Of a stretch of 64,000 bases of DNA, positions 1 through 64,000 are shown piece by piece. The notes below the pieces were generated by a model that had not been told where the DNA came from, made no database searches, and saw only the letters and a list, made by a program, of their open reading frames with translations. The stretch is from an uncultured Desulfobacteraceae bacterium (lineage in GTDB: Bacteria > Desulfobacterota > Desulfobacteria > Desulfobacterales > UBA5852). The stretch is taken from positions 62,001-126,000 of the forward strand of contig CAJXSL010000016.1 of NCBI GenBank assembly GCA_913060875.1, in the 5' to 3' direction. Position 1 is the first letter of the stretch. Every line of letters starts with the position of its first letter. The position numbers and the translations under genes were made by a program.

Positions 1-1
1 C

Positions 2-1375
2 CGGGCTCCGGAAAAGCGGGTGGCCCAGTGGCAGAAGATGGGCATCGACCCGCGCGGCATCGACCGCGAAATCGTGGAGATTATGCACCGCACCCACATC
101 GGCGTGGACAACGATCCGGTCAACCTGATCCTCCAGGGCCTCAAGGCCTCCATTGCCGATGGCTGGGGCGGCTCCATGGTGGCCACGGAAATCTCCGACG
201 TGCTCTTCGGCACACCGGAACCGGTGCGCTCGACGGCCAACCTCGGCGTGCTCAAGGAGGACCAGGTCAACATCGTGGCCCACGGCCACGAACCGGTGCT
301 CTCGGAGATGATCCTGGCGGCGGCCGCCGACCCGGACCTGGTGGCCAAAGCCCAGGCGGCCGGTGCCAAGGGCATCAACGTGGTGGGCATGTGCTGTACG
401 GGCAACGAAATCATCATGCGCCACGGCATCCCCCTGGCCGGCAATTTCATGCAGCAGGAGCTGGCCATCATCACCGGCGCCGTGGAGGCCATGATCGTGG
501 ATGTGCAGTGCATCATGCCGGCCCTGGGCGACCTTTGCGAGTGCTTCCACACCAAGTTTATCTCCACCTCCTACAAAGCCAAGTTTCCGGGGGCCGTCCA
601 CATGCAGTTCGGCGAGGAAAACGGCCTGTCCATCGCCAAGGAAATTGTGGCCGCGGCCGTGGAAAACTTTGGCAACCGGGTGCCGGACAAGGTCTTCATT
701 CCCGAAGAAAAAACCGACTGCATGGTGGGTTTCAGCGCTGAGGCCATCATCAAGGCGTTGGGGGGCACCCTCGATCCTCTGCTGGACGCCATCAAGTCCG
801 GTGCGATCAAGGGGATTGCCGGTGTTGTGGGCTGCAACAACCCCAAGATCAAACACGACGAGGGGCATGTGGAACTCGTGCGGGAGTTGATCAAAAACAA
901 TGTGCTGGTGGTAAATACCGGCTGCAATGCCATCGCCACGGCCAAGGTGGGCCTGATGCTGCCCGAAGCGGCGGAAGAAGCCGGTGACGGACTGAAAGGG
1001 GTCTGCCAGGCCCTGGGGATCCCGCCGGTGCTCCACATGGGTTCCTGTGTGGACATCAGTCGCATCCTGGTGGTCTGCGCGGCCGTGGCCAACGCCCTGG
1101 GCGTTGACATCAGCGACCTGCCCGTGGCCGGTGCCGCACCGGAATGGATGAGTGAAAAGGCGGTCAGTATCGGCTCTTATGTGGTGTCGTCGGGCATTTT
1201 CACGGTGCTGGGCACGGTGCCGCCGGTGCTGGGCAGCCCGGTGGTGACCGAGGTGCTGACCCAGGCCGCCAATGACGTGGTGGGGGCCGCCTTTGCCGTG
1301 GAGACCGATCCGGTGAAAGGCGCCGGTTTGATGATCGCCCACATGGACAAGAAGCGCCAGGCGCTGGGCATTTAA
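2..1375 (+). CDS. cooS: Anaerobic carbon monoxide dehydrogenase catalytic subunit, 5'-truncated by window edge
   Basis: Ni-Fe CO dehydrogenase that interconverts CO and CO2 and passes electrons to a ferredoxin. The frame is open to the window edge, so the GTG at 20 is internal. About 455 of the usual ~640 residues are visible; the N-terminal B/D-cluster cysteines lie upstream. The C-cluster ligand motifs of the CooS family are all recognisable: HGHEPVLSEM (His), GMCCTGNE, DVQCIMP, GCNNPK, NTGCNAIA and MGSCVDISR. It is followed after 33 bp by a CooF-type ferredoxin and then a flavoprotein, the familiar cooS-cooF-FNOR arrangement. No CooA-type regulator or CO-linked hydrogenase is seen, so the enzyme probably feeds NAD(P) or another acceptor, or serves the Wood-Ljungdahl pathway. 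No AcsB is visible, so monofunctional CODH is the better reading. Confidence 0.96.
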   Translation, partial: RAPEKRVAQWQKMGIDPRGIDREIVEIMHRTHIGVDNDPVNLILQGLKASIADGWGGSMVATEISDVLFGTPEPVRSTANLGVLKEDQVNIVAHGHEPVLSEMILAAAADPDLVAKAQAAGAKGINVVGMCCTGNEIIMRHGIPLAGNFMQQELAIITGAVEAMIVDVQCIMPALGDLCECFHTKFISTSYKAKFPGAVHMQFGEENGLSIAKEIVAAAVENFGNRVPDKVFIPEEKTDCMVGFSAEAIIKALGGTLDPLLDAIKSGAIKGIAGVVGCNNPKIKHDEGHVELVRELIKNNVLVVNTGCNAIATAKVGLMLPEAAEEAGDGLKGVCQALGIPPVLHMGSCVDISRILVVCAAVANALGVDISDLPVAGAAPEWMSEKAVSIGSYVVSSGIFTVLGTVPPVLGSPVVTEVLTQAANDVVGAAFAVETDPVKGAGLMIAHMDKKRQALGI

Positions 1376-1408
1376 CGGCAACCCGCGGGAAGAAAAAAGG
1401 AGAAGGCT

Positions 1409-1915
1409 ATGTCACAGCCCAAAGAAATATTCGTCAGGACGGACCGCTGTGTGGGGTGCCGGTCCTGTATCACGGCCTGTGCCGTGGAGCACTCGGCCAG
1501 CAAGACTCTTTTCGGCGCTATTGCCGAGACGCCGCGCCCCAAGAGCCGTGTCTACGTGGAATGGGTGGCGCCGGACCACAAGGTACCCCTGGTTTGCCGG
1601 CACTGCGAGGATGCGCCCTGTATGCACGCCTGCATCAGCGGGGCCATTCACCGGGATGCCGACGGGGTGGTGCGCACGGATGCGGACAAGTGCATCGGCT
1701 GCTGGACCTGCGTGATGGTCTGTCCCTACGGGGTCATCGGCCGCCATCTGGAGGAGCACAAGGCCTATCGCTGCGACCGCTGTCCGGACCGGGAAATCCC
1801 CGCCTGTGTGGATGCATGCCCCACCGGCGCCCTGGTCTATCAAACCGTGCCGGCCTATTCCGGGGCGGCCCGCCAGCATGCCTCCCGGGAGCTTGTCCAA
1901 GCGGAAGGGGGTTGA
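1409..1915 (+). CDS. cooF: CooF-like four-cluster ferredoxin
   Basis: Iron-sulfur electron-transfer protein of 168 residues expected to accept electrons from CooS. Four cysteine groups are visible in order: CVGCRSCITAC, CRHCEDAPCMHAC, CIGCWTCVMVC and CDRCPDREIPACVDAC. This is the DmsB/HycB-type pattern of four [4Fe-4S] sites that CooF shares. An AAGGAG ribosome binding site lies about 6 nt before the ATG. The stop TGA lies two bases before the GTG start of the flavoprotein, so the two are probably translationally coupled. There is no signal peptide, so it is cytoplasmic. Confidence 0.93.
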   Translation: MSQPKEIFVRTDRCVGCRSCITACAVEHSASKTLFGAIAETPRPKSRVYVEWVAPDHKVPLVCRHCEDAPCMHACISGAIHRDADGVVRTDADKCIGCWTCVMVCPYGVIGRHLEEHKAYRCDRCPDREIPACVDACPTGALVYQTVPAYSGAARQHASRELVQAEGG

Positions 1916-1916
1916 T

Positions 1917-3167
1917 GTGAACGAACACCAGAGTCAATACGTCATCGTGGGCGGCAGTGCGGCCGGTATGGCGGCCGCCCACACCATCCGGGCGAAAGAT
2001 GTCCGGGGCACCATCACCGTGCTGTCCGAGGAGCCGGACGTCCCTTACTTCCGGCCCCTGATTCCCTTCCTGGTCTCCGGTCAAAAGCAACCGGAAGACA
2101 TGGCCCTGACCGGCAGCGGGCCTTACATGGGCGCGGACATCGCGGTGAAGACCGGGGCCCGGGTCGCGGCCTGCGACCCGGACAGCCGCAGCCTCACCCT
2201 GGAAGACGGCACGTGCTACGGGTATGAAAAGGTTTTGTTCGCCACGGGCAGCCGGCCCTACGTGCCGCCGGAGATCGAAGGCACCGGGGCCGAGGGTGTT
2301 TTCGCCCTGCGGACCCTGGCCGATGCACGAAGCATGGCTGCACGGGCAGCGCGCACCGCGCACGCCGTCATGCTGGGCGGGGGACTATTGAATCTCAAGG
2401 CCGCTTTCGCCTTGCTGGAACGGGGGGTGAAGGTGACCCTGGTGGTTTACTCCCCCGAGGTGCTCAGCCAGCTCATGGATCCGGAAGACGCCTACCTGGT
2501 CCGCAAGGCCCTGGACGATGCAGGGTTGACCATCCATACCGGGGCATCCGCCACCGCCATCCAGTCGGACCCGTCCGGGGTGACCGGGGTGGCCCTGGAC
2601 AACGGTGAGGAACTGGCCTGCCAGATGGTCTGCATCGGCAAAGGGGTGCGGCCCAATGTGGAATTTCTCCAGGGCAGCGGTGTCGCGGTGGATGGGGGCA
2701 TCGTGGCCGACCGCTTCACGGCGGCCAGCCGGCCGGATACCTATGCCGCCGGGGATGTGGCCGTGACCCACGATCCCATTTCCGGGGCCCCCATCATGAC
2801 CGCCCTGTGGACCAATGCCGTGGAAATGGGGCGCTGCGCCGGGATGAACATGGCGGGTATCAAAACCGCCTACACCGGCACCTTCGGCATCCTGAACGCC
2901 ACCCAGGTGGCCGACGAGCCTTTCGTGGCCATGGGGGTGGTGCACACCAGGAGCGGTGACTATGAAATTCATCGCCGCGCCACCGCGACCACTTTCCGGA
3001 AACTGGTTTTCGATCCCGGCGGCAATCGGCTGGTGGGCGCCGTCTTCGTGGGGGATATCCGCAACGCGGGGCTCTACCGCTACGTGATCCGCGAGAGGAT
3101 GGACGTAACCGGATTCAAACCGGCGATTATCGACCACACACTGCACTACGGGCATTTTATATGCTAG
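1917..3167 (+). CDS. CooF-associated FAD/NAD(P) oxidoreductase
   Basis: Pyridine-nucleotide-disulfide-type flavoprotein of 416 residues. It probably moves electrons from the CODH ferredoxin to NAD(P), as the FNOR gene next to cooS/cooF does in other CO-utilising anaerobes (family knowledge). The N-terminal FAD dinucleotide motif is YVIVGGSAAGMAAA, a second Rossmann motif is VMLGGGLLNLKAAFAL, and the late FAD motif is TYAAGDVA. No active-site CxxxxC is seen, as expected for this group. The frame is open further upstream, but the GTG at 1917 is preceded by AAGGGG at good spacing and starts just before the Rossmann motif. The TAG stop is also the left end of a family A repeat. Confidence 0.9.
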   Translation: MNEHQSQYVIVGGSAAGMAAAHTIRAKDVRGTITVLSEEPDVPYFRPLIPFLVSGQKQPEDMALTGSGPYMGADIAVKTGARVAACDPDSRSLTLEDGTCYGYEKVLFATGSRPYVPPEIEGTGAEGVFALRTLADARSMAARAARTAHAVMLGGGLLNLKAAFALLERGVKVTLVVYSPEVLSQLMDPEDAYLVRKALDDAGLTIHTGASATAIQSDPSGVTGVALDNGEELACQMVCIGKGVRPNVEFLQGSGVAVDGGIVADRFTAASRPDTYAAGDVAVTHDPISGAPIMTALWTNAVEMGRCAGMNMAGIKTAYTGTFGILNATQVADEPFVAMGVVHTRSGDYEIHRRATATTFRKLVFDPGGNRLVGAVFVGDIRNAGLYRYVIRERMDVTGFKPAIIDHTLHYGHFIC

Positions 3168-3310
3168 TGCCCATCCCTAAATGGCATCTTTCGGCCCCTG
3201 GCGGCGTTCTCGTTCGTTTTCAATCCTCGAAATAGCGGGCTATTCCTCCGGTTGAAAACGCGCTCGGGCCTTGCCAGGAACCAAAATCTACCATTTATGG
3301 ACGGACACTA
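3165..3310 (+). repeat. Family A palindromic repeat, copy 1 (146 bp)
   Basis: Element with imperfect terminal inverted repeats. The left end reads TAGTGCCCATCCCTAAATGG and the right end CCATTTATGGACGGACACTA. The inner sequence is nearly identical to 58431-58643 and, in inverse orientation, to 43693-43838. Its first three bases are the stop codon of the flavoprotein gene. No coding capacity is seen. It could be a miniature inverted-repeat element or a REP-like extragenic palindrome. Confidence 0.88.
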
Positions 3311-3884
3311 TGCTAAGCTGTTATGAAAAAAGGGCCAAGCTCAAAGCGTCAAGCTGAAAGGGCGACGCTTTGCGTCGACATCGAAATACCAAACGCGGCC
3401 ATTGCGGCAGGCGCTCTTTTCATGAATGATTAAACCGGCACCAGCCGGCGACTTCGCTGAAAGGTAACCGGGGAAGCGGGAAAGTGAGAAACAGGGGAAC
3501 AGGGGCCTGATGATGGACTCTACTTTCTAATTTCTCACTTCCCCGTTTTCGGAAGATCGGCCCTGGAATCCCCGGACCTTTTTCTCCAACCCATTTGTAG
3601 ACGAAACCGCTACGCGCAAAAAACGCGGGGCATTTTTTGCCGGCCGCTTCCTTGCTGAAATTCCTTTTGTTGTTGATCCGCCGGATCCCTGTCGAACCGG
3701 GAAAATACCTGCCCGCTTTGCACGGAAAAGTGAAACGGAACCCGTGGTTGATCCCAAGTGACAAACGTTGTGCAAAAATAATTGCAAAAATTTTCTTTCA
3801 GCAAATTTTATTGACATGTATGGCGGCCTATATTAGCGTGACGGTCATTCACACCCAATAACTGTTCAACCGAAAGGGGAAATC
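3311..3884. other. Non-coding interval before the amino-acid transporter
   Basis: No convincing gene is seen; overlapping frames on both strands look random in composition. An inverted repeat of about 14 bp (GAAAGTGAGAAA near 3481 against TTTCTCACTTCC near 3531) could form a hairpin. The last 110 bases are AT-rich and hold a TTGACA at 3811, so a promoter for the downstream gene probably lies here, but no -10 box at standard spacing is convincing. Confidence 0.5.
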
Positions 3885-4640
3885 ATGAAAAGATCAATGA
3901 GAAACAGGTGGCTGGCGGGTTTTATTGCAGCATTACTGATCATGACATGCGGCGGTATGGCTTATGCCGAGCAGTTGCGGGTGGGTGTCGATACGGCCTT
4001 CGTGCCCTTCGAATTCAAGGGCAAAGACGGCAAGTACACCGGGTTTGACGTTGAGCTGTGGGACGCCATCGCCAAACGCCTGAACCTGGATTATGAATTG
4101 ATTCCCATGGATTTCAACGGCCTCATTCCCGGATTGACCACCGGCAATCTCGATGTGGTGCTGGCCGCCATCTTCATCAAATCTTCCCGCGAGAAAGCCA
4201 TCGACTTTTCGCATCCCTATTTTCGGGCCGGACTCAAAGTGATGGTGCGCTCCGAGAACAGCGACATTCGGGGGCCTGAGGACCTGAAAGGTAAAGTTGT
4301 CGCCGTCAAAACCGGAACGGCCACGGTGGACTACGTCAATACCTTAGGGGCCAAAAAGATCGTCAAGTTCCCCAATATCGACCAGGCCTATCTGGAAGTC
4401 GTGACCGGCGGTGCCGATGCCGCCATGCACGATACGCCCAACGTCCTTTACTATATCAAGACGGCTGGCCAGGGGCGCGTGAAAGCGGTGGGTCCGGACG
4501 TCAAGGCCGCTTTCTACGGAATCGGTTTCCAGCAGGGCAGCGAATTGCGCGACAAGGTCAATGTGGCGCTGCTGGAGATGATGGAAGACGGTGCCTACGA
4601 CGAACTCTATAAAAAATGGTTTGGTGCGGCGCCCGAATAG
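3885..4640 (+). CDS. Polar amino-acid ABC transporter substrate-binding protein
   Basis: Periplasmic binding protein of 251 residues of the family-3 (GlnH/HisJ) type. It has a clear signal peptide ending near MAYAEQ. Family features include LRVGVDTAFVPFEFKGKDG at the start of the mature protein, YTGFDVELWDAIAKRL, and the D-x-x-x-G-L-T-T-G segment around residue 80. The length is typical. An AAAGGGG ribosome binding site precedes the ATG. It heads an operon with a permease (4787) and ATPase (5506), separated from them by a strong hairpin. The following aminomutase and glutamine-synthetase-like genes suggest glutamate, lysine or a related amino acid as ligand, but the sequence does not fix this. 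Confidence 0.93.
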   Translation: MKRSMRNRWLAGFIAALLIMTCGGMAYAEQLRVGVDTAFVPFEFKGKDGKYTGFDVELWDAIAKRLNLDYELIPMDFNGLIPGLTTGNLDVVLAAIFIKSSREKAIDFSHPYFRAGLKVMVRSENSDIRGPEDLKGKVVAVKTGTATVDYVNTLGAKKIVKFPNIDQAYLEVVTGGADAAMHDTPNVLYYIKTAGQGRVKAVGPDVKAAFYGIGFQQGSELRDKVNVALLEMMEDGAYDELYKKWFGAAPE

Positions 4641-4668
4641 AAGACAACCGGCACTACCGGAAGAAGAC

Positions 4669-4703
4669 CTTACCTGCCGGCCACGTGCCGGCCGGCAGGT
4701 AAG
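4669..4703 (+). promoter_or_regulatory. Intercistronic hairpin between binding protein and permease
   Basis: A perfect 12-bp inverted repeat, CTTACCTGCCGG (4669-4680) and CCGGCAGGTAAG (4692-4703), with an 11-base loop. There is no T-run, so it is not a classical terminator. Such hairpins after binding-protein genes usually stabilise the upstream mRNA and give more binding protein than permease; that role is inferred. Confidence 0.75.
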
Positions 4704-4786
4704 CCCCGGCGGCAAGAAATTGTCCGGGAACCGCCTTCGGACCACGTTACTGGGCCTCAAGACCGCAAAAACGGGAAGATTTTAAA

Positions 4787-5509
4787 ATGGGCTTTGAATT
4801 CAAATATGTTGTCGAATCCATTCCGGCGCTGCTCCAGGGGGCCAAGCTGACCTGGTACATTACCATCATCGGCATCGTTGGGGGGCTCGCGCTCGGGACC
4901 CTGGCAGGCCTCATGCGCCTGGCGGGAACCTCCGCCGTGGGCGGCGCGAGCTATGGCCATTTCCGCTGGCTGGCGATCACCAGCCAGAAGGTGGCCATCG
5001 GCTACATTGAGCTGATCCGCGGCACACCGATCATCGTGCAGGCCATGTTCATCTACTTCGCCCTACCAATGCTGATCGAGGTGACGACCGGGTACAAAGG
5101 CATTCGCTTTGACGCCCTCACCGCTGCGATCATTACGATTATCATCAATGCGGGGGCCTACATGGCCGAAATCGTGCGCGGTGCGGTGCAGTCCGTCAAC
5201 AAGGGACTTGTGGAGGCCGGCATGGCCATGGGCATCAGCCGGCTGCAGTTGATAACCAGCGTCATCGGTCCCATCGCCTTCAAACGGGCCATTCCGCCCC
5301 TGGGCAATCAGTTCATCATCAGCCTCAAGGACACCTCGCTGTTCATCGTCATCGGGGTCGGCGAACTGACCCGGCAGGGGCAGGAGATCATGGCCAGCAA
5401 CTTCAGGGCCCTGGAAATCTGGTCGGCGGTGGCGGTTTGCTATCTGATCATGACCACCGCGTTGGCCCTGATCCTGAAGTTTATGGAGCGAAGGATAAAA
5501 ATAATATGA
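4787..5509 (+). CDS. Amino-acid ABC transporter permease
   Basis: Inner-membrane permease of 240 residues of the HisM/GlnP (MetI-like) type. Hydrophobic segments are spread through the protein. The EAA loop [20 protein letters not shown] lies at about residues 144-163, the expected place for contact with the ATPase. The C-terminal membrane segment ends in [10 protein letters not shown]. The stop TGA overlaps the start of the ATPase gene (ATGA), so the two subunits are translationally coupled. Confidence 0.95.
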
Positions 5510-6240
5510 GCGCCCTCATCGAATTCAGAGACGTCGGCAAAAGTTTCGGTCCGGTGGAAGTGCTGCACAACATCGATCTGACCATCGATCAGGGTGAAGT
5601 GGTCGTCCTGGTCGGGCCTTCGGGATCGGGCAAATCAACGCTCCTGCGCTGCATCAACGGGCTGGAAATGGTCACCTCCGGCGAACTGGTCGTCGACGGC
5701 ATTCATTTGCCCCGCCAGAAGCGTCGGATTCGTGAAGTGCGCCAGGAAGTGGGCATGGTTTTTCAGCTGTTTCACCTGTTTCCGCATATGTCGGCCCTGG
5801 ACAATGTCGCCTTCGGACCCCGCAAGGTGCGGGGCATGTCCAGGGAAGAGGCGCATGATGTTGCCAAGGATCTTTTAAAGAAGGTCGGCCTGGACGACCG
5901 CAGCCACCACTATCCTGCGGAACTGTCGGGGGGGCAGCAGCAGCGTGTGGCCATTGCCCGGGCGCTCGCCATCAATCCCAAGATCATGCTGTTCGACGAG
6001 CCAACGTCGGCCCTCGACCCCGAGCTGCGGGAAGAGGTGCTCAACGTGATGATTGCCGTGGCTGAGCAGGGCATCACCATGGTGGTGGTCACCCACGAGA
6101 TGAGCTTCGCCAGCAAAGCCGGTTCACGGCTGCTTTTCATGGATGGGGGCCGCATCGCTGAGGACGGTGATCCGCAAACATTGCTGCGCAATCCCAGCAG
6201 CGAACGTCTGCAGAACTTTTTACAACACGTGGGGTACTAG
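5506..6240 (+). CDS. Amino-acid ABC transporter ATP-binding protein
   Basis: ATPase of 244 residues of the GlnQ/HisP type that powers uptake with the preceding permease. Walker A is GPSGSGKST, the signature is [15 protein letters not shown], Walker B is IMLFDEP, and the switch histidine is in VVTHEM. The ATG at 5506 overlaps the permease stop. The frame is open further upstream, but that stretch is only the permease gene read in another frame. Confidence 0.96.
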
Positions 6241-6380
6241 GCTCCGACATTTCATAACCAATAACCGTAATCGTCAAGCCGCCCCAGCATCGATCGAGGA
6301 TCCTGCTGGAGGACACTACTGTTGCGCCCTGAAATCAGCCCGCGCCGGCTTGCCCCCTGAAGACCAAGGAGTAAGGCATC

Positions 6381-7577
6381 ATGCAACCTGCAGTGAAACC
6401 AAACATGACGGAAAATCACGCAGCGCTCAAGGGCATCGACTGGCGCCAGCAGGACTGGCGCCGTGAACTGCAGAACAATATAACCACCGTCGATGCGCTA
6501 AAAACGTACCTGCCGCTGAGTGAGAAGGAAGAAGCTGATTTGCGCCGCGTCACGGATATCCATCCCATGAATATCCCTCGCTATTACCTTAGCCTGGTGG
6601 ATGCCGAAGATCCGGACGACCCCATCCGTCGCCTGTGCGTTCCGGATGCCGCCGAGCTTGTCGTGGCCGGTGCCATGGGCGAGACCACCGCCGATCCCTA
6701 CGGTGACGACAAGCACGACAAGGGCAACGGGCTGCTGCACAAATACAGCTATACGGCCCTTGTGGTCACCTCCGAATACTGTGCCATGTACTGCCGGCAT
6801 TGCTTTCGCAAACGCATGGTGGGGTTGTCCAATGAACTGACGGTAAAAAACTTCCAGAAAGCCGCGGCCTATGTCGCCGAGCATCCCGAAATCACCAATG
6901 TTATACTTTCCGGCGGGGACCCGTTCATGCTGCCCACCAAGGTTCTCGAAAAAATGCTGGCGGCCCTGGTCGACATTCCCCATGTAAACCACGTGCGGAT
7001 CGGCTCCCGGGTGCCGGTCAGCTATCCGCTGCGCCTGTTCGATGACGACCTCATGGCAGTGCTCAGGGATTTCAACGACCGCAAAACGCTCTTCGTGCCG
7101 ACCCATTTCAACCATGCCCGGGAAATCACCTCGGAAGCGCGTGAGGCCGTCCACCGTTTGCGCCTATGCGGCATCACCGTCAACAACCAGGCCGTTTTGC
7201 TGCGGGGGGTCAATGATTCGGAGGAGGCCCTCGTGGACCTGATGAACGGTCTGCTGCGCATTGGTGTCAACCCGTATTATCTCTACCAGTGCATGCCGGT
7301 GGCCCGGGTGCGGCACCATTTCCAGGTGCCGCTGAAGAAAGGCATCACCATTGTGGATCGGGCGCGGCGGTATTTCGACGGCTATGCGAAACGCTTCAAG
7401 TACATCATCGGCCATGACATCGGCAAATTGGAGATTTGCGGGCAGATTGACGGCAAGGTTATTTTAAAACAGCTGCACGCCCGCGGCGGGCACGATGAGG
7501 AAGTTTCCCGGCTGCTGGTGCGAGAGCTTACCGACACAGGGGGCTGGCTCGACGATTTGCCGGAGGCAAGCCTCTAA
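6381..7577 (+). CDS. KamA-family radical SAM 2,3-aminomutase
   Basis: Radical-SAM, PLP-dependent aminomutase of 398 residues, close in length to lysine 2,3-aminomutase (~416) and longer than EpmB (~340). The cluster motif is CAMYCRHCF (Cys-X3-Cys-X2-Cys) at about residues 134-141. ILSGGDP and RIGSRVPVSYP match the SAM- and PLP-binding regions of the family. AGGAG precedes the ATG by 9 nt. It moves an alpha-amino group to the beta position; lysine and glutamate are the known substrates. The adjacent amino-acid transporter and glutamine-synthetase-like gene make glutamate 2,3-aminomutase an option, but substrate cannot be read from the motifs seen. No beta-lysine acetyltransferase (AblB) gene is near, which argues mildly against acetyl-beta-lysine synthesis. 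Confidence 0.88.
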   Translation: MQPAVKPNMTENHAALKGIDWRQQDWRRELQNNITTVDALKTYLPLSEKEEADLRRVTDIHPMNIPRYYLSLVDAEDPDDPIRRLCVPDAAELVVAGAMGETTADPYGDDKHDKGNGLLHKYSYTALVVTSEYCAMYCRHCFRKRMVGLSNELTVKNFQKAAAYVAEHPEITNVILSGGDPFMLPTKVLEKMLAALVDIPHVNHVRIGSRVPVSYPLRLFDDDLMAVLRDFNDRKTLFVPTHFNHAREITSEAREAVHRLRLCGITVNNQAVLLRGVNDSEEALVDLMNGLLRIGVNPYYLYQCMPVARVRHHFQVPLKKGITIVDRARRYFDGYAKRFKYIIGHDIGKLEICGQIDGKVILKQLHARGGHDEEVSRLLVRELTDTGGWLDDLPEASL

Positions 7578-7764
7578 GGAACAACGCCGGTCGGGCCAAC
7601 CGCCCGTGCCCCACTTCATCCCGTCCGCCCCGCCGATGCCCGGCGCGGGGCAAACGGGACGAAGGAAAATGGAAACAGACCATTAATCATCGTTTTTAAA
7701 CCCCTTTCGAGGGCGTTGCCCGAGGCCTCCTGCTTTGCGGAAGCGCCTCACTGAGAAGACACTG

Positions 7765-8670
7765 ATGACGACCCCTGCGCCAAATAGCATCGAAGAACTG
7801 AGACGCCTCTATTTCAGCGTCCGCAGCGGAGATCACGAAATGCGGCTTACGGACCGCAACCTGGCCGTTCTCAAGCGAATGCTCGATGAACCGCACGAAA
7901 CGGCGACCAAGTCCATTTCCGAGATTGCCGCTGAAAATGAGATCAACATATCGTCGGTAACTCGTCTGGCCCAAAAACTGGGTTTCAACGGGTTCCCGGG
8001 GTTGAAGGATCTTTTTCGCCAAAATGTCCAGCAGCGCAAACGCTTCTATAGCCAGCAGGTCAGGAAATTCCTGGAAAGGGGACCGGCCGGGGACGATGAC
8101 AAAACCAGTCTGCTGCAACATGTGATACAGGACGAGTGGAGCAATGTCATGCTCATGGCGGAGGCTTTCGAGGAGAAGCAGTTCCGTCGTGCGGTCGATC
8201 TCATCATCAAGGCCAGGGAGATTCAGATCATTGGTCTTCGCAGCAGCTACCCACTGGCCTACTACTTGAGCTTCTACATGAAGATGATCCACAGCGGGGT
8301 ATCCATGATCGGCCAGGCCGGTCACACCCTGGCCGAGGATCTATCGCGGTTAAAGCCCGGCGACCTGCTGATTGCCATCGGGGTCAATCCCTACACACGG
8401 GACACGGTCGAAGCCTGCCGGATCTGCCGAGAGCAGAACGTCGACGTCTTCGCCATTACCGACAGCGTCTCGTCGCCTTTGACCAATGAGACCGAGAATT
8501 ACCTGACCGTATCCATCCAGGGCGACTATTTTTTTAGCCCCATTGCGGCCGCGGTGATCTGCATCGAGACCCTGCTTTCCGAGTTGGTCAACCAGTTGGA
8601 TGACAGTGCCCTTCAGAAACGGCTGAAGTATGCGGAAACCATTTTAGACAAGATGGGCGTCGAGATCTGA
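7765..8670 (+). CDS. RpiR/MurR-family transcriptional regulator with SIS domain
   Basis: Regulator of 301 residues. The N-terminal helix-turn-helix (about residues 30-95) contains SISEIAAENEINISSVTRLA and KLGFNGFPGLKDLF, typical of the HTH_6 family. The C-terminal half is a sugar-isomerase-type SIS domain (IIGLRSSYPLAYYLSFYM; GDLLIAIGVNPYTRDT). It lies between the aminomutase gene and the glutamine-synthetase-like gene, 41 bp before the latter, so it likely controls this cluster. ATG at 7765 is chosen; a TTG at 7735 in frame is possible but has a poorer context. RpiR regulators most often sense phosphosugars, so the real effector is open. Confidence 0.87.
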   Translation: MTTPAPNSIEELRRLYFSVRSGDHEMRLTDRNLAVLKRMLDEPHETATKSISEIAAENEINISSVTRLAQKLGFNGFPGLKDLFRQNVQQRKRFYSQQVRKFLERGPAGDDDKTSLLQHVIQDEWSNVMLMAEAFEEKQFRRAVDLIIKAREIQIIGLRSSYPLAYYLSFYMKMIHSGVSMIGQAGHTLAEDLSRLKPGDLLIAIGVNPYTRDTVEACRICREQNVDVFAITDSVSSPLTNETENYLTVSIQGDYFFSPIAAAVICIETLLSELVNQLDDSALQKRLKYAETILDKMGVEI

Positions 8671-8711
8671 CGGTCGGGTTGGAATCCATCTTCTTCACCG
8701 AGGGAGTCGAT

Positions 8712-10196
8712 ATGCGCGAAACAGCTTCTATCTGCCCCAACCAGATTGTACGCCATTTGGGAAAACCGGCTGAAGATTTTACCAAACAGGACCTGGTGAA
8801 ATTCATCGCGGACAGACAAATTCAGATGGTCAATTTTCGCTATGTCGGCGGGGATGGGCGGTTAAAGACTTTGAATTTTGCCCCCAACAGCCGCAAGCAT
8901 TTGGATCAAATCCTATCCCGGGGAGAACGTGTCGATGGGTCGAGCCTGTTCAACTGGATTCCAGCTTCCGAAAGCGACCTGTACGTCATCCCCCGCTATG
9001 GCACGGCTTTTGTCAATCCGTTCACCGACATCGCCACCATTGATATCCTGTGCGCCTACTATACCCGGGAGGGCGATCCCCTGGCGTCTTCGCCCGAGAA
9101 CATCGTTCGCAAGGCTCATCGGGTGCTCCAGGAGACCACCGGGTACAGCTTCGAAGCGGCGGGTGAATTGGAATACTATCTCTTCTCCGAAATCGATCAG
9201 ATCTATCCGATTATCGAACAAAAAGGCTATCACGAATCGCACCCCTTTTCCAAATGGGGCGCCATACGCCGTGAAGCCATGCACATCATCAGCCAGATCG
9301 GCGGAGACATCAAATATGGCCATGCGGAAGTCGGCAACATTCTCTACGACAACTGGGAGATGGTGCAGCATGAAATCGAGTTCCGGCCTACGCCCGTCGA
9401 AAACGCAGCCGACCAGCTGGTGCTGGCCAAATGGGCCGTGCGGGAAGTGGCCTACAAATACGGTCTGGAAGTAAGCTTTGCGCCCAAAATCATCGTTGGA
9501 CATGCCGGTAGCGGACTGCATATTCACATGCGGCTGCTGAAGGACGGCCAAAACGTGCTGGTGGACGCGACAGGTCTCAACGATACCGCCCGAAGACTGA
9601 TCGGCGGATTGTTGTGCCTGGCCCCCTCGCTGACCGCCTTTGGCAATACTGTGCCGACGTCTTTCCTGCGGCTCGTGCCCCACCAGGAGGCCCCCACCAA
9701 TATCTGCTGGGGGGACCGCAACCGCTCGATGCTCGTGCGGGTTCCCCTGGGTTGGCAAGGGGTGGACGGCATGATTGCCGACGCCAACCCCAAAGAGGCC
9801 ACCGTTTTGCCCATGGAAGTCAACCCCCAAACGGTCGAGCTGCGAAGCCCGGACGGCAGTGCCAATGTTCATCAACTCCTGGCGGGTTTGGCGGTGGCGG
9901 CACGATACGGGCTGCGGAACCAAAATGCCTTCGAAACCGCTCGCAAATGCTATGTGGAGGCCGATCGCGAGCATCCTGCGGACTGGGATCAACTGCCAGG
10001 TTCCTGTTGGGAGGCAGCCGATAAATTGACCCATGACAGGGAGCACTATGAGGCCCACGACGTTTTCCCCGCCGATATGATCGACCAGGTCATTGCCCAA
10101 CTGCGATCCCACCAGGATCACGAACTCAGCGAAAAGCTATATGGCAATGCGGACGCGCTCTACGATATCGTGAAAGCCAACCTTCATTGTGGATAA
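8712..10196 (+). CDS. Glutamine synthetase family ligase, divergent substrate pocket
   Basis: ATP-dependent gamma-glutamyl ligase of 494 residues with a GlnA-like catalytic domain. Conserved elements: AGELEYYLF (metal-site Glu), EVGNILYDNWEMVQHEIEF, HQEAPTNICWGDRNRSM with the catalytic Glu and Arg, and VELRSPDGSANVHQLLAGL with the metal-site Glu. The usual NGSGMH motif reads AGSGLH, so the Asn that contacts glutamate in classical enzymes is Ala. It is therefore probably not the housekeeping glutamine synthetase. No adenylylation Tyr was recognised. AGGGAG lies 5 nt before the ATG. Beside an aminomutase, a beta-amino acid or amine substrate is plausible; a gamma-glutamylpolyamine synthetase is the main alternative. 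Confidence 0.85.
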   Translation: MRETASICPNQIVRHLGKPAEDFTKQDLVKFIADRQIQMVNFRYVGGDGRLKTLNFAPNSRKHLDQILSRGERVDGSSLFNWIPASESDLYVIPRYGTAFVNPFTDIATIDILCAYYTREGDPLASSPENIVRKAHRVLQETTGYSFEAAGELEYYLFSEIDQIYPIIEQKGYHESHPFSKWGAIRREAMHIISQIGGDIKYGHAEVGNILYDNWEMVQHEIEFRPTPVENAADQLVLAKWAVREVAYKYGLEVSFAPKIIVGHAGSGLHIHMRLLKDGQNVLVDATGLNDTARRLIGGLLCLAPSLTAFGNTVPTSFLRLVPHQEAPTNICWGDRNRSMLVRVPLGWQGVDGMIADANPKEATVLPMEVNPQTVELRSPDGSANVHQLLAGLAVAARYGLRNQNAFETARKCYVEADREHPADWDQLPGSCWEAADKLTHDREHYEAHDVFPADMIDQVIAQLRSHQDHELSEKLYGNADALYDIVKANLHCG

Positions 10197-10534
10197 CCCC
10201 CATTCACGTTGGGGAAAACGGATCCAATTGCCCGCCGGTCGATAGCCGCCTCGCCTTCCCTGCAGGAACATGGCCGTGAAATGCTGGCCGCTGCACTAAA
10301 TGTTAACCTGTAAAGTTAACACCTGTTAGCGAACTGTTAATTTCCGCAGGTCCAACTCCCGGTTATAAAATTTAATTTAAATAAAGATAACAGGTAAATA
10401 TGTCCTGTTAAGGAAATGTCGTCTTCCTGGCACGGGAATTGATATTGTAGGGCTCTTCGAACCGTTTACACGGGAAACGAGGCACAACGCCCAAAAATAA
10501 AGACGACCATAAGACGGAAAGAGGAGGATATGAC
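10197..10534. promoter_or_regulatory. Regulatory interval with GTTAAC palindromes
   Basis: A 338-bp non-coding stretch before the sulfur/cytochrome cluster. TGTTAAC (10301-10307) and GTTAACA (10315-10321) form a perfect palindrome around seven bases. TGTTAA recurs at 10335-10340 and CCTGTTA near 10404. A TATAAA sits at about 10364-10369. The arrangement looks like binding sites for a dimeric regulator next to a promoter; the regulator is unknown. Confidence 0.5.
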
Positions 10535-10876
10535 ATGCGACGATTCGTGATGTTGGCGGTGGCCATGATGTTTGTTTTTACATCGGTCGGGGCCAGTCTG
10601 GCCATGGAGCAGGGTAACAAGCGCAAGGGGAAATATACCTACCGCAAGGTCTACAAATCATGCAACCAGCGGGGGGAAGTGGACAGCACCAAGCCACCCT
10701 TGAACCCCAGCGACAAAACCCAGGCCGAATGGGAAGCGTTGTTCGACAGCGGCGATTTTACCCCGTTTGGCTGCCAGGATGAGTGGACCAACCTGTCCGA
10801 TACGGAAATTACGGATATTTTTACCTATATGCATGCCCATGCGTCGGATAGTCCGACCCCTTTGAAATGTAAATAA
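10535..10876 (+). CDS. Small secreted cytochrome-like protein without a heme motif
   Basis: Protein of 113 residues with a signal peptide (hydrophobic stretch, then GASLAM). The C-terminal part (LSDTEITDIFTYMHAHASD) resembles the end of small c-type cytochromes, but the place where CxxCH would be expected reads CNQRG, so heme attachment looks lost. Three cysteines remain (CNQRG, GCQDE and the penultimate Cys). RBS GGAGG lies 8 nt upstream. It precedes a rhodanese lipoprotein and an octaheme cytochrome, so a periplasmic sulfur or electron-transfer role is inferred from context. Its TAA stop is the left end of a minimal family A repeat. Confidence 0.75.
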   Translation: MRRFVMLAVAMMFVFTSVGASLAMEQGNKRKGKYTYRKVYKSCNQRGEVDSTKPPLNPSDKTQAEWEALFDSGDFTPFGCQDEWTNLSDTEITDIFTYMHAHASDSPTPLKCK

Positions 10877-10903
10877 TGCCCATCCCTTTATGGACGGACA
10901 CTA
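10874..10903 (+). repeat. Family A repeat, collapsed copy 2 (30 bp)
   Basis: Only the two termini of family A are present, joined directly: TAATGCCCATCCCTT followed by TATGGACGGACACTA. The first three bases are the stop codon of the preceding gene. Confidence 0.75.
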
Positions 10904-10959
10904 AACAGGCCATCCTGAAATAAATGGCCGTGAACGCTTTTTGTAGAATGGAGCGCACC

Positions 10960-12090
10960 ATGAAATACCGCAACGTAATGATGTCGGTCGTATTCCTGGC
11001 GGCCCTGGCGCTTTTGGCCACGGGTTGCGCCACCACCCAGACCCCCCAGGCCACGGATCAGGCGGCGGCCGCTACGAGTTGGCAGTACCACGAAATCGTG
11101 GATGCGGCTTTCGTCGGGCAGTACGCCAAGGTGCCCATGGCGGAAGACGTGATGATCATCGATTCCCGTCCGTTCAAACCCAAGTATGTCAAGGGGCATA
11201 TCCCCATGGCCACCAGCATCCCGTATTCCCAGATGGACAAGATGCTCGATCAACTGCCGGAAAACAAAGACAGCCTGCTGATTTTTTACTGCGGCGGCCT
11301 GAAATGCAAACTCAGCCACAAGGCCGCATACAAGGCCGAGTCCCTTGGCTACAAGAATGTCAAGGTGTTTGCCGAGGGTTACCCCGGATGGCTGAAGGTC
11401 CCCGGCAACTACGGGTCGGTTTCGGTGGACTGGATGAAAGCCCAGGTCGACAAGGGCGCAGACATGGTCATCGTGGATGCCCGCCCGAAGCGGAAAAAAT
11501 ATGACAAGGGCCATCTGCCCGGGGCCGTCAGCATTCCCGACACCCAATTCGATAAATTCAAGGACCAACTGCCGGAAGACAAGAACACGCAACTGGTGTT
11601 CTATTGCGGCGGTCTGAAATGCAAGCTCAGCCACAAATCGGCGGCCAAGGCCATTGCCATGGGCTACACCAACGTGAAGGTGTTTGCCACCGGCTATCCG
11701 TCCTGGGTCGCTTATGTGGGCAAGGAAGGTGCCGGCAGCACCATCCAGGCCGGCAAGGAAGAAGGCAGTATCGACATTGCCGCTTTCGAGAAAATCATCA
11801 GCGATAACCCCCAGAGCATTTACCTGGTTGACGTACGCGATGCGGACGAATTCGCCACCGGCAGTTTCCAGTCGGCGGTCAATATCCCGGTGGAAGTGCT
11901 GGAAGCCAAGGTCAAGACCCTGCCGGCGGATCGCCCCATCGTTTTCGTGTGCAGCACGGGTGCCCGCAGCGGGGAGTCTTTCTACATGCTGCAGGACCTG
12001 CGGCCGGAGCTGAAAAAGGTGTACTACCTGGAAGCCGAGCTCACCTTTAACAAGGATGGCTCGTTCAAGATCGTCGAGCCGCAGTCGTAA
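10960..12090 (+). CDS. Triple rhodanese-domain lipoprotein
   Basis: Periplasm-facing lipoprotein of 376 residues. The N-terminus is a lipoprotein signal with lipobox LLATGC. Three rhodanese domains follow: about residues 45-145 (MIIDSRPFKPKYVKGHIP), 150-255 (MVIVDARPKRKKYDKGHLPG) and 270-370 (YLVDVRDADEFATG). Domains 1 and 2 share the unusual active-site loop CGGLKCKLSH and are clearly a duplication. Domain 3 has VCSTGARSG. Each loop keeps a candidate sulfur-carrying Cys. GGAG precedes the ATG at 10960; the frame is open further upstream without a good RBS. With the octaheme cytochrome next door, handling of thiosulfate, tetrathionate or persulfide sulfur is likely (inference). Confidence 0.9.
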   Translation: MKYRNVMMSVVFLAALALLATGCATTQTPQATDQAAAATSWQYHEIVDAAFVGQYAKVPMAEDVMIIDSRPFKPKYVKGHIPMATSIPYSQMDKMLDQLPENKDSLLIFYCGGLKCKLSHKAAYKAESLGYKNVKVFAEGYPGWLKVPGNYGSVSVDWMKAQVDKGADMVIVDARPKRKKYDKGHLPGAVSIPDTQFDKFKDQLPEDKNTQLVFYCGGLKCKLSHKSAAKAIAMGYTNVKVFATGYPSWVAYVGKEGAGSTIQAGKEEGSIDIAAFEKIISDNPQSIYLVDVRDADEFATGSFQSAVNIPVEVLEAKVKTLPADRPIVFVCSTGARSGESFYMLQDLRPELKKVYYLEAELTFNKDGSFKIVEPQS

Positions 12091-12120
12091 CGACAGAAAT
12101 GCCCGCTGCAGAGTTGCCGC

Positions 12121-12156
12121 TTAACCCGAATATATTTCATGAAATGTTCGGGTTAA
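12121..12156. repeat. Family B repeat, collapsed palindromic copy (36 bp)
   Basis: Near-perfect palindrome with ends TTAACCCGAA and TTCGGGTTAA and centre TTTCATGAAA. It equals the fused termini of the ~262-bp family B repeats at 37224 and 56882. Confidence 0.75.
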
Positions 12157-12242
12157 TCCACGGTGTCTCTGCAGTGGTGTGTCCTGATCCCAATTTCAAC
12201 GATGGATTGTAAAATATGTCCCCGAGGGGAGAAGATTCGGTC

Positions 12243-13862
12243 ATGCATGCGATATACAAGAACCTGATCATGATGCTGGCGGCCTGGATGCTGGTGGCCG
12301 CAACCGTGCCGCCGGTCCTGGCAGACGCGACGGAAGCCCCGGGGCGGACCATGGCCCAGCAGGCCACCAAGTCCCTCAATATTTGGAATACCACCGATCA
12401 CGCCAAACATCCGGCTTTACAAAAGGCGTTCACCTCCGGTCAGGACATTACGGATGCCTGCCTGTCGTGTCATTCCGAAGCAGACGACCAGATCCACAAA
12501 TCTATCCATTGGACCTGGCAGGCATCGCCCGACGGTGAAGAAGCGAAATTCGGCAAGGCAGCTCATTCCCTGAACAACTTTTGCATTTCAGCCAACCGGA
12601 TGGAGGACAAAAGCTGCCTGGCCTGTCATCCCGGATGGGGGACATCGACCGAGAGCGGCATCAACTGCCTGAACTGCCACAGCCGCAAGAAGGTCAACTG
12701 GGACGAGGCCATCGAAGATCTGGCCGCGTTTGTCGAGGCCGGTGACGAAGAATCCCTGGAAATTGCGGCCGAAATCCAGGCCGAACTCCAGGAAGCAGCC
12801 CAGGATATCGGGCGGCCCAGCCGCCAGAACTGCGGCGGCTGCCATTTTATCGGCGGCGGCGGGGATGGGGTCAAACACGGTGATTTGGATACCTCTTTGA
12901 CCAAGCCCAGCAAGGCGCTGGACGTCCATATGGGGGTGGATGGGCAGAATTTCGACTGTGTGCGCTGTCATACCACCAAGATGCACAATATCGCGGGGCG
13001 GGTGTATACCCGTCCGGCGGCGACGGACCGTAAGAGCCTGATCGAAGACGACTTGGCCTCCAAGATTACATGCGAGTCCTGCCACAGTGCCACGCCGCAC
13101 GCCGAGAACTCCAAAGCCAACGATCATGCCGACCGGGTGGCCTGCCAGACCTGCCACATTCCGGAAGTGGCACGGGAGCTCCCCACCAAAATGACCTGGG
13201 ACTGGTCCCAGGCCGGCCAGCTCAAGGACGGCAAACCCTACAAAACCAAAGACGAATTCGGCAAGCACGACTACCTGACGATCAAGGGGAAGTTCACCTG
13301 GGCCAAAAACGTCAAGCCCGAGTACTTCTGGTATAACGGGGTGATCGATTCCGTGACCGCCAATGATATGATCGATCCGGGCCAGGTCGTGCCGGTTTCC
13401 GCTCCGGTGGGGTCCCCGGCGGACCCCGACAGCCGTATTTACCCGTTCAAAGTCCACCGCGGCAAGCAGCCCTATGACAAGATCCACAAGACCCTGTTGG
13501 TGCCGCTGCTCTCGGGTGATGACGGCTACTGGAAGACCCTGGACTGGCAGCGGGCCCTGTCCCATGGGCAGGCTTCGGTGGATCTGCCCTATTCCGGCCA
13601 GTTTGACTTTGTCGAAACCACCTACGTCTTTCCGGCCACCCACATGGTGGCGCCCAAGGAGAACGCCCTGGCCTGCAACGATTGCCATACCCGCAACGAC
13701 AGCCGGATGGCCGGTGTCGCCGGCGTCTATATGCCCGGCCGCGACCGGTTCGACCTGCTGAATACCTTCGGCTGGGTGGCCGTCATTGGCACTTTTTTTG
13801 CCGTTTTCTGCCATGGACTGGGCCGCGTTTTTTCCAACGGTCGCAACGGAGGCCACGGGTAG
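12243..13862 (+). CDS. Octaheme c-type cytochrome, tetrathionate-reductase family
   Basis: Multiheme cytochrome of 539 residues with a signal peptide ending near VLADA. Eight CxxCH motifs occur in order: CLSCH, CLACH, CLNCH, CGGCH, CVRCH, CESCH, CQTCH and CNDCH. The number and order fit the octaheme tetrathionate reductase (OTR) family, which reduces tetrathionate, nitrite or hydroxylamine in vitro. A C-terminal hydrophobic segment (FGWVAVIGTFFAVFCHGLGR) suggests a membrane anchor that could take electrons from the quinone pool. ATG 12243 is chosen because it leads straight into the signal peptide after AGGGGAG; ATG 12216 is an alternative. A strong terminator follows, so this ends the cluster. 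Confidence 0.9.
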   Translation: MHAIYKNLIMMLAAWMLVAATVPPVLADATEAPGRTMAQQATKSLNIWNTTDHAKHPALQKAFTSGQDITDACLSCHSEADDQIHKSIHWTWQASPDGEEAKFGKAAHSLNNFCISANRMEDKSCLACHPGWGTSTESGINCLNCHSRKKVNWDEAIEDLAAFVEAGDEESLEIAAEIQAELQEAAQDIGRPSRQNCGGCHFIGGGGDGVKHGDLDTSLTKPSKALDVHMGVDGQNFDCVRCHTTKMHNIAGRVYTRPAATDRKSLIEDDLASKITCESCHSATPHAENSKANDHADRVACQTCHIPEVARELPTKMTWDWSQAGQLKDGKPYKTKDEFGKHDYLTIKGKFTWAKNVKPEYFWYNGVIDSVTANDMIDPGQVVPVSAPVGSPADPDSRIYPFKVHRGKQPYDKIHKTLLVPLLSGDDGYWKTLDWQRALSHGQASVDLPYSGQFDFVETTYVFPATHMVAPKENALACNDCHTRNDSRMAGVAGVYMPGRDRFDLLNTFGWVAVIGTFFAVFCHGLGRVFSNGRNGGHG

Positions 13863-13918
13863 CCGATCCGATAACGACACCGGCCGCATCCCGGTGCCGC
13901 AACCATAGCACTAATCAG

Positions 13919-13952
13919 CGCCGTTCCCCTGCCGGGAACGGCGTTTTTTTTT
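13919..13952 (+). terminator. Rho-independent terminator after the octaheme cytochrome
   Basis: Perfect 10-bp stem, CGCCGTTCCC (13919-13928) and GGGAACGGCG (13934-13943), 5-base loop, followed by nine T. Confidence 0.95.
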
Positions 13953-14157
13953 GTCTGTTTTTGGCGGATGCCCGGCAATGCATCTCCTAAACGGGAGAGA
14001 TTTGGTATGAAAATGACAATATTGTCTAAAGAAATGCTTCAATATACAAAAGTGTTGTTTGTGGAAAAACTGGTTGGCTCTTTGTGGCCTGGTTTGAAAT
14101 CGAAAAAATTGAATTAAAACGAGTGACTACATACGATTTGGATCAATTCGGTTAATG

Positions 14158-14174
14158 TGGCACAGCTCTTGCCA
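14158..14174 (+). promoter_or_regulatory. Sigma-54 type (-24/-12) promoter before amt
   Basis: TGGCACAGCTCTTGCCA has GG and GC separated by exactly 10 bases, close to the TGGCAC-N5-TTGC consensus. It sits 111 bp before the amt start in an otherwise AT-rich, gene-free interval (13953-14284). Ammonium transporter genes are classic NtrC/sigma-54 targets, so nitrogen control is a natural inference. No clear NtrC site was found. Confidence 0.8.
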
Positions 14175-14284
14175 TTACACCTTTACAAGATAACAACAGC
14201 GTCATGGCGACCGGGAGCGTTAACCGGGAGCCGGGAAAAATGATGACAATCCCTAAATCCAATGGAATGAGTGAGGAACAGAAC

Positions 14285-15691
14285 ATGAAACGATTTTTTT
14301 CGATCCTGGTGTTACTTCTGGCAAGTGCGACGTTTTGCTGGGCGGGGGACGAACCGCCCACGGCCATGTCCAATAAAGAAGCCATCGACCTTGTGCAGGA
14401 GCATGCCAATTTCCTGTGGACCCTGGTGGCGGCGGCCCTGGTTTTTTTCATGCAGGCCGGGTTTGCCCTGGTGGAAACCGGTTTCACCCGGGCCAAAAAC
14501 GCCATCAACATCATCATGAAGAACCTGATGGATTTCTCGATAGGCTCCATTGCCTTCTGGGCCATCGGGTTCGGGCTCATGTTCGGGGCTACCTCTACAG
14601 GTTGGTTCGGTACGTCGGGCTTTTTCCTGAGCGACTTCACGGGGGAAGGCACCGAATGGATCCTGGCCTTCTGGATGTTCCAGGTGGTTTTCTGCGCCAC
14701 GGCGGCCACCATCGTCTCCGGCGCCATGGCCGAACGCACCAAATTTGTAGGCTACCTTTGCTACAGTGTGGTCCTGAGTGCCCTGATCTACCCGGTTTTC
14801 GGCAGCTGGGCCTGGGGCAGCCTGCTGAACGGCGAAGGCTGGCTGGAAGGTTTCGGATTCATCGATTTTGCCGGATCCACCGTGGTGCATTCCGTGGGCG
14901 GCTGGGCGGCCCTGGCCGGTGCCATCGTGCTGGGACCCCGTATCGGCAAGTACATGAAAGACGGCAAAGTCCGCCCGATCCTGGGCCACAACATGCCCCT
15001 GGCGGCCCTGGGGGTCTTCATCCTCTGGCTGGGATGGTTCGGGTTCAACCCGGGCTCCACCACCACGGCGGACAAGAGCATCGCCATGATTTTCGTCAAC
15101 ACCAACCTGGCAGCGGCCGCGGGCGCCATCCTGGCCCTGGTGGTTTCCTGGATGAAGTTCGGCAAGCCGGAAGTGGGCATGAGCCTCAACGGCGCCCTGG
15201 CCGGCCTGGTCGGCATTACCGCCGGCTGTGCCAATGTTACGCCCACCAGCTCAATCCTGATCGGCGCCGCCGCGGGTGTCATCGTCGTGTTCTCGGTGGT
15301 CTTTTTCGATAAAATCAAGATCGACGACCCGGTGGGGGCTATTTCCGTCCATGGTGTCTGCGGCGCCTGGGGCACCCTGGCGGCCGGTATATTTGACATG
15401 GGCGGGTTCTCCCTGAAAATTGTGGGGGTCCAGTTGCTGGGCATCGGGGCCTGCTTCCTGTGGACCTTTCCGCTGGCCTTCCTGATGTTCAAGGTTATCG
15501 ATGCGGTGGTGGGCCTGCGGGTATCCCCCGAAGAAGAGCTGGAAGGCCTGGACTGGACCGAACACGGCGGCACGGCCTACCCGGATTTCGAGGTTTCCAG
15601 CTATACGGCCAGCCCGGGGTATTCGGGTGGTGGTTCCGGCGGCGCCAAAACAGTGCCGGCGGCAACCAAACCCGTTCCCGAGATGAGTTAG
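14285..15691 (+). CDS. amt: Ammonium transporter
   Basis: Amt/Mep/Rh channel of 468 residues. A signal-peptide-like first segment (MKRFFSILVLLLASATFCWA) is followed by about eleven membrane helices. The two pore histidines are visible in STVVHSVGGWAALAG and ISVHGVCGAWGTLAAGIFD. The C-terminal tail is longer and Gly/Ala-rich (YSGGGSGGAKTVPAATKP). ATG 14285 is preceded by GAGGAA; the in-frame region upstream is leader. It lies behind a sigma-54 promoter. No glnK gene adjoins it, which is unusual because amt is commonly paired with a P-II gene. Confidence 0.95.
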   Translation: MKRFFSILVLLLASATFCWAGDEPPTAMSNKEAIDLVQEHANFLWTLVAAALVFFMQAGFALVETGFTRAKNAINIIMKNLMDFSIGSIAFWAIGFGLMFGATSTGWFGTSGFFLSDFTGEGTEWILAFWMFQVVFCATAATIVSGAMAERTKFVGYLCYSVVLSALIYPVFGSWAWGSLLNGEGWLEGFGFIDFAGSTVVHSVGGWAALAGAIVLGPRIGKYMKDGKVRPILGHNMPLAALGVFILWLGWFGFNPGSTTTADKSIAMIFVNTNLAAAAGAILALVVSWMKFGKPEVGMSLNGALAGLVGITAGCANVTPTSSILIGAAAGVIVVFSVVFFDKIKIDDPVGAISVHGVCGAWGTLAAGIFDMGGFSLKIVGVQLLGIGACFLWTFPLAFLMFKVIDAVVGLRVSPEEELEGLDWTEHGGTAYPDFEVSSYTASPGYSGGGSGGAKTVPAATKPVPEMS

Positions 15692-15707
15692 CACCGCACC
15701 ATCCATG

Positions 15708-15931
15708 CCTTGGATATACGGTCCAAGCGCTTAGAATGTCACAACCGGTCGAAGCCCTAAAGGCCCTCTCCCTTTTGCGGGCTTCGACCGGCTGACAGCA
15801 GGAAGAGGTTGACGCCCCAAAACGGTACCGGATGGACTGGCTCCGGGCCCTCTCCCGGAGCGACCGTCCGGATATCGTGTGATGTGTCCGCTAAATGGTC
15901 TGTTCCTCCCTACCGACCAACCTCTTCCTGC
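15708..15931. other. Highly structured non-coding region after amt, candidate RNA element
   Basis: Several inverted repeats are nested in a gene-free stretch. CTTGG/CCAAG (15708-15726). CCGGTCGAAGCCC (15745-15757) pairs perfectly with GGGCTTCGACCGG (15779-15791). GCAGGAAGAGGTTG (15798-15811) pairs perfectly with CAACCTCTTCCTGC (15918-15931). Inside that lies GCTCCGGG/CCCGGAGC (15840-15861). The sequence GGCCCTCTCCC occurs in the loop of the second and across the last hairpin. No T-run follows, so it is not simply a terminator. Confidence 0.5.
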
Positions 15932-16020
15932 TCCTTTTCTGAGAAGGCTGGCCGGATCTTCGGCCCGTCCTCCCCCTCCCCTTCGTTTCAATTGGTCTCG
16001 GCGCTATGCTGTCAGGCGGT

Positions 16021-16077
16021 TGTGTCCCCGATACCCCTTGCCAATAACCATCTCGAACACGTGAAATATCCGGATTA
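16021..16077 (-). repeat. Family B repeat, partial copy in reverse orientation
   Basis: On the minus strand this reads TAATCCGGATATTTCACGTG, then TTCGAGATGG and GGCAAGG, matching the left part of the family B copy at 56882. The rest of the element is missing or too diverged to place. Confidence 0.65.
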
Positions 16078-16239
16078 GGCTGCGCCGGGACGGCCCCAGG
16101 TTGTCTATTCTGGAGCAGAATGGGCCGAAAGGCCGAGCTCCGGTTACGTCGGCATCGCGTTGACATCGTCCAGGGGGTTATATATGACCAGACAGGAGCT
16201 CAATCAGCGGCGTTTCATTTATCCGGGGGGATGGCCTAT

Positions 16240-17646
16240 ATGCTGGGCAAGCGCAGCGCGACGACGGAAAAAATCCTCATACTTGGCCTGGGCGGCGTTG
16301 GCGCCTATCTGGCCAAACGGCTGGTCCATGAAGGGTATGCCGTTACCGCCATCGAACCGGACGGCCGGCTGATACGGCATATCGACGGCCAGGTCGACGC
16401 CCGTCTGATCCAAGGATCGGCCATGAGCATCGACCGTTGGCGGGAAGCCAATGCCGAGACTGTGGATGTGCTAATCGCCGTGACCAACAATGATGCGGTC
16501 AATATGCTGGCGTCCATGATTGCCGACCGGTTCGGCATTGCCATCAAGATCGCCCGCGTTCGGTCGCTCGATTTCGGCAGCAAGGATTCCCTGCTCACGG
16601 CCGACGACCTCAAGATCGATTTGCTCATCCACCCCGAAGAGTTGGCCGCCCAGGAGATCGCACGGTTGGTCAAACGCACGGCCGGCAATGAAATCATCGA
16701 CATTGCCGATGGCCAGGCCCAGGTCATGGCCACCCGTGTCCATGAAGGATCGCCCCTGGCCCACCAGAAACTGAAAACCCTTTCCCGGACACATAGCAGC
16801 TTTCCCTTCAGGATCGTGGCCATTGCCCGGGGGATCAAGACCATCCTGCCCGGCGGGGATCAGGAAATCCTGCCCCAGGACCAGGTCTTGTTCATGGTGT
16901 CCAAGGAGGACATTCCTAAACTGATGACCCTGATCGGGGTCAAACAGCAGCGTCGCCACCGGGTGATGATTTTAGGGGGCGGCCTGGTGGGCTGCCGCGT
17001 GGCGGAACTGATAGGCAAGGGGGTTAAAGTCAAGATTATCGAAAAGGACGAAGACCGGGCCGCCGAGCTATGCCACCATCTGGAGTACGCTGAAGTACTG
17101 CACGGGGACGGATCCGACGCGGATGCCCTCGATCTGGCCGGATTGACGGATATGGACACCTTTATCACGGCCACCGGCGAGAACGAGACCAACATCATGA
17201 GTTGCATGCTGGCCAAACATCTGATGAACGACACCAACGACAATAAACACACCAAGGAACGCAAAACCATTTCCATGGTCAACAAGGAAGAATACCTGGT
17301 GCTGGCCGCCACCTCCGGTTCGGATATCGCCCTGAACAAAAAGGTGTTGGCGGCCAACGAGATCCTGAAGTTCATACGGCGGGGAGAGCTTCTTTCCGTC
17401 GCCCACCTGCATGGATTCGACGCCGAGGTCGTGGAGATCCTGGCGGCGCCAAACTCCCCCATCACCCGTACCCCACTTTCCAAAATCGATCCCTTTTATT
17501 ACGGGAAGATCCTTGTCGGCGGCGTCTTCCGGGAAGGACACTGGCAAATCGCCGTGGGGAAGACCCGTATCCTGCCCGATGAACGCGTAATCGTGTTCTG
17601 CAAGTCGATGCATCTGAAAGACGTGCACAAGCTTTTCATGGGGTAG
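16240..17646 (+). CDS. trkA: Trk potassium uptake NAD-binding protein
   Basis: Cytoplasmic regulatory subunit of the Trk K+ transporter, 468 residues with the full duplicated layout: RCK N domain (ILILGLGGVGAYLAKRL), RCK C domain, second N domain (VMILGGGLVGCRVAELIG) and second C domain. The length is typical of TrkA (~458). ATG 16240 is chosen: it has G-rich sequence at about the right distance, and the Rossmann motif starts 11 residues in. The open frame extends to 16120, and ATG 16231 is also possible. The partner trkH lies downstream on the other strand, with a four-helix-bundle gene between. Confidence 0.93.
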   Translation: MLGKRSATTEKILILGLGGVGAYLAKRLVHEGYAVTAIEPDGRLIRHIDGQVDARLIQGSAMSIDRWREANAETVDVLIAVTNNDAVNMLASMIADRFGIAIKIARVRSLDFGSKDSLLTADDLKIDLLIHPEELAAQEIARLVKRTAGNEIIDIADGQAQVMATRVHEGSPLAHQKLKTLSRTHSSFPFRIVAIARGIKTILPGGDQEILPQDQVLFMVSKEDIPKLMTLIGVKQQRRHRVMILGGGLVGCRVAELIGKGVKVKIIEKDEDRAAELCHHLEYAEVLHGDGSDADALDLAGLTDMDTFITATGENETNIMSCMLAKHLMNDTNDNKHTKERKTISMVNKEEYLVLAATSGSDIALNKKVLAANEILKFIRRGELLSVAHLHGFDAEVVEILAAPNSPITRTPLSKIDPFYYGKILVGGVFREGHWQIAVGKTRILPDERVIVFCKSMHLKDVHKLFMG

Positions 17647-17725
17647 CGCGGTTTCGTAAAACGTTCAACAGCGGTGTTGCGCTTCACCGCGTGTTGGCTG
17701 CGGCGTACCGGAAGGCTATACTTGA

Positions 17726-17758
17726 GGAGCCAGAAGTCAGGAGTCAGAATTCAGAATG
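17726..17758. repeat. Inverted repeat flanking the four-helix-bundle gene, left arm
   Basis: Contains CAGAAGTCAGGAGTCAGAAT followed by TCAGAAT. The right arm at 18103-18150 has, on the opposite strand, CAGAATTCAGGAGCCAGGAG and TCAGAATG. Such short inverted repeats often surround genes of the 23S-rRNA-intervening-sequence (S23/Avd-like) protein family. Confidence 0.65.
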
Positions 17759-18105
17759 GTGGAGAGATAGGAATCGAGCAATTTGCTTACTTCTTCTATT
17801 TGTATGGATAGTTCATGGGTGTCACCATAGCCAAGATCATGGGATAAAAGCAGGTAATAGCGTGTTTCTTCGAGAGAACCTTGGGAAATATTTAAGAACC
17901 GGGCCTTGTCTGGGCGTGTTCGTTTTTTAAAACCTTCAGCAATATTTGCAGGAATGGAGACAGCCGAACGCCTTAGTTGACTTGTCAATCCAAACCGCTC
18001 ATTTCGTGGAAAATTCTCACTCAATCGGTAAAGAGACAGTACCAGTTGATACGCTTTTTGCCAAACAACTAAATCCTGAAAACGTTTTGCAGGCGGTCGT
18101 TTCAT
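17737..18105 (-). CDS. Four-helix-bundle protein (S23/Avd-like)
   Basis: Protein of 122 residues. The characteristic family features are visible: RFQDLVVWQKAYQLVLSLY at the N-terminus, then SQLRRSAVSIPANIAEGF and a final SLEETRYYLLLSHDLGY segment. Members form pentameric four-helix bundles; function outside rRNA intervening sequences and diversity-generating retroelements is unknown. No reverse transcriptase or rRNA is nearby. ATG 18105 fits the family N-terminus; the longer frame runs into trkH. The gene and its flanking inverted repeats sit exactly between trkA and trkH, suggesting insertion. Confidence 0.88.
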   Translation of the reverse strand: MKRPPAKRFQDLVVWQKAYQLVLSLYRLSENFPRNERFGLTSQLRRSAVSIPANIAEGFKKRTRPDKARFLNISQGSLEETRYYLLLSHDLGYGDTHELSIQIEEVSKLLDSYLSTILNSDS

Positions 18106-18157
18106 TCTGACTCCTGGCTCCTGAATTCTGTCTTCTGCCCCTGTCTTTTTCCCCTCA

Positions 18158-19612
18158 TCATTTTTTCCAGAAGGAAGGATAGAAAATGACCAACGCGGAG
18201 AACATCTCCAGGCGTCCCACCAGCATGTTGTAGGAGAGAAACCATTTGCCCGCATCGGAGATAAAGGCATAGTTTTCCGAAGGCCCGATGGCCCCGAAGC
18301 CCGGCCCGATGTTCATGAGGGTGGCGATGACGGAACTCATGGCGGTGACGTAGTCCATATCGTCGGTGAGCACCATGACGCAGCCCCCCGCCAATACCAT
18401 GAAGATATTGACGATAAAATAGCAGACCGACAGATAGATAATGGAGTCGTCCACCGGTCGCTGGTTGAGGCGCACTGAGATGATGGCCATGGGCTGGAAA
18501 AAGATCTTCTTGATGGCGGCCGCCATGAACTTGCAAATCACAACGTAGTGAACGATCTTGATGCCGCTGGTGGTGGATCCGGCACAGGCCCCGATGAAGC
18601 AGACGGCATAGAGGAACATCTGGGCCGCCTGGGGCCATTGCTCGTAATCGGCGGTGGTGAAACCGGTGGTAGTCAAGAGACTGGTGACCTGGAACGTGCC
18701 GTAGCGGATGGCGTCCATGAGACCGTAGGTGTTGTCCTGCCACAGTATCCAGGAAACCACCCCGCAGAAAAACAGCATGAACCCCACGTACCAGCGGAAT
18801 TCCGTATTGATGCGCAGGGCCCGCCAATCCCCCAGGACCATCTGGTAAAACAGGACGAAGGTCATACCCCCCAGGAACATGAAAAGAATGATCACCCAGT
18901 CGAAATAGGCGTTGTTGTAGTGGCCGATACTGGCATTCCAGGGGGAGTAGCCGGACGTGGACACGGTGCCGAAGGCATGGCACAGGGCATCGAACAGGGA
19001 CATGCCGCCGATCCAAAGCATGAGAATTTCGGCCAGGTTCAGCACCATGTAGATGATCCACAGGCGCACCATGGTGTCCCGGTTGCGGGAGTGAAATTTC
19101 TCCTTGGTAATCACCTGGCCCGGGGAGGACTCCGCCCGGAAGATGCGTAGCCCCCCCATGCCGTGGGGCAGGAAGATGACCGTCAGGGTCAAAAAGCCCA
19201 TGCCCCCCAGTAGATGCGTCTCGCTGCGCCAGAAGAGCAGCCCGCGCGGCACCACTTCGATGTCGGTCAGGATCGTGGCCCCGCTGGTGGTGTAGCCGGA
19301 CATCATTTCAAAAAAGGCGTCGGTGAAGGACGGGATGGATCCATGCAGCATGAAGGGCAGGGCGCTCAAGGCGGAAACGAGGATCCAGCCGAAAACTGCG
19401 ATAAAGATGCCGTCTTTAATCCCCAGGTCGTGGTTCCGCCGGAAAAACCACCACAACGGCACCCCCAGCAACAGAATCAACACGGCCGAAACCAGCAGGG
19501 CCTGAAAATCGCCGCCGCCGTAGATGGCGGAACAGATCAGCGGCAACACCATGGAAATGCCGGTGACCATGAGCAGGGTGCCGATGACATGAAGGATGGG
19601 CAAGAGATGCAT
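18158..19612 (-). CDS. trkH: Trk potassium uptake channel protein
   Basis: Membrane channel subunit of Trk K+ uptake, 484 residues with about ten hydrophobic segments. The four P-loop filter regions are recognisable: MSGYTTSGATIL, VSTSGYSPWNASI, LTTTGFTTADYEQWP and FGAIGPSENYA. The protein ends shortly after the last helix (FYPSFWKK), normal for the family. It is transcribed toward trkA. The start at 19612 gives a regular first membrane segment. Confidence 0.94.
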   Translation of the reverse strand: MHLLPILHVIGTLLMVTGISMVLPLICSAIYGGGDFQALLVSAVLILLLGVPLWWFFRRNHDLGIKDGIFIAVFGWILVSALSALPFMLHGSIPSFTDAFFEMMSGYTTSGATILTDIEVVPRGLLFWRSETHLLGGMGFLTLTVIFLPHGMGGLRIFRAESSPGQVITKEKFHSRNRDTMVRLWIIYMVLNLAEILMLWIGGMSLFDALCHAFGTVSTSGYSPWNASIGHYNNAYFDWVIILFMFLGGMTFVLFYQMVLGDWRALRINTEFRWYVGFMLFFCGVVSWILWQDNTYGLMDAIRYGTFQVTSLLTTTGFTTADYEQWPQAAQMFLYAVCFIGACAGSTTSGIKIVHYVVICKFMAAAIKKIFFQPMAIISVRLNQRPVDDSIIYLSVCYFIVNIFMVLAGGCVMVLTDDMDYVTAMSSVIATLMNIGPGFGAIGPSENYAFISDAGKWFLSYNMLVGRLEMFSALVIFYPSFWKK

Positions 19613-19913
19613 GGGGCATTGTCCGAGTTATCGATGGATGGGGCCTTACCCGCCAGTATGCCTGTATTTTTATAGCCCACGACAGTGGAAAAATCAAAAC
19701 GCCGGGGAAAAGGCCTTCTCCAAGCCTTGATGCGTTTGCCCACCAGGCGATTCTTGCATTCCGACCATGGTGTCCTGAAGAACACTAAAAAATTGTTAAA
19801 GCATACCGGGCAAGGACCGATAATGTCCTTTCGGAGAGGACATTATCGTCGGCATAACGGCAAGCTTTCATGCCATTAATCAAAATTGAACCTTATTTCC
19901 CGGAGGAAACCCC
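19613..19913. promoter_or_regulatory. Divergent promoter region with a 12-bp hairpin
   Basis: Intergenic region between trkH (-) and the binding-protein gene (+). CGATAATGTCCT (19818-19829) and AGGACATTATCG (19837-19848) form a perfect 12-bp stem with a 7-base loop and no T-run. It could be an operator or an mRNA hairpin. AGGAGG-like sequence CGGAGGA precedes the gene at 19914. Confidence 0.5.
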
Positions 19914-20915
19914 ATGCGAAACGCGCTTGTTCTTGGCCTGATCTGTGCGATGTGTTTCATGTTAACCCTGCCCGCGGCGGCAAACCAGGGCAAAGTGCTC
20001 GTGGTGCAAAGCTACCATGCGGAATACGACTGGTGTGCCGGAGTCGATGGTGCCATTGCCGAGACGCTGTCGGCCGCCGGCGTTGACTACAAAACCTTCT
20101 ATATGGACACCAAGCGGAAAAGCGACGGTGACTGGAAAGTCGAAAGCGGCAAGCTTGCCGACCAGGAATTGAAAGCCTACCAGCCGGATGTCGTCATCAC
20201 GGTCGATGACAATGCGCAGGGGTTTTTTGCCAAAGCCTATGCGGGAGACCCGAGCGTATCGGTGGTCTTCTGCGGGGTCAACGCGGACGCTGAAAAGTAC
20301 AACTTCCCGGCTGCCAATGTGACGGGTATCTTGGAACGGACCTATCCCGGCCAGACCCTCGATTTGTTGAAACTGATCGATCCGGCAATTGAAAAAGCGG
20401 CCTATATCGCCGATGACAGCGGAACGGCCAGCCTGATCACGCCGCGCATCCAGGCCAAAGCCGGCAACGGCGAATTGCCCGTTGAGATTGTCGCGTTCGA
20501 TCGTCTCTCTACTTTCAGTGAATGGCAGGCAGCGATACAGAAATACAATGCCGATGCATCTGTCGGCGCCCTGATCATTCCCCTGTACCATACCGTCAAG
20601 GACGCTTCGGGCAATCGCATGAAGCCCTCTGATGTCATGGCCTGGGCGGTGGACAACTCGACCAAACCCATCGTCGGCTTCTGGCCGTTTTCCACGGATG
20701 ACGGCGCCTTGTGTGCCGTCGTAGTCGATCCCAAAGAACACGGTTATGTCGCGGCAGCCATGACCCAGGAGGTTTTGGGCGGCAAAAAGCCTGGCGATAT
20801 ATCGATGGTTACCAATCAGGATGGCTTTGCCATCATCAATGTCAAAACCGCCGAGAAACTGGGGGTCGGTGTCGACTACGACATTTTGCAGAATGCCAAC
20901 AAGGTCATTGAATAA
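19914..20915 (+). CDS. Orphan ABC-type substrate-binding protein (PF04392-like)
   Basis: Secreted binding protein of 333 residues with a signal peptide ending near AAANQG. The start of the mature protein (KVLVVQSYHAEYDWCAGVD) and VVFCGVNADAEKY resemble the ABC_sub_bind family, which has type-I binding-protein fold. No permease or ATPase lies nearby. The next gene, 158 bp downstream, is a chemoreceptor, so the protein may present a ligand to that receptor; this is inference. A strong RBS (GGAGGA) precedes the ATG. Confidence 0.85.
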   Translation: MRNALVLGLICAMCFMLTLPAAANQGKVLVVQSYHAEYDWCAGVDGAIAETLSAAGVDYKTFYMDTKRKSDGDWKVESGKLADQELKAYQPDVVITVDDNAQGFFAKAYAGDPSVSVVFCGVNADAEKYNFPAANVTGILERTYPGQTLDLLKLIDPAIEKAAYIADDSGTASLITPRIQAKAGNGELPVEIVAFDRLSTFSEWQAAIQKYNADASVGALIIPLYHTVKDASGNRMKPSDVMAWAVDNSTKPIVGFWPFSTDDGALCAVVVDPKEHGYVAAAMTQEVLGGKKPGDISMVTNQDGFAIINVKTAEKLGVGVDYDILQNANKVIE

Positions 20916-21073
20916 TCGGCCTTGTTAACGTGAGGGATAAACATCCCACTGAATTAAAACGCCGGGGCTCACGAGGAGTCCCGGCAGCCCGACCTCCCCA
21001 CCCAGGCCGGCCAGAGTGCAGCCTGTAATGAGTATGGAAAGGCCGCCCCTATTTCGACACAAGGAGAGTGGTG

Positions 21074-22939
21074 ATGAAATTGAGCCTACAGAACAGAATT
21101 TTAGTAATAACGGTCAGCCTGATCCTGCTGGGTCTCGGATTGACATCCGGCTTTTCCTACTTTAAGGCCGGCGCCGCCCTGGAGCATGAGATTACCTCCT
21201 CCCTGACGAAAGAAGGGGACGCCCTGGCAACCACCTTTACCACGTGGTTTCAGGATCGGCGTCTGGATCTCGATACCTGGAGTGAACAGAAAATTTTCAG
21301 GGCGGCCCTGAAGGACAGCTTTATGGGCAAAGCCGCCCGCAAAACGGCCAACATCCAGTTCGCCAAACTGATGGAAAACTACGGCTACTATGAAAATATC
21401 TGCCTCGCTGATGTGAAGGGCACCATCATATCGGCGGCGGTGAGCGATGTCGTCAATAAAATCAACGTGGCCGAGCGCGCCTATTTCCAGAAAGCCATGG
21501 CGGGGGAGAAAACCGTATCCGATGTAATCAAAAGCAAACAGAGCGGCGGTGCGGTGTTTGTCATTGCCGCGCCCCTGGTGGAGAAAAAGAAGGCTGTCGG
21601 GGTTCTTTTCAGTGTGGTCAGCATGGATCGTTTCAGCGAGAAGTTCATCGACACCATCAAGGTCGGCACGGCAGGATACGCCATGATTTACCGCTCGGAC
21701 GGGATGGTCATCGCCCATCCGGACCGTGAGGCCATTTTAGAGGTGAATGTCAATGCCATGACCGGGGAAGCTGACAACGAAGACACAGGATACATTCGCT
21801 TTACGGCGCAGGAGGCGGATTGGGTGATGGCCTACCATAGACTGCCGGTCATGGGATGGGCGGTGGCGGTCTGCGCCTTGCCGGATGAACTGCTGGCACC
21901 GGTGAGATCGCTGGGCTTGTTCAATCTGGCCGTATCCGCCATTATCCTCATCCTGGCTGTGGTTGCCATTTATTGGACGGTTCGAAGCCTGTCCCGGCAA
22001 ATCGACCGCATTGTCAGGGGGCTGAACGCCGGCGCCGATGAGGTAAGCTCGGCGGCAGACGAGGTCTCCGCGGCCAGTCAGACCCTGGCGGACGGATCCT
22101 CCCAACAGGCGGCCGGAGTAGAAGAGACGTCCTCTTCATTAGAGGAAATGGCTTCGATGACCAAGCAGAATTCCGATAATGCTCTCACAGCGGACAGGTT
22201 GATGCAGGACGCCAATAGCATCATAACACGGGCAAACACTTCCATGAGTGACATGGTTGCATCGATGGAGGCGATTACTCAAACCAGTGAAGAGACGCAA
22301 AAAATCGTCAAGACAATCGATGAGATTGCGTTTCAAACGAATTTGCTGGCGTTAAATGCGGCTGTTGAGGCGGCCCGCGCCGGCGAGGCCGGGGCCGGGT
22401 TCGCCGTTGTTGCCGATGAAGTCCGCAACCTGGCCATCCGGGCAGCCGAAGCGGCACGAAACACGTCAAACCTGATCGACGAATCGGTGGGCCAGATTAA
22501 GCGCGGGTCCGAACGCCTCAATGGGACCAATAAGGATTTCAGTGATGTGGAAACCAGCACCGGCAAGGTGGCAGAGCTCATATCGGAAATTGCTGCGGCC
22601 TCCGAAGAACAGGCCCAGGGAATTGAACAGATCAACGGGGCCGTGACCAGCATGGATAAAATCACCCAGCAAAATGCGGCTACGGCCGAAGAATCGGCCA
22701 GTGCATCCGAAGAACTGAATGCCCAGGCGGAACAGATGAAAACCATGGTCGCTGATATGGTGGCCTTGGTGGAGGGACGCCGGAGGAAGATGGACGCAAG
22801 CAGATCTACAGGTCGTGCAGTTTTATCGCAGTTCACCTCGTCTTCTTCGCGGGACGCTGCTGATAGCAAAGTGCAAGGGACCCCGGTTCCCGGAAAAATA
22901 ATTCCTTTGGCCGAAGAGGAACCGTTTGACGATTTTTAG
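21074..22939 (+). CDS. Methyl-accepting chemotaxis protein with periplasmic Cache domain
   Basis: Chemoreceptor of 621 residues. TM1 is at about residues 8-30, followed by a dCache-type sensor (to ~275; [19 protein letters not shown] and [18 protein letters not shown]), TM2 at about 280-300, and a long coiled-coil signalling domain. The conserved hairpin tip reads [23 protein letters not shown] 21074 follows AAGGAG by 7 nt; a GTG at 21068 overlaps that site and is less likely. No CheA/CheW genes are in the window. A strong terminator follows. Confidence 0.95.
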
Positions 22940-22953
22940 TAAGCGTCAACACG

Positions 22954-22990
22954 AAAAGGCCCGGGGAGGTTGCGACTCCCCGGGCCTTTT
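22954..22990. terminator. Bidirectional terminator
   Basis: AAAAGGCCCGGGGAG (22954-22968) and CTCCCCGGGCCTTTT (22976-22990) form a perfect 15-bp stem with A-run and T-run at either side. It can serve the chemoreceptor gene (+) and the hdr-met operon (-), which converge here. Confidence 0.95.
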
Positions 22991-23022
22991 GTGTGTTACC
23001 CCTCCAAGATGTTTGGCCTGCT

Positions 23023-24132
23023 TCAGGCGGTTTTCCCCTTCACCAGATTGTCGTGCATTTGCTGGGAATAGGCCTTTTTCTTGTCCGAGGCCGTTTTGAC
23101 GGTTTTCAAAATGGCCTTTGGTTTGATTTCGGCCTTGTCGAAATCAAAGAGTTCGACGGTCTTGTTGCGGGCGTCGGCCATGATGGCCCGGCCCACCGGC
23201 GAGCGGGTAATGACGGTGGTCCAGCCTTCTTCAGCCCCCAGACCGCCGAAGGAGATATCGGCGTACTCGGCGGAATAGTCCGCGCAGTAGTGGCAGGCGA
23301 AGCGTTTCATGAATTCCAGCTTGTCCAGCGGAATCAGTTTCTTTTCACCCGTGTTGAGTTTAAGGATCAGGTGGTCGCGCAGATTGACTTTGGCCACGTT
23401 CTCCCATTGGAACCCGCCGATGGTTTCCAGCTCCTGCTTTTCCTTGGCATCGAATAGGAAATTGCCCGAGCAGAAGAGGCCCAGGGTGTAGCGGATGGAA
23501 TCCGAAGGAACAATGCCGAGGGCTTCGATCTTGCGCAAGGCCTTGATCTGGCAGGGAGTGCCCACCAGGGCTACCCGGCGCAGGCCCTTCTGCACCATGG
23601 GGCGAAATTCCTGCACGGTGGGGGCGTAGGTCGAATAATCGTGACCGAAATGCTTCATGCCGTGGGAACTGTCGAGATAGAAGCCGGCCGCATCGATGAT
23701 TTCCTGCCGCGACGTGGCCAGCCAGGGATCCCGTTCAAAAGGGCCGGTCTGGCGGGTTACAATGGCGCCGTCGATGTGCCCCCGGTCGAACAGGTGCACC
23801 AGCAGGGCCGTCACCACGCCGCCGTCGGTGGCCTTGTCCCGTATGGCAGGATCGATGGCTCGGGCAACGGTGGTGTCCAGGACATGCCCCATGGGGGGCT
23901 CCCAGCCAGCCACCTTCTTGGTTTCCTCCTGAAGTTCGTCGATCTCGGGACAGATGCTGTAGCACAGGCCGCACTCGATGCATTTTTCGCGGTCGGCATA
24001 GCGGGGCACCCCCTCTTCACTCAGTTCCAAGGCGCCGTAGTTGATCGAGGTGCAAAAGGTCACGCAGCCGCCGCAGTGGTGACATAGGCCCGGATTCTGG
24101 ACTTCTTCAATCAGGTCATCAAAGGTCTTCAT
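23023..24132 (-). CDS. FrhB-like F420 hydrogenase/dehydrogenase beta-subunit family protein
   Basis: Iron-sulfur flavoprotein of 369 residues. Two ferredoxin-type motifs lie at the N-terminus (CHHCGGCVTFC and CIECGLCYSICPE), followed by the FrhB-type domain with KATDGGVVTALL and VGTPCQIKALRKIE. The family transfers electrons between flavin and F420 or ferredoxin; in bacteria without F420 the acceptor is usually unclear. It is the last gene of the hdr-mvhD-metVF operon, 8 bp after metF, so it may provide a ferredoxin or flavin port for the methylene-tetrahydrofolate reductase complex. Confidence 0.9.
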   Translation of the reverse strand: MKTFDDLIEEVQNPGLCHHCGGCVTFCTSINYGALELSEEGVPRYADREKCIECGLCYSICPEIDELQEETKKVAGWEPPMGHVLDTTVARAIDPAIRDKATDGGVVTALLVHLFDRGHIDGAIVTRQTGPFERDPWLATSRQEIIDAAGFYLDSSHGMKHFGHDYSTYAPTVQEFRPMVQKGLRRVALVGTPCQIKALRKIEALGIVPSDSIRYTLGLFCSGNFLFDAKEKQELETIGGFQWENVAKVNLRDHLILKLNTGEKKLIPLDKLEFMKRFACHYCADYSAEYADISFGGLGAEEGWTTVITRSPVGRAIMADARNKTVELFDFDKAEIKPKAILKTVKTASDKKKAYSQQMHDNLVKGKTA

Positions 24133-24140
24133 GTCGCCTC

Positions 24141-25070
24141 CTAAACTTCAGGCCTGGGGTAAAGACCCGACGATTCAACGATTCCCGGGACTTTTTCTTC
24201 CCATTCGATGGCCATGATGTGAAATCCCCGCACGCCTTCAACTTCTTTGAGCCGCTGGATGGACTCGATGCACATTTTGATGCCCTCCTCAGCCTGTTTC
24301 TCTTTAGGCGTGTCGGCCAGGCGCTTGACCACTTCCTCGGGGACATCCATGCCCGGGACCCGGTTTTTCATATAGCGGGCCATGCCGGCCGATTTCATGG
24401 GGGTCAGGCCGGCCATGATAGCGGTTTTTTCATGGAGGCCCCGGTCCCGTACACCTTTCATCCATTCCTCGAATTTGTCGAGGTTGTAGATGCACTGGGT
24501 CTGGATGAATTCAGCTCCGGCCGCGACTTTTTTGGCCAGACGGGCCACCCGGATTTCGAAGGGGTCGGCAAAAGGGTTGGCGGCCGCCCCGGCAAACATT
24601 TGGGGGGGGCGTTTTATGTCGTCGCCACCTAAAAATTTGCCTTCATCCCGCATGAGACGCACGGTTTGCAGCAACTGCATGCTGTCAAGATCGTGGACGT
24701 TCTGCCCTTTGCTGCAGTCGCCGAAACTCTGATGGTCACCCGACAGGCAGAGGATATTGTTGATGTCCCAGTGGGCGGCCCCCAGAATGTCGCTTTGCAG
24801 GCCAATGCGGTTGCGGTCGCGGGTCACCATCTGAAGCACCGGTTCGATTCCCATGGTTTTGAGGCGGATACAGACTGCCAGGGAACACGTGCGGCAGACC
24901 GACGTCTGGTTGTCGGTGATGTTAATGGCGTCCACATAGTCTTTGATCATTTCGGCCTTTTCGATAATAGGCGTTGGGTCGCTGCCGCGGGGAGGACCGC
25001 ATTCGGAAGTAACGGCGAAGTGACCCGCAGCCAGGATCTTTTCCAGTTTGCTCGGTGTTTTAGCTGTCAT
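24141..25070 (-). CDS. metF: Methylenetetrahydrofolate reductase
   Basis: FAD-dependent TIM-barrel enzyme of 309 residues reducing methylene-H4F to methyl-H4F in the methyl branch of the Wood-Ljungdahl pathway. Visible features: TSECGPPRGSDPTPIIEKA at the N-terminus, DAINITDNQTSVCR, LSGDHQ and GAEFIQTQCIYNLD. The start at 25070 overlaps the end of metV by 11 bp; the upstream-open frame is only metV read otherwise. Neighbouring metV and hdrCBA-mvhD point to an acetogen/sulfate-reducer type enzyme rather than the methionine-biosynthetic one. Confidence 0.95.
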   Translation of the reverse strand: MTAKTPSKLEKILAAGHFAVTSECGPPRGSDPTPIIEKAEMIKDYVDAINITDNQTSVCRTCSLAVCIRLKTMGIEPVLQMVTRDRNRIGLQSDILGAAHWDINNILCLSGDHQSFGDCSKGQNVHDLDSMQLLQTVRLMRDEGKFLGGDDIKRPPQMFAGAAANPFADPFEIRVARLAKKVAAGAEFIQTQCIYNLDKFEEWMKGVRDRGLHEKTAIMAGLTPMKSAGMARYMKNRVPGMDVPEEVVKRLADTPKEKQAEEGIKMCIESIQRLKEVEGVRGFHIMAIEWEEKVPGIVESSGLYPRPEV

Positions 25071-25731
25071 GCTGCACATCCTCCCTGACCAGTTTGCGAG
25101 GGCCTCCGGCACGATCGGAAGACCAGTCTTTAATCGGAGTGAGTTCCTCGTATTGATCGAGTTGACCCAGCAGCTTCAACCGGTCGACGATCAGCTGCCA
25201 GGCACAGTCGACATCCTTGCTGATTTCACACTTGCCGTTGGTGGAACCGCCGCAGGGCCCGTTCATGACTCGCTTGGCGCAACGGGCAATGGGGCAGATG
25301 CCGCCGGTGCGCGCCAGGATGCACTGGCCGCAGGCCTGGCAGCGTTCGGTATAGACCCCCAATTCTTCGACGGCTCCCAGGAAAGTGGTATTCAGGCCCG
25401 GGTAGATCGGCTTGGGATAGTTTTCCGCCATGAATTGCACGCCGATGCCGCAGGCGGTGCTCAGCACCGCATCCGCCCACTCGATTCGGTCTTCGGCCTT
25501 TTCGAAGAATTCATGCTCGCACTGGCGTTCGATGCCGGAATCCTGGATATCGATGTCGACACCCTCCTGGGTCGCCTTCATGCGCAACATGGACGCCAGG
25601 ATTTCAGCCTCCTTGTTGCCCCCCTGCTGGCAGACGGCGACACAGGTGTTGCAGCCGAACACCAGGACTTTTTTGTGGTCTTTGATGTACTCCCAGAGTT
25701 CTTCAAGAGGTTTCTGCTCGCCCACGATCAT
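25060..25731 (-). CDS. metV: MetV, zinc/iron-sulfur partner of methylenetetrahydrofolate reductase
   Basis: Protein of 223 residues of the MTHFR C-terminal-like family. The N-terminal half has VLVFGCNTCVAVCQQGG and STACGIGVQ; the C-terminal half is rich in cysteines (CQACGQCILARTGGICPIA, MNGPCGGSTNGKC). In acetogens MetV forms a complex with MetF and links it to Hdr-type partners. Its ATG overlaps the mvhD stop (ATGA), showing tight coupling. Confidence 0.93.
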   Translation of the reverse strand: MIVGEQKPLEELWEYIKDHKKVLVFGCNTCVAVCQQGGNKEAEILASMLRMKATQEGVDIDIQDSGIERQCEHEFFEKAEDRIEWADAVLSTACGIGVQFMAENYPKPIYPGLNTTFLGAVEELGVYTERCQACGQCILARTGGICPIARCAKRVMNGPCGGSTNGKCEISKDVDCAWQLIVDRLKLLGQLDQYEELTPIKDWSSDRAGGPRKLVREDVQHDS

Positions 25732-26237
25732 GACTGTTGTCTCCTTTCCCGCGCCTCGATAGCAAGCCGTATAGGAGAAGGACCGAGTTGCCGGATCCTT
25801 TCCGTGAATTCGTTGCAGATCTCCGCCCAGCGGGGCCCCATGGCAGCTGAGAGATTGTACATCTCCAGGCGCTCAGGATCGAGGCCGACCTTGGGCAGAA
25901 GGGTTTTCAGATGGCGGACCCGTTTAGCAGCATTGAGATTTCCTTCCAGGAAATGACATTGGCCCTCCAGTCACCCGGCCACGAACAGGCCGTCAACCCC
26001 CCTTTCAAACGCACGCAGTACGTAGCCGTGATCCAGTTTGCCGGTGCAGGGCATGCGGATGATTTTGACATTGTGGGAATAAGACAACCGCATGACACCG
26101 GCCAGATCGGCGGCGGCGAAGGCACAGTAGTGGCAGGCAAACGCGAGAATGCTCGGATCCCAGTCTTCCGGGATCTCAATTACGGGCTCAATGGAGGGAG
26201 CTTCCTCCGGAACGGCCGCTTGCGCTTGTACGGTCAT
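25728..26237 (-). CDS. mvhD: MvhD, hydrogenase/Hdr iron-sulfur subunit with in-frame TGA (selenocysteine)
   Basis: MvhD passes electrons to HdrA through a [2Fe-2S] cluster. An 88-residue frame from 26237 stops at TGA (25971-25973), but reading through it gives a complete 169-residue protein. The segment reads DGLFVAG-U-LEGQCHFLEGN, exactly where MvhD has VAGC-x3-GxCH. The other cluster ligands (ACHYC and PCTG) lie upstream, and the downstream part (LNAAKRVRHLKTLLPKVGLD) is typical MvhD. The frame ends at a TGA overlapping the metV ATG. A hairpin follows the UGA at SECIS-like distance. Selenocysteine is therefore far more likely than a pseudogene. A gene caller would wrongly truncate it. Confidence 0.9.
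25938..25954 (-). promoter_or_regulatory. Candidate bacterial SECIS hairpin in mvhD
   Basis: In the mRNA, AUUUCC and GGAAAU pair around a UGGAA loop. The loop begins 22 nt after the UGA, within the 16-37 nt range known for bacterial SECIS elements, and has G in its first two bases. The stem is short (6 bp) with a possible 2-bp extension beyond an internal loop. Confidence 0.65.
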
Positions 26238-26276
26238 GGTGATCGTTCTCCCTGTGGTAGCTGATGCGTTATGAGT

Positions 26277-29200
26277 TTATGCCTTTGCGCAGATATTTTC
26301 CGTGGCGGCATCGATCATGGCATGAATCTGGTCGTCACGGAAATTGTTCACCTGGAACGCCTTGGCCGGGCAGATCCCGGCACAGATGCCGCAGCCGGTG
26401 CAGATGACCTCATTGTGGCTCACCTTGCCGTCTTCGTCGATGAAGGGCGACCCGAAGGGGCACACCCGTAAACAGGCCAGGCACGACATGCAGATGTCCC
26501 GGTCGTGCTTGGAAATGATGCCCGAGACGCTCAATTTGTCATGGGAGAGCAGGACGCCGGCCCGGCCGGCGGCGGCCAGGGCCTGGCTGACGGTTTCATC
26601 CAGATTCTTGGGGGCATGGGCCAGACCGGCAACGTAAAGGCCCTCACTGGGGAAGTCCACCGGCCGCAATTTGACGTGGGCCTCCAGGAAAAAGCCGTCC
26701 GGGTTGCGGGTCAGCTTGTATTGCTTGCCCACCTTTTCCGTCAGGGGATGAGGGCGCAGCCCGGTAGACAGGACCACCGTATCGGGAAACAGGCGAATAT
26801 CCCGGTTGAGCACATAATCGAAAGCGCTGACCTGGATGCGGTCGCCGTCGATGTCAACCTGGGGTTTGGCCTCCGGCTCGAAGCGCACAAAGAGAACGCC
26901 CAGATCCCGTGCTTTCTGGTAGAAGTCCTCCCGCAGGCCGTAGGTGCGTATGTCGCGGTAGAGAATCGTCACCTGGGCGGCCGGCGATTTTTCCTTGATG
27001 GCAATGGCGTTTTTGATGGCATCCTGACAGCAGATCCGGGAGCAGAAGTTGAGTGGCTCTTCCCGGGACCCGACGCACTGGATCATGAGAAAGTGCCGGC
27101 TGCCGGGATCGAGGCCTTCTGCGATCTGCTTCTCGAGTTCGCGTTGGGTGATGACGTGGTCGCTTTCCTTATAGCCGTATTCTTCGGGTTCATATTCCAT
27201 GCCGCCCGAAGCCACGACAATGGCCCCATGCGCGAACTGGTCGCCATTGGCCAGGGTTGTCTTGAAACTGCCCACAAAGCCGCCGGTGTTCTCCACTTCC
27301 GTATCCAGGTGGGTTGCGATGTTAGGGTGGTTGTCTACCGCGGCGATTTTCTCCTCAACGAAGGCCTGGACATCGCTGCCGTCCAGGGTGCGGTAGACAT
27401 TGGCCGCCAGGCCGCCCAATTGATCGTTCTTCTCAACGATGTGGACGTCGAATCCCTGGTCCGCCAGGGAGAGGGCCGAGGTCATGCCGGCCACCCCGCC
27501 GCCGATCACCAGGGCCGCCGGCGTGACGTCCACGGCGTCGGTATGCACCGGTTGCAGGTGCCGGGCTTTGGCCACGTTCATCTTGACGATTTCCTTGGCT
27601 TTTAGGGTGGCGATCTCTTTCTGGCCCATGTGGCACCAGCTGCACTGCTCCCGGATGTCGGCCAGTTCGAAAAGGTATTTGTTGAGGCCGACCTCGCGGA
27701 TGGTATCCTGGAATAAGGGCGCGTGGGTGCGCGGCGTGCAGGAAGCCACGATGACGCGGTTGAGCTTGTGCTCGTTGATGATTTCTTTGATTTTTTCCTG
27801 ACCATCGGGTGCACAGGCATACATCAGGTCATCGGAATAGGTGACGCCCGGGTAGCCGCGCATCTCCTCCGCCACACCCTTGACGTCGACGGTCTGGGCG
27901 ATGTTGATACCGCAGTGGCAGACAAAGACGCCTACCCGAGGCTCTTCCTCGGTGATGTCCCTTTCCTCCGGAAGCTCCTGGACGGTGATGTCCGTGCCGC
28001 GGGCCTCCCCCAGGAGGGCCATGCTGCGTCCGGCCACGGCGCTGCCCTGGGCCACGGTTTCGGGGATGTCCTTCGGCCCCTGGTAGGTGCCGGTGACATA
28101 GACCCCCGGCCGGGTCGTTTCCACGGGGCTGAGGGTGGACGTCCGGGCAAACCCGTGGATATTGGGTTCGATGCCGAAGGTGCGGGCGAATTCGGCCGCG
28201 TCGGCATGGGGCTGGAAGCCGATGGAGAGCACCACCATATCGAAGACTTCGTTGATCAGCTTGCCGTCTTCGGCGGCATAGCGCAGGATCAGGCTGCCGG
28301 TATCCGGATCCTCCTTGACGTCCGAAATCATGGTGCGGCGGTAGACCACGCCATATTCGGTTTTAGCCCGGTCCACGTATTTGTCGAAGTCTTTGCCGAA
28401 GGCCCGCATCTCCATGTAGAACACCGTGGGCTGGATGCTGCCGTCGTGCTCCTTGGCAATGACGGCCTGCTTGGTGGCGTACATGCAGCAGACGGAGGAG
28501 CACCAGGGGTTGGCGTTGTGGGGATCGCGGGAACCCACGCACTGGATCCAGGCCACCTTGCGGGGATGCTTGTCATCGGATGGGCGCTTGATTTCACCGG
28601 AAAAGGGGCCGGAGGCGGACAGGATGCGCTCGAATTGAAGCGATGTGACCACGTTGGGCCACCGGCCGAAGCCCAGCTCCTGGCGCACCCGGGGGTTGTA
28701 GCGGTCGAGGCCCGGGCTCAGGATGATGGCGCCCACCTGCAACTGGTAGTCTTTGGCCGTGTCGTCGAAGTTGATGGCATTGGCGTCGCAGAACTTGACG
28801 CAGGCCTTGCAGCGGCCGCGCTGCAGGTAAAGGCAGTTGACCGGATCGATGACCCGGGTGTTGGGAACGGCCTGGGGCAGGAGGGAATAGATGGCCTTGC
28901 GTTTGGTCAGCCCCTGTTCGAATTCGCTGACTACCAGCTTGGGGCATTTTTTCTCGCAGGCGCCGCAGCCGGTACATTTTTCGGCATCCACATAGCGGGG
29001 CTGTTCATGCACACTGACGGTAAAATCGCCGGGTTCCCCCTCGACCGCCGTGACCTCGGACAGGGTGTGGAGGACAATGTTGGGGTGCCGGCCGACCTCC
29101 ACCATCTTGGGGGAGATCATGCACATGGAGCAGTCACCCGTCGGAAAGGTCTTGTCCAGCATGGACATGGTGCCGCCGATGGAGGAGTCCTTCTGGATCA

Positions 29201-29312
29201 TGTGGACCTTGAAGCCGCTGTCCGCCAGATCGAGGGCCGCCTGCATGCCGCCGATGCCGCCTCCTGCAATCAGTACCGATCCGCGTTTGGTGCTATTTCC
29301 CTTTTTCTTCAT
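26277..29312 (-). CDS. hdrA: HdrA-type electron-bifurcating FAD protein, double-length
   Basis: Flavin iron-sulfur protein of 1011 residues, the likely bifurcation hub of the complex. It contains two TrxR-like FAD domains (VLIAGGGIGGMQAALDLADSG near the N-terminus; ALVIGGGVAGMTSALSLADQG in the second half). Ferredoxin motifs are CTGCGACEKKCPK and, at the C-terminus, CMSCLACLRVCPF and CTGCGICAGICPA. The HdrA cysteine motif reads SCTPRTHAPLF, so here Cys is used where some relatives have selenocysteine. It overlaps hdrB by 20 bp and precedes mvhD by 39 bp. The long form is common in sulfate reducers, unlike the ~650-residue methanogen subunit. Confidence 0.94.
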   Translation of the reverse strand: MKKKGNSTKRGSVLIAGGGIGGMQAALDLADSGFKVHMIQKDSSIGGTMSMLDKTFPTGDCSMCMISPKMVEVGRHPNIVLHTLSEVTAVEGEPGDFTVSVHEQPRYVDAEKCTGCGACEKKCPKLVVSEFEQGLTKRKAIYSLLPQAVPNTRVIDPVNCLYLQRGRCKACVKFCDANAINFDDTAKDYQLQVGAIILSPGLDRYNPRVRQELGFGRWPNVVTSLQFERILSASGPFSGEIKRPSDDKHPRKVAWIQCVGSRDPHNANPWCSSVCCMYATKQAVIAKEHDGSIQPTVFYMEMRAFGKDFDKYVDRAKTEYGVVYRRTMISDVKEDPDTGSLILRYAAEDGKLINEVFDMVVLSIGFQPHADAAEFARTFGIEPNIHGFARTSTLSPVETTRPGVYVTGTYQGPKDIPETVAQGSAVAGRSMALLGEARGTDITVQELPEERDITEEEPRVGVFVCHCGINIAQTVDVKGVAEEMRGYPGVTYSDDLMYACAPDGQEKIKEIINEHKLNRVIVASCTPRTHAPLFQDTIREVGLNKYLFELADIREQCSWCHMGQKEIATLKAKEIVKMNVAKARHLQPVHTDAVDVTPAALVIGGGVAGMTSALSLADQGFDVHIVEKNDQLGGLAANVYRTLDGSDVQAFVEEKIAAVDNHPNIATHLDTEVENTGGFVGSFKTTLANGDQFAHGAIVVASGGMEYEPEEYGYKESDHVITQRELEKQIAEGLDPGSRHFLMIQCVGSREEPLNFCSRICCQDAIKNAIAIKEKSPAAQVTILYRDIRTYGLREDFYQKARDLGVLFVRFEPEAKPQVDIDGDRIQVSAFDYVLNRDIRLFPDTVVLSTGLRPHPLTEKVGKQYKLTRNPDGFFLEAHVKLRPVDFPSEGLYVAGLAHAPKNLDETVSQALAAAGRAGVLLSHDKLSVSGIISKHDRDICMSCLACLRVCPFGSPFIDEDGKVSHNEVICTGCGICAGICPAKAFQVNNFRDDQIHAMIDAATENICAKA

Positions 29313-30183
29313 GTTGCTCCAACTCCTTCAAGAGTGTTGTGCCGTCGATGAAATGCCGGTCGGTCTGCAGTTCCGCCGGCGGGAGGTCCATGGCGGCGCC
29401 GATGATTTCGGTGATGAAGAATACCGGCAGGCGCGTCTCGATGTCGTGTTTCAGACAGAACGCCTCCTGCTGGGCATCCAGGTTCATCTGGCACATGGGA
29501 CAGGTGGTCACAACGCAGTTGGCACCCCGGGCGACCGCATCCTTCATGATTTCCGCCATCAGGTTGTGGGCGGTTTCCGGATCGTTTACGGAAGCCGAGG
29601 CGCCGCAACAGGACGTTTTGTGATTCCAGTCGATGGTTTTGATTTTCAAGGTCCCCAGAACCCGTTCCATCCCCTGGGGATTTTCCACGTCGTCCGGGAC
29701 CGGAACGGCATAGGGGAAGCGGGTCAGCATGCATCCGTAGTAGCAGACCGGCCGCAGGCCCGTCAGCTTGTGGACCACCCGGTCCTTCAGGGCGCCGCTG
29801 GCGATGCGCTCCTCCAGGGCTTCCAGAATGGAGGATACCTTCAGGCTGCCGTTAATGGGGGCTGCCAGTTCGCTGTTGATTTCCTCCGCCAGGGCGGCAT
29901 TGTCCTTTATGCGCTGCTGGGCCACCAGTGTCCGGGAGTAGCAGGCCGAACAGGGAATAACCATTTCCGTGAATCCGGCCCCCTCGGCAATGCCGATGTT
30001 GCGGGCGGGCATGGCCATGGCCATGAAATCGTCTACCTTGCCGGCCGAAGTGGCGCCGCAGCAGTTCCAGTCCTCGATTTCCACGAGTTCCGCGCCCAAC
30101 TCGGAAAAGATGCGTCGGCTCTGGACATCGTAGAGCTTCGACGATTGCTGCAGGGAACATCCGGGATAGTAGGCTAGTTGCAT
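29293..30183 (-). CDS. hdrB: HdrB-like CCG-domain heterodisulfide reductase subunit
   Basis: Protein of 296 residues with two CCG domains that hold the unusual [4Fe-4S] clusters at the disulfide-reducing site. First domain: YYPGCSLQQSSKLYD, then DWNCCGATSAG and PCSACYSRT. Second domain: CYYGCMLTRF, then KTSCCGASASV and CPMCQMNLD. Both CX31-38-CCGX33-34-CXXC signatures look complete. ATG 30183 follows GAGGAG and starts at the family N-terminus MQLAYYPGC; the frame is open 17 codons further up. Confidence 0.94.
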   Translation of the reverse strand: MQLAYYPGCSLQQSSKLYDVQSRRIFSELGAELVEIEDWNCCGATSAGKVDDFMAMAMPARNIGIAEGAGFTEMVIPCSACYSRTLVAQQRIKDNAALAEEINSELAAPINGSLKVSSILEALEERIASGALKDRVVHKLTGLRPVCYYGCMLTRFPYAVPVPDDVENPQGMERVLGTLKIKTIDWNHKTSCCGASASVNDPETAHNLMAEIMKDAVARGANCVVTTCPMCQMNLDAQQEAFCLKHDIETRLPVFFITEIIGAAMDLPPAELQTDRHFIDGTTLLKELEQHEEKGK

Positions 30184-30352
30184 GGTGCTCCTCTTCTCCT
30201 CTGAGCCGTTTTCAAAACGTTCCATTTTGTGCAATTGCTGCGTCGGGGTCCCATTTTGATCCTCGAAATTAGCCTTGCATGTCTGGGGTCACAATGTTCG
30301 CCCGCCTTGGACTTGAACCAACGGAAACGCCTCGCCAATGGCTCCCTGTGCG

Positions 30353-30967
30353 TTAGTGGGTGGCACGCTGTTTTGATTTGCGCTGCAGCGCTTTGATTTC
30401 CTTGCGGCCTTTGGCCATCAGAAAACCGAAATGCATGCGCCGCAGGCGGGTCATTTCCATGCCGAGGCGGGCCTGGGTCTTGATCTCGTCCATGATGGCA
30501 CCGAACTCCCTGGTTTTGATTTTGCGCAGGGCGAACTTCATCTCGTAGGCCCCCATGAATTCCATCTCGTTCACGCGCCCCCAGCGCAGGCCGGAGCGCA
30601 CGAACGCATCGTGAAATTCAGCCACTTTCGGCTGCAGGGGTTCGAGGTGTTCTTCCTTGGCCATCTTTTTCAGGGTTTCGGTGATGCGCGCCGTCTGGAT
30701 GTCATTGGGGCAGCGGGTTCCGCAGGTGTAGCAGGAGACACATTTCCAGACCAGCTGGTTGCTCAGGGCCTGGTCGCGGTCTCCCAGGACCACCATGCGA
30801 ATGAGCAGGTTGGGGGTGAAATAGTCGGTTTCATCGCCTACGCTGCACCCGGCGGCACAGCGACGGCACTGGTAGCAAGCGGTAAGGTTCTGGCCGGAGC
30901 GCTCCATTACCTGCTGGAGGAATGGTTGGGTTTGATTGGGATTGATGGCCATTGCGGGTGCGGTCAT
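30353..30967 (-). CDS. hdrC: HdrC-like ferredoxin subunit
   Basis: Protein of 204 residues with two [4Fe-4S] motifs, CYQCRRCAAGCSV and CVSCYTCGTRCPN, that shuttles electrons between HdrA and HdrB. The C-terminal part is basic and helical. It is the first gene of the operon; 169 bp separate it from hdrB. ATG 30967 follows GGGGAGGA; a more distant ATG at 31036 has no such site. Confidence 0.92.
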   Translation of the reverse strand: MTAPAMAINPNQTQPFLQQVMERSGQNLTACYQCRRCAAGCSVGDETDYFTPNLLIRMVVLGDRDQALSNQLVWKCVSCYTCGTRCPNDIQTARITETLKKMAKEEHLEPLQPKVAEFHDAFVRSGLRWGRVNEMEFMGAYEMKFALRKIKTREFGAIMDEIKTQARLGMEMTRLRRMHFGFLMAKGRKEIKALQRKSKQRATH

Positions 30968-31508
30968 GGGTGGTTCCTCCCCCGTTTCGGAATGCGAAGG
31001 CGTCTGAAAGGATTTGATCCCCGTTTGATGACGCATTGTGAGCGTCGGCAGCCTGATCCTCGAGAGACGACCTTTGGAGGTGCCTGCAAATTACGCCGCT
31101 GGTGATGGCAGGACCGGACTGCGGGTAAAAAAAGCCTGCCAGGCCCAGAGAGCAACCATTATGCCAGACCGTGCGGGAGCCTGCGTATGTTCAATAATTA
31201 TATGAATAACAAAGCGTTGCATTGCCGGTGGTGTGTTTCTTCCCGGGGGCCGCGGGGGGCGGCGTAGATCTGGGCTGTCCCAAATTGGAATAGTTCGGGG
31301 TAAATTGCTATAAATCGCAGTGGGTTATTGGAGATATGCCATTTTGGAACGGTCTATTTTGGCAGATGTCGGATGTTGATTGGGGGAACCATTCGGCAGG
31401 CATGGGCTCAGCGGCGTTACAGGGTGTTGTCAGATCGCATTTTAGCGCAAAGAAAACAAGGCGTTTTCAGCCCTGATGGGCATCAGGGCCGAAGCGCCAT
31501 GGGGGACA
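30968..31508. other. Upstream region of the hdr-met operon with a diverged family A-like end
   Basis: No gene is supported. The part near hdrC should contain the operon promoter, but no clear boxes were found. From about 31370 the sequence ends in GGCCGAAGCGCCATGGGGGACACTA (31487-31511), similar to the right end of family A repeats; the final CTA is the stop codon (TAG on the minus strand) of the gene at 31509. The inner part has only weak similarity to the other copies. Confidence 0.4.
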
Positions 31509-31976
31509 CTAATTGCGGTGCTTTTCCTGCTCCTCGGGGGACAGGGTCCAGAAAGGGGTTCCGTCGCTGGTGATACGGACTTTGAACTCAAAAAAGTCCC
31601 CTTTTTTCACCTTAGAGGCCATAAAGACGAATTCACCGCCGATCTCGGCCCATACCCCTTTGACTTTGACGCGGTCGCCCCGGCGCAGTCCGATATCGTT
31701 GGGGCCGGCAAACCATTCCGGACAGACATGCACCAGGTTGACGCTGTCCTCGGCCTCTTCCACCAGAATAGCGGTGGCCGGCGCCATGCCCGGCAGGGGC
31801 ACCACCGTGAAAATCTTTTTGACGTATCCCTTGAACGAGTCGAGCTCCCGGGAGTCGTAGAGCTGGTTGTAGGGGGCCTCTTTCTCCCAGCCCCCCATGT
31901 CCTCGGGGCCTTCCGCCAGGGTCGCCGCAGGCATGCTCAGCAGTAGCAGCAGGGTAAGACATACGAGTTGTTTCAT
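31509..31976 (-). CDS. Small secreted protein of unknown function, OB-fold-like
   Basis: Protein of 155 residues with a signal peptide (LVCLTLLLLLSMPAATLAEG). The mature part has SFKGYVKKIFTVVPLPGMAP and LRRGDRVKVKGVWAEIGGEFVFMASKV, the pattern of an OB-type beta barrel. A single Cys is left in the mature part (VHVCPEWF). Not assigned to a named family. ATG 31976 follows AGGAGG. Stop codon is at the end of a family A-like repeat. Confidence 0.75.
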   Translation of the reverse strand: MKQLVCLTLLLLLSMPAATLAEGPEDMGGWEKEAPYNQLYDSRELDSFKGYVKKIFTVVPLPGMAPATAILVEEAEDSVNLVHVCPEWFAGPNDIGLRRGDRVKVKGVWAEIGGEFVFMASKVKKGDFFEFKVRITSDGTPFWTLSPEEQEKHRN

Positions 31977-32224
31977 GGTTCCTCCTGATGCATCAAGTGC
32001 AGATGGGTTGCGTGTGCGTTTTGGGATTTGGCAATGCTTTTCAAATAATAGGACGCATGCCGCCGATAACAAGTCGACATGCCGGAGGGCGCGTTTGATC
32101 CACGCTCTTTTTTGCGAAGCGTGCCGTCCTGCCGACGGCGGGATGCGCACCCGATCAAGATTGGGACGCACCGAAAGGCCCAAAATCCGATGAAAGCTCC
32201 CGCCGCGCGCTTCAACGCCGCATG

Positions 32225-32719
32225 TCAGCACGAGGCGTCGCTGGATCGACCGGTTTCAGACGGGGCGGCCGGTTCCATGTGCTTACCGCTGGCCCGCATT
32301 TCCCAATAGTAGATGAACTCGTCCAAACGGTTGTCCGGGTTGTCGATATCCCAGTAAGCGTAGGGCCCCAGATCCTGGCTGAGAAAATCATTCCAGAAAA
32401 GATCCACCAGGGTTTCTTCGGTGATGGTGGCATAGATGAATGTGGGACGCAGTTCGAAGCGTTTCATGTGGGGGATCAGGCTGCATTCCGGCTCCCAGGT
32501 CTGCCCCGGCACTTTTTCATCGGACGCCATTTTTTTAAACGTTACGGGACTCCCCGAATTGAATACGAATTCCAGCAGTTTGTTGCGGTGGTCGCAGAAC
32601 CACCACCAGTCCGATTCACTGTCATGGATGATATGTCGGGCCATGCCGTTCACCCTGAGGTGGTGGCGCAGGTCTTCGGGGGTTTCCAGCTTGAGTTGGA
32701 CGACATCCGGGTAGTTCAA
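32225..32719 (-). CDS. Hypothetical protein rich in aromatic residues
   Basis: Cytoplasmic protein of 164 residues, no signal peptide or membrane segment. It is notably aromatic (DSESDWWWFCDHRNKLLEFV and DLGPYAYWDIDNPDNRLDEF). Codon use matches the neighbours, and the reverse frames are poorer. No family recognised and no functional hint from context. Confidence 0.65.
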   Translation of the reverse strand: MNYPDVVQLKLETPEDLRHHLRVNGMARHIIHDSESDWWWFCDHRNKLLEFVFNSGSPVTFKKMASDEKVPGQTWEPECSLIPHMKRFELRPTFIYATITEETLVDLFWNDFLSQDLGPYAYWDIDNPDNRLDEFIYYWEMRASGKHMEPAAPSETGRSSDASC

Positions 32720-32912
32720 AACAGGGGCTCCTCGGCCGGTTGTGGCGATGTTCTGGCTTTTCCCCCCTCATAGCATTGATCGCCGGCGGACGGCAACCGA
32801 TGTCGTTGTCAAATCCTGTTTACCGAAGGCCCAACCGGGGCCTCGACCGGGAGGCGGTTTTCTTCCAGAGGGTTTGTGATGTTGAAAAGGCAGGGGTGTT
32901 CCCTGCCGTTTT

Positions 32913-34529
32913 CTATCCGGCAGCCCCTTTTTGCCGTTCCTGCACATATTCCAGCACCTGGCTGGTTTTCAGTTGGCGGGTGGAGGCGCCCGATCGGATG
33001 AAGAAGCGCTCCTCCTGTTTGTCTTTGACGAATACGGCCCGCGGTGACGGCCGGCAGGCAACGACAAGGACCTGCTGCTCGCCCAGGGGACGGACCCCAA
33101 AGCGGATAAAGGGAGAAAATTCCATGCCGATATGCTGGTTGAAGAGGTTGGAAAAATGCTGCAGGTATTTATCCGTGTTGGGAAACTGGTCCACTTCAAG
33201 TCCGGTGACTTCGCCCTGATCGTCCACGCCGACAATCAGGGCACCCCCGTCGGTATTCAGGAAGGCGGCCAGGGATTTCATGACGGCCAGTTCGATTTCC
33301 TTGCCGGCCCGGTCGGCTTTAAGGTTCCAGCGCAGGCTGGATTTGAACTCCAACCCCTCATGTTCTCCGGCCGCGATGATGGCCTGCAGCTCGGATTCAG
33401 CAAGACTTTCGGGGTTCATGAGGTCGTCGGGAGAGGCGTCCTGGTGAGCCACCCGCCGGGCATAGGCCAGCAGAAAAGCCCAGAAGATGACCAGCACCAC
33501 CGGGATGTAGATCAGTTTGCCGGGGGGCTTCAACCCCACCAGCTCTTTTTCGGGGGCGAAGATACCGAGGCCGCCCAGCCGTCCCGGACTTTCATCGGCA
33601 TCCACCAGCAGGCCCCACCAGGGGGCACCGTCGTATTGGAACCGGAACGGGCCGTCACCCTGGTCCCTCTGGGCCCACTCGTCCAGGGCCCTGAGGATCA
33701 TGTCGCCAGTGGGATCGCCATTCGTTTCCTGAAAATCGACCAGCAGGCGACCCTGGGCAAACAGGAAAAAGACGGTCGACGCAGTTACCTTGATGTCGTT
33801 CAGCAATTTGGTGACGTCCGCCATGCGGACATCGAGACCGAAGGTCAGGATCCGGTCGCTGTTCGACCAGCCGGATATGGCACTCAAACCCTTTTCCTCA
33901 CTCGGGAATAGGGCGTAGGGCGGTGACCAGTTGAGCGGGTAGGACCCAATGTTCTCGCCGGCTTTTGCCCAAAGGTGCCGGGCCATGGGGCTCGGTGGTT
34001 GGCTGCTGAAATGATCTTGGATTTTTGTCCCATTGGGATCATACCCTTGCCAGATGAGGGGCTGGCTTGGATCGGCGTTTGACGGGGCGCGATAGGCGAA
34101 CCACTGGTTTTCGCGCCGCATGAGGCCGTAGAGGATATCCCCGCGCGCTGAAAAGATGTGCAGGGCCCGGATGTGGGACGTCTGTTCCAGCAGAGGCCGC
34201 AGCTTGGCGTTGAAGGTTTCGATGTCGCTTTCTTCAAGAATGCCGCTGGTGCCCCATTCCCTGATGATACTGGCGGTTGACCATACCGGCATGAAAAAAT
34301 TGTTGCATTTTTCGCCGGCGGCGGCGGTGATCTGACGGATGTGGTCGGCGGAAAGCTCCTGGCGCTGGGCCAAGTAGGTATAGACGGTCCCTCCGAGAAC
34401 CAGTACGCTGAGACCGGCCAGGATCAGGACCAGTTTGCGCAGGGCACGGCCGTGACGAAGGCTCGTGGGGGGCAGGCGTTTTGCATTCGGGTGCGGCGAC
34501 CGGGTCATCGATGGGGTCTCGTCGTTCAT
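32913..34529 (-). CDS. Membrane sensor fused to AlbA_2/Schlafen-type DNA-binding domain
   Basis: Protein of 538 residues. TM1 is at about residues 32-53 (LVLILAGLSVLVLGGTVYTYL). An extracytoplasmic Cache-like region follows to about 330, then TM2 (KLIYIPVVLVIFWAFLLAYA). The C-terminal ~150 residues form an AlbA_2 (Schlafen AAA-type) domain: EGLEFKSSLRW, SLAAFLNTDGGALIVGVDD, GEVTGLEVDQF, ERFFIRSGASTRQLK. AlbA_2 domains usually sit in soluble transcription regulators or RNases; here one is attached to a membrane sensor, suggesting one-component signalling at the membrane. Confidence 0.85.
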   Translation of the reverse strand: MNDETPSMTRSPHPNAKRLPPTSLRHGRALRKLVLILAGLSVLVLGGTVYTYLAQRQELSADHIRQITAAAGEKCNNFFMPVWSTASIIREWGTSGILEESDIETFNAKLRPLLEQTSHIRALHIFSARGDILYGLMRRENQWFAYRAPSNADPSQPLIWQGYDPNGTKIQDHFSSQPPSPMARHLWAKAGENIGSYPLNWSPPYALFPSEEKGLSAISGWSNSDRILTFGLDVRMADVTKLLNDIKVTASTVFFLFAQGRLLVDFQETNGDPTGDMILRALDEWAQRDQGDGPFRFQYDGAPWWGLLVDADESPGRLGGLGIFAPEKELVGLKPPGKLIYIPVVLVIFWAFLLAYARRVAHQDASPDDLMNPESLAESELQAIIAAGEHEGLEFKSSLRWNLKADRAGKEIELAVMKSLAAFLNTDGGALIVGVDDQGEVTGLEVDQFPNTDKYLQHFSNLFNQHIGMEFSPFIRFGVRPLGEQQVLVVACRPSPRAVFVKDKQEERFFIRSGASTRQLKTSQVLEYVQERQKGAAG

Positions 34530-34643
34530 GCGGTTGCAGTGTTCGGGTGGTATTGTAACGGTTTGAAAAATTGCTTCTAACAGGTTTGGCCATTCAGGTC
34601 AAAACCGGATGCCGGTCGGCCATCCGGGCTCATTTTTTGTGAC

Positions 34644-34978
34644 CAGGTTATCACGGATATTTCACGCACCCGCAGGGTGAACTTTTTTCGATGATTTTGG
34701 AAATCGGCCAAGAGTACAAAGTGTCACCTGAAAGTTATACCCCGAATAGTTTTTAACGGTTCTCTGCAAAGCTCCCGTCAACAAGAATTTACCACGAAGA
34801 GCACGAAGAAAAACCGACCAGAGCAGTTGAACCCCTTCGTGTCCTTCGCGATCTTCGTGGTTCAAGCTGTTCCATTTTACCAAACTTGGTCTTTCCGGAT
34901 AACCGCATCGTTTTTATACGCCTGAATCGTTGCATAAAATTCATGGTGCAGAAAAATTTCATGCAATGTTCGGGCTAG
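34644..34978 (+). repeat. Family B repeat, rearranged copy with nested insertion
   Basis: Left part ATCACGGATATTTCACGC is followed by CCGCAGGGTGAA, TTTTTTCG and GGAAATCGG as in other family B copies. The right part has GCATAAAATTCATG and AAAAATTTCATGC, then TTCGGGCTAG. About 95 bases of the left half are missing and roughly 200 bases, including a family C repeat, are inserted. The intergenic stretch 34530-34980 holds no gene. Confidence 0.65.
34757..34862. repeat. Family C repeat, copy 1
   Basis: CGGTTCTCTGCAAAGCTCCC, then ACCACGAAGAGCACGAAG (34791-34808), which is inversely repeated in CTTCGTGTCCTTCGCGATCT ending TCGTGGT (to 34861). Similar 'accacgaag...cacgaag' repeats are common in bacterial intergenic regions. 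Nested inside a family B copy. Confidence 0.7.
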
Positions 34979-34980
34979 GA

Positions 34981-37116
34981 TCAGATCAGCTTGATGACGG
35001 CCAGGGTGATGTCATCGTCCTGGTCCGGCCCGGTAAAGTCGGCCACGGCCCTGAAGACCGCGTCCTTTATGGCTTGCGCGTCCAGATGATGGTGGTTCCG
35101 GATAACCTCTCGTAAACGTTCTTTGCCGAACATTTCCCGCTGGGGATTATGGGCTTCCCAGATGCCATCGGTGCCGATGACGATGACCTGGCCGGGGTTC
35201 CCCATGGGGCTGCTGCAGGCCTTGAAATCGTATTCCGCCTCGATGCCGAGGGCCATGCCTTCACCCGTCAATTCCGTAAAACGGTCGTGGTGCGGATCGT
35301 AGAGCAGGGCCGGGTCGTGGCCGGCCCGCACCCAGCGCAGCTGCCGCCGGGCCATATCGAACTCCAGGTAGAACAGGGTGATAAAGTCTCCCGTGTCCGT
35401 CGTGTCGGGAAAAAGCAGGCGATTGACCAGCGTGATGCGCCGGGCCGTTTCCTGCTCGAGGATGGAAATACTCCGTATCATGGCCCGGGCTGTCGTCATC
35501 AGGAGGGCCGAGGCGACGCCATGTCCGGAGACATCGCCCACAACGATGGCAAAACATTTTTCGCCTGAAGAACCGGTTTTGAATACATCATAGTAGTCGC
35601 CGCCCGTTTCGTCGCAGTAGTGGCTGTCGCCGGCCAAGTCCAACCCCGGCAGTTCGGGGGTCTGATCGGGCAGCAGGTTGCGCTGAATCTGGCGTGCCAG
35701 CTCCATGGACCGGCTCAGTTCCCAGTGGGCTTCGAGCCGGGGCACGATATCGTTGAAGGCATTGATCAGGATGTCCCGCTCGTCTCCGGCGCGATAGTTC
35801 ATGCGTACCTGGAAATCGCCGGTCGACAGTCTCTCCCAGGCATCGACCATGGTGTAAAGCGGTTGCAGGATCTTGCGGGTGCCGAACCATCCCACCAGAA
35901 GCACCAGGACCAGGAGCAGAACGGCCGTGATGCCGGTCACACGGTAAATATAATGGGTCTGGTCCAGAACGTTTTGCCCCACCTGCTGTGACAGTGCCGA
36001 TATGACGGTCTGGGGCACGATCAACACGATCCGCAGGGCCTCATCCACAGGTGGCGTAAAGCGGGCAAACGCCCAGATGGAGGGGATACTCCCATAGGGC
36101 GCCTCCATGTGACCGCTTTCCGATTCACGCATGGTATCGATAAATACCCGCTGCCTATTGGCATCGGGCATTTCCAGATAGCTTGCATCACTCCCTGCCG
36201 GTATCCTGTCAAGCGCTTGGGCCTGATCACTCCCGGCAATAATCCACAACCGCGCGGATGATTCTGCCGGCCGGTTTTCCGGCAGGACCAGAAACGCCCG
36301 GGTATCGTTGGACCACTTGGCCCGCAGCTGCTCCATCTTCATGAACTCATCCGGCAGAATGTCGATAGCGCCGACACCGATCAGCTGCTGTTCACGGTCA
36401 CGAATGGGGACCGCGATGGTAAACACGACCCGGTGGGTCGAACGGTCGGTATGGGAGAGCCAGGTGAGCTTGCCGTTCTGGAGGGTTTCGACAAACCAGG
36501 GCCGCTCGCGCGGGTCGAATCCCGCGGGGAGGCGTCCGTGTCCGGGAAACGAAAAATGAAGCCCGTTCTGCAGCCCGACATACACCCGGTGCACGGTGGC
36601 GCCGTTCAACTGATAGATGTTTTTCAGGACCGGTGTCAGTCCCTGGAGCCGCTGGATCTGTGGGCTCAGGGCCTGCCTCTGGTTTGGGGGGATGACCACC
36701 ACCGGGAAGCGTGTACTGACGCCCGACGGCATCAGTACGCCACTGGCCGTGACGCGGGGGTAACGCCAGGACATCTGCATATCCGGCGGGGCCGTGGCGG
36801 TGTGATTGAAGTCTTCCGGCGTGTAGAACGGCTCTTCCGGCGGGATGCCCTCAGCCGCCAGGGCGTTTTCGACGGTGTCGGCCAGATACTGGAGGGACAG
36901 CCGCAGGCTGGCCACGTCGTGACTGATGGCATTGGCGGACACCCGGGCGCTCTGCACCAGGTCCCGGCTGATGGTTTCCGTCATGAAGGTGCGGGCGTTC
37001 CCGGAAAGGTCCGCTCCCAGGCGGATGATGCTCTGCCGGCTGCTGACGGTGATAAGCAATAGCGGCAGGAGACTGAATGCCAGCAGGGCCAGAAAAAATT
37101 TGATGCGTATACTCAT
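34981..37116 (-). CDS. Membrane SpoIIE-type PP2C phosphatase with Cache and HAMP domains
   Basis: Sensor phosphatase of 711 residues. TM1 at about 7-29, a double-Cache-like extracytoplasmic region to about 375, TM2 (ITAVLLLVLVLLVGWFGTRK), HAMP (about 410-465), and the C-terminal PP2C domain. Metal-binding motifs are DETGGDYYDV, VGDVSGHGVASALLMTT and GTDGIWEAHNPQREMFG. RsbU-like enzymes of this type dephosphorylate anti-anti-sigma (STAS) proteins; no STAS protein or RsbW/RsbT kinase is in the window, so the partner is elsewhere. It resembles the enzyme at 45395 in its catalytic part. Confidence 0.93.
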   Translation of the reverse strand: MSIRIKFFLALLAFSLLPLLLITVSSRQSIIRLGADLSGNARTFMTETISRDLVQSARVSANAISHDVASLRLSLQYLADTVENALAAEGIPPEEPFYTPEDFNHTATAPPDMQMSWRYPRVTASGVLMPSGVSTRFPVVVIPPNQRQALSPQIQRLQGLTPVLKNIYQLNGATVHRVYVGLQNGLHFSFPGHGRLPAGFDPRERPWFVETLQNGKLTWLSHTDRSTHRVVFTIAVPIRDREQQLIGVGAIDILPDEFMKMEQLRAKWSNDTRAFLVLPENRPAESSARLWIIAGSDQAQALDRIPAGSDASYLEMPDANRQRVFIDTMRESESGHMEAPYGSIPSIWAFARFTPPVDEALRIVLIVPQTVISALSQQVGQNVLDQTHYIYRVTGITAVLLLVLVLLVGWFGTRKILQPLYTMVDAWERLSTGDFQVRMNYRAGDERDILINAFNDIVPRLEAHWELSRSMELARQIQRNLLPDQTPELPGLDLAGDSHYCDETGGDYYDVFKTGSSGEKCFAIVVGDVSGHGVASALLMTTARAMIRSISILEQETARRITLVNRLLFPDTTDTGDFITLFYLEFDMARRQLRWVRAGHDPALLYDPHHDRFTELTGEGMALGIEAEYDFKACSSPMGNPGQVIVIGTDGIWEAHNPQREMFGKERLREVIRNHHHLDAQAIKDAVFRAVADFTGPDQDDDITLAVIKLI

Positions 37117-37223
37117 GGTGGAAGAACCTGGCTTGCAGTTGGCGGCCGACCCGGATGCGTTTCCGCGACTAGAGTGCCGGCCGGCAGGGGAAAGACGCCC
37201 TTAAATGAAAACGGGATAGCGCC

Positions 37224-37486
37224 TTAACCTGGTTATTTCACGCGTTCGAGATGTTCATGGGCAAGGCAGCGGGGGCGCCGCTGTACGCCTGTACCGCAAG
37301 CCCCTGATAACGCTGCCAATGGACATTTCGGACGCGCCCGCAGGGTGAAATTTTTTCGGCGTTTCTGGAAATCGGCGCAGGTTACAAATTGTCACCGGAA
37401 AATTGCGCCTCGAAAAGTGCTTATATCGCCGATATATTTGCATAAAATTTATTTCGCAGAAAAATTTCATGAAATATTCAGGTTAA
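37224..37486 (+). repeat. Family B repeat, full copy (263 bp)
   Basis: Runs from TTAACCTGGTTATTTCACGC to CATGAAATATTCAGGTTAA, with inner landmarks GGCGCCGCTGTACGCCTGTA and CGCCCGCAGGGTGAAATTTT. It aligns over its full length with 56882-57143. The surrounding interval 37117-37822 has no gene; it also holds the family C fragment at 37531. Confidence 0.88.
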
Positions 37487-37530
37487 ACTACCTTACCTGA
37501 AAAATGCCCCGCGATGCAACTAGCGCATAA

Positions 37531-37595
37531 GCGGTTCTCTGCAAAGCTCCCGTCGACAAGAATTTACCACGAAGAGCACGAAGAAAAACCGGCCA
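37531..37595. repeat. Family C repeat, copy 2 (truncated)
   Basis: Same first ~65 bases as at 34757 (CGGTTCTCTGCAAAGCTCCC, then ACCACGAAGAGCACGAAG), but the right half with the inverse repeat is missing. Confidence 0.7.
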
Positions 37596-37822
37596 GGCCG
37601 ATGTCAAATCAATGACGTCTGCCACGAAGCTGGCAGCAAGGATATCCTGTCCAACGTCTTGAATGTTTTTAACTGCTTGAAAATAAAGTGAAATTTTATA
37701 TTGAAAGATTGCGCTTAGGATGGCCTGAGTTTTGCTAATCTTGTTCGCAGACGATTTTGTCGGGCCACGCGACGACGTGGTGGCGCTGCGCCTTTCCCCC
37801 CAGTGCTCGAAGAGGTGAATTC

Positions 37823-38869
37823 ATGGCTCCTGGCAGTATGACCACAAGAAGAAAAACGGCTCGGTCTTCAGGCGGCGGAGGGCCGTCCATCGGTTTGGAT
37901 ATTGGTACCGCCAACATCGTGGCTTACCGGAACGGTCAATCGGAAAAGGGCACCCAAATGGAAGCCAATGCCTTTTTTACCGTGCCGTCCATGCCCAACA
38001 CCCGGAAGATCCTGGAGGACAAGGCTGTTCGTTTTTTTGAAAAGGACGAACGTCTGCACATTCTCGGCAATGCGGCCGAGGAGTTTGCCAATATCCTGGG
38101 GGGTACCACCCGGCGCCCCATGGAGGATGGTCTCGTGAACCTGAAGGAGGATGACGGCATTCAGGTCATCCAGGCCATTCTGGATCCCATGGTGCCGGAG
38201 CCCGCCCAGAAGGGCCAGCCTTTGTGGTTCAGTGTTCCCGGTGATCCGCTCGATCGCAACGGGGCTGTGCTTTTCAACGAATCCATCTTCAAGACCTATC
38301 TTAAAGGCCGCGGTTATACGCCGCGTCCCATCAACGAGGCCATGGCCGTGGTCGTGTCCGAACTGAGCGACCAGCATGCCACCGGTATCGGCATCAGCAT
38401 GGGGGGCGGGATGTGCAATATTTGCTTTTCCTATCTCTCCATTCCGGCGGTGACCTACAGTATCCAGAAGGGCGGGGACTTCATCGACCAGACCGTGGGG
38501 CGCTCGGTGGGGGAGCCCGCCACCAAGATCAAAGCCATCAAGGAGCAGGAATTGGACTTGAGTGTGGCCCCCCGGAATAACATCGAGCACGGACTGCATG
38601 CCGCCTACGATGACTTGTTCGCCAGCCTGGCCGAGAGCCTGGCCCGAGTCCTGCGCGGGTCGGACAATGTGCCCCGCCTGAACCAGGCCCTGCCCATTGT
38701 CCTGAGTGGCGGCACGGTGCTGCCCCCCGGCAGCCGCGAGCGATTTGCCGCCTGCCTCGGGGAAGTGGATCTGCCCGTTCGCGTTGCCAAGGTCGTTCAG
38801 GCCCGCAACCCTCTTTATGCGACCGCCAAAGGCGCCTACATGATGGCTGTTGCCGAAGATGAGAGCTGA
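37823..38869 (+). CDS. Actin-like (MreB/Hsp70-fold) ATPase
   Basis: Protein of 348 residues with the actin-superfamily nucleotide motifs: phosphate-1 SIGLDIGTANIVAYR, phosphate-2 GIGISMGGGMCNICF, and the adenosine motif PIVLSGGTVLPPGS. Length matches MreB (~345), but overall sequence is not a normal MreB: there is no usual MreB N-terminus and the segment before phosphate-1 is a Ser/Gly-rich linker. The gene end overlaps the following penicillin-binding protein gene by 11 bp, so the two are likely co-translated and may act together in wall synthesis. ATG 37823 follows AGAGG; an upstream in-frame start at 37757 is less likely. Confidence 0.82.
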   Translation: MAPGSMTTRRKTARSSGGGGPSIGLDIGTANIVAYRNGQSEKGTQMEANAFFTVPSMPNTRKILEDKAVRFFEKDERLHILGNAAEEFANILGGTTRRPMEDGLVNLKEDDGIQVIQAILDPMVPEPAQKGQPLWFSVPGDPLDRNGAVLFNESIFKTYLKGRGYTPRPINEAMAVVVSELSDQHATGIGISMGGGMCNICFSYLSIPAVTYSIQKGGDFIDQTVGRSVGEPATKIKAIKEQELDLSVAPRNNIEHGLHAAYDDLFASLAESLARVLRGSDNVPRLNQALPIVLSGGTVLPPGSRERFAACLGEVDLPVRVAKVVQARNPLYATAKGAYMMAVAEDES

Positions 38870-41192
38870 TCGAAAAAAAAGTGTCGCCATCTACGCGGCC
38901 AGGCCCGTCCGCGGGCAGATCATCGCCAAATCCCTTGCCCTATGCGGTATCCGCGTCACCCTCGATGACGACCCGGAGGCCGCCATCCGGAAAATCGAAT
39001 CGGGGGCGGCGGCTTTGCTGGTGGTGGACGTCAACAACCACCTGCAGGAAGAGATCGAACTGGTGCGGGGGATGGCAACCCATCTGGCCGATTGTTTGCT
39101 GGTGACCCATACGGACCCCCGTGACCGCGACGTGCTGGAGGAGATGGGGGTCGACAGGACGCGCTGCATCGGCGGCCCTCTCGATCCGGAGCAGACGTTC
39201 GTGGCCGTGGACGCTTTTTTCGCGGCGGATGACGGTCCGCCACCCGCCGATCAGTCGACCGGGAAGGAAAAGGGGCGGCTGAAGGCGCGCGGCCGGCGGG
39301 CCCGCAAAGCGTTCCAGCGTGCCCTGAAGGCCCCGGACCGGAGGGTTTGGCGCTGGTGGACCAAGTTGATCCGAGGGTTGCAAATGCTGCGTCCGGTGCG
39401 CACCATGGCGGTTTCCGGCGCCATCCTGGCGGCCGGGGCTTTGGCCGGCTATCTTTTCTGGTGCCTGTCGACCCTGCCCGACATCGATCGCCTCAACCAC
39501 TACTCGCCTTTCAAAGCCACCAAGCTATACTCCTACGGCAATCAACTGCTGGCCGAACTTTACGAACAGCGGCGCACGCCTGTGCCTCTGGACCGGATCC
39601 CCGTGCATGTGCGCCAGGCCTTTATCGCTATCGAGGATGCGCGTTATTTCCAGCACAGCGGGATCGATCCCATTCGCATTGCCGGGGCCCTGTGGGCCGA
39701 TATCAAAGCCGGCGGATTCCGCCAGGGGGGCAGCACCATTACCCAACAGCTCTCCAAAATGATTTTTCTGAAACCGGAAAAAACGATGACGCGCAAGATC
39801 AAGGAGATGGCCATCGCGCTTATGCTGGAGCGCCGCTATTCCAAGGATCGCATCCTGGAACTCTATCTCAACCAAGCCTATTTCGGCTGCCAGGCCTACG
39901 GCCTCCAGGCCGCGGCCGAAGCATATTTCGGGAAACCGTCCGACCGGTTGACCCTGGCCGAGGGCGCTCTGTTGGCGGCCCTGCCCAAGGCCCCCAATGC
40001 GTATTCGCCTTTCCAGAACCCGGAGCGCGCCCGCCGCCGCCGCGATCACGTGCTGCAGCGGATGCAGGTTAACGGCTTCCTGTCTTCGGACGAATACCGG
40101 CAGGCCACAGGGGCGGATCTCCCTTCCGTGTTTCACGAGCGGGCTTATCGTTCGCCCTATTTCGTGGACTATTGTCAGAAATACCTTGAGGAGACCTACG
40201 GGGATCGGCTGAACACCAGCGGACTCACAGTGTACACAACCCTGGATGCCCGCCTGCAGGCCGCGGCCGAGGCAGCCATCCTGAAGGGGATGGCCGCGCT
40301 GGAGGCCCGGGGTGTCGTGGGGGTGCAGGCGGCGCTGGTGGCCCTGGCGCTCGACACCGGTCACATCAAAGCCATGGTGGGGGGGACGGACTACGACCGC
40401 ACCCAGTTCAATCGGGCCGCCCAGGCCTTACGTCAACCGGGTTCCGCCTTCAAGCCGTTTGTCTACCTGGCGGCACTGCAGAAGGGCTACCAAACCGACT
40501 CCCATATTCAGGACATGCCGGTGACGATTGCGGTCAACAACGGCAGGCAGACCTGGCGGCCGCGTAATTACACCGGACGGTTCAATGGGGAGGTCACGGT
40601 CAAAGAAGCCCTGACGCGTTCGCTCAATGCGGCCACCGTGAACCTGGCCCTGCAGGTGGGGCTTACGGATATCATTGGCACGGCCCACAAGGTTGGCATC
40701 CGGAGTAAAATTCATGCGGTCTATCCTTCGGTTTTGGGCGCTTCGGAAGTGACCTTGCTCGAACTGGCGGCCGCCTACGGTGCGCTGGCCACGGGCCGGC
40801 GTATCGAACCGGTCTGCCTGGATCGCATCATTGACAAGGCCTCGGCCACCATCTGGGACCCCGGGACGGAGCCGGCCACCATCCTGCCGTCTTCCGCCGT
40901 GGCGGGCATCCGGGAAATGCTGGCAGCGGTGGTCAGCGACGGTACGGGCCGGCGGGCCCTGGCGCTGGAACGCACGGTCTATGGAAAAACCGGCACCACC
41001 AATGGTAATGCGGATGCCCTTTTCGTGGGGTTTGACGACCGGCTGGTGGTGGGGGTCTGGGTGGGACGCGACAGCCGGGAGCCCATTGGCCCCAAGGAAA
41101 CCGGTGCCCGTGCCGCCTTGCCCATCTGGGTCGAATTCATGCGACAGGTTCCGGTGGAGGGGATGAGGGTGGCGGCCCTCGGGTCTCCGTGA
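38859..41192 (+). CDS. Class A penicillin-binding protein with receiver-like N-terminal domain
   Basis: Bifunctional peptidoglycan synthase of 777 residues. Residues 1-120 resemble a response-regulator receiver fold (VAIYAARPVRGQIIAKSLAL; ALLVVDVNN), but the acidic pair at the first strand is absent. A basic linker and one membrane segment (about 182-202) follow. The GT51 glycosyltransferase domain has IAIEDARYFQHSGIDP and QGGSTITQQLSKMIFL. The transpeptidase has PGSAFKPF (active Ser), SLNAAT and KTGTTNGNADALFVGF. ATG 38859 overlaps the actin-like gene; a TTG at 38850 is possible. Coupling of PBP1A to a pseudo-receiver and an actin-like protein is unusual. Confidence 0.92.
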   Translation: MRADRKKSVAIYAARPVRGQIIAKSLALCGIRVTLDDDPEAAIRKIESGAAALLVVDVNNHLQEEIELVRGMATHLADCLLVTHTDPRDRDVLEEMGVDRTRCIGGPLDPEQTFVAVDAFFAADDGPPPADQSTGKEKGRLKARGRRARKAFQRALKAPDRRVWRWWTKLIRGLQMLRPVRTMAVSGAILAAGALAGYLFWCLSTLPDIDRLNHYSPFKATKLYSYGNQLLAELYEQRRTPVPLDRIPVHVRQAFIAIEDARYFQHSGIDPIRIAGALWADIKAGGFRQGGSTITQQLSKMIFLKPEKTMTRKIKEMAIALMLERRYSKDRILELYLNQAYFGCQAYGLQAAAEAYFGKPSDRLTLAEGALLAALPKAPNAYSPFQNPERARRRRDHVLQRMQVNGFLSSDEYRQATGADLPSVFHERAYRSPYFVDYCQKYLEETYGDRLNTSGLTVYTTLDARLQAAAEAAILKGMAALEARGVVGVQAALVALALDTGHIKAMVGGTDYDRTQFNRAAQALRQPGSAFKPFVYLAALQKGYQTDSHIQDMPVTIAVNNGRQTWRPRNYTGRFNGEVTVKEALTRSLNAATVNLALQVGLTDIIGTAHKVGIRSKIHAVYPSVLGASEVTLLELAAAYGALATGRRIEPVCLDRIIDKASATIWDPGTEPATILPSSAVAGIREMLAAVVSDGTGRRALALERTVYGKTGTTNGNADALFVGFDDRLVVGVWVGRDSREPIGPKETGARAALPIWVEFMRQVPVEGMRVAALGSP

Positions 41193-41359
41193 CGAGGGAC
41201 ATCGGCGTCATACCAAAACGTTACAAGTCGTTATCAAGCAGCTTACAGCGGCAGCCTGCGGACGCCTGATTTGAGAGAACGAAAGGGGAAGGTATAGGCA
41301 CCCTTTATCTCAGGCCCGGCCATGTTGAAAATCACCCGAGCATCGTTTCGTCCCCGAAG

Positions 41360-42568
41360 TTATCCCCCGACCACCTTCTTTTTCGAATCCGGCAGGGCGC
41401 CGGCAGGTGTTTTTTCAACGACCGCCAAAAATGGCGCGTTGGCCGGCGGGAGGGGCGCGTCGGCGCATTGCACCTGGTTGCGGCCTTTGTTCTTGGCCGT
41501 ATACAGGGCTTTGTCGGCCAGGCTGACCAACTGTTCGGGCGGGATTCGGAAATCGGGTGTCACACTGGCCAGACCGAGGCTTACCGTCGCTTTCAGCCTG
41601 ATCCTGCCGCTTTTTACGGTTTGGGATGCGATGGCCTGGCGCAGGTTCTCAGCCATGGCCGCCGCATCCTCCAGCGGAGTGCCGGGCAGGAGCACCGCGA
41701 ATTCCTCGCCGCCGTAGCGGGCGATCACATCGCTGCAGCGTTTGAAGGCCCCTTTCAATATCGCGGCAACGCCTTTCAGGTAGTCATCCCCGGCCAGATG
41801 CCCATAGGTGTCGTTGATGTGTTTGAAATGATCGATGTCCATCATGATCAGCGTTAGAAGACGCTTTTCCCGGGAGCCGCGCTTCCACTCGAATTGCAAA
41901 ATCTGATTGAAATGGCGCCGGTTGTAGATGCCTGTGAGCGCATCGATTTTGGAAATATCTTCGAGCTGGCGTGTTTTTTCGGCCAGCGCGGCTTCGTTTC
42001 CGAGGGCCGTCCAGTATTCGCGATGGCCGCGGGACAACTGGAGCAGGGTAAACCCGATGAAGACCAGCATCAGGTAAAACAGGGGCATCAAATCGTGAGC
42101 GAATACGATGATGCTGGAACAGGCCGGCAGGATGATCACGGCCAGATAGCTGATGGCGATTTTACGGTCCGGCGCAAAGGACGACATGGCTCCGGAGCAA
42201 AGTCCGGCCGTGGCCATGACCATAAGGGGGCGGATCGTGGCGGTCTCCGGCCCCGCGATGCAATAGGTGAACAGGCCTCCCCACAGGCCGGCCGGAATCA
42301 TGACGGATGTCAGAAACAGGCCGTCGCCCAGCTTCGGGCCGAATCGGTAGAGATTCTTGTAGAGCAATTGGTAGAGGAGCCGCAGCGAACTGACCACCAA
42401 AAACCCGATCCAGGCAGGATAGGCCACCGCTGGGTGGGAATGGTGAAAGCCGGTGGCAAACGCGATGACACTCCACAGGGCTATATAGGCGGGAATGCCG
42501 GGAATCGAGCGTTCCGCCAGATCCTGGATCAAACGTTCTCGGAATTGCACTTTCAGTTCTGGTGTCAT
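41360..42568 (-). CDS. Membrane diguanylate cyclase
   Basis: Protein of 402 residues with about six N-terminal membrane helices (to ~200) and a GGDEF domain (about 225-385). The active-site motif is RYGGEEFAVLLPGT (GGEEF, expected active), preceded by DALTGIYNRRHF and MMDIDHFKHINDTYGH. An RxxD inhibitory site was not recognised. It synthesises cyclic di-GMP. It faces away from the MOSC gene at 42655. Confidence 0.93.
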   Translation of the reverse strand: MTPELKVQFRERLIQDLAERSIPGIPAYIALWSVIAFATGFHHSHPAVAYPAWIGFLVVSSLRLLYQLLYKNLYRFGPKLGDGLFLTSVMIPAGLWGGLFTYCIAGPETATIRPLMVMATAGLCSGAMSSFAPDRKIAISYLAVIILPACSSIIVFAHDLMPLFYLMLVFIGFTLLQLSRGHREYWTALGNEAALAEKTRQLEDISKIDALTGIYNRRHFNQILQFEWKRGSREKRLLTLIMMDIDHFKHINDTYGHLAGDDYLKGVAAILKGAFKRCSDVIARYGGEEFAVLLPGTPLEDAAAMAENLRQAIASQTVKSGRIRLKATVSLGLASVTPDFRIPPEQLVSLADKALYTAKNKGRNQVQCADAPLPPANAPFLAVVEKTPAGALPDSKKKVVGG

Positions 42569-42654
42569 ACCTTTTGCTCCCCATCCGAAAGGAAAACGGA
42601 TTGATGATAGACGCTGTCCTCCCTTGTGGGAGGCGATAATAGAAAGAGGCTGCC

Positions 42655-43140
42655 ATGTCCCCCGATTCCCGCAACAGCGAAGGGTCCGTAACCGCCCTGT
42701 CCGTCAGCCGGACCAAGGGCCACAAAAAAACCAATATCCCCGCCGGCCGGTTCATTACCGGGCACGGCATTGACGGAGATGCCCATGCCGGCGACTGGCA
42801 CCGCCAGGTCAGCCTGCTCGGAACCGAGAGTATTGCCAAAATTCAGGCCGCCGGCATCGATGTCTCTCCCGGCGATTTTGCCGAAAACGTGACCACCAAA
42901 GGCCTTTGCCTGTATGAGCTGCCCATCGGCACACGCCTTCAACTCGGGGAAACCGTCCGACTCGAAGTCACCCAGATCGGCAAGACCTGCCATCACCGCT
43001 GTCAGATTTTCCACCAGGTCGGCGACTGCGTCATGCCGCGCGAAGGCATTTTTGCTCAGGTGGTGCGCGGCGGCGATGTCCGGGTCGGTGATGCCATCAG
43101 GGTCCTGGACACGGTGTCGGGGATTGAATCCGGGGCGTGA
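42655..43140 (+). CDS. MOSC domain protein
   Basis: Small stand-alone MOSC protein of 161 residues. Family features: GIDGDAHAGDWHRQVSLL, SPGDFAENVTTKGLCLYELP, and the conserved cysteine region IGKTCHHRCQIF. MOSC proteins carry or transfer sulfur to molybdenum cofactor; single-domain forms in anaerobes often accompany molybdenum/tungsten enzyme genes, but none is adjacent. GAAAGAGG lies before the ATG. Confidence 0.9.
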   Translation: MSPDSRNSEGSVTALSVSRTKGHKKTNIPAGRFITGHGIDGDAHAGDWHRQVSLLGTESIAKIQAAGIDVSPGDFAENVTTKGLCLYELPIGTRLQLGETVRLEVTQIGKTCHHRCQIFHQVGDCVMPREGIFAQVVRGGDVRVGDAIRVLDTVSGIESGA

Positions 43141-43191
43141 CGCATACCGAGCGCCAGCGGAAGCGGCCGTGACCGCCCGCGTCGTGCCGGG

Positions 43192-43521
43192 TCAAAATGG
43201 CGGCAGTTTCAAGTGGTCGATCTGCCGTTTGTGCTTCCGTAAAAAGGCGTTGACATAGCAAGGCGTCGACTGGTCCAGCAAATAGACCTTGAAGTCCCGG
43301 TCCACTATGGATTTAGACACCGGCCAGTGCTCCGCGGACTTCCGGAAGATTTCGTATTCGCTGGAACCCGTGATCCGCGCGATTTTATAAAGATAATCCT
43401 CGGTCGTGGCCGGGCGGGATTTTATCGTGTTGCGTTTCTGTCGCTGAAGCAGTTGGAAGAGAAGAACGGCGGCGGCCAGAATCATCGCGGCTTCCAGTTG
43501 CAATGCGATATGCGTGAACAT
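43192..43521 (-). CDS. Hypothetical single-pass membrane protein
   Basis: Protein of 109 residues with one N-terminal membrane helix (LQLEAAMILAAAVLLFQLL) and a basic cytoplasmic part (DYLYKIARITGSSEYEIFRK). An AGGAGG site precedes the ATG on the minus strand. Family not recognised. It converges on the MOSC gene. Confidence 0.65.
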   Translation of the reverse strand: MFTHIALQLEAAMILAAAVLLFQLLQRQKRNTIKSRPATTEDYLYKIARITGSSEYEIFRKSAEHWPVSKSIVDRDFKVYLLDQSTPCYVNAFLRKHKRQIDHLKLPPF

Positions 43522-43692
43522 GGTGAATGCCTCCTGCCTTGGCGGTCATAAAGGCTATCGGCATTTCGGCTGCAAAACTTGACCGGAAAATGAGGCGTTG
43601 TCGCCACTGGTTATGATGGCGGGCGTCGGGTCTGGAAAAAGGAAGGCGGGCACGGATGGTTTTGGCCACCGTGCCCGGGGACGGGAGTTAAC

Positions 43693-43838
43693 TGGTGTTC
43701 GTCCAGAGATGGTAGATTTTGGTTTCGAGCAAGGCCTGAGCGATTTTGAAACCGCAGGAATAGTGGACTATTTCGAGGATTTCAAAAGAGCGAAAACGCC
43801 GCTCGGGGCCAAAAGATGCCATTTATGGATGGACACTA
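43693..43838 (-). repeat. Family A palindromic repeat, copy 4 (146 bp, inverted)
   Basis: Same length as copy 1. Its left end TGGTGTTCGTCCAGAGATGG is the inverse of the family's right end, and the right end GCCATTTATGGATGGACACTA is the inverse of the left end. The last three bases (CTA) are the TAG stop codon of the flavodoxin gene on the minus strand. Confidence 0.82.
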
Positions 43839-44279
43839 ACTGAATTTTTGGCCGACGGCCTTGCCGTAATCCTGGCACGCCCGGGTTCCCTCGTCACCGG
43901 CGAGCGCCTGCTCTTTCAGGTTCAGGGCCCCCAGGTCCACCATGTCCATCTTGTAGACGTGCTGCATGGTGTCGAAAATCATTTGGGCCGACTCACCGCT
44001 GTGGGTATACGATCCGAACGCTCCGCCGATCTTGCCGACCATGTTCTGCTTTTGGGCCAGGAAAAGAAAGGTTTTCATACTGCCCACCAGATCCCGGTGG
44101 TAGGTCGGGCATCCGAACACATAACCGTCATAGCCCTCCAGGTCCTTTTCGGATTGGATATCGGCAATTTTGACAACCGACGCTTCGTTGCCGCTGAAAC
44201 GAATACCCTCGGCGATGAATTCCGCCATCTTGGCCGTGTTTCCCGTACGACTGACGTAGCCGACCAGCACCTTTTTCAT
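43836..44279 (-). CDS. Flavodoxin
   Basis: FMN electron carrier of 147 residues. The phosphate loop is GYVSRTGNTAKMAEFI; the isoalloxazine loops are GCPTYHRDL and FGSYTHSGE. Length is that of a short-chain flavodoxin-like (FldA/WrbA-side) protein. It may replace ferredoxin under iron limitation; no promoter evidence for that. The stop codon lies in a family A repeat, so the element end supplies the last three bases of the gene. Confidence 0.92.
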   Translation of the reverse strand: MKKVLVGYVSRTGNTAKMAEFIAEGIRFSGNEASVVKIADIQSEKDLEGYDGYVFGCPTYHRDLVGSMKTFLFLAQKQNMVGKIGGAFGSYTHSGESAQMIFDTMQHVYKMDMVDLGALNLKEQALAGDEGTRACQDYGKAVGQKFS

Positions 44280-44496
44280 GAAATTGTCCTTTCGTTGATT
44301 TGGAAGCTTAAGGAAGGAGGATCCCGGGAGAGTAATAATGGATCCCCGCCAGGGTTTACATCAGACAATAATACGGATTTTGGCAATGTCACCCACGGCA
44401 AATCCCCGTCAACGGACGGAGTTTCGCGATACTGCTGAGAAATGGTGTTGACTTGTTGATGTTTAAAGGTAAATTCTTGACAGGAGGACAATGCCC

Positions 44497-45369
44497 ATGC
44501 CGAAACGCAAGGATCACGATACCCTGGCGACCACCGTTCTCAACTCCCTTTCCGCCCACATCGCCATCTTGGACGCCGATGGCATTATCCTGGAGACCAA
44601 CAAGGCCTGGCAGCGGTTTGCCTCGGAAAACAACGACGAGGCCGCCGCGGATCATTCCGTGGGGGTGAATTACCTGGCGATTTGCGATGCGTCCGAGGGG
44701 CCCGGCGGGCGGGACGCCCGCCATGTGGCCAAAGGCATCCGGCAGGTGATCAACGGCGAAGTGGAAGAATTTCTCTACGATTATCCCTGCCATTCGCCTT
44801 CCGGTAAACACTGGTATTATATGCGGGCGATTCGCACGGCGGACGAAGATGCACTTCGGGTGGTGGTCAGTCACGAAGATATTACGGCTTTGAAATTGAC
44901 CGAGGAAGCCCTGCGCAACAGCCGCAAGACTTTGCGCGACCAAGCCCGCAGCCTGGAGGAGTCCAACATCGCCCTCAAAGTGCTTCTCGATCACCGGGAC
45001 AAGGACCGGCAGGATATGGAACGCAAGGTCCTGGCCAATGTGAAAGGGCTGGTCCTGCCGTACCTCGAAAAGCTGAAAGGCGCGCGGCTAAAGCCCCGGG
45101 AGCGCACGCTCGTGGAAATCGTGGACACCCACCTGCAGGACATCATTTCCCCTTTTCTCCAGAATGCCGCCAATGCCGATATCCTTTTGACCCCCCAGGA
45201 AATGCAGGTGGCGGCCCTGATCAAGGATGGGCAAAGCAGCAAGGAAATCGCCGAGGTCCTGAACATTGCGGAGGCCACGGTGAATTTTCACCGCAAGAAC
45301 CTGCGCATCAAGTTCGGCCTGCAGAACCGGCGGGTCAATCTGCGCAGCTTTCTGCTGTCCATGTCCTGA
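44497..45369 (+). CDS. PAS domain-LuxR type transcriptional regulator
   Basis: One-component regulator of 290 residues. A PAS domain (about 10-140; HIAILDADGIILETNKAWQ and VVVSHEDITALKLTEEALRN) is joined by a coiled coil to a C-terminal LuxR/GerE helix-turn-helix: LTPQEMQVAALIKDGQSSKE, IAEVLNIAEATVNFHRKNLR. Signal unknown. Two ATG codons, 44491 and 44497, follow AGGAGG (44482-44487); the second has the better spacing. Confidence 0.9.
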   Translation: MPKRKDHDTLATTVLNSLSAHIAILDADGIILETNKAWQRFASENNDEAAADHSVGVNYLAICDASEGPGGRDARHVAKGIRQVINGEVEEFLYDYPCHSPSGKHWYYMRAIRTADEDALRVVVSHEDITALKLTEEALRNSRKTLRDQARSLEESNIALKVLLDHRDKDRQDMERKVLANVKGLVLPYLEKLKGARLKPRERTLVEIVDTHLQDIISPFLQNAANADILLTPQEMQVAALIKDGQSSKEIAEVLNIAEATVNFHRKNLRIKFGLQNRRVNLRSFLLSMS

Positions 45370-45394
45370 AGTCTTCCGTACACTGGGAGGCGCC

Positions 45395-47053
45395 TCACGC
45401 TGCCACAGCTTCTCTTTTGACGACGATCAGGGTGATGTCGTCTTCCGGGCGTGAGCCGTCCTGGAACCGGTCCAGGTCCTCCAGGATGGCGTCCCGGATA
45501 TCCCGGGCATCGTGCCGGGCATATTGACGAATCAGGTCGCGCAAGGCCGCTTTGCCGAACATGTCGTTGCGGCGGTTGCGCGCTTCCCAGATCCCGTCGG
45601 TACCGATGAGCAGGATCTGACCGGCATCAAAATGCTTCCAGGTGGCGGCGGCATAAGAGCCTTCGTCGTCGATGCCGAGGGCCGCCCCCTTGCCTTTGAG
45701 GGTCTCGAACCGGTCGCTTTGCGGGTCGTAGAGCAGGGCCGGGTCATGCCCGGCCCGGACCCATTCCAGGGTCCAGCGCTCCGGGTCGAAGACGCCAAAA
45801 AAAAGGGTCATGAACTGGCCGCTTTTGTCGACATCCCGGCTCAACTGACGATTGAGGTCGGTAATGATCTGGGCCGGTGTCCCCGGCAGGCTGGCGCGCT
45901 GGCGCAACCCGCCGCGGACCGTGGTCATCAGCAGGGCCGAGGGGATGCCGTGGCCGGCGACATCGCCGACGGTAACCGCAATCTTTCGCCGGCCCTCCCT
46001 CACCATCGGGAAGATGTCAAAATAATCGCCTCCGGTTTCATCGCAGTAAACGCTTTGGCCAGCCATCTGGAGACCGTCGCGGGTGACGATATCGGCCGGT
46101 GGCAGAAGCTGCTGCTGGACCTCCCGGGCCAGGGTGAGGGATTGCTGCATGGCGTCGCGCTCTTTCAGGCCCTCCGTCATTTCGTTGATCACATCGCCGG
46201 CATAGCCGATTTCATCGTTGGCGGTTACGCGCACTTTCTGGCTCAAGTCCCGGTTGCGGATATGTTTCAGCACGCGGATGATTTCGTCCATGGAACGGGA
46301 AAGGGTTCGGACCACGAGCCAGGTCAGCAATCCACCTACGACGATGAACGTGACTGCGTCATATAGGATGGCCGACCGGATCATGCTGATAACGTCTTCG
46401 GGGTCCGATGACGAGGCGATAATGCGCTGGGTGGACCCGGTAATGGTCACCAGGGGAACCACATTGCAGGCCAGCAGGAGGGCTGCCAGGCGAACACCAA
46501 GCCCTATGCGAAGCACGCGGGGTGTCTGCGAGAGCCCGCCTTCCGGAAAGAAAACCGGTGCCAGCCATTTTTGCAGAATACTTTCCAGAAGGAAGAAGGC
46601 CACGACAACCGTGATCAAACCGTTGCCCAGGCTGCGGAATAACGCGCGGTGAATCTCTACGGGGTCGGCGTGATTCAGCCAGAACAATCCGGAATAAATC
46701 AGTGTGGCATACAGCCACAGCGACCAGGATACCATAATGAGCATGAACGGTTCGTTGAGCAGACGCTGCCGCGCCTGGCGGCGCAGGCGGCCGGCAATCG
46801 TCCGGCCCGCGGCCAAATGCCCGATGAACCGGCGGATGGGCTGCTCATACCAGATGGTGAAGCCCACCGATATGAAAAAGACGATCGGAATGAACGTAAG
46901 GTCGAGAAAGTTCGCAATGGTCATAATTTCCGGAGGGGGCGGTGCATCCCCCTGGAGAATAAGGAGATCCATGGAAAGGCCGCTTATGAGGTTGGCGGTC
47001 ACCATGGCAATGAGCATGCTGTTTTGAAGGCGGAATTTTGTCCAGGCATTCAT
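45395..47053 (-). CDS. Membrane SpoIIE-type PP2C phosphatase, multi-pass
   Basis: Protein of 552 residues. Several membrane helices occupy the first ~290 residues, without a Cache domain. A HAMP-like segment (IIRVLKHIRNRDLSQKVRV) leads to the PP2C domain with DETGGDYFDIFP, VGDVAGHGIPSALLMTTV and IGTDGIWEARNRRNDMFG. The catalytic half is clearly paralogous to the phosphatase at 34981. ATG 47053 fits the first membrane region; 47125 is an alternative. No anti-sigma partner is nearby. It converges on the PAS-LuxR gene. Confidence 0.9.
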   Translation of the reverse strand: MNAWTKFRLQNSMLIAMVTANLISGLSMDLLILQGDAPPPPEIMTIANFLDLTFIPIVFFISVGFTIWYEQPIRRFIGHLAAGRTIAGRLRRQARQRLLNEPFMLIMVSWSLWLYATLIYSGLFWLNHADPVEIHRALFRSLGNGLITVVVAFFLLESILQKWLAPVFFPEGGLSQTPRVLRIGLGVRLAALLLACNVVPLVTITGSTQRIIASSSDPEDVISMIRSAILYDAVTFIVVGGLLTWLVVRTLSRSMDEIIRVLKHIRNRDLSQKVRVTANDEIGYAGDVINEMTEGLKERDAMQQSLTLAREVQQQLLPPADIVTRDGLQMAGQSVYCDETGGDYFDIFPMVREGRRKIAVTVGDVAGHGIPSALLMTTVRGGLRQRASLPGTPAQIITDLNRQLSRDVDKSGQFMTLFFGVFDPERWTLEWVRAGHDPALLYDPQSDRFETLKGKGAALGIDDEGSYAAATWKHFDAGQILLIGTDGIWEARNRRNDMFGKAALRDLIRQYARHDARDIRDAILEDLDRFQDGSRPEDDITLIVVKREAVAA

Positions 47054-47360
47054 GCGGATGGTTCTCCCGCGGATGCGATCACCGGGTGTGCAAATTGATT
47101 CCGACAGGTATGGGAAGGGTTTCACATTGTGTTAAAGGCGTTATATTGGTGACAGTGCGGTTGTTGTTGCTTCCCTACCCAGGGCATGGCACGTGTTGGG
47201 GGTGTTTGCAGATCAACGATAGCATGACCGCCTGCTCCAGGCAACCAACCTCCGGAACGCGATGGAATCTGCTGGCGCGGGATCGTTTTGAATCCGTCGT
47301 CAGTGGGCGTTTTATTTCGATGGATGATCACCTTTTGCACTTTGCCGACGGGAGGTGCCT

Positions 47361-48113
47361 ATGCGCGTCTATTTCGATGAAGCGTTTTACCGGGTCTACG
47401 CCGCCGACCCGGCGGCGGACGCCGGCCGAATGGAGGCCATCGTTGCCGCCATAGAGCCGGAAGCCGCCTTCGAAACCTTTGCGCCGGCGACGGAAACGGA
47501 TATTTTGCGGGCCCACACCCGGGCGCACATCGATCTCGTGCATGACATGGGGGTGTATGACATGGCCGCCCTGGCGGCCGGCGGCGCCATCCAGGCCGCT
47601 ATCTGCGGCCTTACCGAACCGGCCTTCGCCCTTATCCGCCCGCCCGGCCACCATGCCTCCGCCGACAGCTGCTGGGGGTTCTGCTATTTCAACAACATGG
47701 CGGTGGCCCTGCTGCGACTGAAAGCGGAAGGAAGCATTAACCGGGCCATGATACTTGACTTCGATCTCCATTTTGGCGACGGCAACGTCAATATCCTGGG
47801 GGGCAACCCCTGGGCCACCATCCTGAATCCGGAAGCGTCCGACGCCGACGATTATGTGGCGCTGGTGGAGCGGACCCTGGCGAACGCATCTTTCGATATC
47901 ATCGGGGTCTCCGCTGGTTTCGACAATCACCGGGACGACTGGGGCGGGCTGTTGGCCACCGAAGACTACGAGGCCATGGGCAGCATGGTGCGAAAGGCGG
48001 CCGAACGCAACCAGGCCGGCTGCTTCGGGATTCTGGAAGGGGGCTACAACCATGCCGTCCTGGGACGAAATGTGCGGGCGTTCCTTAGGGGGATGGGTGG
48101 TGAAGCGGAATGA
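47361..48113 (+). CDS. Histone deacetylase-family amidohydrolase
   Basis: Zinc deacetylase of 250 residues, shorter than most (~300-340). Active-site motifs are intact: RPPGHHASADSCWGFCYFNN (catalytic His pair), DFDLHFGDGN (zinc Asp/His) and SAGFDNHRDD (zinc Asp). Bacterial members act on acetylpolyamines or other N-acetyl compounds. GGGAGG lies 5 nt before the ATG at 47361; a GTG at 47355 overlaps this site and is rejected. The interval 47054-47360 holds no gene. Confidence 0.92.
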   Translation: MRVYFDEAFYRVYAADPAADAGRMEAIVAAIEPEAAFETFAPATETDILRAHTRAHIDLVHDMGVYDMAALAAGGAIQAAICGLTEPAFALIRPPGHHASADSCWGFCYFNNMAVALLRLKAEGSINRAMILDFDLHFGDGNVNILGGNPWATILNPEASDADDYVALVERTLANASFDIIGVSAGFDNHRDDWGGLLATEDYEAMGSMVRKAAERNQAGCFGILEGGYNHAVLGRNVRAFLRGMGGEAE

Positions 48114-48459
48114 CGCCTGGGGGGCGAGGCCTCCGGCGCCGTGAACCTCCGGTGGCGAAAACCGATCGGATCGGCTTGACAACATACTGAAACGTTACAA
48201 TATACTTGAGTATATTCTCATTCACAAAAGTTGCATTCCCTCCTGCCTCTGGTGCCGTCCAGGTAAAACCATGTATTCCCGCAGATTGCCATTTCATTTG
48301 ACCCCGACAATGTCTTTTTACCCCGGACCCCTGTTCCATCAACCGGATTGATGTAATCGGTGTCCAAACCAATGTGTTCCCAAATTTCATTTCGGAAGGA
48401 GGTGGTGGGGAGCCGTGCGTTTGCAGTGTTAACAGACCCGTTGGGAAAGGAGGGCGAAA
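48114..48459. promoter_or_regulatory. Promoter and palindromic operator for the iron-type transporter
   Basis: TTGACA at 48176-48181 is followed after 19 bases by TATACT (48201-48206). Overlapping the -10, AATATACT-TG-AGTATATT (48199-48216) is a perfect palindrome that could be an operator. The rest is a ~240-base leader. A 95-codon minus-strand frame here (48218-48505) was not accepted as a gene. Confidence 0.55.
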
Positions 48460-49761
48460 ATGAGGAGAGGCATTTTGATGACATCCATGATTGCAGTCCT
48501 TGCAATCGCGTTGCTGTTCATTCCCGTTTTTTCGCCGGTGGTAAAGGCGGCTGACAAAATCGGATGGGTCGGGCCGGTTTACAAGGAATTGTCCGCCAGT
48601 CTGACGAAAGGATTCAAAGCCCATTATAAAAAGACATATGGCAAGGATGTCGACATTACCTTCGTGCGCCCCGGCGGCTGGCCGGTCTGCCTGGACAAAG
48701 TCAGAGCCTGGGGCGGCAAACCGGATGCCGACATTTTTCTGGGGGCGGGCGCTCCGGCTCATGAAGTTTTGAGACAGGAAGGATTGATCGTTCCCTACAA
48801 GCCTGAAGGCTGGCAGAAGGTTCCCGCCGACTGGCATGGCATGAAGGTTAAGGACAAGGATGATTACTGGACCTGTTTTGCCCCCTGGATCGTCACGAAT
48901 CTCTACAATGAAAAGGTGCTGAAAAAATTGCGATTACCCCCTCCGAAAACCTGGCATGATCTTCTGAATCCGATCTACAGGGGCAACATCGTTCATACGC
49001 TGCCCTACGCCTCCGGCACCATGCATGAAACCATCGAAATTCTCATGCAGGCCTTTGGCGAGGAGGAAGCCTGGCGGTACCTGCGGCTGCTGGCGGCGCA
49101 GCTCGCCCGTTTCTCCACCGGCAGCACCGACACGACGCAACTGGTGGCCCGGGGTGAGGTTCCCATCGGAGTGGCCCAACCGCAGATGAACGCCATGGCG
49201 GCGCGCAAGGATGGTTTTCCCGTTCGGGATTTGCTCCCAGAAAAAACGATTCTGGTACCGGAAGCCGTCGCCCTGTTGAAAGGGGCCCCCAACGAAGCCA
49301 CGGGCAAGATTTTCCTGGACTGGCTGTTCAGCCCGGACGGCCAGAAATACGTGCTGGAAGGCCGTTACTTTGCGGCCAGCGACGACGTCAAATTCGATGC
49401 CTGGGAAAAAGAAGGCGTCGAAATGGCCACCCACGCCAAGAAGGCCCTGGGGGCGAATTCCTTTTGGGAACTGGAAGTCGAATTCATTGAATACGACCTG
49501 GATCTGGCCACCAAGCGATGGGACGAGGTCAACAAGAAGTACGAATACGAGATCTACCGCAAGTGGGGTGAGTTGAAGAGCAGTCTTTTCCTGATCGAGG
49601 AAGTCGAGGGAGAGGTCGCAGCGGCCAAGGATCAGAAGATGGACGTTGCCAAAGCCGATGGGAAAATAAAAGAGGCCCGCAGGCTTTTCGAGATCGACGG
49701 CGACTACGCCGCCGCCCGTTTGGCGGCATCGAAGGCGCGCGCGTTGCTGGTCGCCCCATGA
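48460..49761 (+). CDS. Iron-type ABC transporter substrate-binding protein with helical C-terminal extension
   Basis: Secreted binding protein of 433 residues with a signal peptide ending near VVKAADK. The body resembles Fe3+/thiamine-type (FbpA) binding proteins: GKPDADIFLGAGAPAHEVL, WIVTNLYNEKVLKKL, YASGTMHETIEIL, EAVALLKGAPN. Compared with the usual ~340 residues there is an extra C-terminal ~90, charged and helical (VEGEVAAAKDQKMDVAKADG). AAGGAGG precedes the ATG. With the permease and ATPase that follow it forms a complete importer; iron is the default guess, not shown. Confidence 0.88.
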   Translation: MRRGILMTSMIAVLAIALLFIPVFSPVVKAADKIGWVGPVYKELSASLTKGFKAHYKKTYGKDVDITFVRPGGWPVCLDKVRAWGGKPDADIFLGAGAPAHEVLRQEGLIVPYKPEGWQKVPADWHGMKVKDKDDYWTCFAPWIVTNLYNEKVLKKLRLPPPKTWHDLLNPIYRGNIVHTLPYASGTMHETIEILMQAFGEEEAWRYLRLLAAQLARFSTGSTDTTQLVARGEVPIGVAQPQMNAMAARKDGFPVRDLLPEKTILVPEAVALLKGAPNEATGKIFLDWLFSPDGQKYVLEGRYFAASDDVKFDAWEKEGVEMATHAKKALGANSFWELEVEFIEYDLDLATKRWDEVNKKYEYEIYRKWGELKSSLFLIEEVEGEVAAAKDQKMDVAKADGKIKEARRLFEIDGDYAAARLAASKARALLVAP

Positions 49762-49892
49762 CCGGTCGTCATTGAGCCGTATTCAGTGCGAAGGCGGCAT
49801 CAGGACAAGACAAAGGGCGATTTTTGCCCGGTAAGTATCATTTGACGGCAGGGTAATTAAGCCTTCACCCGGCAGACAAGGGAGCGTGCTCT

Positions 49893-51569
49893 ATGTCGCG
49901 CGGCAACGTCATACTGGCGGCTCTTCTGTGGGCGATCATCGCCTTTTTCGTGCTTTACCCGCTGTCCATCCTGGTGTTGGAGAGTTTTAAAATTTCCGGG
50001 ACCGACAACTGGGGGCTGAACAATTATGTGGAGTTCTTCCGGGATACCTATTATCTCAAGACTTTCGGCAATACCCTGCTCCTGAGTACGCTGCTGCTGC
50101 TGACGACAACGATCTTCGGGGTGCCCCTGGCCTATATCCTGGCACGCTACCGGCATCGGGGGAAAACCGTTTTCACGGCCTTGATCCTGCTCCCGATTGT
50201 GCTGCCCGCCTTTGCCGGGGTGTTTGCTTTCATTATTTTCTTTGGCAAATACGGCACCCTGAACCTGCTTCTCATGGATATCGGTATTATCGAGGAGCCC
50301 GTCAATTTCATTTACGGCCTGCACGGACTGGTTTTCATTCAGGCGTTGCACATGCTGCCGTTTATCGTTCTAGGGCTTTCGGCCGGTTTCACCAACATCG
50401 ATCCATCCTTTGAAGAAGCCGCCGAGGTCGAGGGGGCCAGCGGCTTCCGAAGGTTTTTCACAATTACGTTGCCCCTCTGCACCCCGAGCTATCTGGCGGG
50501 GGCCGTCCTGGTTTTTTTGTGGCCCTTCACCGACTGGCTCACTCCCTTGATTTTAGGTCAGGTGGACTTTCTGCCGTCGGTCTCCTACATCAACATCTCC
50601 TATCACTTCACCGACGTCCACCGGAAATATATGGGTATTGTGGCGACGGTGGTCTCCGCGGTCGTGTGCATCAGCCTGTTTTTACTGGCCCGATGGTGGG
50701 TCGAGAAGCGTAAGTACACGGGCCTGTCCAAAGGGACGACATCGGAAGGCCGGGTGGTCGAGCCGAGTCCATTTGTGAGGCTGGGGGCGTATGTGTTTAT
50801 GGCGTTCATAGCCGTCCTGGTTCTGTTGATCCCCATTGTTCTGGGGTTGTCCGCCTTTTCCCGAAGATGGGTTTTCGAGCCCTTCCCCACCTATTGGACC
50901 CTGGAGAATTTCAGGCTTATTCTCCTGGAAAGCCCGGGGTTGGTGAAAAACTCTTTTCTTTTCAGTGGTATCGCGCTTCTGTTCGGGATTGCCTTCGGGC
51001 TTCCGGCGGCTTACCTCATCGTGCGGACACGGGTGCCCGGCAAGGATGCGCTCGATTTCGTCATCACCCTGATGCTGGCCTTCCCGGGGATTGCCGTCGG
51101 CGTCAGTTATCTCCTCGCCTTCTGGCAGGGCATTCCCCTGGCGACGCATTGGATCATCATGCCCCTGGCCTTGTTTGCCCGGCGGCTGCCCTATTTTTTA
51201 CGCATGGCCCATTCCTCTTACCTGCAGTTGGACCCCTCGCTGGAAGAGGCTTCCGAGGTGTCCGGCGCCGGAAAGATCAGGACGTTCTTCAGCATATCCC
51301 TGCCGTTGTTGCTGAAGGGCGTTCTGGTGGGTGTGGTGATGTTTTTCATCATGGCCTTCCAGGAAATTTCCACGGCGATATTCCTTTACCGGGGGGGCTG
51401 GGAAACCTTGCCGATCGGCATTTATTTGAACTGGCACCGGGGCATGGAATTTGGAATTGCCGCCGCCATGGCCTTTTTAATGATCGTCATCACGTTTATC
51501 CTCCTGATGATCATTTCGCGTATCGGCGGCGGCGTCCTCAAGGCGGCCTGGGGTGCCGGGGAGAACTAA
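49893..51569 (+). CDS. Iron-type ABC transporter permease, fused double-length
   Basis: Permease of 558 residues containing two MetI-type halves (FbpB layout), about twelve membrane helices. EAA-type loops are visible in both halves: EEAAEVEGASGFRRFFTITL and EEASEVSGAGKIRTFFSISL, the second near residue 455. It contacts the ATPase encoded next. The TAA stop is also the first three bases of a collapsed family B repeat. Confidence 0.93.
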   Translation: MSRGNVILAALLWAIIAFFVLYPLSILVLESFKISGTDNWGLNNYVEFFRDTYYLKTFGNTLLLSTLLLLTTTIFGVPLAYILARYRHRGKTVFTALILLPIVLPAFAGVFAFIIFFGKYGTLNLLLMDIGIIEEPVNFIYGLHGLVFIQALHMLPFIVLGLSAGFTNIDPSFEEAAEVEGASGFRRFFTITLPLCTPSYLAGAVLVFLWPFTDWLTPLILGQVDFLPSVSYINISYHFTDVHRKYMGIVATVVSAVVCISLFLLARWWVEKRKYTGLSKGTTSEGRVVEPSPFVRLGAYVFMAFIAVLVLLIPIVLGLSAFSRRWVFEPFPTYWTLENFRLILLESPGLVKNSFLFSGIALLFGIAFGLPAAYLIVRTRVPGKDALDFVITLMLAFPGIAVGVSYLLAFWQGIPLATHWIIMPLALFARRLPYFLRMAHSSYLQLDPSLEEASEVSGAGKIRTFFSISLPLLLKGVLVGVVMFFIMAFQEISTAIFLYRGGWETLPIGIYLNWHRGMEFGIAAAMAFLMIVITFILLMIISRIGGGVLKAAWGAGEN

Positions 51570-51599
51570 CCCGGATATTTCACATGAAATGTTCGGGCC
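51567..51599. repeat. Family B repeat, collapsed copy (33 bp)
   Basis: TAACCCGGATATTTCAC joined to ATGAAATGTTCGGGCC: only the two element ends. The first three bases are the permease stop codon, and the element lies in the 46-bp gap before the ATPase gene. Confidence 0.75.
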
Positions 51600-51615
51600 A
51601 AAAAAGGTGGACGCC

Positions 51616-52698
51616 ATGGCATTCATCGAAATCCAGAACCTCTACAAGTGCTTCAAGAAGGTTGTCGCCATCAACCGCATCGATCTGCATGTCCAACAAG
51701 GCGAGATGCTGACCCTGCTTGGCCCTTCCGGCTGCGGAAAAACGACCACGTTGCGCTGCATCGCCGGATTGGAAAAACCGGAAGAGGGCGACATCGTTAT
51801 CGATGGTAAACCGATGCTTTCGAAAGGGTTTGTGCCGCCGTCCAAAAGGGGTATCGGCATGGTGTTTCAGAATTATGCGGTCTGGCCACACATGAAGGTT
51901 ATCAGCAACATTGTTTACGGCCTTAAAATCCAGAAGCTGGCCAAGCCGAAGATTAAAGAAAAAGCTGCACAGGTCCTGGCGCTGGTCGGTCTGGAAGGGC
52001 TGGAGGACCGGTATCCCGCCCAGTTGAGCGGAGGCCAGCAGCAGCGGGTGGCCCTGGCGCGAGCCCTGGTGGGCAATCCCAAGGTGTTGCTGCTGGATGA
52101 ACCGCTCAGCAACCTGGACGCCAAACTCAGGGAAGAACTGCGGTTTGAAATCAAAAACCTGGTAAGGCGCATGGGCATCACATCGGTTTATGTGACCCAT
52201 GACCAGGCCGAAGCCATGGTCATTTCCGACAGGATTGCGGTCATGGATGCCGGAAATGTGGTGCAGCTGGGTACCGCCCAGGAAATCTACCAGGAACCGG
52301 CCAATCGGTTTGTGGCCGACTTTATCGGTACAATGAATTTCATTCCCGGGGAGGTCGTCGAGACCCTCAAGGACAAAGACGCGGTTTATGTCAAGACGGA
52401 ATTCAGCCCAAGACTATTGTGCCACCGGATCAACCATACAAGTGATTTGTCGGGGGCAAAAGTGTATGCCTCCATACGTCCCGAAGATGTCGAAGTGTTT
52501 CCAGACCCGCCCACACACATGGAGAATTTGTTCCAAGGCACGATTATCCATAAAGCCTATCTGGGCAATTTCCTGAATTTTTTCGTTCGTGTGAAAGAAA
52601 CGATGATCCGGGTGCAGGTCCCCCATCACCTGCCCCAGGGGGAAGGCCAGGAGCTCTACCTGTTCCTGAATCCGGAAAAATGCGTGATCCTGCCTTGA
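51616..52698 (+). CDS. Iron/spermidine-type ABC transporter ATP-binding protein
   Basis: ATPase of 360 residues in the FbpC/PotA group. Walker A is GPSGCGKTT, signature [15 protein letters not shown], Walker B VLLLDEP, switch His in VYVTHDQ. A C-terminal TOBE regulatory domain occupies about residues 240-360 (NFIPGEVVETL; VYASIRPEDVEVF). ATG 51616 follows AAAGGTGG; the upstream-open frame passes through a repeat. Confidence 0.95.
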   Translation: MAFIEIQNLYKCFKKVVAINRIDLHVQQGEMLTLLGPSGCGKTTTLRCIAGLEKPEEGDIVIDGKPMLSKGFVPPSKRGIGMVFQNYAVWPHMKVISNIVYGLKIQKLAKPKIKEKAAQVLALVGLEGLEDRYPAQLSGGQQQRVALARALVGNPKVLLLDEPLSNLDAKLREELRFEIKNLVRRMGITSVYVTHDQAEAMVISDRIAVMDAGNVVQLGTAQEIYQEPANRFVADFIGTMNFIPGEVVETLKDKDAVYVKTEFSPRLLCHRINHTSDLSGAKVYASIRPEDVEVFPDPPTHMENLFQGTIIHKAYLGNFLNFFVRVKETMIRVQVPHHLPQGEGQELYLFLNPEKCVILP

Positions 52699-52787
52699 TT
52701 GACACTAACGGATACCAGAAACAAGGATCGTTTCCCGCATTCGGGACGAAAGCGGGACAATCGGCCCTGCGGCCCCGGCGAATAGGT

Positions 52788-54065
52788 TCACGGCAGAACT
52801 GCCGCTTTCAGGTCTTCTACCACCATGCCAAAGGTTCGCGCGATTTCGCGTTCCTGTTCCAGGCGTTTAATGTAGTAGTACACAGCAAGGCTTTCATCCG
52901 GGTGGGCTTTCCAGGCATGGCAGTGCAGGCGGCCGGTCTGGTGGTAGAGATAGGGGCAGCCGCCCATGCAGATGGGCAGCAGCAGGCAGTCGGCGCATTC
53001 GAGTTGGAAAATATTCCGCCGGTTCCAGTTCTCCGCGTTCCGGCGCATACGGTCATCTTCGGTATGAAACAGGTGTCCCACAGCGGCGGATCCCTCCGAG
53101 GCTTCGTTCCAGCATTTCAGCAGGCAGCCGTGGGGCGTAACCACGAAGGCATTGGCCCTTTCGGCCATGCAATAGGTGCTTATGGCTCGCGGGGCGCGGT
53201 AGGCCAGATAACCCTGTTCGACCAGTTCCATCGTGGTCTCCAGTTCGAGCAGGGCAAAGTCGGCATCGGCCAAACAATCGCTAACCACGTCCATGCATAC
53301 CCCGGTGTAGGGATAGGTCCGGCCGAGATAGGGATGGACCCTATCGGTCAACCCCATGTCGGCTATTTGTTGGAGAATGGCGGAGATACCCTCACGATTG
53401 GTCTGGTCCACATTGATGCGCAGGTGGATGGGCACCCGGGATGCGGCCGCCTCGATGTTGGCCAGAATGGTGTCGAAGGTGCCCCTGCCATCGGCCAAAG
53501 GCCGCCGCTGATCATGAACGGGCTGCGGGCCATCGAGGGTGACCTGGGCGTGGTTGATGCTGCAGTCCCGCAATCGTTCGGCCATGTGGCCGTCCAGCAG
53601 GTAGCCGTTGGTGATGATGTGGGATGAGTAGCGGGCCTTGCGTCGATCGCAGAGCCGCCGGAAGCCGGCAGTGAGCCTTTCGATACGATCAATTTGAAGC
53701 AGCGGCTCCCCGCCGAACCAGGTGACGGAGAGGGTGCCGTCTTCGCCCAACCGTGCGGCCGCCATATTCAGCACGGCTTCCTCGACTTCCGGCCCCATGG
53801 TCTCAGGCTGATGCTCCTGATAGCAATAGCGGCAGCGAAAATTGCATGCCAGGGTCGGAATGATGGTCAGGCTGAGATTACGGTTGTTTGTTCGGGCCTG
53901 GGCATGCCCGTTTCGCAGGTAATCCCTTTCATCGACTTCTGCGGGAATTAGAAAACCCTTATCCAGGAGTTGCCGGCAAAGCCCGTGAGGTTGAGAGGGA
54001 TACGCGTTGTGAGGGGTAGCCAGCAGTATTTCCGTCTGCCGTGCTTCTGAGCCATCCAGGGCCAT
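52788..54065 (-). CDS. Radical SAM/SPASM peptide maturase
   Basis: Radical SAM protein; 425 residues from the first ATG. The cluster motif CNFRCRYC is at residues 74-81 with WFGGEPLLQ and LDGPQPVHD downstream. The SPASM region carries auxiliary-cluster cysteines: CMAERANAFVVTPHGCLLKC and CADCLLLPICMGGCPY. This is the layout of enzymes that modify ribosomal peptides. It lies directly downstream of a cysteine-rich peptide gene, its likely substrate. The frame is open 39 codons above the ATG and encodes YNFHTLLPDGTVLFFNF, the usual start of such maturases. A perfect AGGAGG stands 6 nt before an in-frame ATC at 54180-54182, so the true protein may begin there (464 residues). Confidence 0.9.
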   Translation of the reverse strand: MALDGSEARQTEILLATPHNAYPSQPHGLCRQLLDKGFLIPAEVDERDYLRNGHAQARTNNRNLSLTIIPTLACNFRCRYCYQEHQPETMGPEVEEAVLNMAAARLGEDGTLSVTWFGGEPLLQIDRIERLTAGFRRLCDRRKARYSSHIITNGYLLDGHMAERLRDCSINHAQVTLDGPQPVHDQRRPLADGRGTFDTILANIEAAASRVPIHLRINVDQTNREGISAILQQIADMGLTDRVHPYLGRTYPYTGVCMDVVSDCLADADFALLELETTMELVEQGYLAYRAPRAISTYCMAERANAFVVTPHGCLLKCWNEASEGSAAVGHLFHTEDDRMRRNAENWNRRNIFQLECADCLLLPICMGGCPYLYHQTGRLHCHAWKAHPDESLAVYYYIKRLEQEREIARTFGMVVEDLKAAVLP

Positions 54066-54225
54066 GAGATTCAGGGTAAAGAAATTGAAGAAGAGAACCG
54101 TACCATCCGGCAGCAGGGTATGGAAATTATAGGCGGATGGCTTCAGGTCCTGGCTGTCGTTTTCTTGGGCATCATGTTCGATGGCGGACCTCCTGATCTA
54201 AAGGCTTTCGAATTGGGCGTCTTTA

Positions 54226-54981
54226 CTAATTGGTTTTTGGGCGCACGTTGAGCGTTTTTTGCTGGACAGGTTGCCCGCCCATTACCTGCTGGGGGGTGAT
54301 AACGCGTTTCTGTCGGAGCATGTTCTGAACCTGGCGTCCCAGTTGTCGGGTGTTGGTGGTATGGAAGTGTTCCATCAACCCCTGGACATAAGGATCGTTG
54401 CGGCACTGGTTCAACAGGCCCGTGATATCCGCTTTATTTTTGCCGCAGCCGCCGAGACTCGGGCAGGATTGCGACGTGCACTCATTGTCACCGCAGACAT
54501 CGAGAGTGCCGCAGTCCTGATCGTTACAGTCGTTGGTGCCACATTCACCTCCCGATCCATCTTCGCCGATGTCCTGGCCGCTGCATACATTGGTGGAACA
54601 GGTGTCCAAGGCCGGGCATGAGTCGCCGCCAAAAGAACCGCACACAGAAAATTGAGGGCAGCTGCTGGCCGCATTCGCCCCCGTGACCCCACCCAAAGAA
54701 TGGACGGCGCAACCCATGCCTTGTTTGGCACCCGGCAGCCCCAGGCGGGCGGCCGGCTTCATGGGCCTAATCCGCCCAAATTGGCTTTGAAACACCTTCA
54801 GATCGAACCCGGAGAGTTTGACTTTGAGCATTTTCAATTTGGTTTGAGCGTTTTTGGGCAACGTTCCGGCTTTGGCTGACAGGATACGTTTAAGATCCAG
54901 GACGCTGATGCCGGCTGCCAGGGCGACGGTTTTGAGAATGTGGTTCATGGCTTCGCGGCGATCCATGTGGGAGGTAAACAT
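54226..54981 (-). CDS. Cysteine-rich precursor peptide, putative substrate of the SPASM maturase
   Basis: Protein of 251 residues of a type I cannot assign to a named family. The N-terminal ~105 residues have no dense cysteines and include a hydrophobic helix (HILKTVALAAGISVLDL). A core of about 72 residues holds twelve Cys at spacing of mostly 5-6, with Cys-X3-Asp units CPALD, CSGQD, CGTND, CNDQD and CGTLD, plus CGDNE. A Gln/Arg-rich tail follows. Cys-X3-Asp repeats are what freyrasin-type ranthipeptides carry, where a radical SAM enzyme links Cys sulfur to Asp. The SPASM enzyme gene starts within ~45-160 bp downstream. ATG 54981 has the best RBS spacing; 54987 and 54960 are alternatives. 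Confidence 0.78.
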   Translation of the reverse strand: MFTSHMDRREAMNHILKTVALAAGISVLDLKRILSAKAGTLPKNAQTKLKMLKVKLSGFDLKVFQSQFGRIRPMKPAARLGLPGAKQGMGCAVHSLGGVTGANAASSCPQFSVCGSFGGDSCPALDTCSTNVCSGQDIGEDGSGGECGTNDCNDQDCGTLDVCGDNECTSQSCPSLGGCGKNKADITGLLNQCRNDPYVQGLMEHFHTTNTRQLGRQVQNMLRQKRVITPQQVMGGQPVQQKTLNVRPKTN

Positions 54982-55052
54982 TGGCATTCCCTTTCATTTG
55001 GAGGTGGATTATTCGAAACGGTTGCATCACCAATAGGTTTTTCAGTTGACGA

Positions 55053-56834
55053 TCAAGGGTGCCGGCCACGCATCCAGAGATGGACGGCACTTAAAATACC
55101 AAACAACAAAAACGTACCGGCAAAAAAGTACGGCACGGCATTGAAACCGGGGCCTCCCGGAATCAAGACTGCTTGTCGGGGCTTGTCGGGATTGTAGTAG
55201 ACCGGAATGGATTTCCCTTTGGGATAGCGGGTGACAAGCTGTTGGGCGTTTCCGGAAGGCGAGGAAAGCGCTACTTTGGAGCCCTTGAAGCGATTGCCAT
55301 CGACTTGGTATTCATAGGCGATTTTGGGGGTCGTTATGAAGGTTTCCTCTTTTTGGGAGTCATCACTGCTGGTGCGGGTATGCGCCTCGATTTCCGATCG
55401 AATGATCACGCCGTTGGCCGTTGGCCAGGTTTTGCTGGCCATGCGGGTCGCATAAGTGCTGTAGGTGAAAAGGGCGATGATGAGGCCGACCGCGAGGAAG
55501 AGAACCGTAAACGCGACCTTTTCCACATAGGGCGAAGCGAACCCCCCGATCAAAAAGAAAACCCCGAAACAGAAAATGATCAAGGCGGCCATATAGGCTT
55601 CGAAAAGCAGGACCGGAAGGCAAACCAGCAAGAGAAAGGCGCCGCCAATCCTTTTCCCCCAACGCTTGACCGTCGGCATCAGGGCGGTGTCGGCTTTGTC
55701 TATAAACTCCCGGAAAGTTTTTGTGGCATCTTCAGGGGAGAGGCGCTCCGGTGTCGCCGATGCGGGCGGCGGCGGTGGGGCCGCTTCGGTGGAGGACGCG
55801 CCGGCAGCCAGGGCTGCATTGCCGGCTGCCACGGACCCCGGTGGGGCCTGACGTTTGATCGTCCATATCCGGGTGTTGAGATTCAGATCCTCGACAATAT
55901 CGATGGCCAGCTTCAGATCATCGTAATATTCCTGCACGTGGGCGATGGTCAGGAGACTTTCCATAATTTTGGGCTCGAACAATTCTCGGGCCAGGGGAAT
56001 GGCCACGTGCAGTTTGGACGCCGAAAAGGAAAGCCGCATCTCTTTCCGGGTCCGATTGCGGAAGTCCACGATTCGGCGCATCAGGCTGGTGGAAAGTAGA
56101 TAGCGGGCCTCCACCTGGTCTTCGCCATAGACCACGAACAACTTTTCGAATTCTGGGTCTTCCAGTTTGATCAACTGGCCGTTTTGAACGTTGAGGGCCT
56201 GAAGCGCCTGGCCCAGATCGCCAAACAGTTTTTGGGCGGTGTCCGGCAGAACCACGGTTGTTCCCTTGAAGGTTTTGTTGAAATCCGCCACGAAAAAAAG
56301 ACCGCTGAAAATCGGGGTATAGCGCTTTTTAGTCCCCCGGTTGGCACTGCTCGAGCTGGAACCCTGGCGGACAATGTCCACCCGTTTGGCATGGATTTCG
56401 GAAAACTTGATGGCGGTTTCGCCGATGGTGCCGCTGACCAGGTCGTCCCCTTTGTATTCGCCGGGCCGGTCGTGGAATAAATGGCTGGCCAGGAATTCTT
56501 CCTTGGACACTATACCGTCTTTGTCGTACCGCAACCCCTGATGGACAAACGCCACAATCCTGGGAATGATGGTGGCCTTGAATCCGGCATGGTAGTCCCG
56601 GTAGTATTTGACATGCCAGGGGAAAAGGGTGAAAACCGCCGAAAGCACCAGGAACAAAAAGAGAAACGTAAGATTCAGGCCGAATTGGCCGGCAACAAAC
56701 AAAAATACCAGATTAAGGCCCAACACAATGAGAACTGCCTGGATCAGTTTCTTTTTGACGGTGATGCGCTGGGCTTCCAGCTTTTCCAGATCCGGCAGGA
56801 GTTCGGATTGATAGAATGTCTCCAGCGACGTCAT
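55053..56834 (-). CDS. Membrane protein with DUF3137-like and DUF3592-like domains
   Basis: Protein of 593 residues. N-terminal half: two membrane helices (about 30-75), then a soluble domain typical of DUF3137 (SGTIGETAIKFSEIHAKRVD; FSGLFFVADFNKTFKGTTVV). A Pro/Ala-rich linker (AAPPPPPASATPERLSPEDA) leads to two to three more helices and a DUF3592-type segment (MASKTWPTANGVIIRSEIEA; KGKSIPVYYNPDKPRQAVLI). A fusion of these two families is uncommon. LemA lies upstream in the same direction; DUF3137 proteins are frequent LemA neighbours. Role unknown, probably envelope-related. Confidence 0.82.
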   Translation of the reverse strand: MTSLETFYQSELLPDLEKLEAQRITVKKKLIQAVLIVLGLNLVFLFVAGQFGLNLTFLFLFLVLSAVFTLFPWHVKYYRDYHAGFKATIIPRIVAFVHQGLRYDKDGIVSKEEFLASHLFHDRPGEYKGDDLVSGTIGETAIKFSEIHAKRVDIVRQGSSSSSANRGTKKRYTPIFSGLFFVADFNKTFKGTTVVLPDTAQKLFGDLGQALQALNVQNGQLIKLEDPEFEKLFVVYGEDQVEARYLLSTSLMRRIVDFRNRTRKEMRLSFSASKLHVAIPLARELFEPKIMESLLTIAHVQEYYDDLKLAIDIVEDLNLNTRIWTIKRQAPPGSVAAGNAALAAGASSTEAAPPPPPASATPERLSPEDATKTFREFIDKADTALMPTVKRWGKRIGGAFLLLVCLPVLLFEAYMAALIIFCFGVFFLIGGFASPYVEKVAFTVLFLAVGLIIALFTYSTYATRMASKTWPTANGVIIRSEIEAHTRTSSDDSQKEETFITTPKIAYEYQVDGNRFKGSKVALSSPSGNAQQLVTRYPKGKSIPVYYNPDKPRQAVLIPGGPGFNAVPYFFAGTFLLFGILSAVHLWMRGRHP

Positions 56835-56881
56835 TTGCGCACCCTCCTCTATCAAACAGTTGAAATGCCGCGGGGTTCGAC

Positions 56882-57143
56882 TAACCCGGATATTTCACGC
56901 GTTCGAGATGGTCATCGGCAAGGCATCAGGGGCGCCGCTGTACGCCTGTACCGCAAGCCCTTGATAACGCAGCCGATGGGCATCTCGGGCGCGCCCGTAG
57001 GGTGAAATTTTTTCTGCCTTTTTGGAAAGCAGCGCAGGTTACAAACTGTTACCGAAAAATCAAGCCTCGAATAGCGCTTATAACATCGATATATTTACAT
57101 AAATTTTATTGTACGAAAAAATTTCATGAAATATTCGGGCTAA
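56882..57143 (+). repeat. Family B repeat, full copy (262 bp)
   Basis: TAACCCGGATATTTCACGCG at the left and ATGAAATATTCGGGCTAA at the right are inverted ends. It aligns throughout with 37224-37486. No coding capacity. It lies between the DUF3137/DUF3592 gene and lemA. Confidence 0.88.
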
Positions 57144-57228
57144 GGGGCGTCGGCCATTCCCTCGGCCGGCGTGAGGTCATCGGATGTTACTTGGTCCGGA
57201 CGGCGCCTTAGTGTTTATGTTCAGCCGG

Positions 57229-57786
57229 TCATGTCTTAAAGATGCGGCCGACATCGACGGGTTGGGCCTCCCGGGTGCCAATTGCGAAAAACACCTTTTG
57301 CTGATAGCGCATCAAACCGGCCACCAGGTTGCTGGGAAACATTTCCAGGGCATTGTTGTAGTCTTTTACAGAGGCATTATACGCCCGGCGGGCGGCGGAG
57401 ATCTGCTCCTCCACTTCGTTCAGGGAGGCCTGCAGGTTCAGGAAGTTCTCGCTGGCCTTGAGATCCGGATAGTTCTCCACCGCCATCATGATGCGCCCCA
57501 GGGCGCCGGTCACGGTTTTGTCCAGTTCCACGGCTTCGGCGTCGGTCATCGTGCCGGACGCCGCCTTGGCGCGCATGTCCGTCACCCGGGTGAGGACATC
57601 CGCCTCGTGTTTCATATAGCGCTTCACCATTTCGGCCAGGTTCGGAATAAGATCGAACCGCTTCTTGAGCAGGACATCGATGCTGGAGAAAGCATTGGCC
57701 ACCTGATTTTTTTTGCCCACCAGGCTGTTGTAAATCAGGATCAGGGCAACTGCGAGTATGCCGACAACGATGAGGGTAACGGACAC
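57229..57786 (-). CDS. lemA: LemA family protein
   Basis: Membrane-anchored helical protein of 185 residues, the standard LemA length. One N-terminal membrane helix (VTLIVVGILAVALILIYNSL) is followed by the LemA motif NQVANAFSSIDVLLKKRFDL IPNL and the NFLNLQASLNEVEEQISAAR and YNNALEMFPSNLVA segments. Biochemical role is not established for the family. It is 9 bp downstream of the DUF3617 gene. Confidence 0.95.
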   Translation of the reverse strand: MSVTLIVVGILAVALILIYNSLVGKKNQVANAFSSIDVLLKKRFDLIPNLAEMVKRYMKHEADVLTRVTDMRAKAASGTMTDAEAVELDKTVTGALGRIMMAVENYPDLKASENFLNLQASLNEVEEQISAARRAYNASVKDYNNALEMFPSNLVAGLMRYQQKVFFAIGTREAQPVDVGRIFKT

Positions 57787-57795
57787 GACGGCCTC

Positions 57796-58401
57796 CTATT
57801 TAAAAATATCGCTGAAAACGCCCTGGATTCCCTTGCGGACTTCTTCGATGGTATTTTGCTTGACTTCGTCACGGGCCGCCTGCCCCACGTCCTTGGCATC
57901 TTCGGTAATGGCCTCTTCCACGGCTGACGGTTGGGATTGGGCCTGAGGGGAGGCCTGTTGAGAAGGCGTTGCAGATGACGAACCGCTGCAGTTGCCGATC
58001 CGGCGGCCGGTGATGGTATTGGTGATCTGCATGTTGGTGCCGCTGATGGCCATGACCATACTGCCGTTCATGGTGTTGCCGTGATAGGTGACCTCGCCGC
58101 TGCCTTCCATCTGGCCGCCCTGGCCGCCGCAGACAATATCCCAGCTGATGGTGTCGCTGTTGGTGACCACGTTGGTTATCTGGCATTCCTGGGAAGCGTT
58201 TTGGCTCATGGGGACCAGATCGTCCTGGGTGATGCACTGGGTATGGGTTTCAGCGGGGACCTGCATGGCGCCCCCACCCTGCATCTGGGTTTCGGTGGTG
58301 AATTCCCACAGGCCGGGATTGATGTTGGGACCGGCCAATGCAGAGCCCGCTATCAGCAGGATGGTTAGCAGCAGCGTTGGGATCAGGTTACGGGTTTTCA
58401 T
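57796..58401 (-). CDS. DUF3617-like secreted protein
   Basis: Periplasmic protein of 201 residues with a signal peptide ending GSALAGP. The mature start (INPGLWEFTTETQMQGGG) and the HTQCITQDDL and CQITNVVTNSDTISWDIVC elements match the DUF3617 family, probably with two disulfides. A low-complexity Ser/Gln/Ala linker precedes a helical tail. Function unknown. GGAGG lies before the ATG. Confidence 0.88.
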   Translation of the reverse strand: MKTRNLIPTLLLTILLIAGSALAGPNINPGLWEFTTETQMQGGGAMQVPAETHTQCITQDDLVPMSQNASQECQITNVVTNSDTISWDIVCGGQGGQMEGSGEVTYHGNTMNGSMVMAISGTNMQITNTITGRRIGNCSGSSSATPSQQASPQAQSQPSAVEEAITEDAKDVGQAARDEVKQNTIEEVRKGIQGVFSDIFK

Positions 58402-58430
58402 GGGGACCTCCTTCGTTGATAAACGTTATC

Positions 58431-58643
58431 TAGTGCCCATCCATCAATGGCATCTTTCGGCCCCTGGCGGCGTTCTCGCTCGTTTTCAATCCTCGCAATA
58501 GCGGGCTATTCCTCCGGTTGACACCCACCGATTGGAATCGATTAGACGGGAAGTCCCGTCTAGCGGGATCATATCCCGCGGAGCGGGAAAACGCGCTCGG
58601 GCCTTGCCAGGAACCAAAATCTACCATTTAGGGACGGACACTA
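58431..58643 (+). repeat. Family A palindromic repeat, copy 5 with extra hairpins (213 bp)
   Basis: Outer parts equal copy 1. About 66 bases are inserted that contain further perfect hairpins: TAGACGGGA-AG-TCCCGTCTA (58543-58562) and GCGGGAT-CAT-ATCCCGC (58563-58579). The right end CTA at 58641-58643 is the stop codon of the minus-strand gene that follows. Confidence 0.88.
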
Positions 58644-59003
58644 TCTACAATCAAGCCGGCAGGTTTTTTTGATATCGTCTTTGTGAATACGATCGCACAA
58701 GGTGCAGTCCTTTTGCAGAAGGGCCAGCCGGTAGTAGCACCACCCGTGCACGCCGATGGCCCTGGGCCAGTAGGTGAGAATGTTTTCACAAAGGTCCGGA
58801 TCACCGATTTTCTCGACTTCCTCCTGGTAGCACCAGGGGCCCGGGCGTTCTGTCTGGGCCTGGCATTTTTCATAGATGGGGTCTTCCCCGGCTGAAGCGA
58901 TCGGCGCGGCTAAGAAGAAAAGCAGCAGCAGGGACAGCGGCAGACAGATCCGGGGCGATGTTGCCATAAGTAAAAATCTATTGGATGTTGATTTTAGGTT
59001 CAC
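58641..59003 (-). CDS. Small secreted cysteine-rich protein
   Basis: Protein of up to 120 residues with a signal peptide (LPLSLLLLFFLAAPIASAGE). The mature part of ~80 residues has eight cysteines (CQAQT, WCYQE, LCENI, WCYYR, DCTLC, TCRLDC), so disulfides are likely. No heme or ferredoxin motif. Start uncertain: GTG 59003 or ATG 58967, the latter leading straight into the signal peptide. Unassigned family. Confidence 0.7.
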   Translation of the reverse strand: MNLKSTSNRFLLMATSPRICLPLSLLLLFFLAAPIASAGEDPIYEKCQAQTERPGPWCYQEEVEKIGDPDLCENILTYWPRAIGVHGWCYYRLALLQKDCTLCDRIHKDDIKKTCRLDCR

Positions 59004-59033
59004 TATCCTTTTTCCCCTTATTTAATTTGTCCC

Positions 59034-59504
59034 CTAATACTTCCCGGTCGGCGTATTGCTGACCGGCTTCGGATGGACCTTCCCCACGGGCTTGGGGGTC
59101 GGGTTCACTGGTTGGAGCAGCCGCCGCAAGGTGTCGGTGTCGTCCTTGTCGGGCCGTCCGCTGTCATCGGTATAATGGGTGAGGGTCATCACGATAAGAC
59201 GGTTGCCGGAGAGATTGATGGTAAGATTGTGCCGGCAGGAATTGTTCTGGTAGCGCACGGTGAGGTGGCCATCGGCATGGGAACTGGCCGCGGCCCATCC
59301 CCAATCGTAGTCTTTTCTGGGGCGTTCAGGCCCCCAGGCATGAACATGGGCTTTGGAATCGACAACCTGGATATCGAGTTTGGTCACGGCGGGGCTGTCC
59401 GATCCGGATTTGATCCAGGTGCCGTTGTACTGATTGAGATTTGCAGCCGATGCATTGCCGATCAGAAAAAGCACGATTGCAGTGGTTAACAGGAGGTGTT
59501 TCAT
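59034..59504 (-). CDS. Small secreted protein of unknown function
   Basis: Protein of 156 residues with a signal peptide ending GNASAANL. The mature part begins NQYNGTWIKSGSDSPAVTKL, a pattern seen in small beta-barrel secreted proteins, and ends in a Pro/Lys-rich tail (PTPKPVGKVHPKPVSN). One cysteine. AGGAG precedes the ATG. The 181-bp gap to the next gene holds nothing recognised. Confidence 0.75.
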   Translation of the reverse strand: MKHLLLTTAIVLFLIGNASAANLNQYNGTWIKSGSDSPAVTKLDIQVVDSKAHVHAWGPERPRKDYDWGWAAASSHADGHLTVRYQNNSCRHNLTINLSGNRLIVMTLTHYTDDSGRPDKDDTDTLRRLLQPVNPTPKPVGKVHPKPVSNTPTGKY

Positions 59505-59685
59505 GATCGATTCTCCTTTAAAAATATAAATTCACCGGTTGCGTTGAAACACACGGTTACCATGTTGCGACACAGCGATTGTTCCCCCGGTGGCGCTGGA
59601 CCTCATGGTAGGTGTTATGCGCATGGTTTCTCCTTTTCACGGTTCGGTGGCTTGGTATTTCAATCTCTCCTGCTGCCGGAAACAT

Positions 59686-61899
59686 TCAGTTACAGTTTAG
59701 CTTCCTCTTGTCCTTGAACAATTCATTAAATTCGTTCTGGTATGCTTCGAGCTCCCTCGTTGCCATGTCATCGAGTGACTTGATGGGGCCCTTGCGGGTG
59801 TACTGGTCGACATGGGTCCTTTCATGTTTCAGGGCGGCTTCGAAACGGGCTCGCCCCGCCTCGTTGCCAAATTTTTTCTGCCAGCAAGCCAAAGCGCTAT
59901 AGAGGTCCCGGGATAAGAGATTGCCGTTCTTGTCATAGATCTCTATTTTTACCGGGCTTCCCGTGCAGTGGTCCACAATGTTCGTGCTTCCCAGGGGATA
60001 GCCCCAATTGTTTTTGCTCCCGTCAAGGTTTTGGTTTGCATGGGCGGACATGTTGGTTTCGGCTTGGGTGCTGTCGAGCTGTTCGCTTTGGCAGAGCGCT
60101 TTATCGCCATCATAGAAAAGATCATCCGCCTCCAAAGGCGTTTCACGGGATTCCGGATAAGGGGCGACGTTTTCCCCTTCAGCCGACGACGCGTCGGAAA
60201 CCTGATCGAAAAAATCCGCATTGCCATTGCGGGCGTCGATAACGGCGTTTTCGACGGCTTTCTGGTACATTGCCATTTTTGTCCCGAGATCGTAGTTTTG
60301 TTTGTCAACGTATTCCCGGATCGAGGTATTCTCGTAGGCTGCCCGGACGACGCTAATGAAATTCATCCTATCCTGCAGGATCTCGCAGGGGTCTTCATCC
60401 CCGTCATCCGTCGTGAGAGGATCTTCCTGGGGGTGGGATGTCGGATCGTTTTCCGATAGCTGCCAACTCAGCGAATAGGTCACGTTCATGTTGCCGCCGG
60501 CCGGGGGTTTCAAGGGCTTCTGGTTCTGGGTGGCGGCGATTTCCAGTATCGAGATACCCAGGGACGGCGGGCATAATCCCTGGTCGTCCGCCTGCCAGTT
60601 GCGGGATCCGGCAAGGTGTCCGGAGGCCTCAGGTTCCACCTGGATACCGATGAGACATCCCGGGAAAGCCCTATCCACAGGGGTATAGGTGCAACTCTCT
60701 TTTCCCGATTCTTTTTTTCGTCCGGGGATTCGCTTTTCGTTTTTCGCCGGCGCCAAAATCAATTCGTAATAATCCGGCAGCGGCGAGGCGCTTTTGAACG
60801 CCGATAAAAATCGCTGCTTGTCCGCTGAAAGATTCTGGAGGTTTGGTGCGGCCATGGAGGCGTAGCGATGCATCTTGAACATCCCCTTGTCGGATAGCGG
60901 CAACTTCCCAACGTCATGATATGCAACGATCAGGGGGTCCTGGCAGTGGCCGGATGGTATGGGCTTCAGGCGTATGCGTTTTTCATCGTAAACATAGGAC
61001 ACACTGCCGCCTTCGGCCCTGTAAGTCCGCGCGGGTTGAAAGGCGCCGTAGCCGCCCTGGACGGTGGGGCTGGCTTCTTCCCACAGTTTCATGTGCCCTT
61101 TGAGGTGCAGGCTGATCGATCCCGAATACCTATATTCATCCGGATCGGTCACCTGCCAGCGGACGGTGGCCCGGATAAGGGCGTAAAGACTGTCCGGCAG
61201 ATCGTCGTGGATATCGAAGGCGCTTTCCGACGGGAAGGCGTCGTCCGAAGAAGGGACCTCCGTTTCCGGTTCGTCATCCTTGGGGGGGGACGGATCATCC
61301 GGCGGATTGCCGCCGTTCCCTTTTCCAGGGGGAGATCCGGATCCGCTGCGTTCCGGGAATTGGTAGCGGCGAACCAATTCACCCTTCGTGATGGGCGTTC
61401 CCTCGATGGTGACGTCGCGGCCGGGGGGTATCTTTTTTTCTTTGGGGGCGGCCACAGGTTTAGTGGCGTTTTGATGGCGCTGGATCGTTTGCGGATCCAA
61501 GGCCTTCTCGATGGACGACTTCAGGACGACGGACAGGGTAACATGGGTCCGGTCGCCTTTGCTTTTTGCCTGGACTGTTATCATGTCCCCCTGGCGCATC
61601 AGCATCAGGACGCAGGCTTTGTCATTGGACATGACCTGCCCGGCCGGCCATCCCTTGGCCTGCATGGCCTGATGGTAGAATGCGACGGCTTCCGACGGCG
61701 AAACACCGACCTCGAACTCGAAACGCCCCGAACCTTCGAATTGCTTTTCCTTCAGGACGGTGGCCCCCTCAATCAGGGGGATGGCGTTTCCCAGAACGGA
61801 CGGCTCTTGGGATGGCGCCGGTTGGGCCAACAAGACGATCGTAAGGGCAACAGCGGCTTTTATGAAGACGCTTATCAAGGGCTTTGGATAGGGCGTCAT
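59686..61899 (-). CDS. Large secreted protein with C-terminal HExxH metallopeptidase-like motif
   Basis: Protein of 737 residues with a signal peptide (VFIKAAVALTIVLLAQPAPS). The first ~115 residues (IPLIEGATVLKEKQFEGSGR) look like a small periplasmic domain. A Lys/Pro-rich linker follows (RSGSGSPPGKGNGGNPPDD), then a long middle region with no recognised domain. The C-terminus has HERTH at about 692-696 and RELEAY about 24 residues later, the spacing of a gluzincin-type zinc site. Whether it is an active peptidase is inferred only. ATG 61899 follows AAAGGTG. It belongs to the envelope/export block that ends with the peptide and maturase genes. Confidence 0.75.
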   Translation of the reverse strand: MTPYPKPLISVFIKAAVALTIVLLAQPAPSQEPSVLGNAIPLIEGATVLKEKQFEGSGRFEFEVGVSPSEAVAFYHQAMQAKGWPAGQVMSNDKACVLMLMRQGDMITVQAKSKGDRTHVTLSVVLKSSIEKALDPQTIQRHQNATKPVAAPKEKKIPPGRDVTIEGTPITKGELVRRYQFPERSGSGSPPGKGNGGNPPDDPSPPKDDEPETEVPSSDDAFPSESAFDIHDDLPDSLYALIRATVRWQVTDPDEYRYSGSISLHLKGHMKLWEEASPTVQGGYGAFQPARTYRAEGGSVSYVYDEKRIRLKPIPSGHCQDPLIVAYHDVGKLPLSDKGMFKMHRYASMAAPNLQNLSADKQRFLSAFKSASPLPDYYELILAPAKNEKRIPGRKKESGKESCTYTPVDRAFPGCLIGIQVEPEASGHLAGSRNWQADDQGLCPPSLGISILEIAATQNQKPLKPPAGGNMNVTYSLSWQLSENDPTSHPQEDPLTTDDGDEDPCEILQDRMNFISVVRAAYENTSIREYVDKQNYDLGTKMAMYQKAVENAVIDARNGNADFFDQVSDASSAEGENVAPYPESRETPLEADDLFYDGDKALCQSEQLDSTQAETNMSAHANQNLDGSKNNWGYPLGSTNIVDHCTGSPVKIEIYDKNGNLLSRDLYSALACWQKKFGNEAGRARFEAALKHERTHVDQYTRKGPIKSLDDMATRELEAYQNEFNELFKDKRKLNCN

Positions 61900-62060
61900 G
61901 GCGTTGGCACCTTTTGCTTGTCTTTCAAATAGGATCTCAAGCACAAAACACCGGCAGCGAAGAAAACAAGCCCGACCATGAAAACGATAAGGGAATTCCA
62001 TAGAATGAGAATGTTCTTCTTTTCTTTGTTCGGGCTTCCCAAAGATAGCGTGGGTTTCAT
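61896..62060 (-). CDS. Small single-helix membrane protein
   Basis: Protein of 54 residues with one membrane helix (ILILWNSLIVFMVGLVFFAA). Its ATG lies 4 bp after the stop of the von Willebrand A gene and its stop overlaps the start of the next gene (ATGA), so it is coupled to both. Short, but the position and helix make it believable. Confidence 0.65.
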   Translation of the reverse strand: MKPTLSLGSPNKEKKNILILWNSLIVFMVGLVFFAAGVLCLRSYLKDKQKVPTP

Positions 62061-62064
62061 TTGA

Positions 62065-64000
62065 TTATTCCGATATTGGGAAGGCCACCGTAATGGTTTC
62101 GGACGCCCCTGCCGCGATGTGGACAGGATCGAAAACGGCCACCTGTTTCTGGTCCCGGCTATTGGTGACACGTACGGTAAACTCGCCTTCCGGCAGGGTG
62201 ACTTGACGGGTGCCATTTTTAGGCCAGTTGCTCCAGTTTTTGAAAACCTGTTGGCCCTCAGCATCCTTGATTTGGATCGGTGTCGCGAAGGGCTTGCCTT
62301 CGAGGGTCACATTGATGGTCAAGTCGCCGGCGAAAAATTCGACGGCTTTTTCGATGGTGCTCCCCGGCGCTATCGCCAGGTCCTCCAGGACGACAACCGG
62401 CTTGCCGGCAATCTTGCTGGCCCATGTGTCAACGCGGTAGGTGCCCGGCATGAGACGTATTTTTACCTGGCCGGCCGATGGGCTGGCCATCTGGTTGTTA
62501 AAATGCTTTTTTTCTCCCTGGCGATAAAAGAAAACATTGCCCCGGAACGGCTTGCCGTTCAGCAGCGTGGTGATGATCAGGGTGCCGTCTGAAAAGTCCG
62601 CGGTGCGTTCCACGATCTCACCGGCCGTGATGACGATGTCTTTCAGGTGGACTGTCGGGCTTTGGCCCCCGCTCACCCCGCTGTCCTTGAGCTCGGCCTG
62701 ATATGTGCCGGGTTCCAGCCGGATCTCGACGGTTCCGGTTTTGCCGGAGGTGCTGGCAGGCGTCCAGCGTTTGCCGCTTTCCTGGTGGGTCAGGGTGACA
62801 AAAGTGTGGAAGGGTTTGTCATTTTTGGTAGCCGTTACCTTGAGGATACCATAGGGCGGGGTGGATTTTTGCACCACCTCCTGGGCCGCGGCCAGGAATT
62901 CGCCGGCATTGCCGGCCGTGTAGTACTGCCCGCCGCCTTCACGGGCCATGCATTCGAGTTCCTGCTTTTCCTCCTCGGTGACATCGAACCCGATGACGTG
63001 CATGACAAACTGGATGCCGGCGGCCTTCAAATCTTTCACAAGACCGCAGGGATCCGGGTCGCAAGTTTCCTTGCCGTCGGAGACCAGGATGATGGTGGTC
63101 GTATCTTCCAAGTGTTTGATGCGCTCGGCGGTCAGCCGCACCGACCGGCTTATGGGGGTCTTGCCCCTGGGGCTCAAGGCCTGGATCCGCTTCGCCATTT
63201 TGTTCTTGTCCAGCGGGCCCAGGGGAATCAGCTCTTCCACGTCGTTGCAGTCGCCCTTGCGGCGGTGGCCGTAGGCCACCAGCCCCACCACGGCATCATC
63301 CGGCAGTTCCATCACCAGGTCGGTGAGCACCTCTTTCGCTATGGCGATTTTAGCCTGGCCTTCCACCTGGCCCCACATGGAGCCGGACGCATCCAGGATA
63401 AAAACAATGTTTCCGGTAGCCTCAGGAGAAGGGGAGTCCGTTGGGCTAGGCGCCTGGGACTTGGTGTCGGCGGCGGCAACAGTCGTTGCTGTTGCTTGTT
63501 TCTCCGCCCCCCCGGCTTTCCCAGGGACAGATGCCGGCTGATAGCCCTCCGGTATCTGGAAGAGATCCGGATCGACCGGGCCCTCCTTGATGTTGCGCAG
63601 TTCCAAAACCGGGTTGGTATTGAGTCCGAAGCGCTCTTCGCGCACGATGTGATTCAGCGTTCTGGCGGTCCATACCTTGGCGGCCGGCGCGGATTTGCCG
63701 GCGACGGTGTAAATGGTTGTTTCACAGGCGTATCCGTTGATGGCCTCGTCTGGTCCCGGGGCGGCGGCCATGCCCTTGCGGGTCAAGGGCCAGCCCACCA
63801 GGGGGTTCATCATGGCTGTTTTTTCGATGTCAGTAATTTCCACATATTGTTTCTGCTGGGGGTTGAGACCCCATGTGACACCGGTTTCCTGGTTCACAAT
63901 GGAAGGGAAGGGCGGAACCGTTATTGGTCCTGTAACTTTTTGTATGCGGTAAAAGGGTGTTTTGACATGAAGTTGATAGAGGCTGTCGACGCCCTGGCCG
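62065..64000 (-). CDS. von Willebrand A-domain protein, 5'-truncated by window edge
   Basis: The frame is open to the window edge; 645 residues are visible and the ATG at 63897 is internal. The first ~190 residues (YRIQKVTGPITVPPFPSIV; YACETTIYTVAGKSAP) resemble a DUF4412-like periplasmic domain. The vWA domain follows with an intact MIDAS: VFILDASGSMWG, then GKTPISRSVRL and ILVSDGKETCDPDPC. The C-terminal ~250 residues are repeated beta-sandwich units (RLEPGTYQAELKD, RLMPGTYRVDTWA, TLPEGEFTVRVTN). Probably secreted; likely a protein-binding envelope component. It starts the minus-strand block running to the maturase. Confidence 0.88.
   Translation of the reverse strand, partial: GQGVDSLYQLHVKTPFYRIQKVTGPITVPPFPSIVNQETGVTWGLNPQQKQYVEITDIEKTAMMNPLVGWPLTRKGMAAAPGPDEAINGYACETTIYTVAGKSAPAAKVWTARTLNHIVREERFGLNTNPVLELRNIKEGPVDPDLFQIPEGYQPASVPGKAGGAEKQATATTVAAADTKSQAPSPTDSPSPEATGNIVFILDASGSMWGQVEGQAKIAIAKEVLTDLVMELPDDAVVGLVAYGHRRKGDCNDVEELIPLGPLDKNKMAKRIQALSPRGKTPISRSVRLTAERIKHLEDTTTIILVSDGKETCDPDPCGLVKDLKAAGIQFVMHVIGFDVTEEEKQELECMAREGGGQYYTAGNAGEFLAAAQEVVQKSTPPYGILKVTATKNDKPFHTFVTLTHQESGKRWTPASTSGKTGTVEIRLEPGTYQAELKDSGVSGGQSPTVHLKDIVITAGEIVERTADFSDGTLIITTLLNGKPFRGNVFFYRQGEKKHFNNQMASPSAGQVKIRLMPGTYRVDTWASKIAGKPVVVLEDLAIAPGSTIEKAVEFFAGDLTINVTLEGKPFATPIQIKDAEGQQVFKNWSNWPKNGTRQVTLPEGEFTVRVTNSRDQKQVAVFDPVHIAAGASETITVAFPISE

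Follow-up and report, generated by a model that had tools for sequence, protein, structure and literature searches.

The stretch of DNA analysed here (the window, 64,000 nt) carries a cluster of seven genes in the order hdrC, hdrB, hdrA, mvhD, metV, metF and a frhB-like gene (Table 1). Six of them, metF, metV, hdrA, hdrB, hdrC and mvhD, are found together at 24141-31036. None of the seven cluster genes encodes a large or small hydrogenase subunit. Under translation table 11 the mvhD open reading frame is only 88 aa long. When its internal TGA is taken as a residue, the frame gives 169 aa and then reaches a terminal TGA. An earlier sequence-only reading had placed the internal TGA correctly, as the codon that splits an otherwise complete MvhD, and left the strand, which is minus, unmentioned. 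It was also right about the overlap of the mvhD end with metV and about the 88-residue fragment that automated annotation would yield.

Table 1. Genes and sequence elements of the mvhD cluster in the window
Feature	Position	Strand	Remarks
hdrC-like (4Fe-4S dicluster)	30353-31036	minus	profile match
hdrB-like (PF02754 CCG domains)	29293-30234	minus	profile match
hdrA-like, 1011 aa	26277-29312	minus	NF040770 matched in three stretches; CSMC motif in its Cys form
mvhD (FlpD family, PF02662)	26237-25728	minus	start ATG at 26237; 169 residues with putative selenocysteine at codon 89
CHYC motif, codons 35-38	26135-26124	minus	codon 38 is the other selenocysteine site, in 15 relatives
internal UGA, proposed selenocysteine codon	25973-25971	minus	codon 89, context GLFVAG-U-LEGQCHF
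SECIS-like stem-loop ATTTCC-TGGAA-GGAAAT	25954-25938	minus	six-pair stem, 16 nt past the UGA
true stop TGA of mvhD	25730-25728	minus	shares ATGA with the metV ATG (25731-25729)
metV (PF12225)	25060-25731	minus	profile match
metF (PF02219)	24141-25112	minus	profile match
frhB/fdhB-like gene (PF04432, PF04422)	23023-24132	minus	profile match

An open frame past a TGA is no evidence in itself, because the window has 56 TGA codons flanked on both sides by 60 or more open codons. What lies above chance is the match of the read-through protein to PF02662 (159.3 bits, gathering score 22.3, profile positions 1-123 of 123), together with the location of the TGA in a column where otherwise only Cys is found. 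The genome, 5.88 Mb in 30 contigs, has five PF02662 copies; two contain a TGA, both in the codon-89 column, and three have Cys there. The comparison was extended to 84 copies drawn from 76 related genomes and this one, namely the five own copies and 79 loci (30 orthologues, 29 other loci flagged for a TGA and 20 unflagged). The column in which a TGA stands played no part in choosing the 79 loci. Codon 89 is Cys or UGA in 84/84 copies, which bears out the earlier proposal that the TGA occupies a Cys position of the family. The codon is TGA in 45 copies and TGC or TGT in 39, a split that is not a population rate, since a TGA flag guided part of the selection of loci.

Among the matches listed from 291 genomes of the class, every one of the best 31 (identity 64-99%) has a TGA, located at codon 89 in 31/31, and the next listed match, at 61% identity, is without one. 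In the named collection, the best 80 of 109 loci all combine a TGA at codon 89 with Cys at residue 38, even though one peptide used in that search had Cys at 89, a bias against finding TGA. These loci come from Desulfobacterales, Desulfobulbaceae and Nitrospirae and include named Desulfoluna and Desulfopila strains; some of the records are probably the same assemblies as the orthologue genomes. Five changes of the Sec89 label are needed on a tree in which many forks are unresolved. The Cys/Sec positions 35, 38, 64, 89 and 94 are all kept in the window protein and in 83/83 copies, a set from which the QmoB-type copy L005 (D at 38) was omitted. The TGA is one base away from TGC and TGT, the codons of all 39 Cys copies, and might thus be a sequencing or assembly error in a Cys codon. 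The probability of such an error is negligible, however: the same TGA is present in 30 other genomes and in the 80 named loci (some records probably being shared), and the codons of the SECIS-like element are frozen.

Another explanation is that the TGA is a real stop, leaving either a pseudogene or a working 88-residue protein followed by dead sequence. Automated ORF calling does stop at this codon, and the window is rich in similar open continuations. However, the frame stays open in 31/31 orthologues, and residues N100, S130, G134 and G152-P155, all beyond the TGA, are invariant among 25 aligned proteins. In comparisons with seven relatives, codons 90-154 have a pN of 0.05-0.12, far below the pS of 0.41-0.81, so the part past the UGA is a maintained protein. 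A real stop is very unlikely in the face of these data. The pseudogene and the sequencing error are both rejected on account of the 31 orthologues and the 80 named loci.

The hairpin downstream of codon 89 has a stem of 6-7 bp and a loop, UGGAA, that starts 22 nt after the UGA. The model for bacterial SECIS elements outlined in PMC13188914 has a loop of 3-9 nt, a stem of 4-16 bp, a G in the first two loop positions and a spacing of 16-37 nt. The window hairpin agrees with this model in every respect, as the sequence-only reading had suggested, and its loop conforms to the N1-G-G-N-N2 pattern given there. A search of the window against Rfam returned no match at the gathering score, and a search with the mvhD gene returned nothing relevant at E values up to 10. 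Among synonymous recodings, 24/384 equal or exceed the hairpin in stability; judged from the window sequence by itself, the hairpin is a weak case.

The comparison across copies argues strongly for a SECIS-like element. All six stem pairs are present in 44/45 UGA copies, compared to 1/39 Cys copies, and in 79/80 named loci. In those UGA copies that have the majority residue, codons 95, 96 and 97 are invariably CAT, TTC and CTG. Codons 98-100 are nearly fixed in the UGA copies, whereas the flanking codons drift, and the Cys copies drift all along. Replacement of Phe96 by Tyr (TTC to TAC) is accompanied by a change of the Gly99 codon from GGA to GGT in 27/27 named loci and in the paralogue on contig C4 of the same genome, and this wobble change restores the stem pair where residue 96 is Tyr. 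The covariation amounts to just two independent tree changes, too few for its sign test to become significant, and the Fisher value calculated on the named loci ignores relatedness. The covariation is consistent with a SECIS-like element but is not significant alone.

The fold apparently has a second Sec site, codon 38, and the copies that use it serve as a reciprocal control. Fifteen copies (L121, L122, L124, L149, L150, L153, L156-L158, L160-L163, L165 and L166) have UGA at codon 38, forming a CxxU motif, and Cys at 89. A stem with at least five Watson-Crick pairs lies within the SECIS range after codon 38 in 15/15 of these copies; therefore, the element moves with the UGA. The same test found such a stem in 7/45 Sec89 copies and in 2/23 all-Cys copies. 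The Sec38 copies have a hairpin of their own, GGACCT-GGC-AGGTTC, about 20 nt past the UGA of codon 38. UGA at both 38 and 89 was absent from the 83 copies, from seven more and from the 80 named loci, which suggests that bacterial copies use 38 or 89, one at a time. Three bacterial copies with two TGA codons were considered as possible carriers of two Sec residues and were rejected, the second TGA being an apparent stop beyond the end of the domain.

The sequence-only reading had proposed a search for the sel genes, and the complete set is present in the genome: selA (616.4 bits), selB (355.6 bits), a tRNA-Sec (75.6 bits, anticodon TCA, i.e. UCA) and two selD genes above the cut-off. SelA is also above the cut-off in 30/30 orthologue genomes, all of which belong to the UGA-carrying set. 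Read-through of UGA is known in bacteria, and the codon might be decoded by a near-cognate tRNA or through partial reassignment. This is not what the comparison points to, however, because the column is Cys in every copy that lacks the UGA, the sel genes are in the genome, and in copies with the UGA at codon 38 the hairpin follows that codon instead. Decoding by a mechanism other than Sec insertion is exceedingly unlikely. The internal UGA of mvhD is thus almost certainly read as Sec, with incorporation at codon 89 itself being what we infer from the conserved codon and its element. The earlier verdict of a probable selenoprotein gains support from the sel genes, from the conservation of the UGA and from the SECIS-like element that tracks it. 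In both selD genes (L023 and L024, on contigs C7 and C15) the N-terminal G-U-A/S-x-K motif contains an in-frame TGA, and both products are probably selenoproteins themselves; the UxxK motif of SelD is given as a Sec site in review tables (PMC9312934, PMC13188914).

The sequence-only reading took residue 89 for a ligand of the [2Fe-2S] cluster. It is a candidate ligand: the column is always Cys or Sec, but MvhD has five such invariant positions, whereas a [2Fe-2S] cluster normally takes four ligands. The AlphaFold model of MvhD (mean pLDDT 85.1) confirms the fold only. It superimposes on MvhD of PDB entries 7bkb and 5odc and on ElpC of 8rvu with Z scores of 22.6-23.6 and an rmsd of 0.8-1.4 over 129-138 residues. 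These proteins have the same fold as the window protein but Cys at 89 in the alignments. Chain K of entry 9sfi, a methanogen VhuD/FrhD that is not among the listed fold-search matches, shows X, a non-standard residue, opposite codons 38 and 89 in the alignment. X in this chain is presumably Sec. It is at 89 as in the window protein, and additionally at 38, whereas the window protein has Sec at 89 only. The VhuD/FrhD family is given as CxxU with 2 Sec in the review PMC13188914. Furthermore, archaeal SECIS elements are in 3' untranslated regions (PMC11227280), whereas the window element is inside the coding sequence. Methanogen MvhD has one [2Fe-2S] cluster near the bifurcating flavin (PMC12350162), and by homology (PMC12350162, PMC5861303) the FlpD/MvhD protein of the window would also have one. 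The residues that bind the cluster are not named in the literature passages that cover it. One guess is that Sec stands in for one thiolate, either at the cluster or beside it, and adjusts the redox properties of the cluster.

Sec-containing MvhD was said in the sequence-only reading to be known from methanogens and deltaproteobacteria, and published accounts exist for both (PMC9312934, PMC13188914, PMC2702500, PMC5109826). Sec-MvhD has been reported for mvhD1, 2, 3 and 5 of Desulfobacterium autotrophicum HRM2 and for mvhD of Desulfococcus multivorans (PMC2702500, PMC5109826); these are, like the window protein, Sec-containing MvhD of Desulfobacterota, a likeness drawn from their descriptions. 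No statement that Sec-MvhD is part of a MetFV complex was found in the accessible literature, the subscription literature being largely outside the search. Nor did the passages available state that there are two alternative Sec sites, each with its own SECIS, or that Sec is steadily retained in the metVF-linked group.

The neighboring genes indicate the complex to which MvhD probably belongs. All six subunit families of the Moorella thermoacetica MetFV-HdrABC-MvhD complex, a methylene-tetrahydrofolate reductase, are in one cluster there, as in the window, and Moorella HdrA, like that of the window, consists of two fused HdrA-type domains (PMC9012536, PMC6085437, PMC5736913). The window differs in having a frhB-like gene after metF, and the Moorella MvhD was compared by family, not by sequence. 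Because the gene set is that of the Moorella complex, MvhD most likely links MetVF and HdrA. MvhD is therefore probably an electron connector here and not part of a hydrogenase. This assignment is drawn from gene order and homology. Among the 30 orthologue loci, 29 have metV, 25 have metF downstream and 18 have a frhB-like gene; some of the contigs end early, and at least one of the five loci without a metF match is explained by a contig end.

Alternatively, the selenoprotein could have its place outside MetFV, as a subunit of a formate dehydrogenase or hydrogenase (Mvh/Vhu) complex. The family name and the archaeal homologues point in that direction, as does the frhB-like gene after metF, and methanogen MvhD is described as serving several partners (PMC12350162, PMC6085437). 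Against this, metV matches accompany mvhD in 29/30 orthologue and 79/80 named loci, and the seven-gene cluster is devoid of hydrogenase large and small subunits. A hydrogenase or formate dehydrogenase partner is unlikely, though less so than the alternatives that concern the codon itself. With a probability of about 0.96, mvhD encodes the Sec form of MvhD, which is probably the connector in a methylene-tetrahydrofolate (THF) reductase of the MetFV-HdrABC-MvhD type.

Elsewhere in the same genome, a second hdrA-mvhD cluster (L172:2773-9345, contig C4) apparently has three selenoprotein genes close together. U is found in hdrA (NDCSMUILAPKL), at position 89 of mvhD (VLVGGUHIGDCHY) and in a third frame (HCARLUHAS) that was named formate-dehydrogenase-like by eye. 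The window copy of HdrA has Cys where the C4 copy has U. Among matches to the HdrA motif in the orthologue and named loci (L088-L117, L181-L260), U replaces the second Cys of CSxC in 3/95, so HdrA mostly has Cys there and MvhD has Sec.

In the proposed mechanism, SelB carrying Sec-tRNA(UCA) would bind the hairpin after codon 89 and insert Sec; if Sec were not inserted, translation would end after residue 88. The full-length MvhD would then act as the [2Fe-2S] electron connector of the reductase. Judging by the Moorella and methanogen homologues, electrons would pass through MvhD between MetVF, perhaps also the FrhB-like protein, and the flavin of HdrA. More tentatively, and with the odds somewhat against it, Sec89 may have become fixed in the MetVF-linked MvhD of Desulfobacterota and Nitrospirota, with selenium as a direct or near ligand of the [2Fe-2S] cluster that sets the entry of electrons to the bifurcating flavin of methylene-THF reductase.

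Automated annotation would reduce MvhD to an 88-residue fragment, and a central complex of the C1 pathway would be left without its connector subunit. The survey yields paired Sec and Cys versions of a small iron-sulfur protein at two positions. If the interpretation is true, the two Sec sites, 38 and 89, in one fold would constitute a natural test set for the exchange of selenium for sulfur at an iron-sulfur cluster, and such pairs may help in asking why anaerobes place selenium beside iron-sulfur clusters.

Follow-up and report, generated by a model that had tools for sequence, protein, structure and literature searches.

Introduction

Radical SAM enzymes that form thioethers are known mainly from small peptides. 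SCIFF, which belongs to the CteA/CteB system with CteB as the thioether-forming enzyme, has six Cys in forty-five residues. To our knowledge, the only protein precedent for such thioether chemistry is the QhpC subunit. In the QhpC/QhpD system, a radical SAM enzyme places several thioethers in the gamma subunit of quinohemoprotein amine dehydrogenase, a protein that is later periplasmic; its three Cys-to-Asp/Glu links are already introduced in the cytoplasm, ahead of export (PMC7876137). In the PapA/PapB (freyrasin) system, a SPASM enzyme acts on a Cys-rich precursor; the PapA-type precursor has six C-X3-D/E units and Cys-to-Asp/Glu thioethers, and PapB accepts Asp or Glu at spacings of n = 0-6 (PMC9413430). 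The families TIGR04463 (rSAM_vs_C_rich), Clo7bot, CefB and geopeptide have Cys-rich substrates by family name, with that of CefB denoting a Cys at every fifth residue.

The window analyzed here is a stretch of 64,000 nucleotides (contig CAJXSL010000016.1, positions 62,001 to 126,000) from an uncultured Desulfobacteraceae bacterium, probably a relative of sulfate reducers. It carries a two-gene, RiPP-type cassette consisting of a Cys-rich precursor and a radical SAM/SPASM maturase (Table 1), and is read as a rare, large-substrate form of the ranthipeptide-like SPASM thioether systems. Three further genomes have the cassette, two of the window's order (G067 and G384) and one of the Myxococcota (G389).

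Table 1. Features of the cassette and of the adjoining upstream gene (window coordinates)
Feature	Position	Strand	Remarks and basis
DUF3137 + DUF3592 membrane protein, directly upstream	55053..56855	(-)	Pfam
Cys-rich precursor ORF	54226..54987	(-)	253 aa; homologues in G067, G384, G389; purifying selection
Leader region of precursor, ~109 aa	54661..54987	(-)	invariant RR-x-A-M and AGISV (alignment)
Precursor core, 12 Cys	54436..54660	(-)	6+5+5 pattern, 6 C-X3-[D/E]; residues 110-184
Precursor tail, ~69 aa, conserved	54229..54435	(-)	DPYVQ-L--F ... RQKR-ITP-Q (alignment)
Radical SAM/SPASM maturase	52788..54182	(-)	start uncertain: ATC 54182 or CTG 54146
CNFRCRYC, radical SAM [4Fe-4S] motif CX3CX2C	53823..53846	(-)	sequence; Pfam PF04055
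SPASM region, approximate limits, auxiliary cluster ligands	52908..53172	(-)	C-X13-G-X4-C ... CX2CX5CX3C ... C

Precursor gene and protein

When started at the Met at 54981, the precursor has 251 residues, the length given in the initial annotation; in the alignment this start fits the three homologues best and is where they begin. The protein has 14 Cys, 12 in the core and two outside it, and the translated ORF confirms the five C-X3-D units (CPALD, CSGQD, CGTND, CNDQD and CGTLD) and the single C-X3-E unit (CGDNE) reported for the core. That the precursor is an unusually large substrate with both a leader and a tail is likewise supported, and both flanks are conserved in the alignment of homologues. 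Searches of Pfam, NCBIfam and the PDB gave no match, and the plasmid and viral collections searched held no relative. The precursor is placed in a new family of unusually large substrates, described from only four sequences, of which one pair shares 81% identity.

Within the leader, an invariant Arg-Arg is followed by an Ala-x-Ala-like (AxA-like) stretch, which recalls a Tat signal; none of the Tat signal models in Pfam and NCBIfam matched the precursor at E <= 1. A profile made from the leader only was run against 146 relatives and gave no credible leader copy in any other protein. Those weak matches that could be read were unrelated, for example sigma factors and a protein that resembles carbonic anhydrase and has a Tat-type signal.

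AlphaFold2 models were of low confidence, with a mean pLDDT of 36.3 for the precursor and 44.5 for the natural precursor-maturase fusion of G067. Two helices were predicted for the leader at low confidence, and the tail was helical in the low-confidence models. Values of dN/dS between G067 and G384 were 0.13 for leader plus core, 0.40 for the short tail and ~0.18 for the whole precursor, and the maturase gave 0.15. The precursor value of ~0.18 indicates a maintained protein under purifying selection.

Distribution and pairing

Scanning of contigs with a precursor pattern returned two loci, one in a Desulfobacteraceae MAG (L031, contig C31 of G067) and one in a Myxococcota MAG (L032, G389). G384 was added when 389 genomes of the window's order were searched with a profile. 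Identity to the window proteins is 51-57% for the precursors and 49-51% for the maturases; G067 and G384 are 81% alike. In G384, precursor and maturase are adjacent, with ~70 bases between them. In G067, both are encoded by a single 708-aa frame that runs from precursor to maturase with no stop (contig C31; L031, 6001-8127; L044, 8590-10716), which ties the two functionally. In G389, the two genes stand on separate contigs: the precursor heads for one end of C140, and the maturase comes in at one end of C183. The similar repeat at both ends fits an adjacency broken by assembly, for which the inverted repeats were probably the cause, and the two genes would then be neighbors in this genome also. 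Inverted repeats of the type CCCCCTTGAAAAAGGGGG stand between precursor and maturase at these contig ends (L051 on C140, L043 on C183).

A maturase was present in 4/4 genomes that carry the precursor: two have the genes side by side, one has them fused and the fourth has them on matching contig ends. No precursor homologues regularly lacking a maturase were found. This co-occurrence and the natural fusion bear out the earlier reading of the two genes as a functional pair. The precursor was not found in the remaining genomes searched (389 of the order, 379 Myxococcota and 297 phylum-wide), nor in the rest of the families of G384 and G389. The cassette is rare: the genomes searched hold four members. 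That it occurs in two phyla and in families far apart, yet is missing from the searched congeners, suggests horizontal spread.

Other SPASM genes were noted in these searches. Four tandem SPASM maturase genes, 29-35% identical, lie at L046 (1429-6861; contig C194 of G010), and no Cys-rich precursor ORF of the cassette type was seen alongside. At L047 (G010, C280) and L052 (G047, C14), the neighbors of SPASM maturases include a TonB-dependent receptor and an ABC-substrate-binding-like protein, which looks like a separate conserved arrangement.

Maturase

The gene following the precursor on the same strand had been annotated as a radical SAM enzyme with CNFRCRYC and a SPASM region, and this assignment holds: PF04055 is matched with E = 6.4e-21 (Pfam) and all cluster Cys are present. 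The seven-Cys SPASM pattern is complete in the window maturase, and its Cys, together with those of CX3CX2C, are invariant in the four homologues.

Note that the ATG listed at 54065 makes the protein too short, since homologues align ~27 residues further upstream. No ATG, GTG or TTG is in frame in the window at the expected start (54065-54182). The candidates are an ATC (54182) that AGGAGG precedes by six bases, and the CTG at 54146, which the alignment pairs with codon two of the Myxococcota homologue; a rare start codon or a sequence error is possible. A 10-codon ATG frame overlaps this start region (54065-54182). The N-terminal domain of ~80 residues is conserved and, in a low-confidence model, consists of a beta-hairpin and helices. 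Its position and this tentative secondary structure suggest that it may be RRE-like.

The top NCBIfam models for the window maturase were TIGR04463 (265.6 bits, cut-off 525), Clo7bot (TIGR04334; 261 bits, cut-off 600), CefB (Cys-every-fifth, NF038107; 188 bits, cut-off 600), FlmE/OhkG, geopeptide (TIGR04280; 177 bits, cut-off 400) and PapB (NF047865; 125.5 bits, cut-off 340). The same models were found for the homologues, which scored 111-121 bits with PapB. Most of the nearest families have Cys-rich substrates. The ranthipeptide connection drawn in the initial annotation is upheld in that the maturase is kin to the maturases of Cys-rich peptides and ranthipeptides among the TIGRFAM/NCBIfam models, yet it lies below every cut-off. 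In 141 Myxococcota, no TIGR04463 member above the cut-off was found. By sequence, the best PDB match is CteB, then SkfB, and the same two lead in this order by fold, as judged from a low-confidence model. The maturases of the four cassettes cluster together (support 87/99); the next best maturase among 194 relatives had half the score.

Upstream envelope island

The precursor starts 65 bases past the DUF3137/DUF3592 gene, on the same strand. Further upstream are genes for LemA, a DUF3617 protein, a small Cys protein, a protein of 156 residues whose start is signal-like, an HExxH protein and a DUF4412-like/vWA protein. The cassettes of G067 and G384 also have a DUF3592 protein beside them, and relatives of five genes of the island, DUF3592 counted, lie near the cassette in G067. 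The vWA, HExxH, LemA and DUF3137 genes had been proposed to export or process the precursor. The case for a dedicated role of this kind is weakened by the congener G003 (C73:46025-61201, L056), which carries the island with its gene order largely kept and has neither precursor nor maturase. The island (window 55053-64000) is conserved in the genus whether or not the cassette is present, and is thus an independent unit associated with it, not a dedicated processing system. Within the cassette, no leader protease or exporter was found. The small Cys protein of the island (58641-59003) was found in only 3/116 relatives.

Conservation of the core

Enrichment of C-X3-[D/E] was assessed by fixing the Cys positions and shuffling the remaining core residues. 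The window core has 6 such units versus 2.2 expected (p = 0.004), and the Myxococcota homologue also has an excess (p = 0.01); in both same-order homologues, G067 and G384, the excess is not significant (p = 0.14 and 0.11), leaving it significant in 2/4 precursors. All 12 core Cys are kept in the four sequences, save one that is shifted by one residue in G389.

Residues at +3 and +4 were compared over the 12 fully conserved Cys columns of the four homologues. The +3 residue is invariant at 8/12 positions, in the order Leu, Asn, Gln, versus 3/12 for the +4 residue. Just two of these three are acidic, the Asp of CNDQD and the Glu of CGDNE, which are kept in all four homologues; three other +4 acids of the window, all Asp, are replaced by Thr, Gly and Tyr/Trp in G067 and G384. 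With an acid at +4 in all four homologues at only 2/12 positions, the C-X3-D unit does not stand as the conserved signature that it was taken for. Because the +3 residue is more conserved than the +4 acids, the core is better described as Leu/Asn/Gln repeats. Judged by the alignment, the conserved unit is a 16-residue (6+5+5) repeat that combines the Cys array with a Leu, Asn or Gln at +3, C-[PG]-x-[LF]-x-x / C-x-x-N-x / C-x-x-Q-x, rather than C-X3-D.

Acceptors and alternatives

The SPASM enzyme probably cross-links Cys of the 12-Cys core, and Cys-to-Asp/Glu thioethers are one of several plausible acceptor schemes. Under PapB-type ranthipeptide chemistry, each modified Cys would be joined to the Asp or Glu four residues on, giving ~six links in the window protein. 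The excess of C-X3-[D/E] in the window and Myxococcota precursors and the two +4 acids kept throughout favor this scheme, as do the PapB matches at 111-126 bits, and since PapB takes Asp or Glu at spacings of n = 0-6 (PMC9413430), shifted acids could still serve. The three replaced acids and the lack of significance in G067 and G384 weigh against it; PapB, moreover, lies outside the closest families, with a score far under its 340-bit cut-off. We give PapB-type chemistry somewhat less than an even chance, and a strict Cys-to-Asp/Glu linkage in the core is held just as tentatively.

It is less probable that the thioethers go to other acceptors, either the +3 Asn/Gln at the beta-carbon (compare the Asn in NxxcA) or alpha-carbons as in a sactionine, with the acids serving solubility or metal binding. 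The invariance of the +3 residue at 8/12 positions, against 3/12 at +4, speaks for this scheme but may instead reflect recognition or folding. A Cys-Asn beta-thioether does occur in NxxcA (PMC8326336), although there the Asn is three residues before the Cys, whereas in the cassette it is three after.

We consider it unlikely that the core repeat of 16 residues (Cys/L/N/Q) makes up a small solenoid or a metal-binding fold, with the maturase modifying only one or a few residues. AlphaFold2 predicted no fold for the core (pLDDT ~25), though the input alignment was shallow; the periodic +3 L-N-Q pattern would suit such a fold, and SCIFF offers a precedent in that a single link was seen despite six Cys (PMC8326336). 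That the precursor is no substrate, and that the genes are neighbors for another reason (the Cys protein being, for example, a partner or regulator of the enzyme), is highly improbable given the fusion, the 4/4 co-occurrence across two phyla and the similar divergence of both genes. A secreted protein whose Cys form disulfides only was rejected, as it leaves the tied maturase unexplained.

Proposed mechanism

In the preferred reading, that of thioether cross-linking in the core, the maturase would bind the long N-terminal leader via its own N-terminal, putatively RRE-like, domain. Within the 12-Cys core, a SAM-derived radical would abstract a hydrogen from the acceptor residues, and the Cys sulfur, possibly held by an auxiliary cluster, would join the carbon to give a thioether. 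Acceptors would be the Asp or Glu at +4 for some Cys and possibly the conserved +3 Asn, Gln or Leu. The product would be a segment with multiple thioether cross-links, flanked by leader and tail, both helical. We infer the bond chemistry, the leader recognition and the cellular location in this scheme. The role of the precursor would be structural or in the envelope, rather than that of an antibiotic.

A bolder version, which we regard as doubtful, is that most Cys of a domain built from 16-residue repeats, within a 250-residue, probably non-antibiotic protein, are stapled by the enzyme under an acceptor rule other than C-X3-D (possibly +3 Leu/Asn/Gln), and that in one lineage this protein is made fused to its own maturase. 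A conserved 250-residue substrate with twelve core Cys between conserved flanks would extend radical SAM thioether chemistry to stapled proteins. The natural G067 fusion offers a single-gene construct for testing.

Comparison with known systems

TIGR04463, Clo7bot, CefB and geopeptide are the best-scoring families, and the Cys spacing for which CefB is named is near the CX4C/CX5C spacing of the cassette core. Scores with these models reach 31-53% of the curated cut-offs, and the precursor is in no NCBIfam family. The PapA/PapB system is like the cassette in pairing a SPASM enzyme with a precursor that carries six C-X3-D/E units; the cassette differs in a precursor of ~250 aa whose leader and tail are both long, in the partial conservation of C-X3-D, and in a maturase far below the PapB cut-off (126 versus 340 bits). 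QhpC/QhpD is the best precedent for a protein substrate, although the maturase is only weakly similar to QhpD (63 bits, cut-off 453), no recognizable qhp genes lie beside the cassette and the precursor matches no known family. CteB is the best PDB match of the cassette maturase and, compared with SCIFF, the cassette substrate has ~250 aa with 12 Cys in its core.
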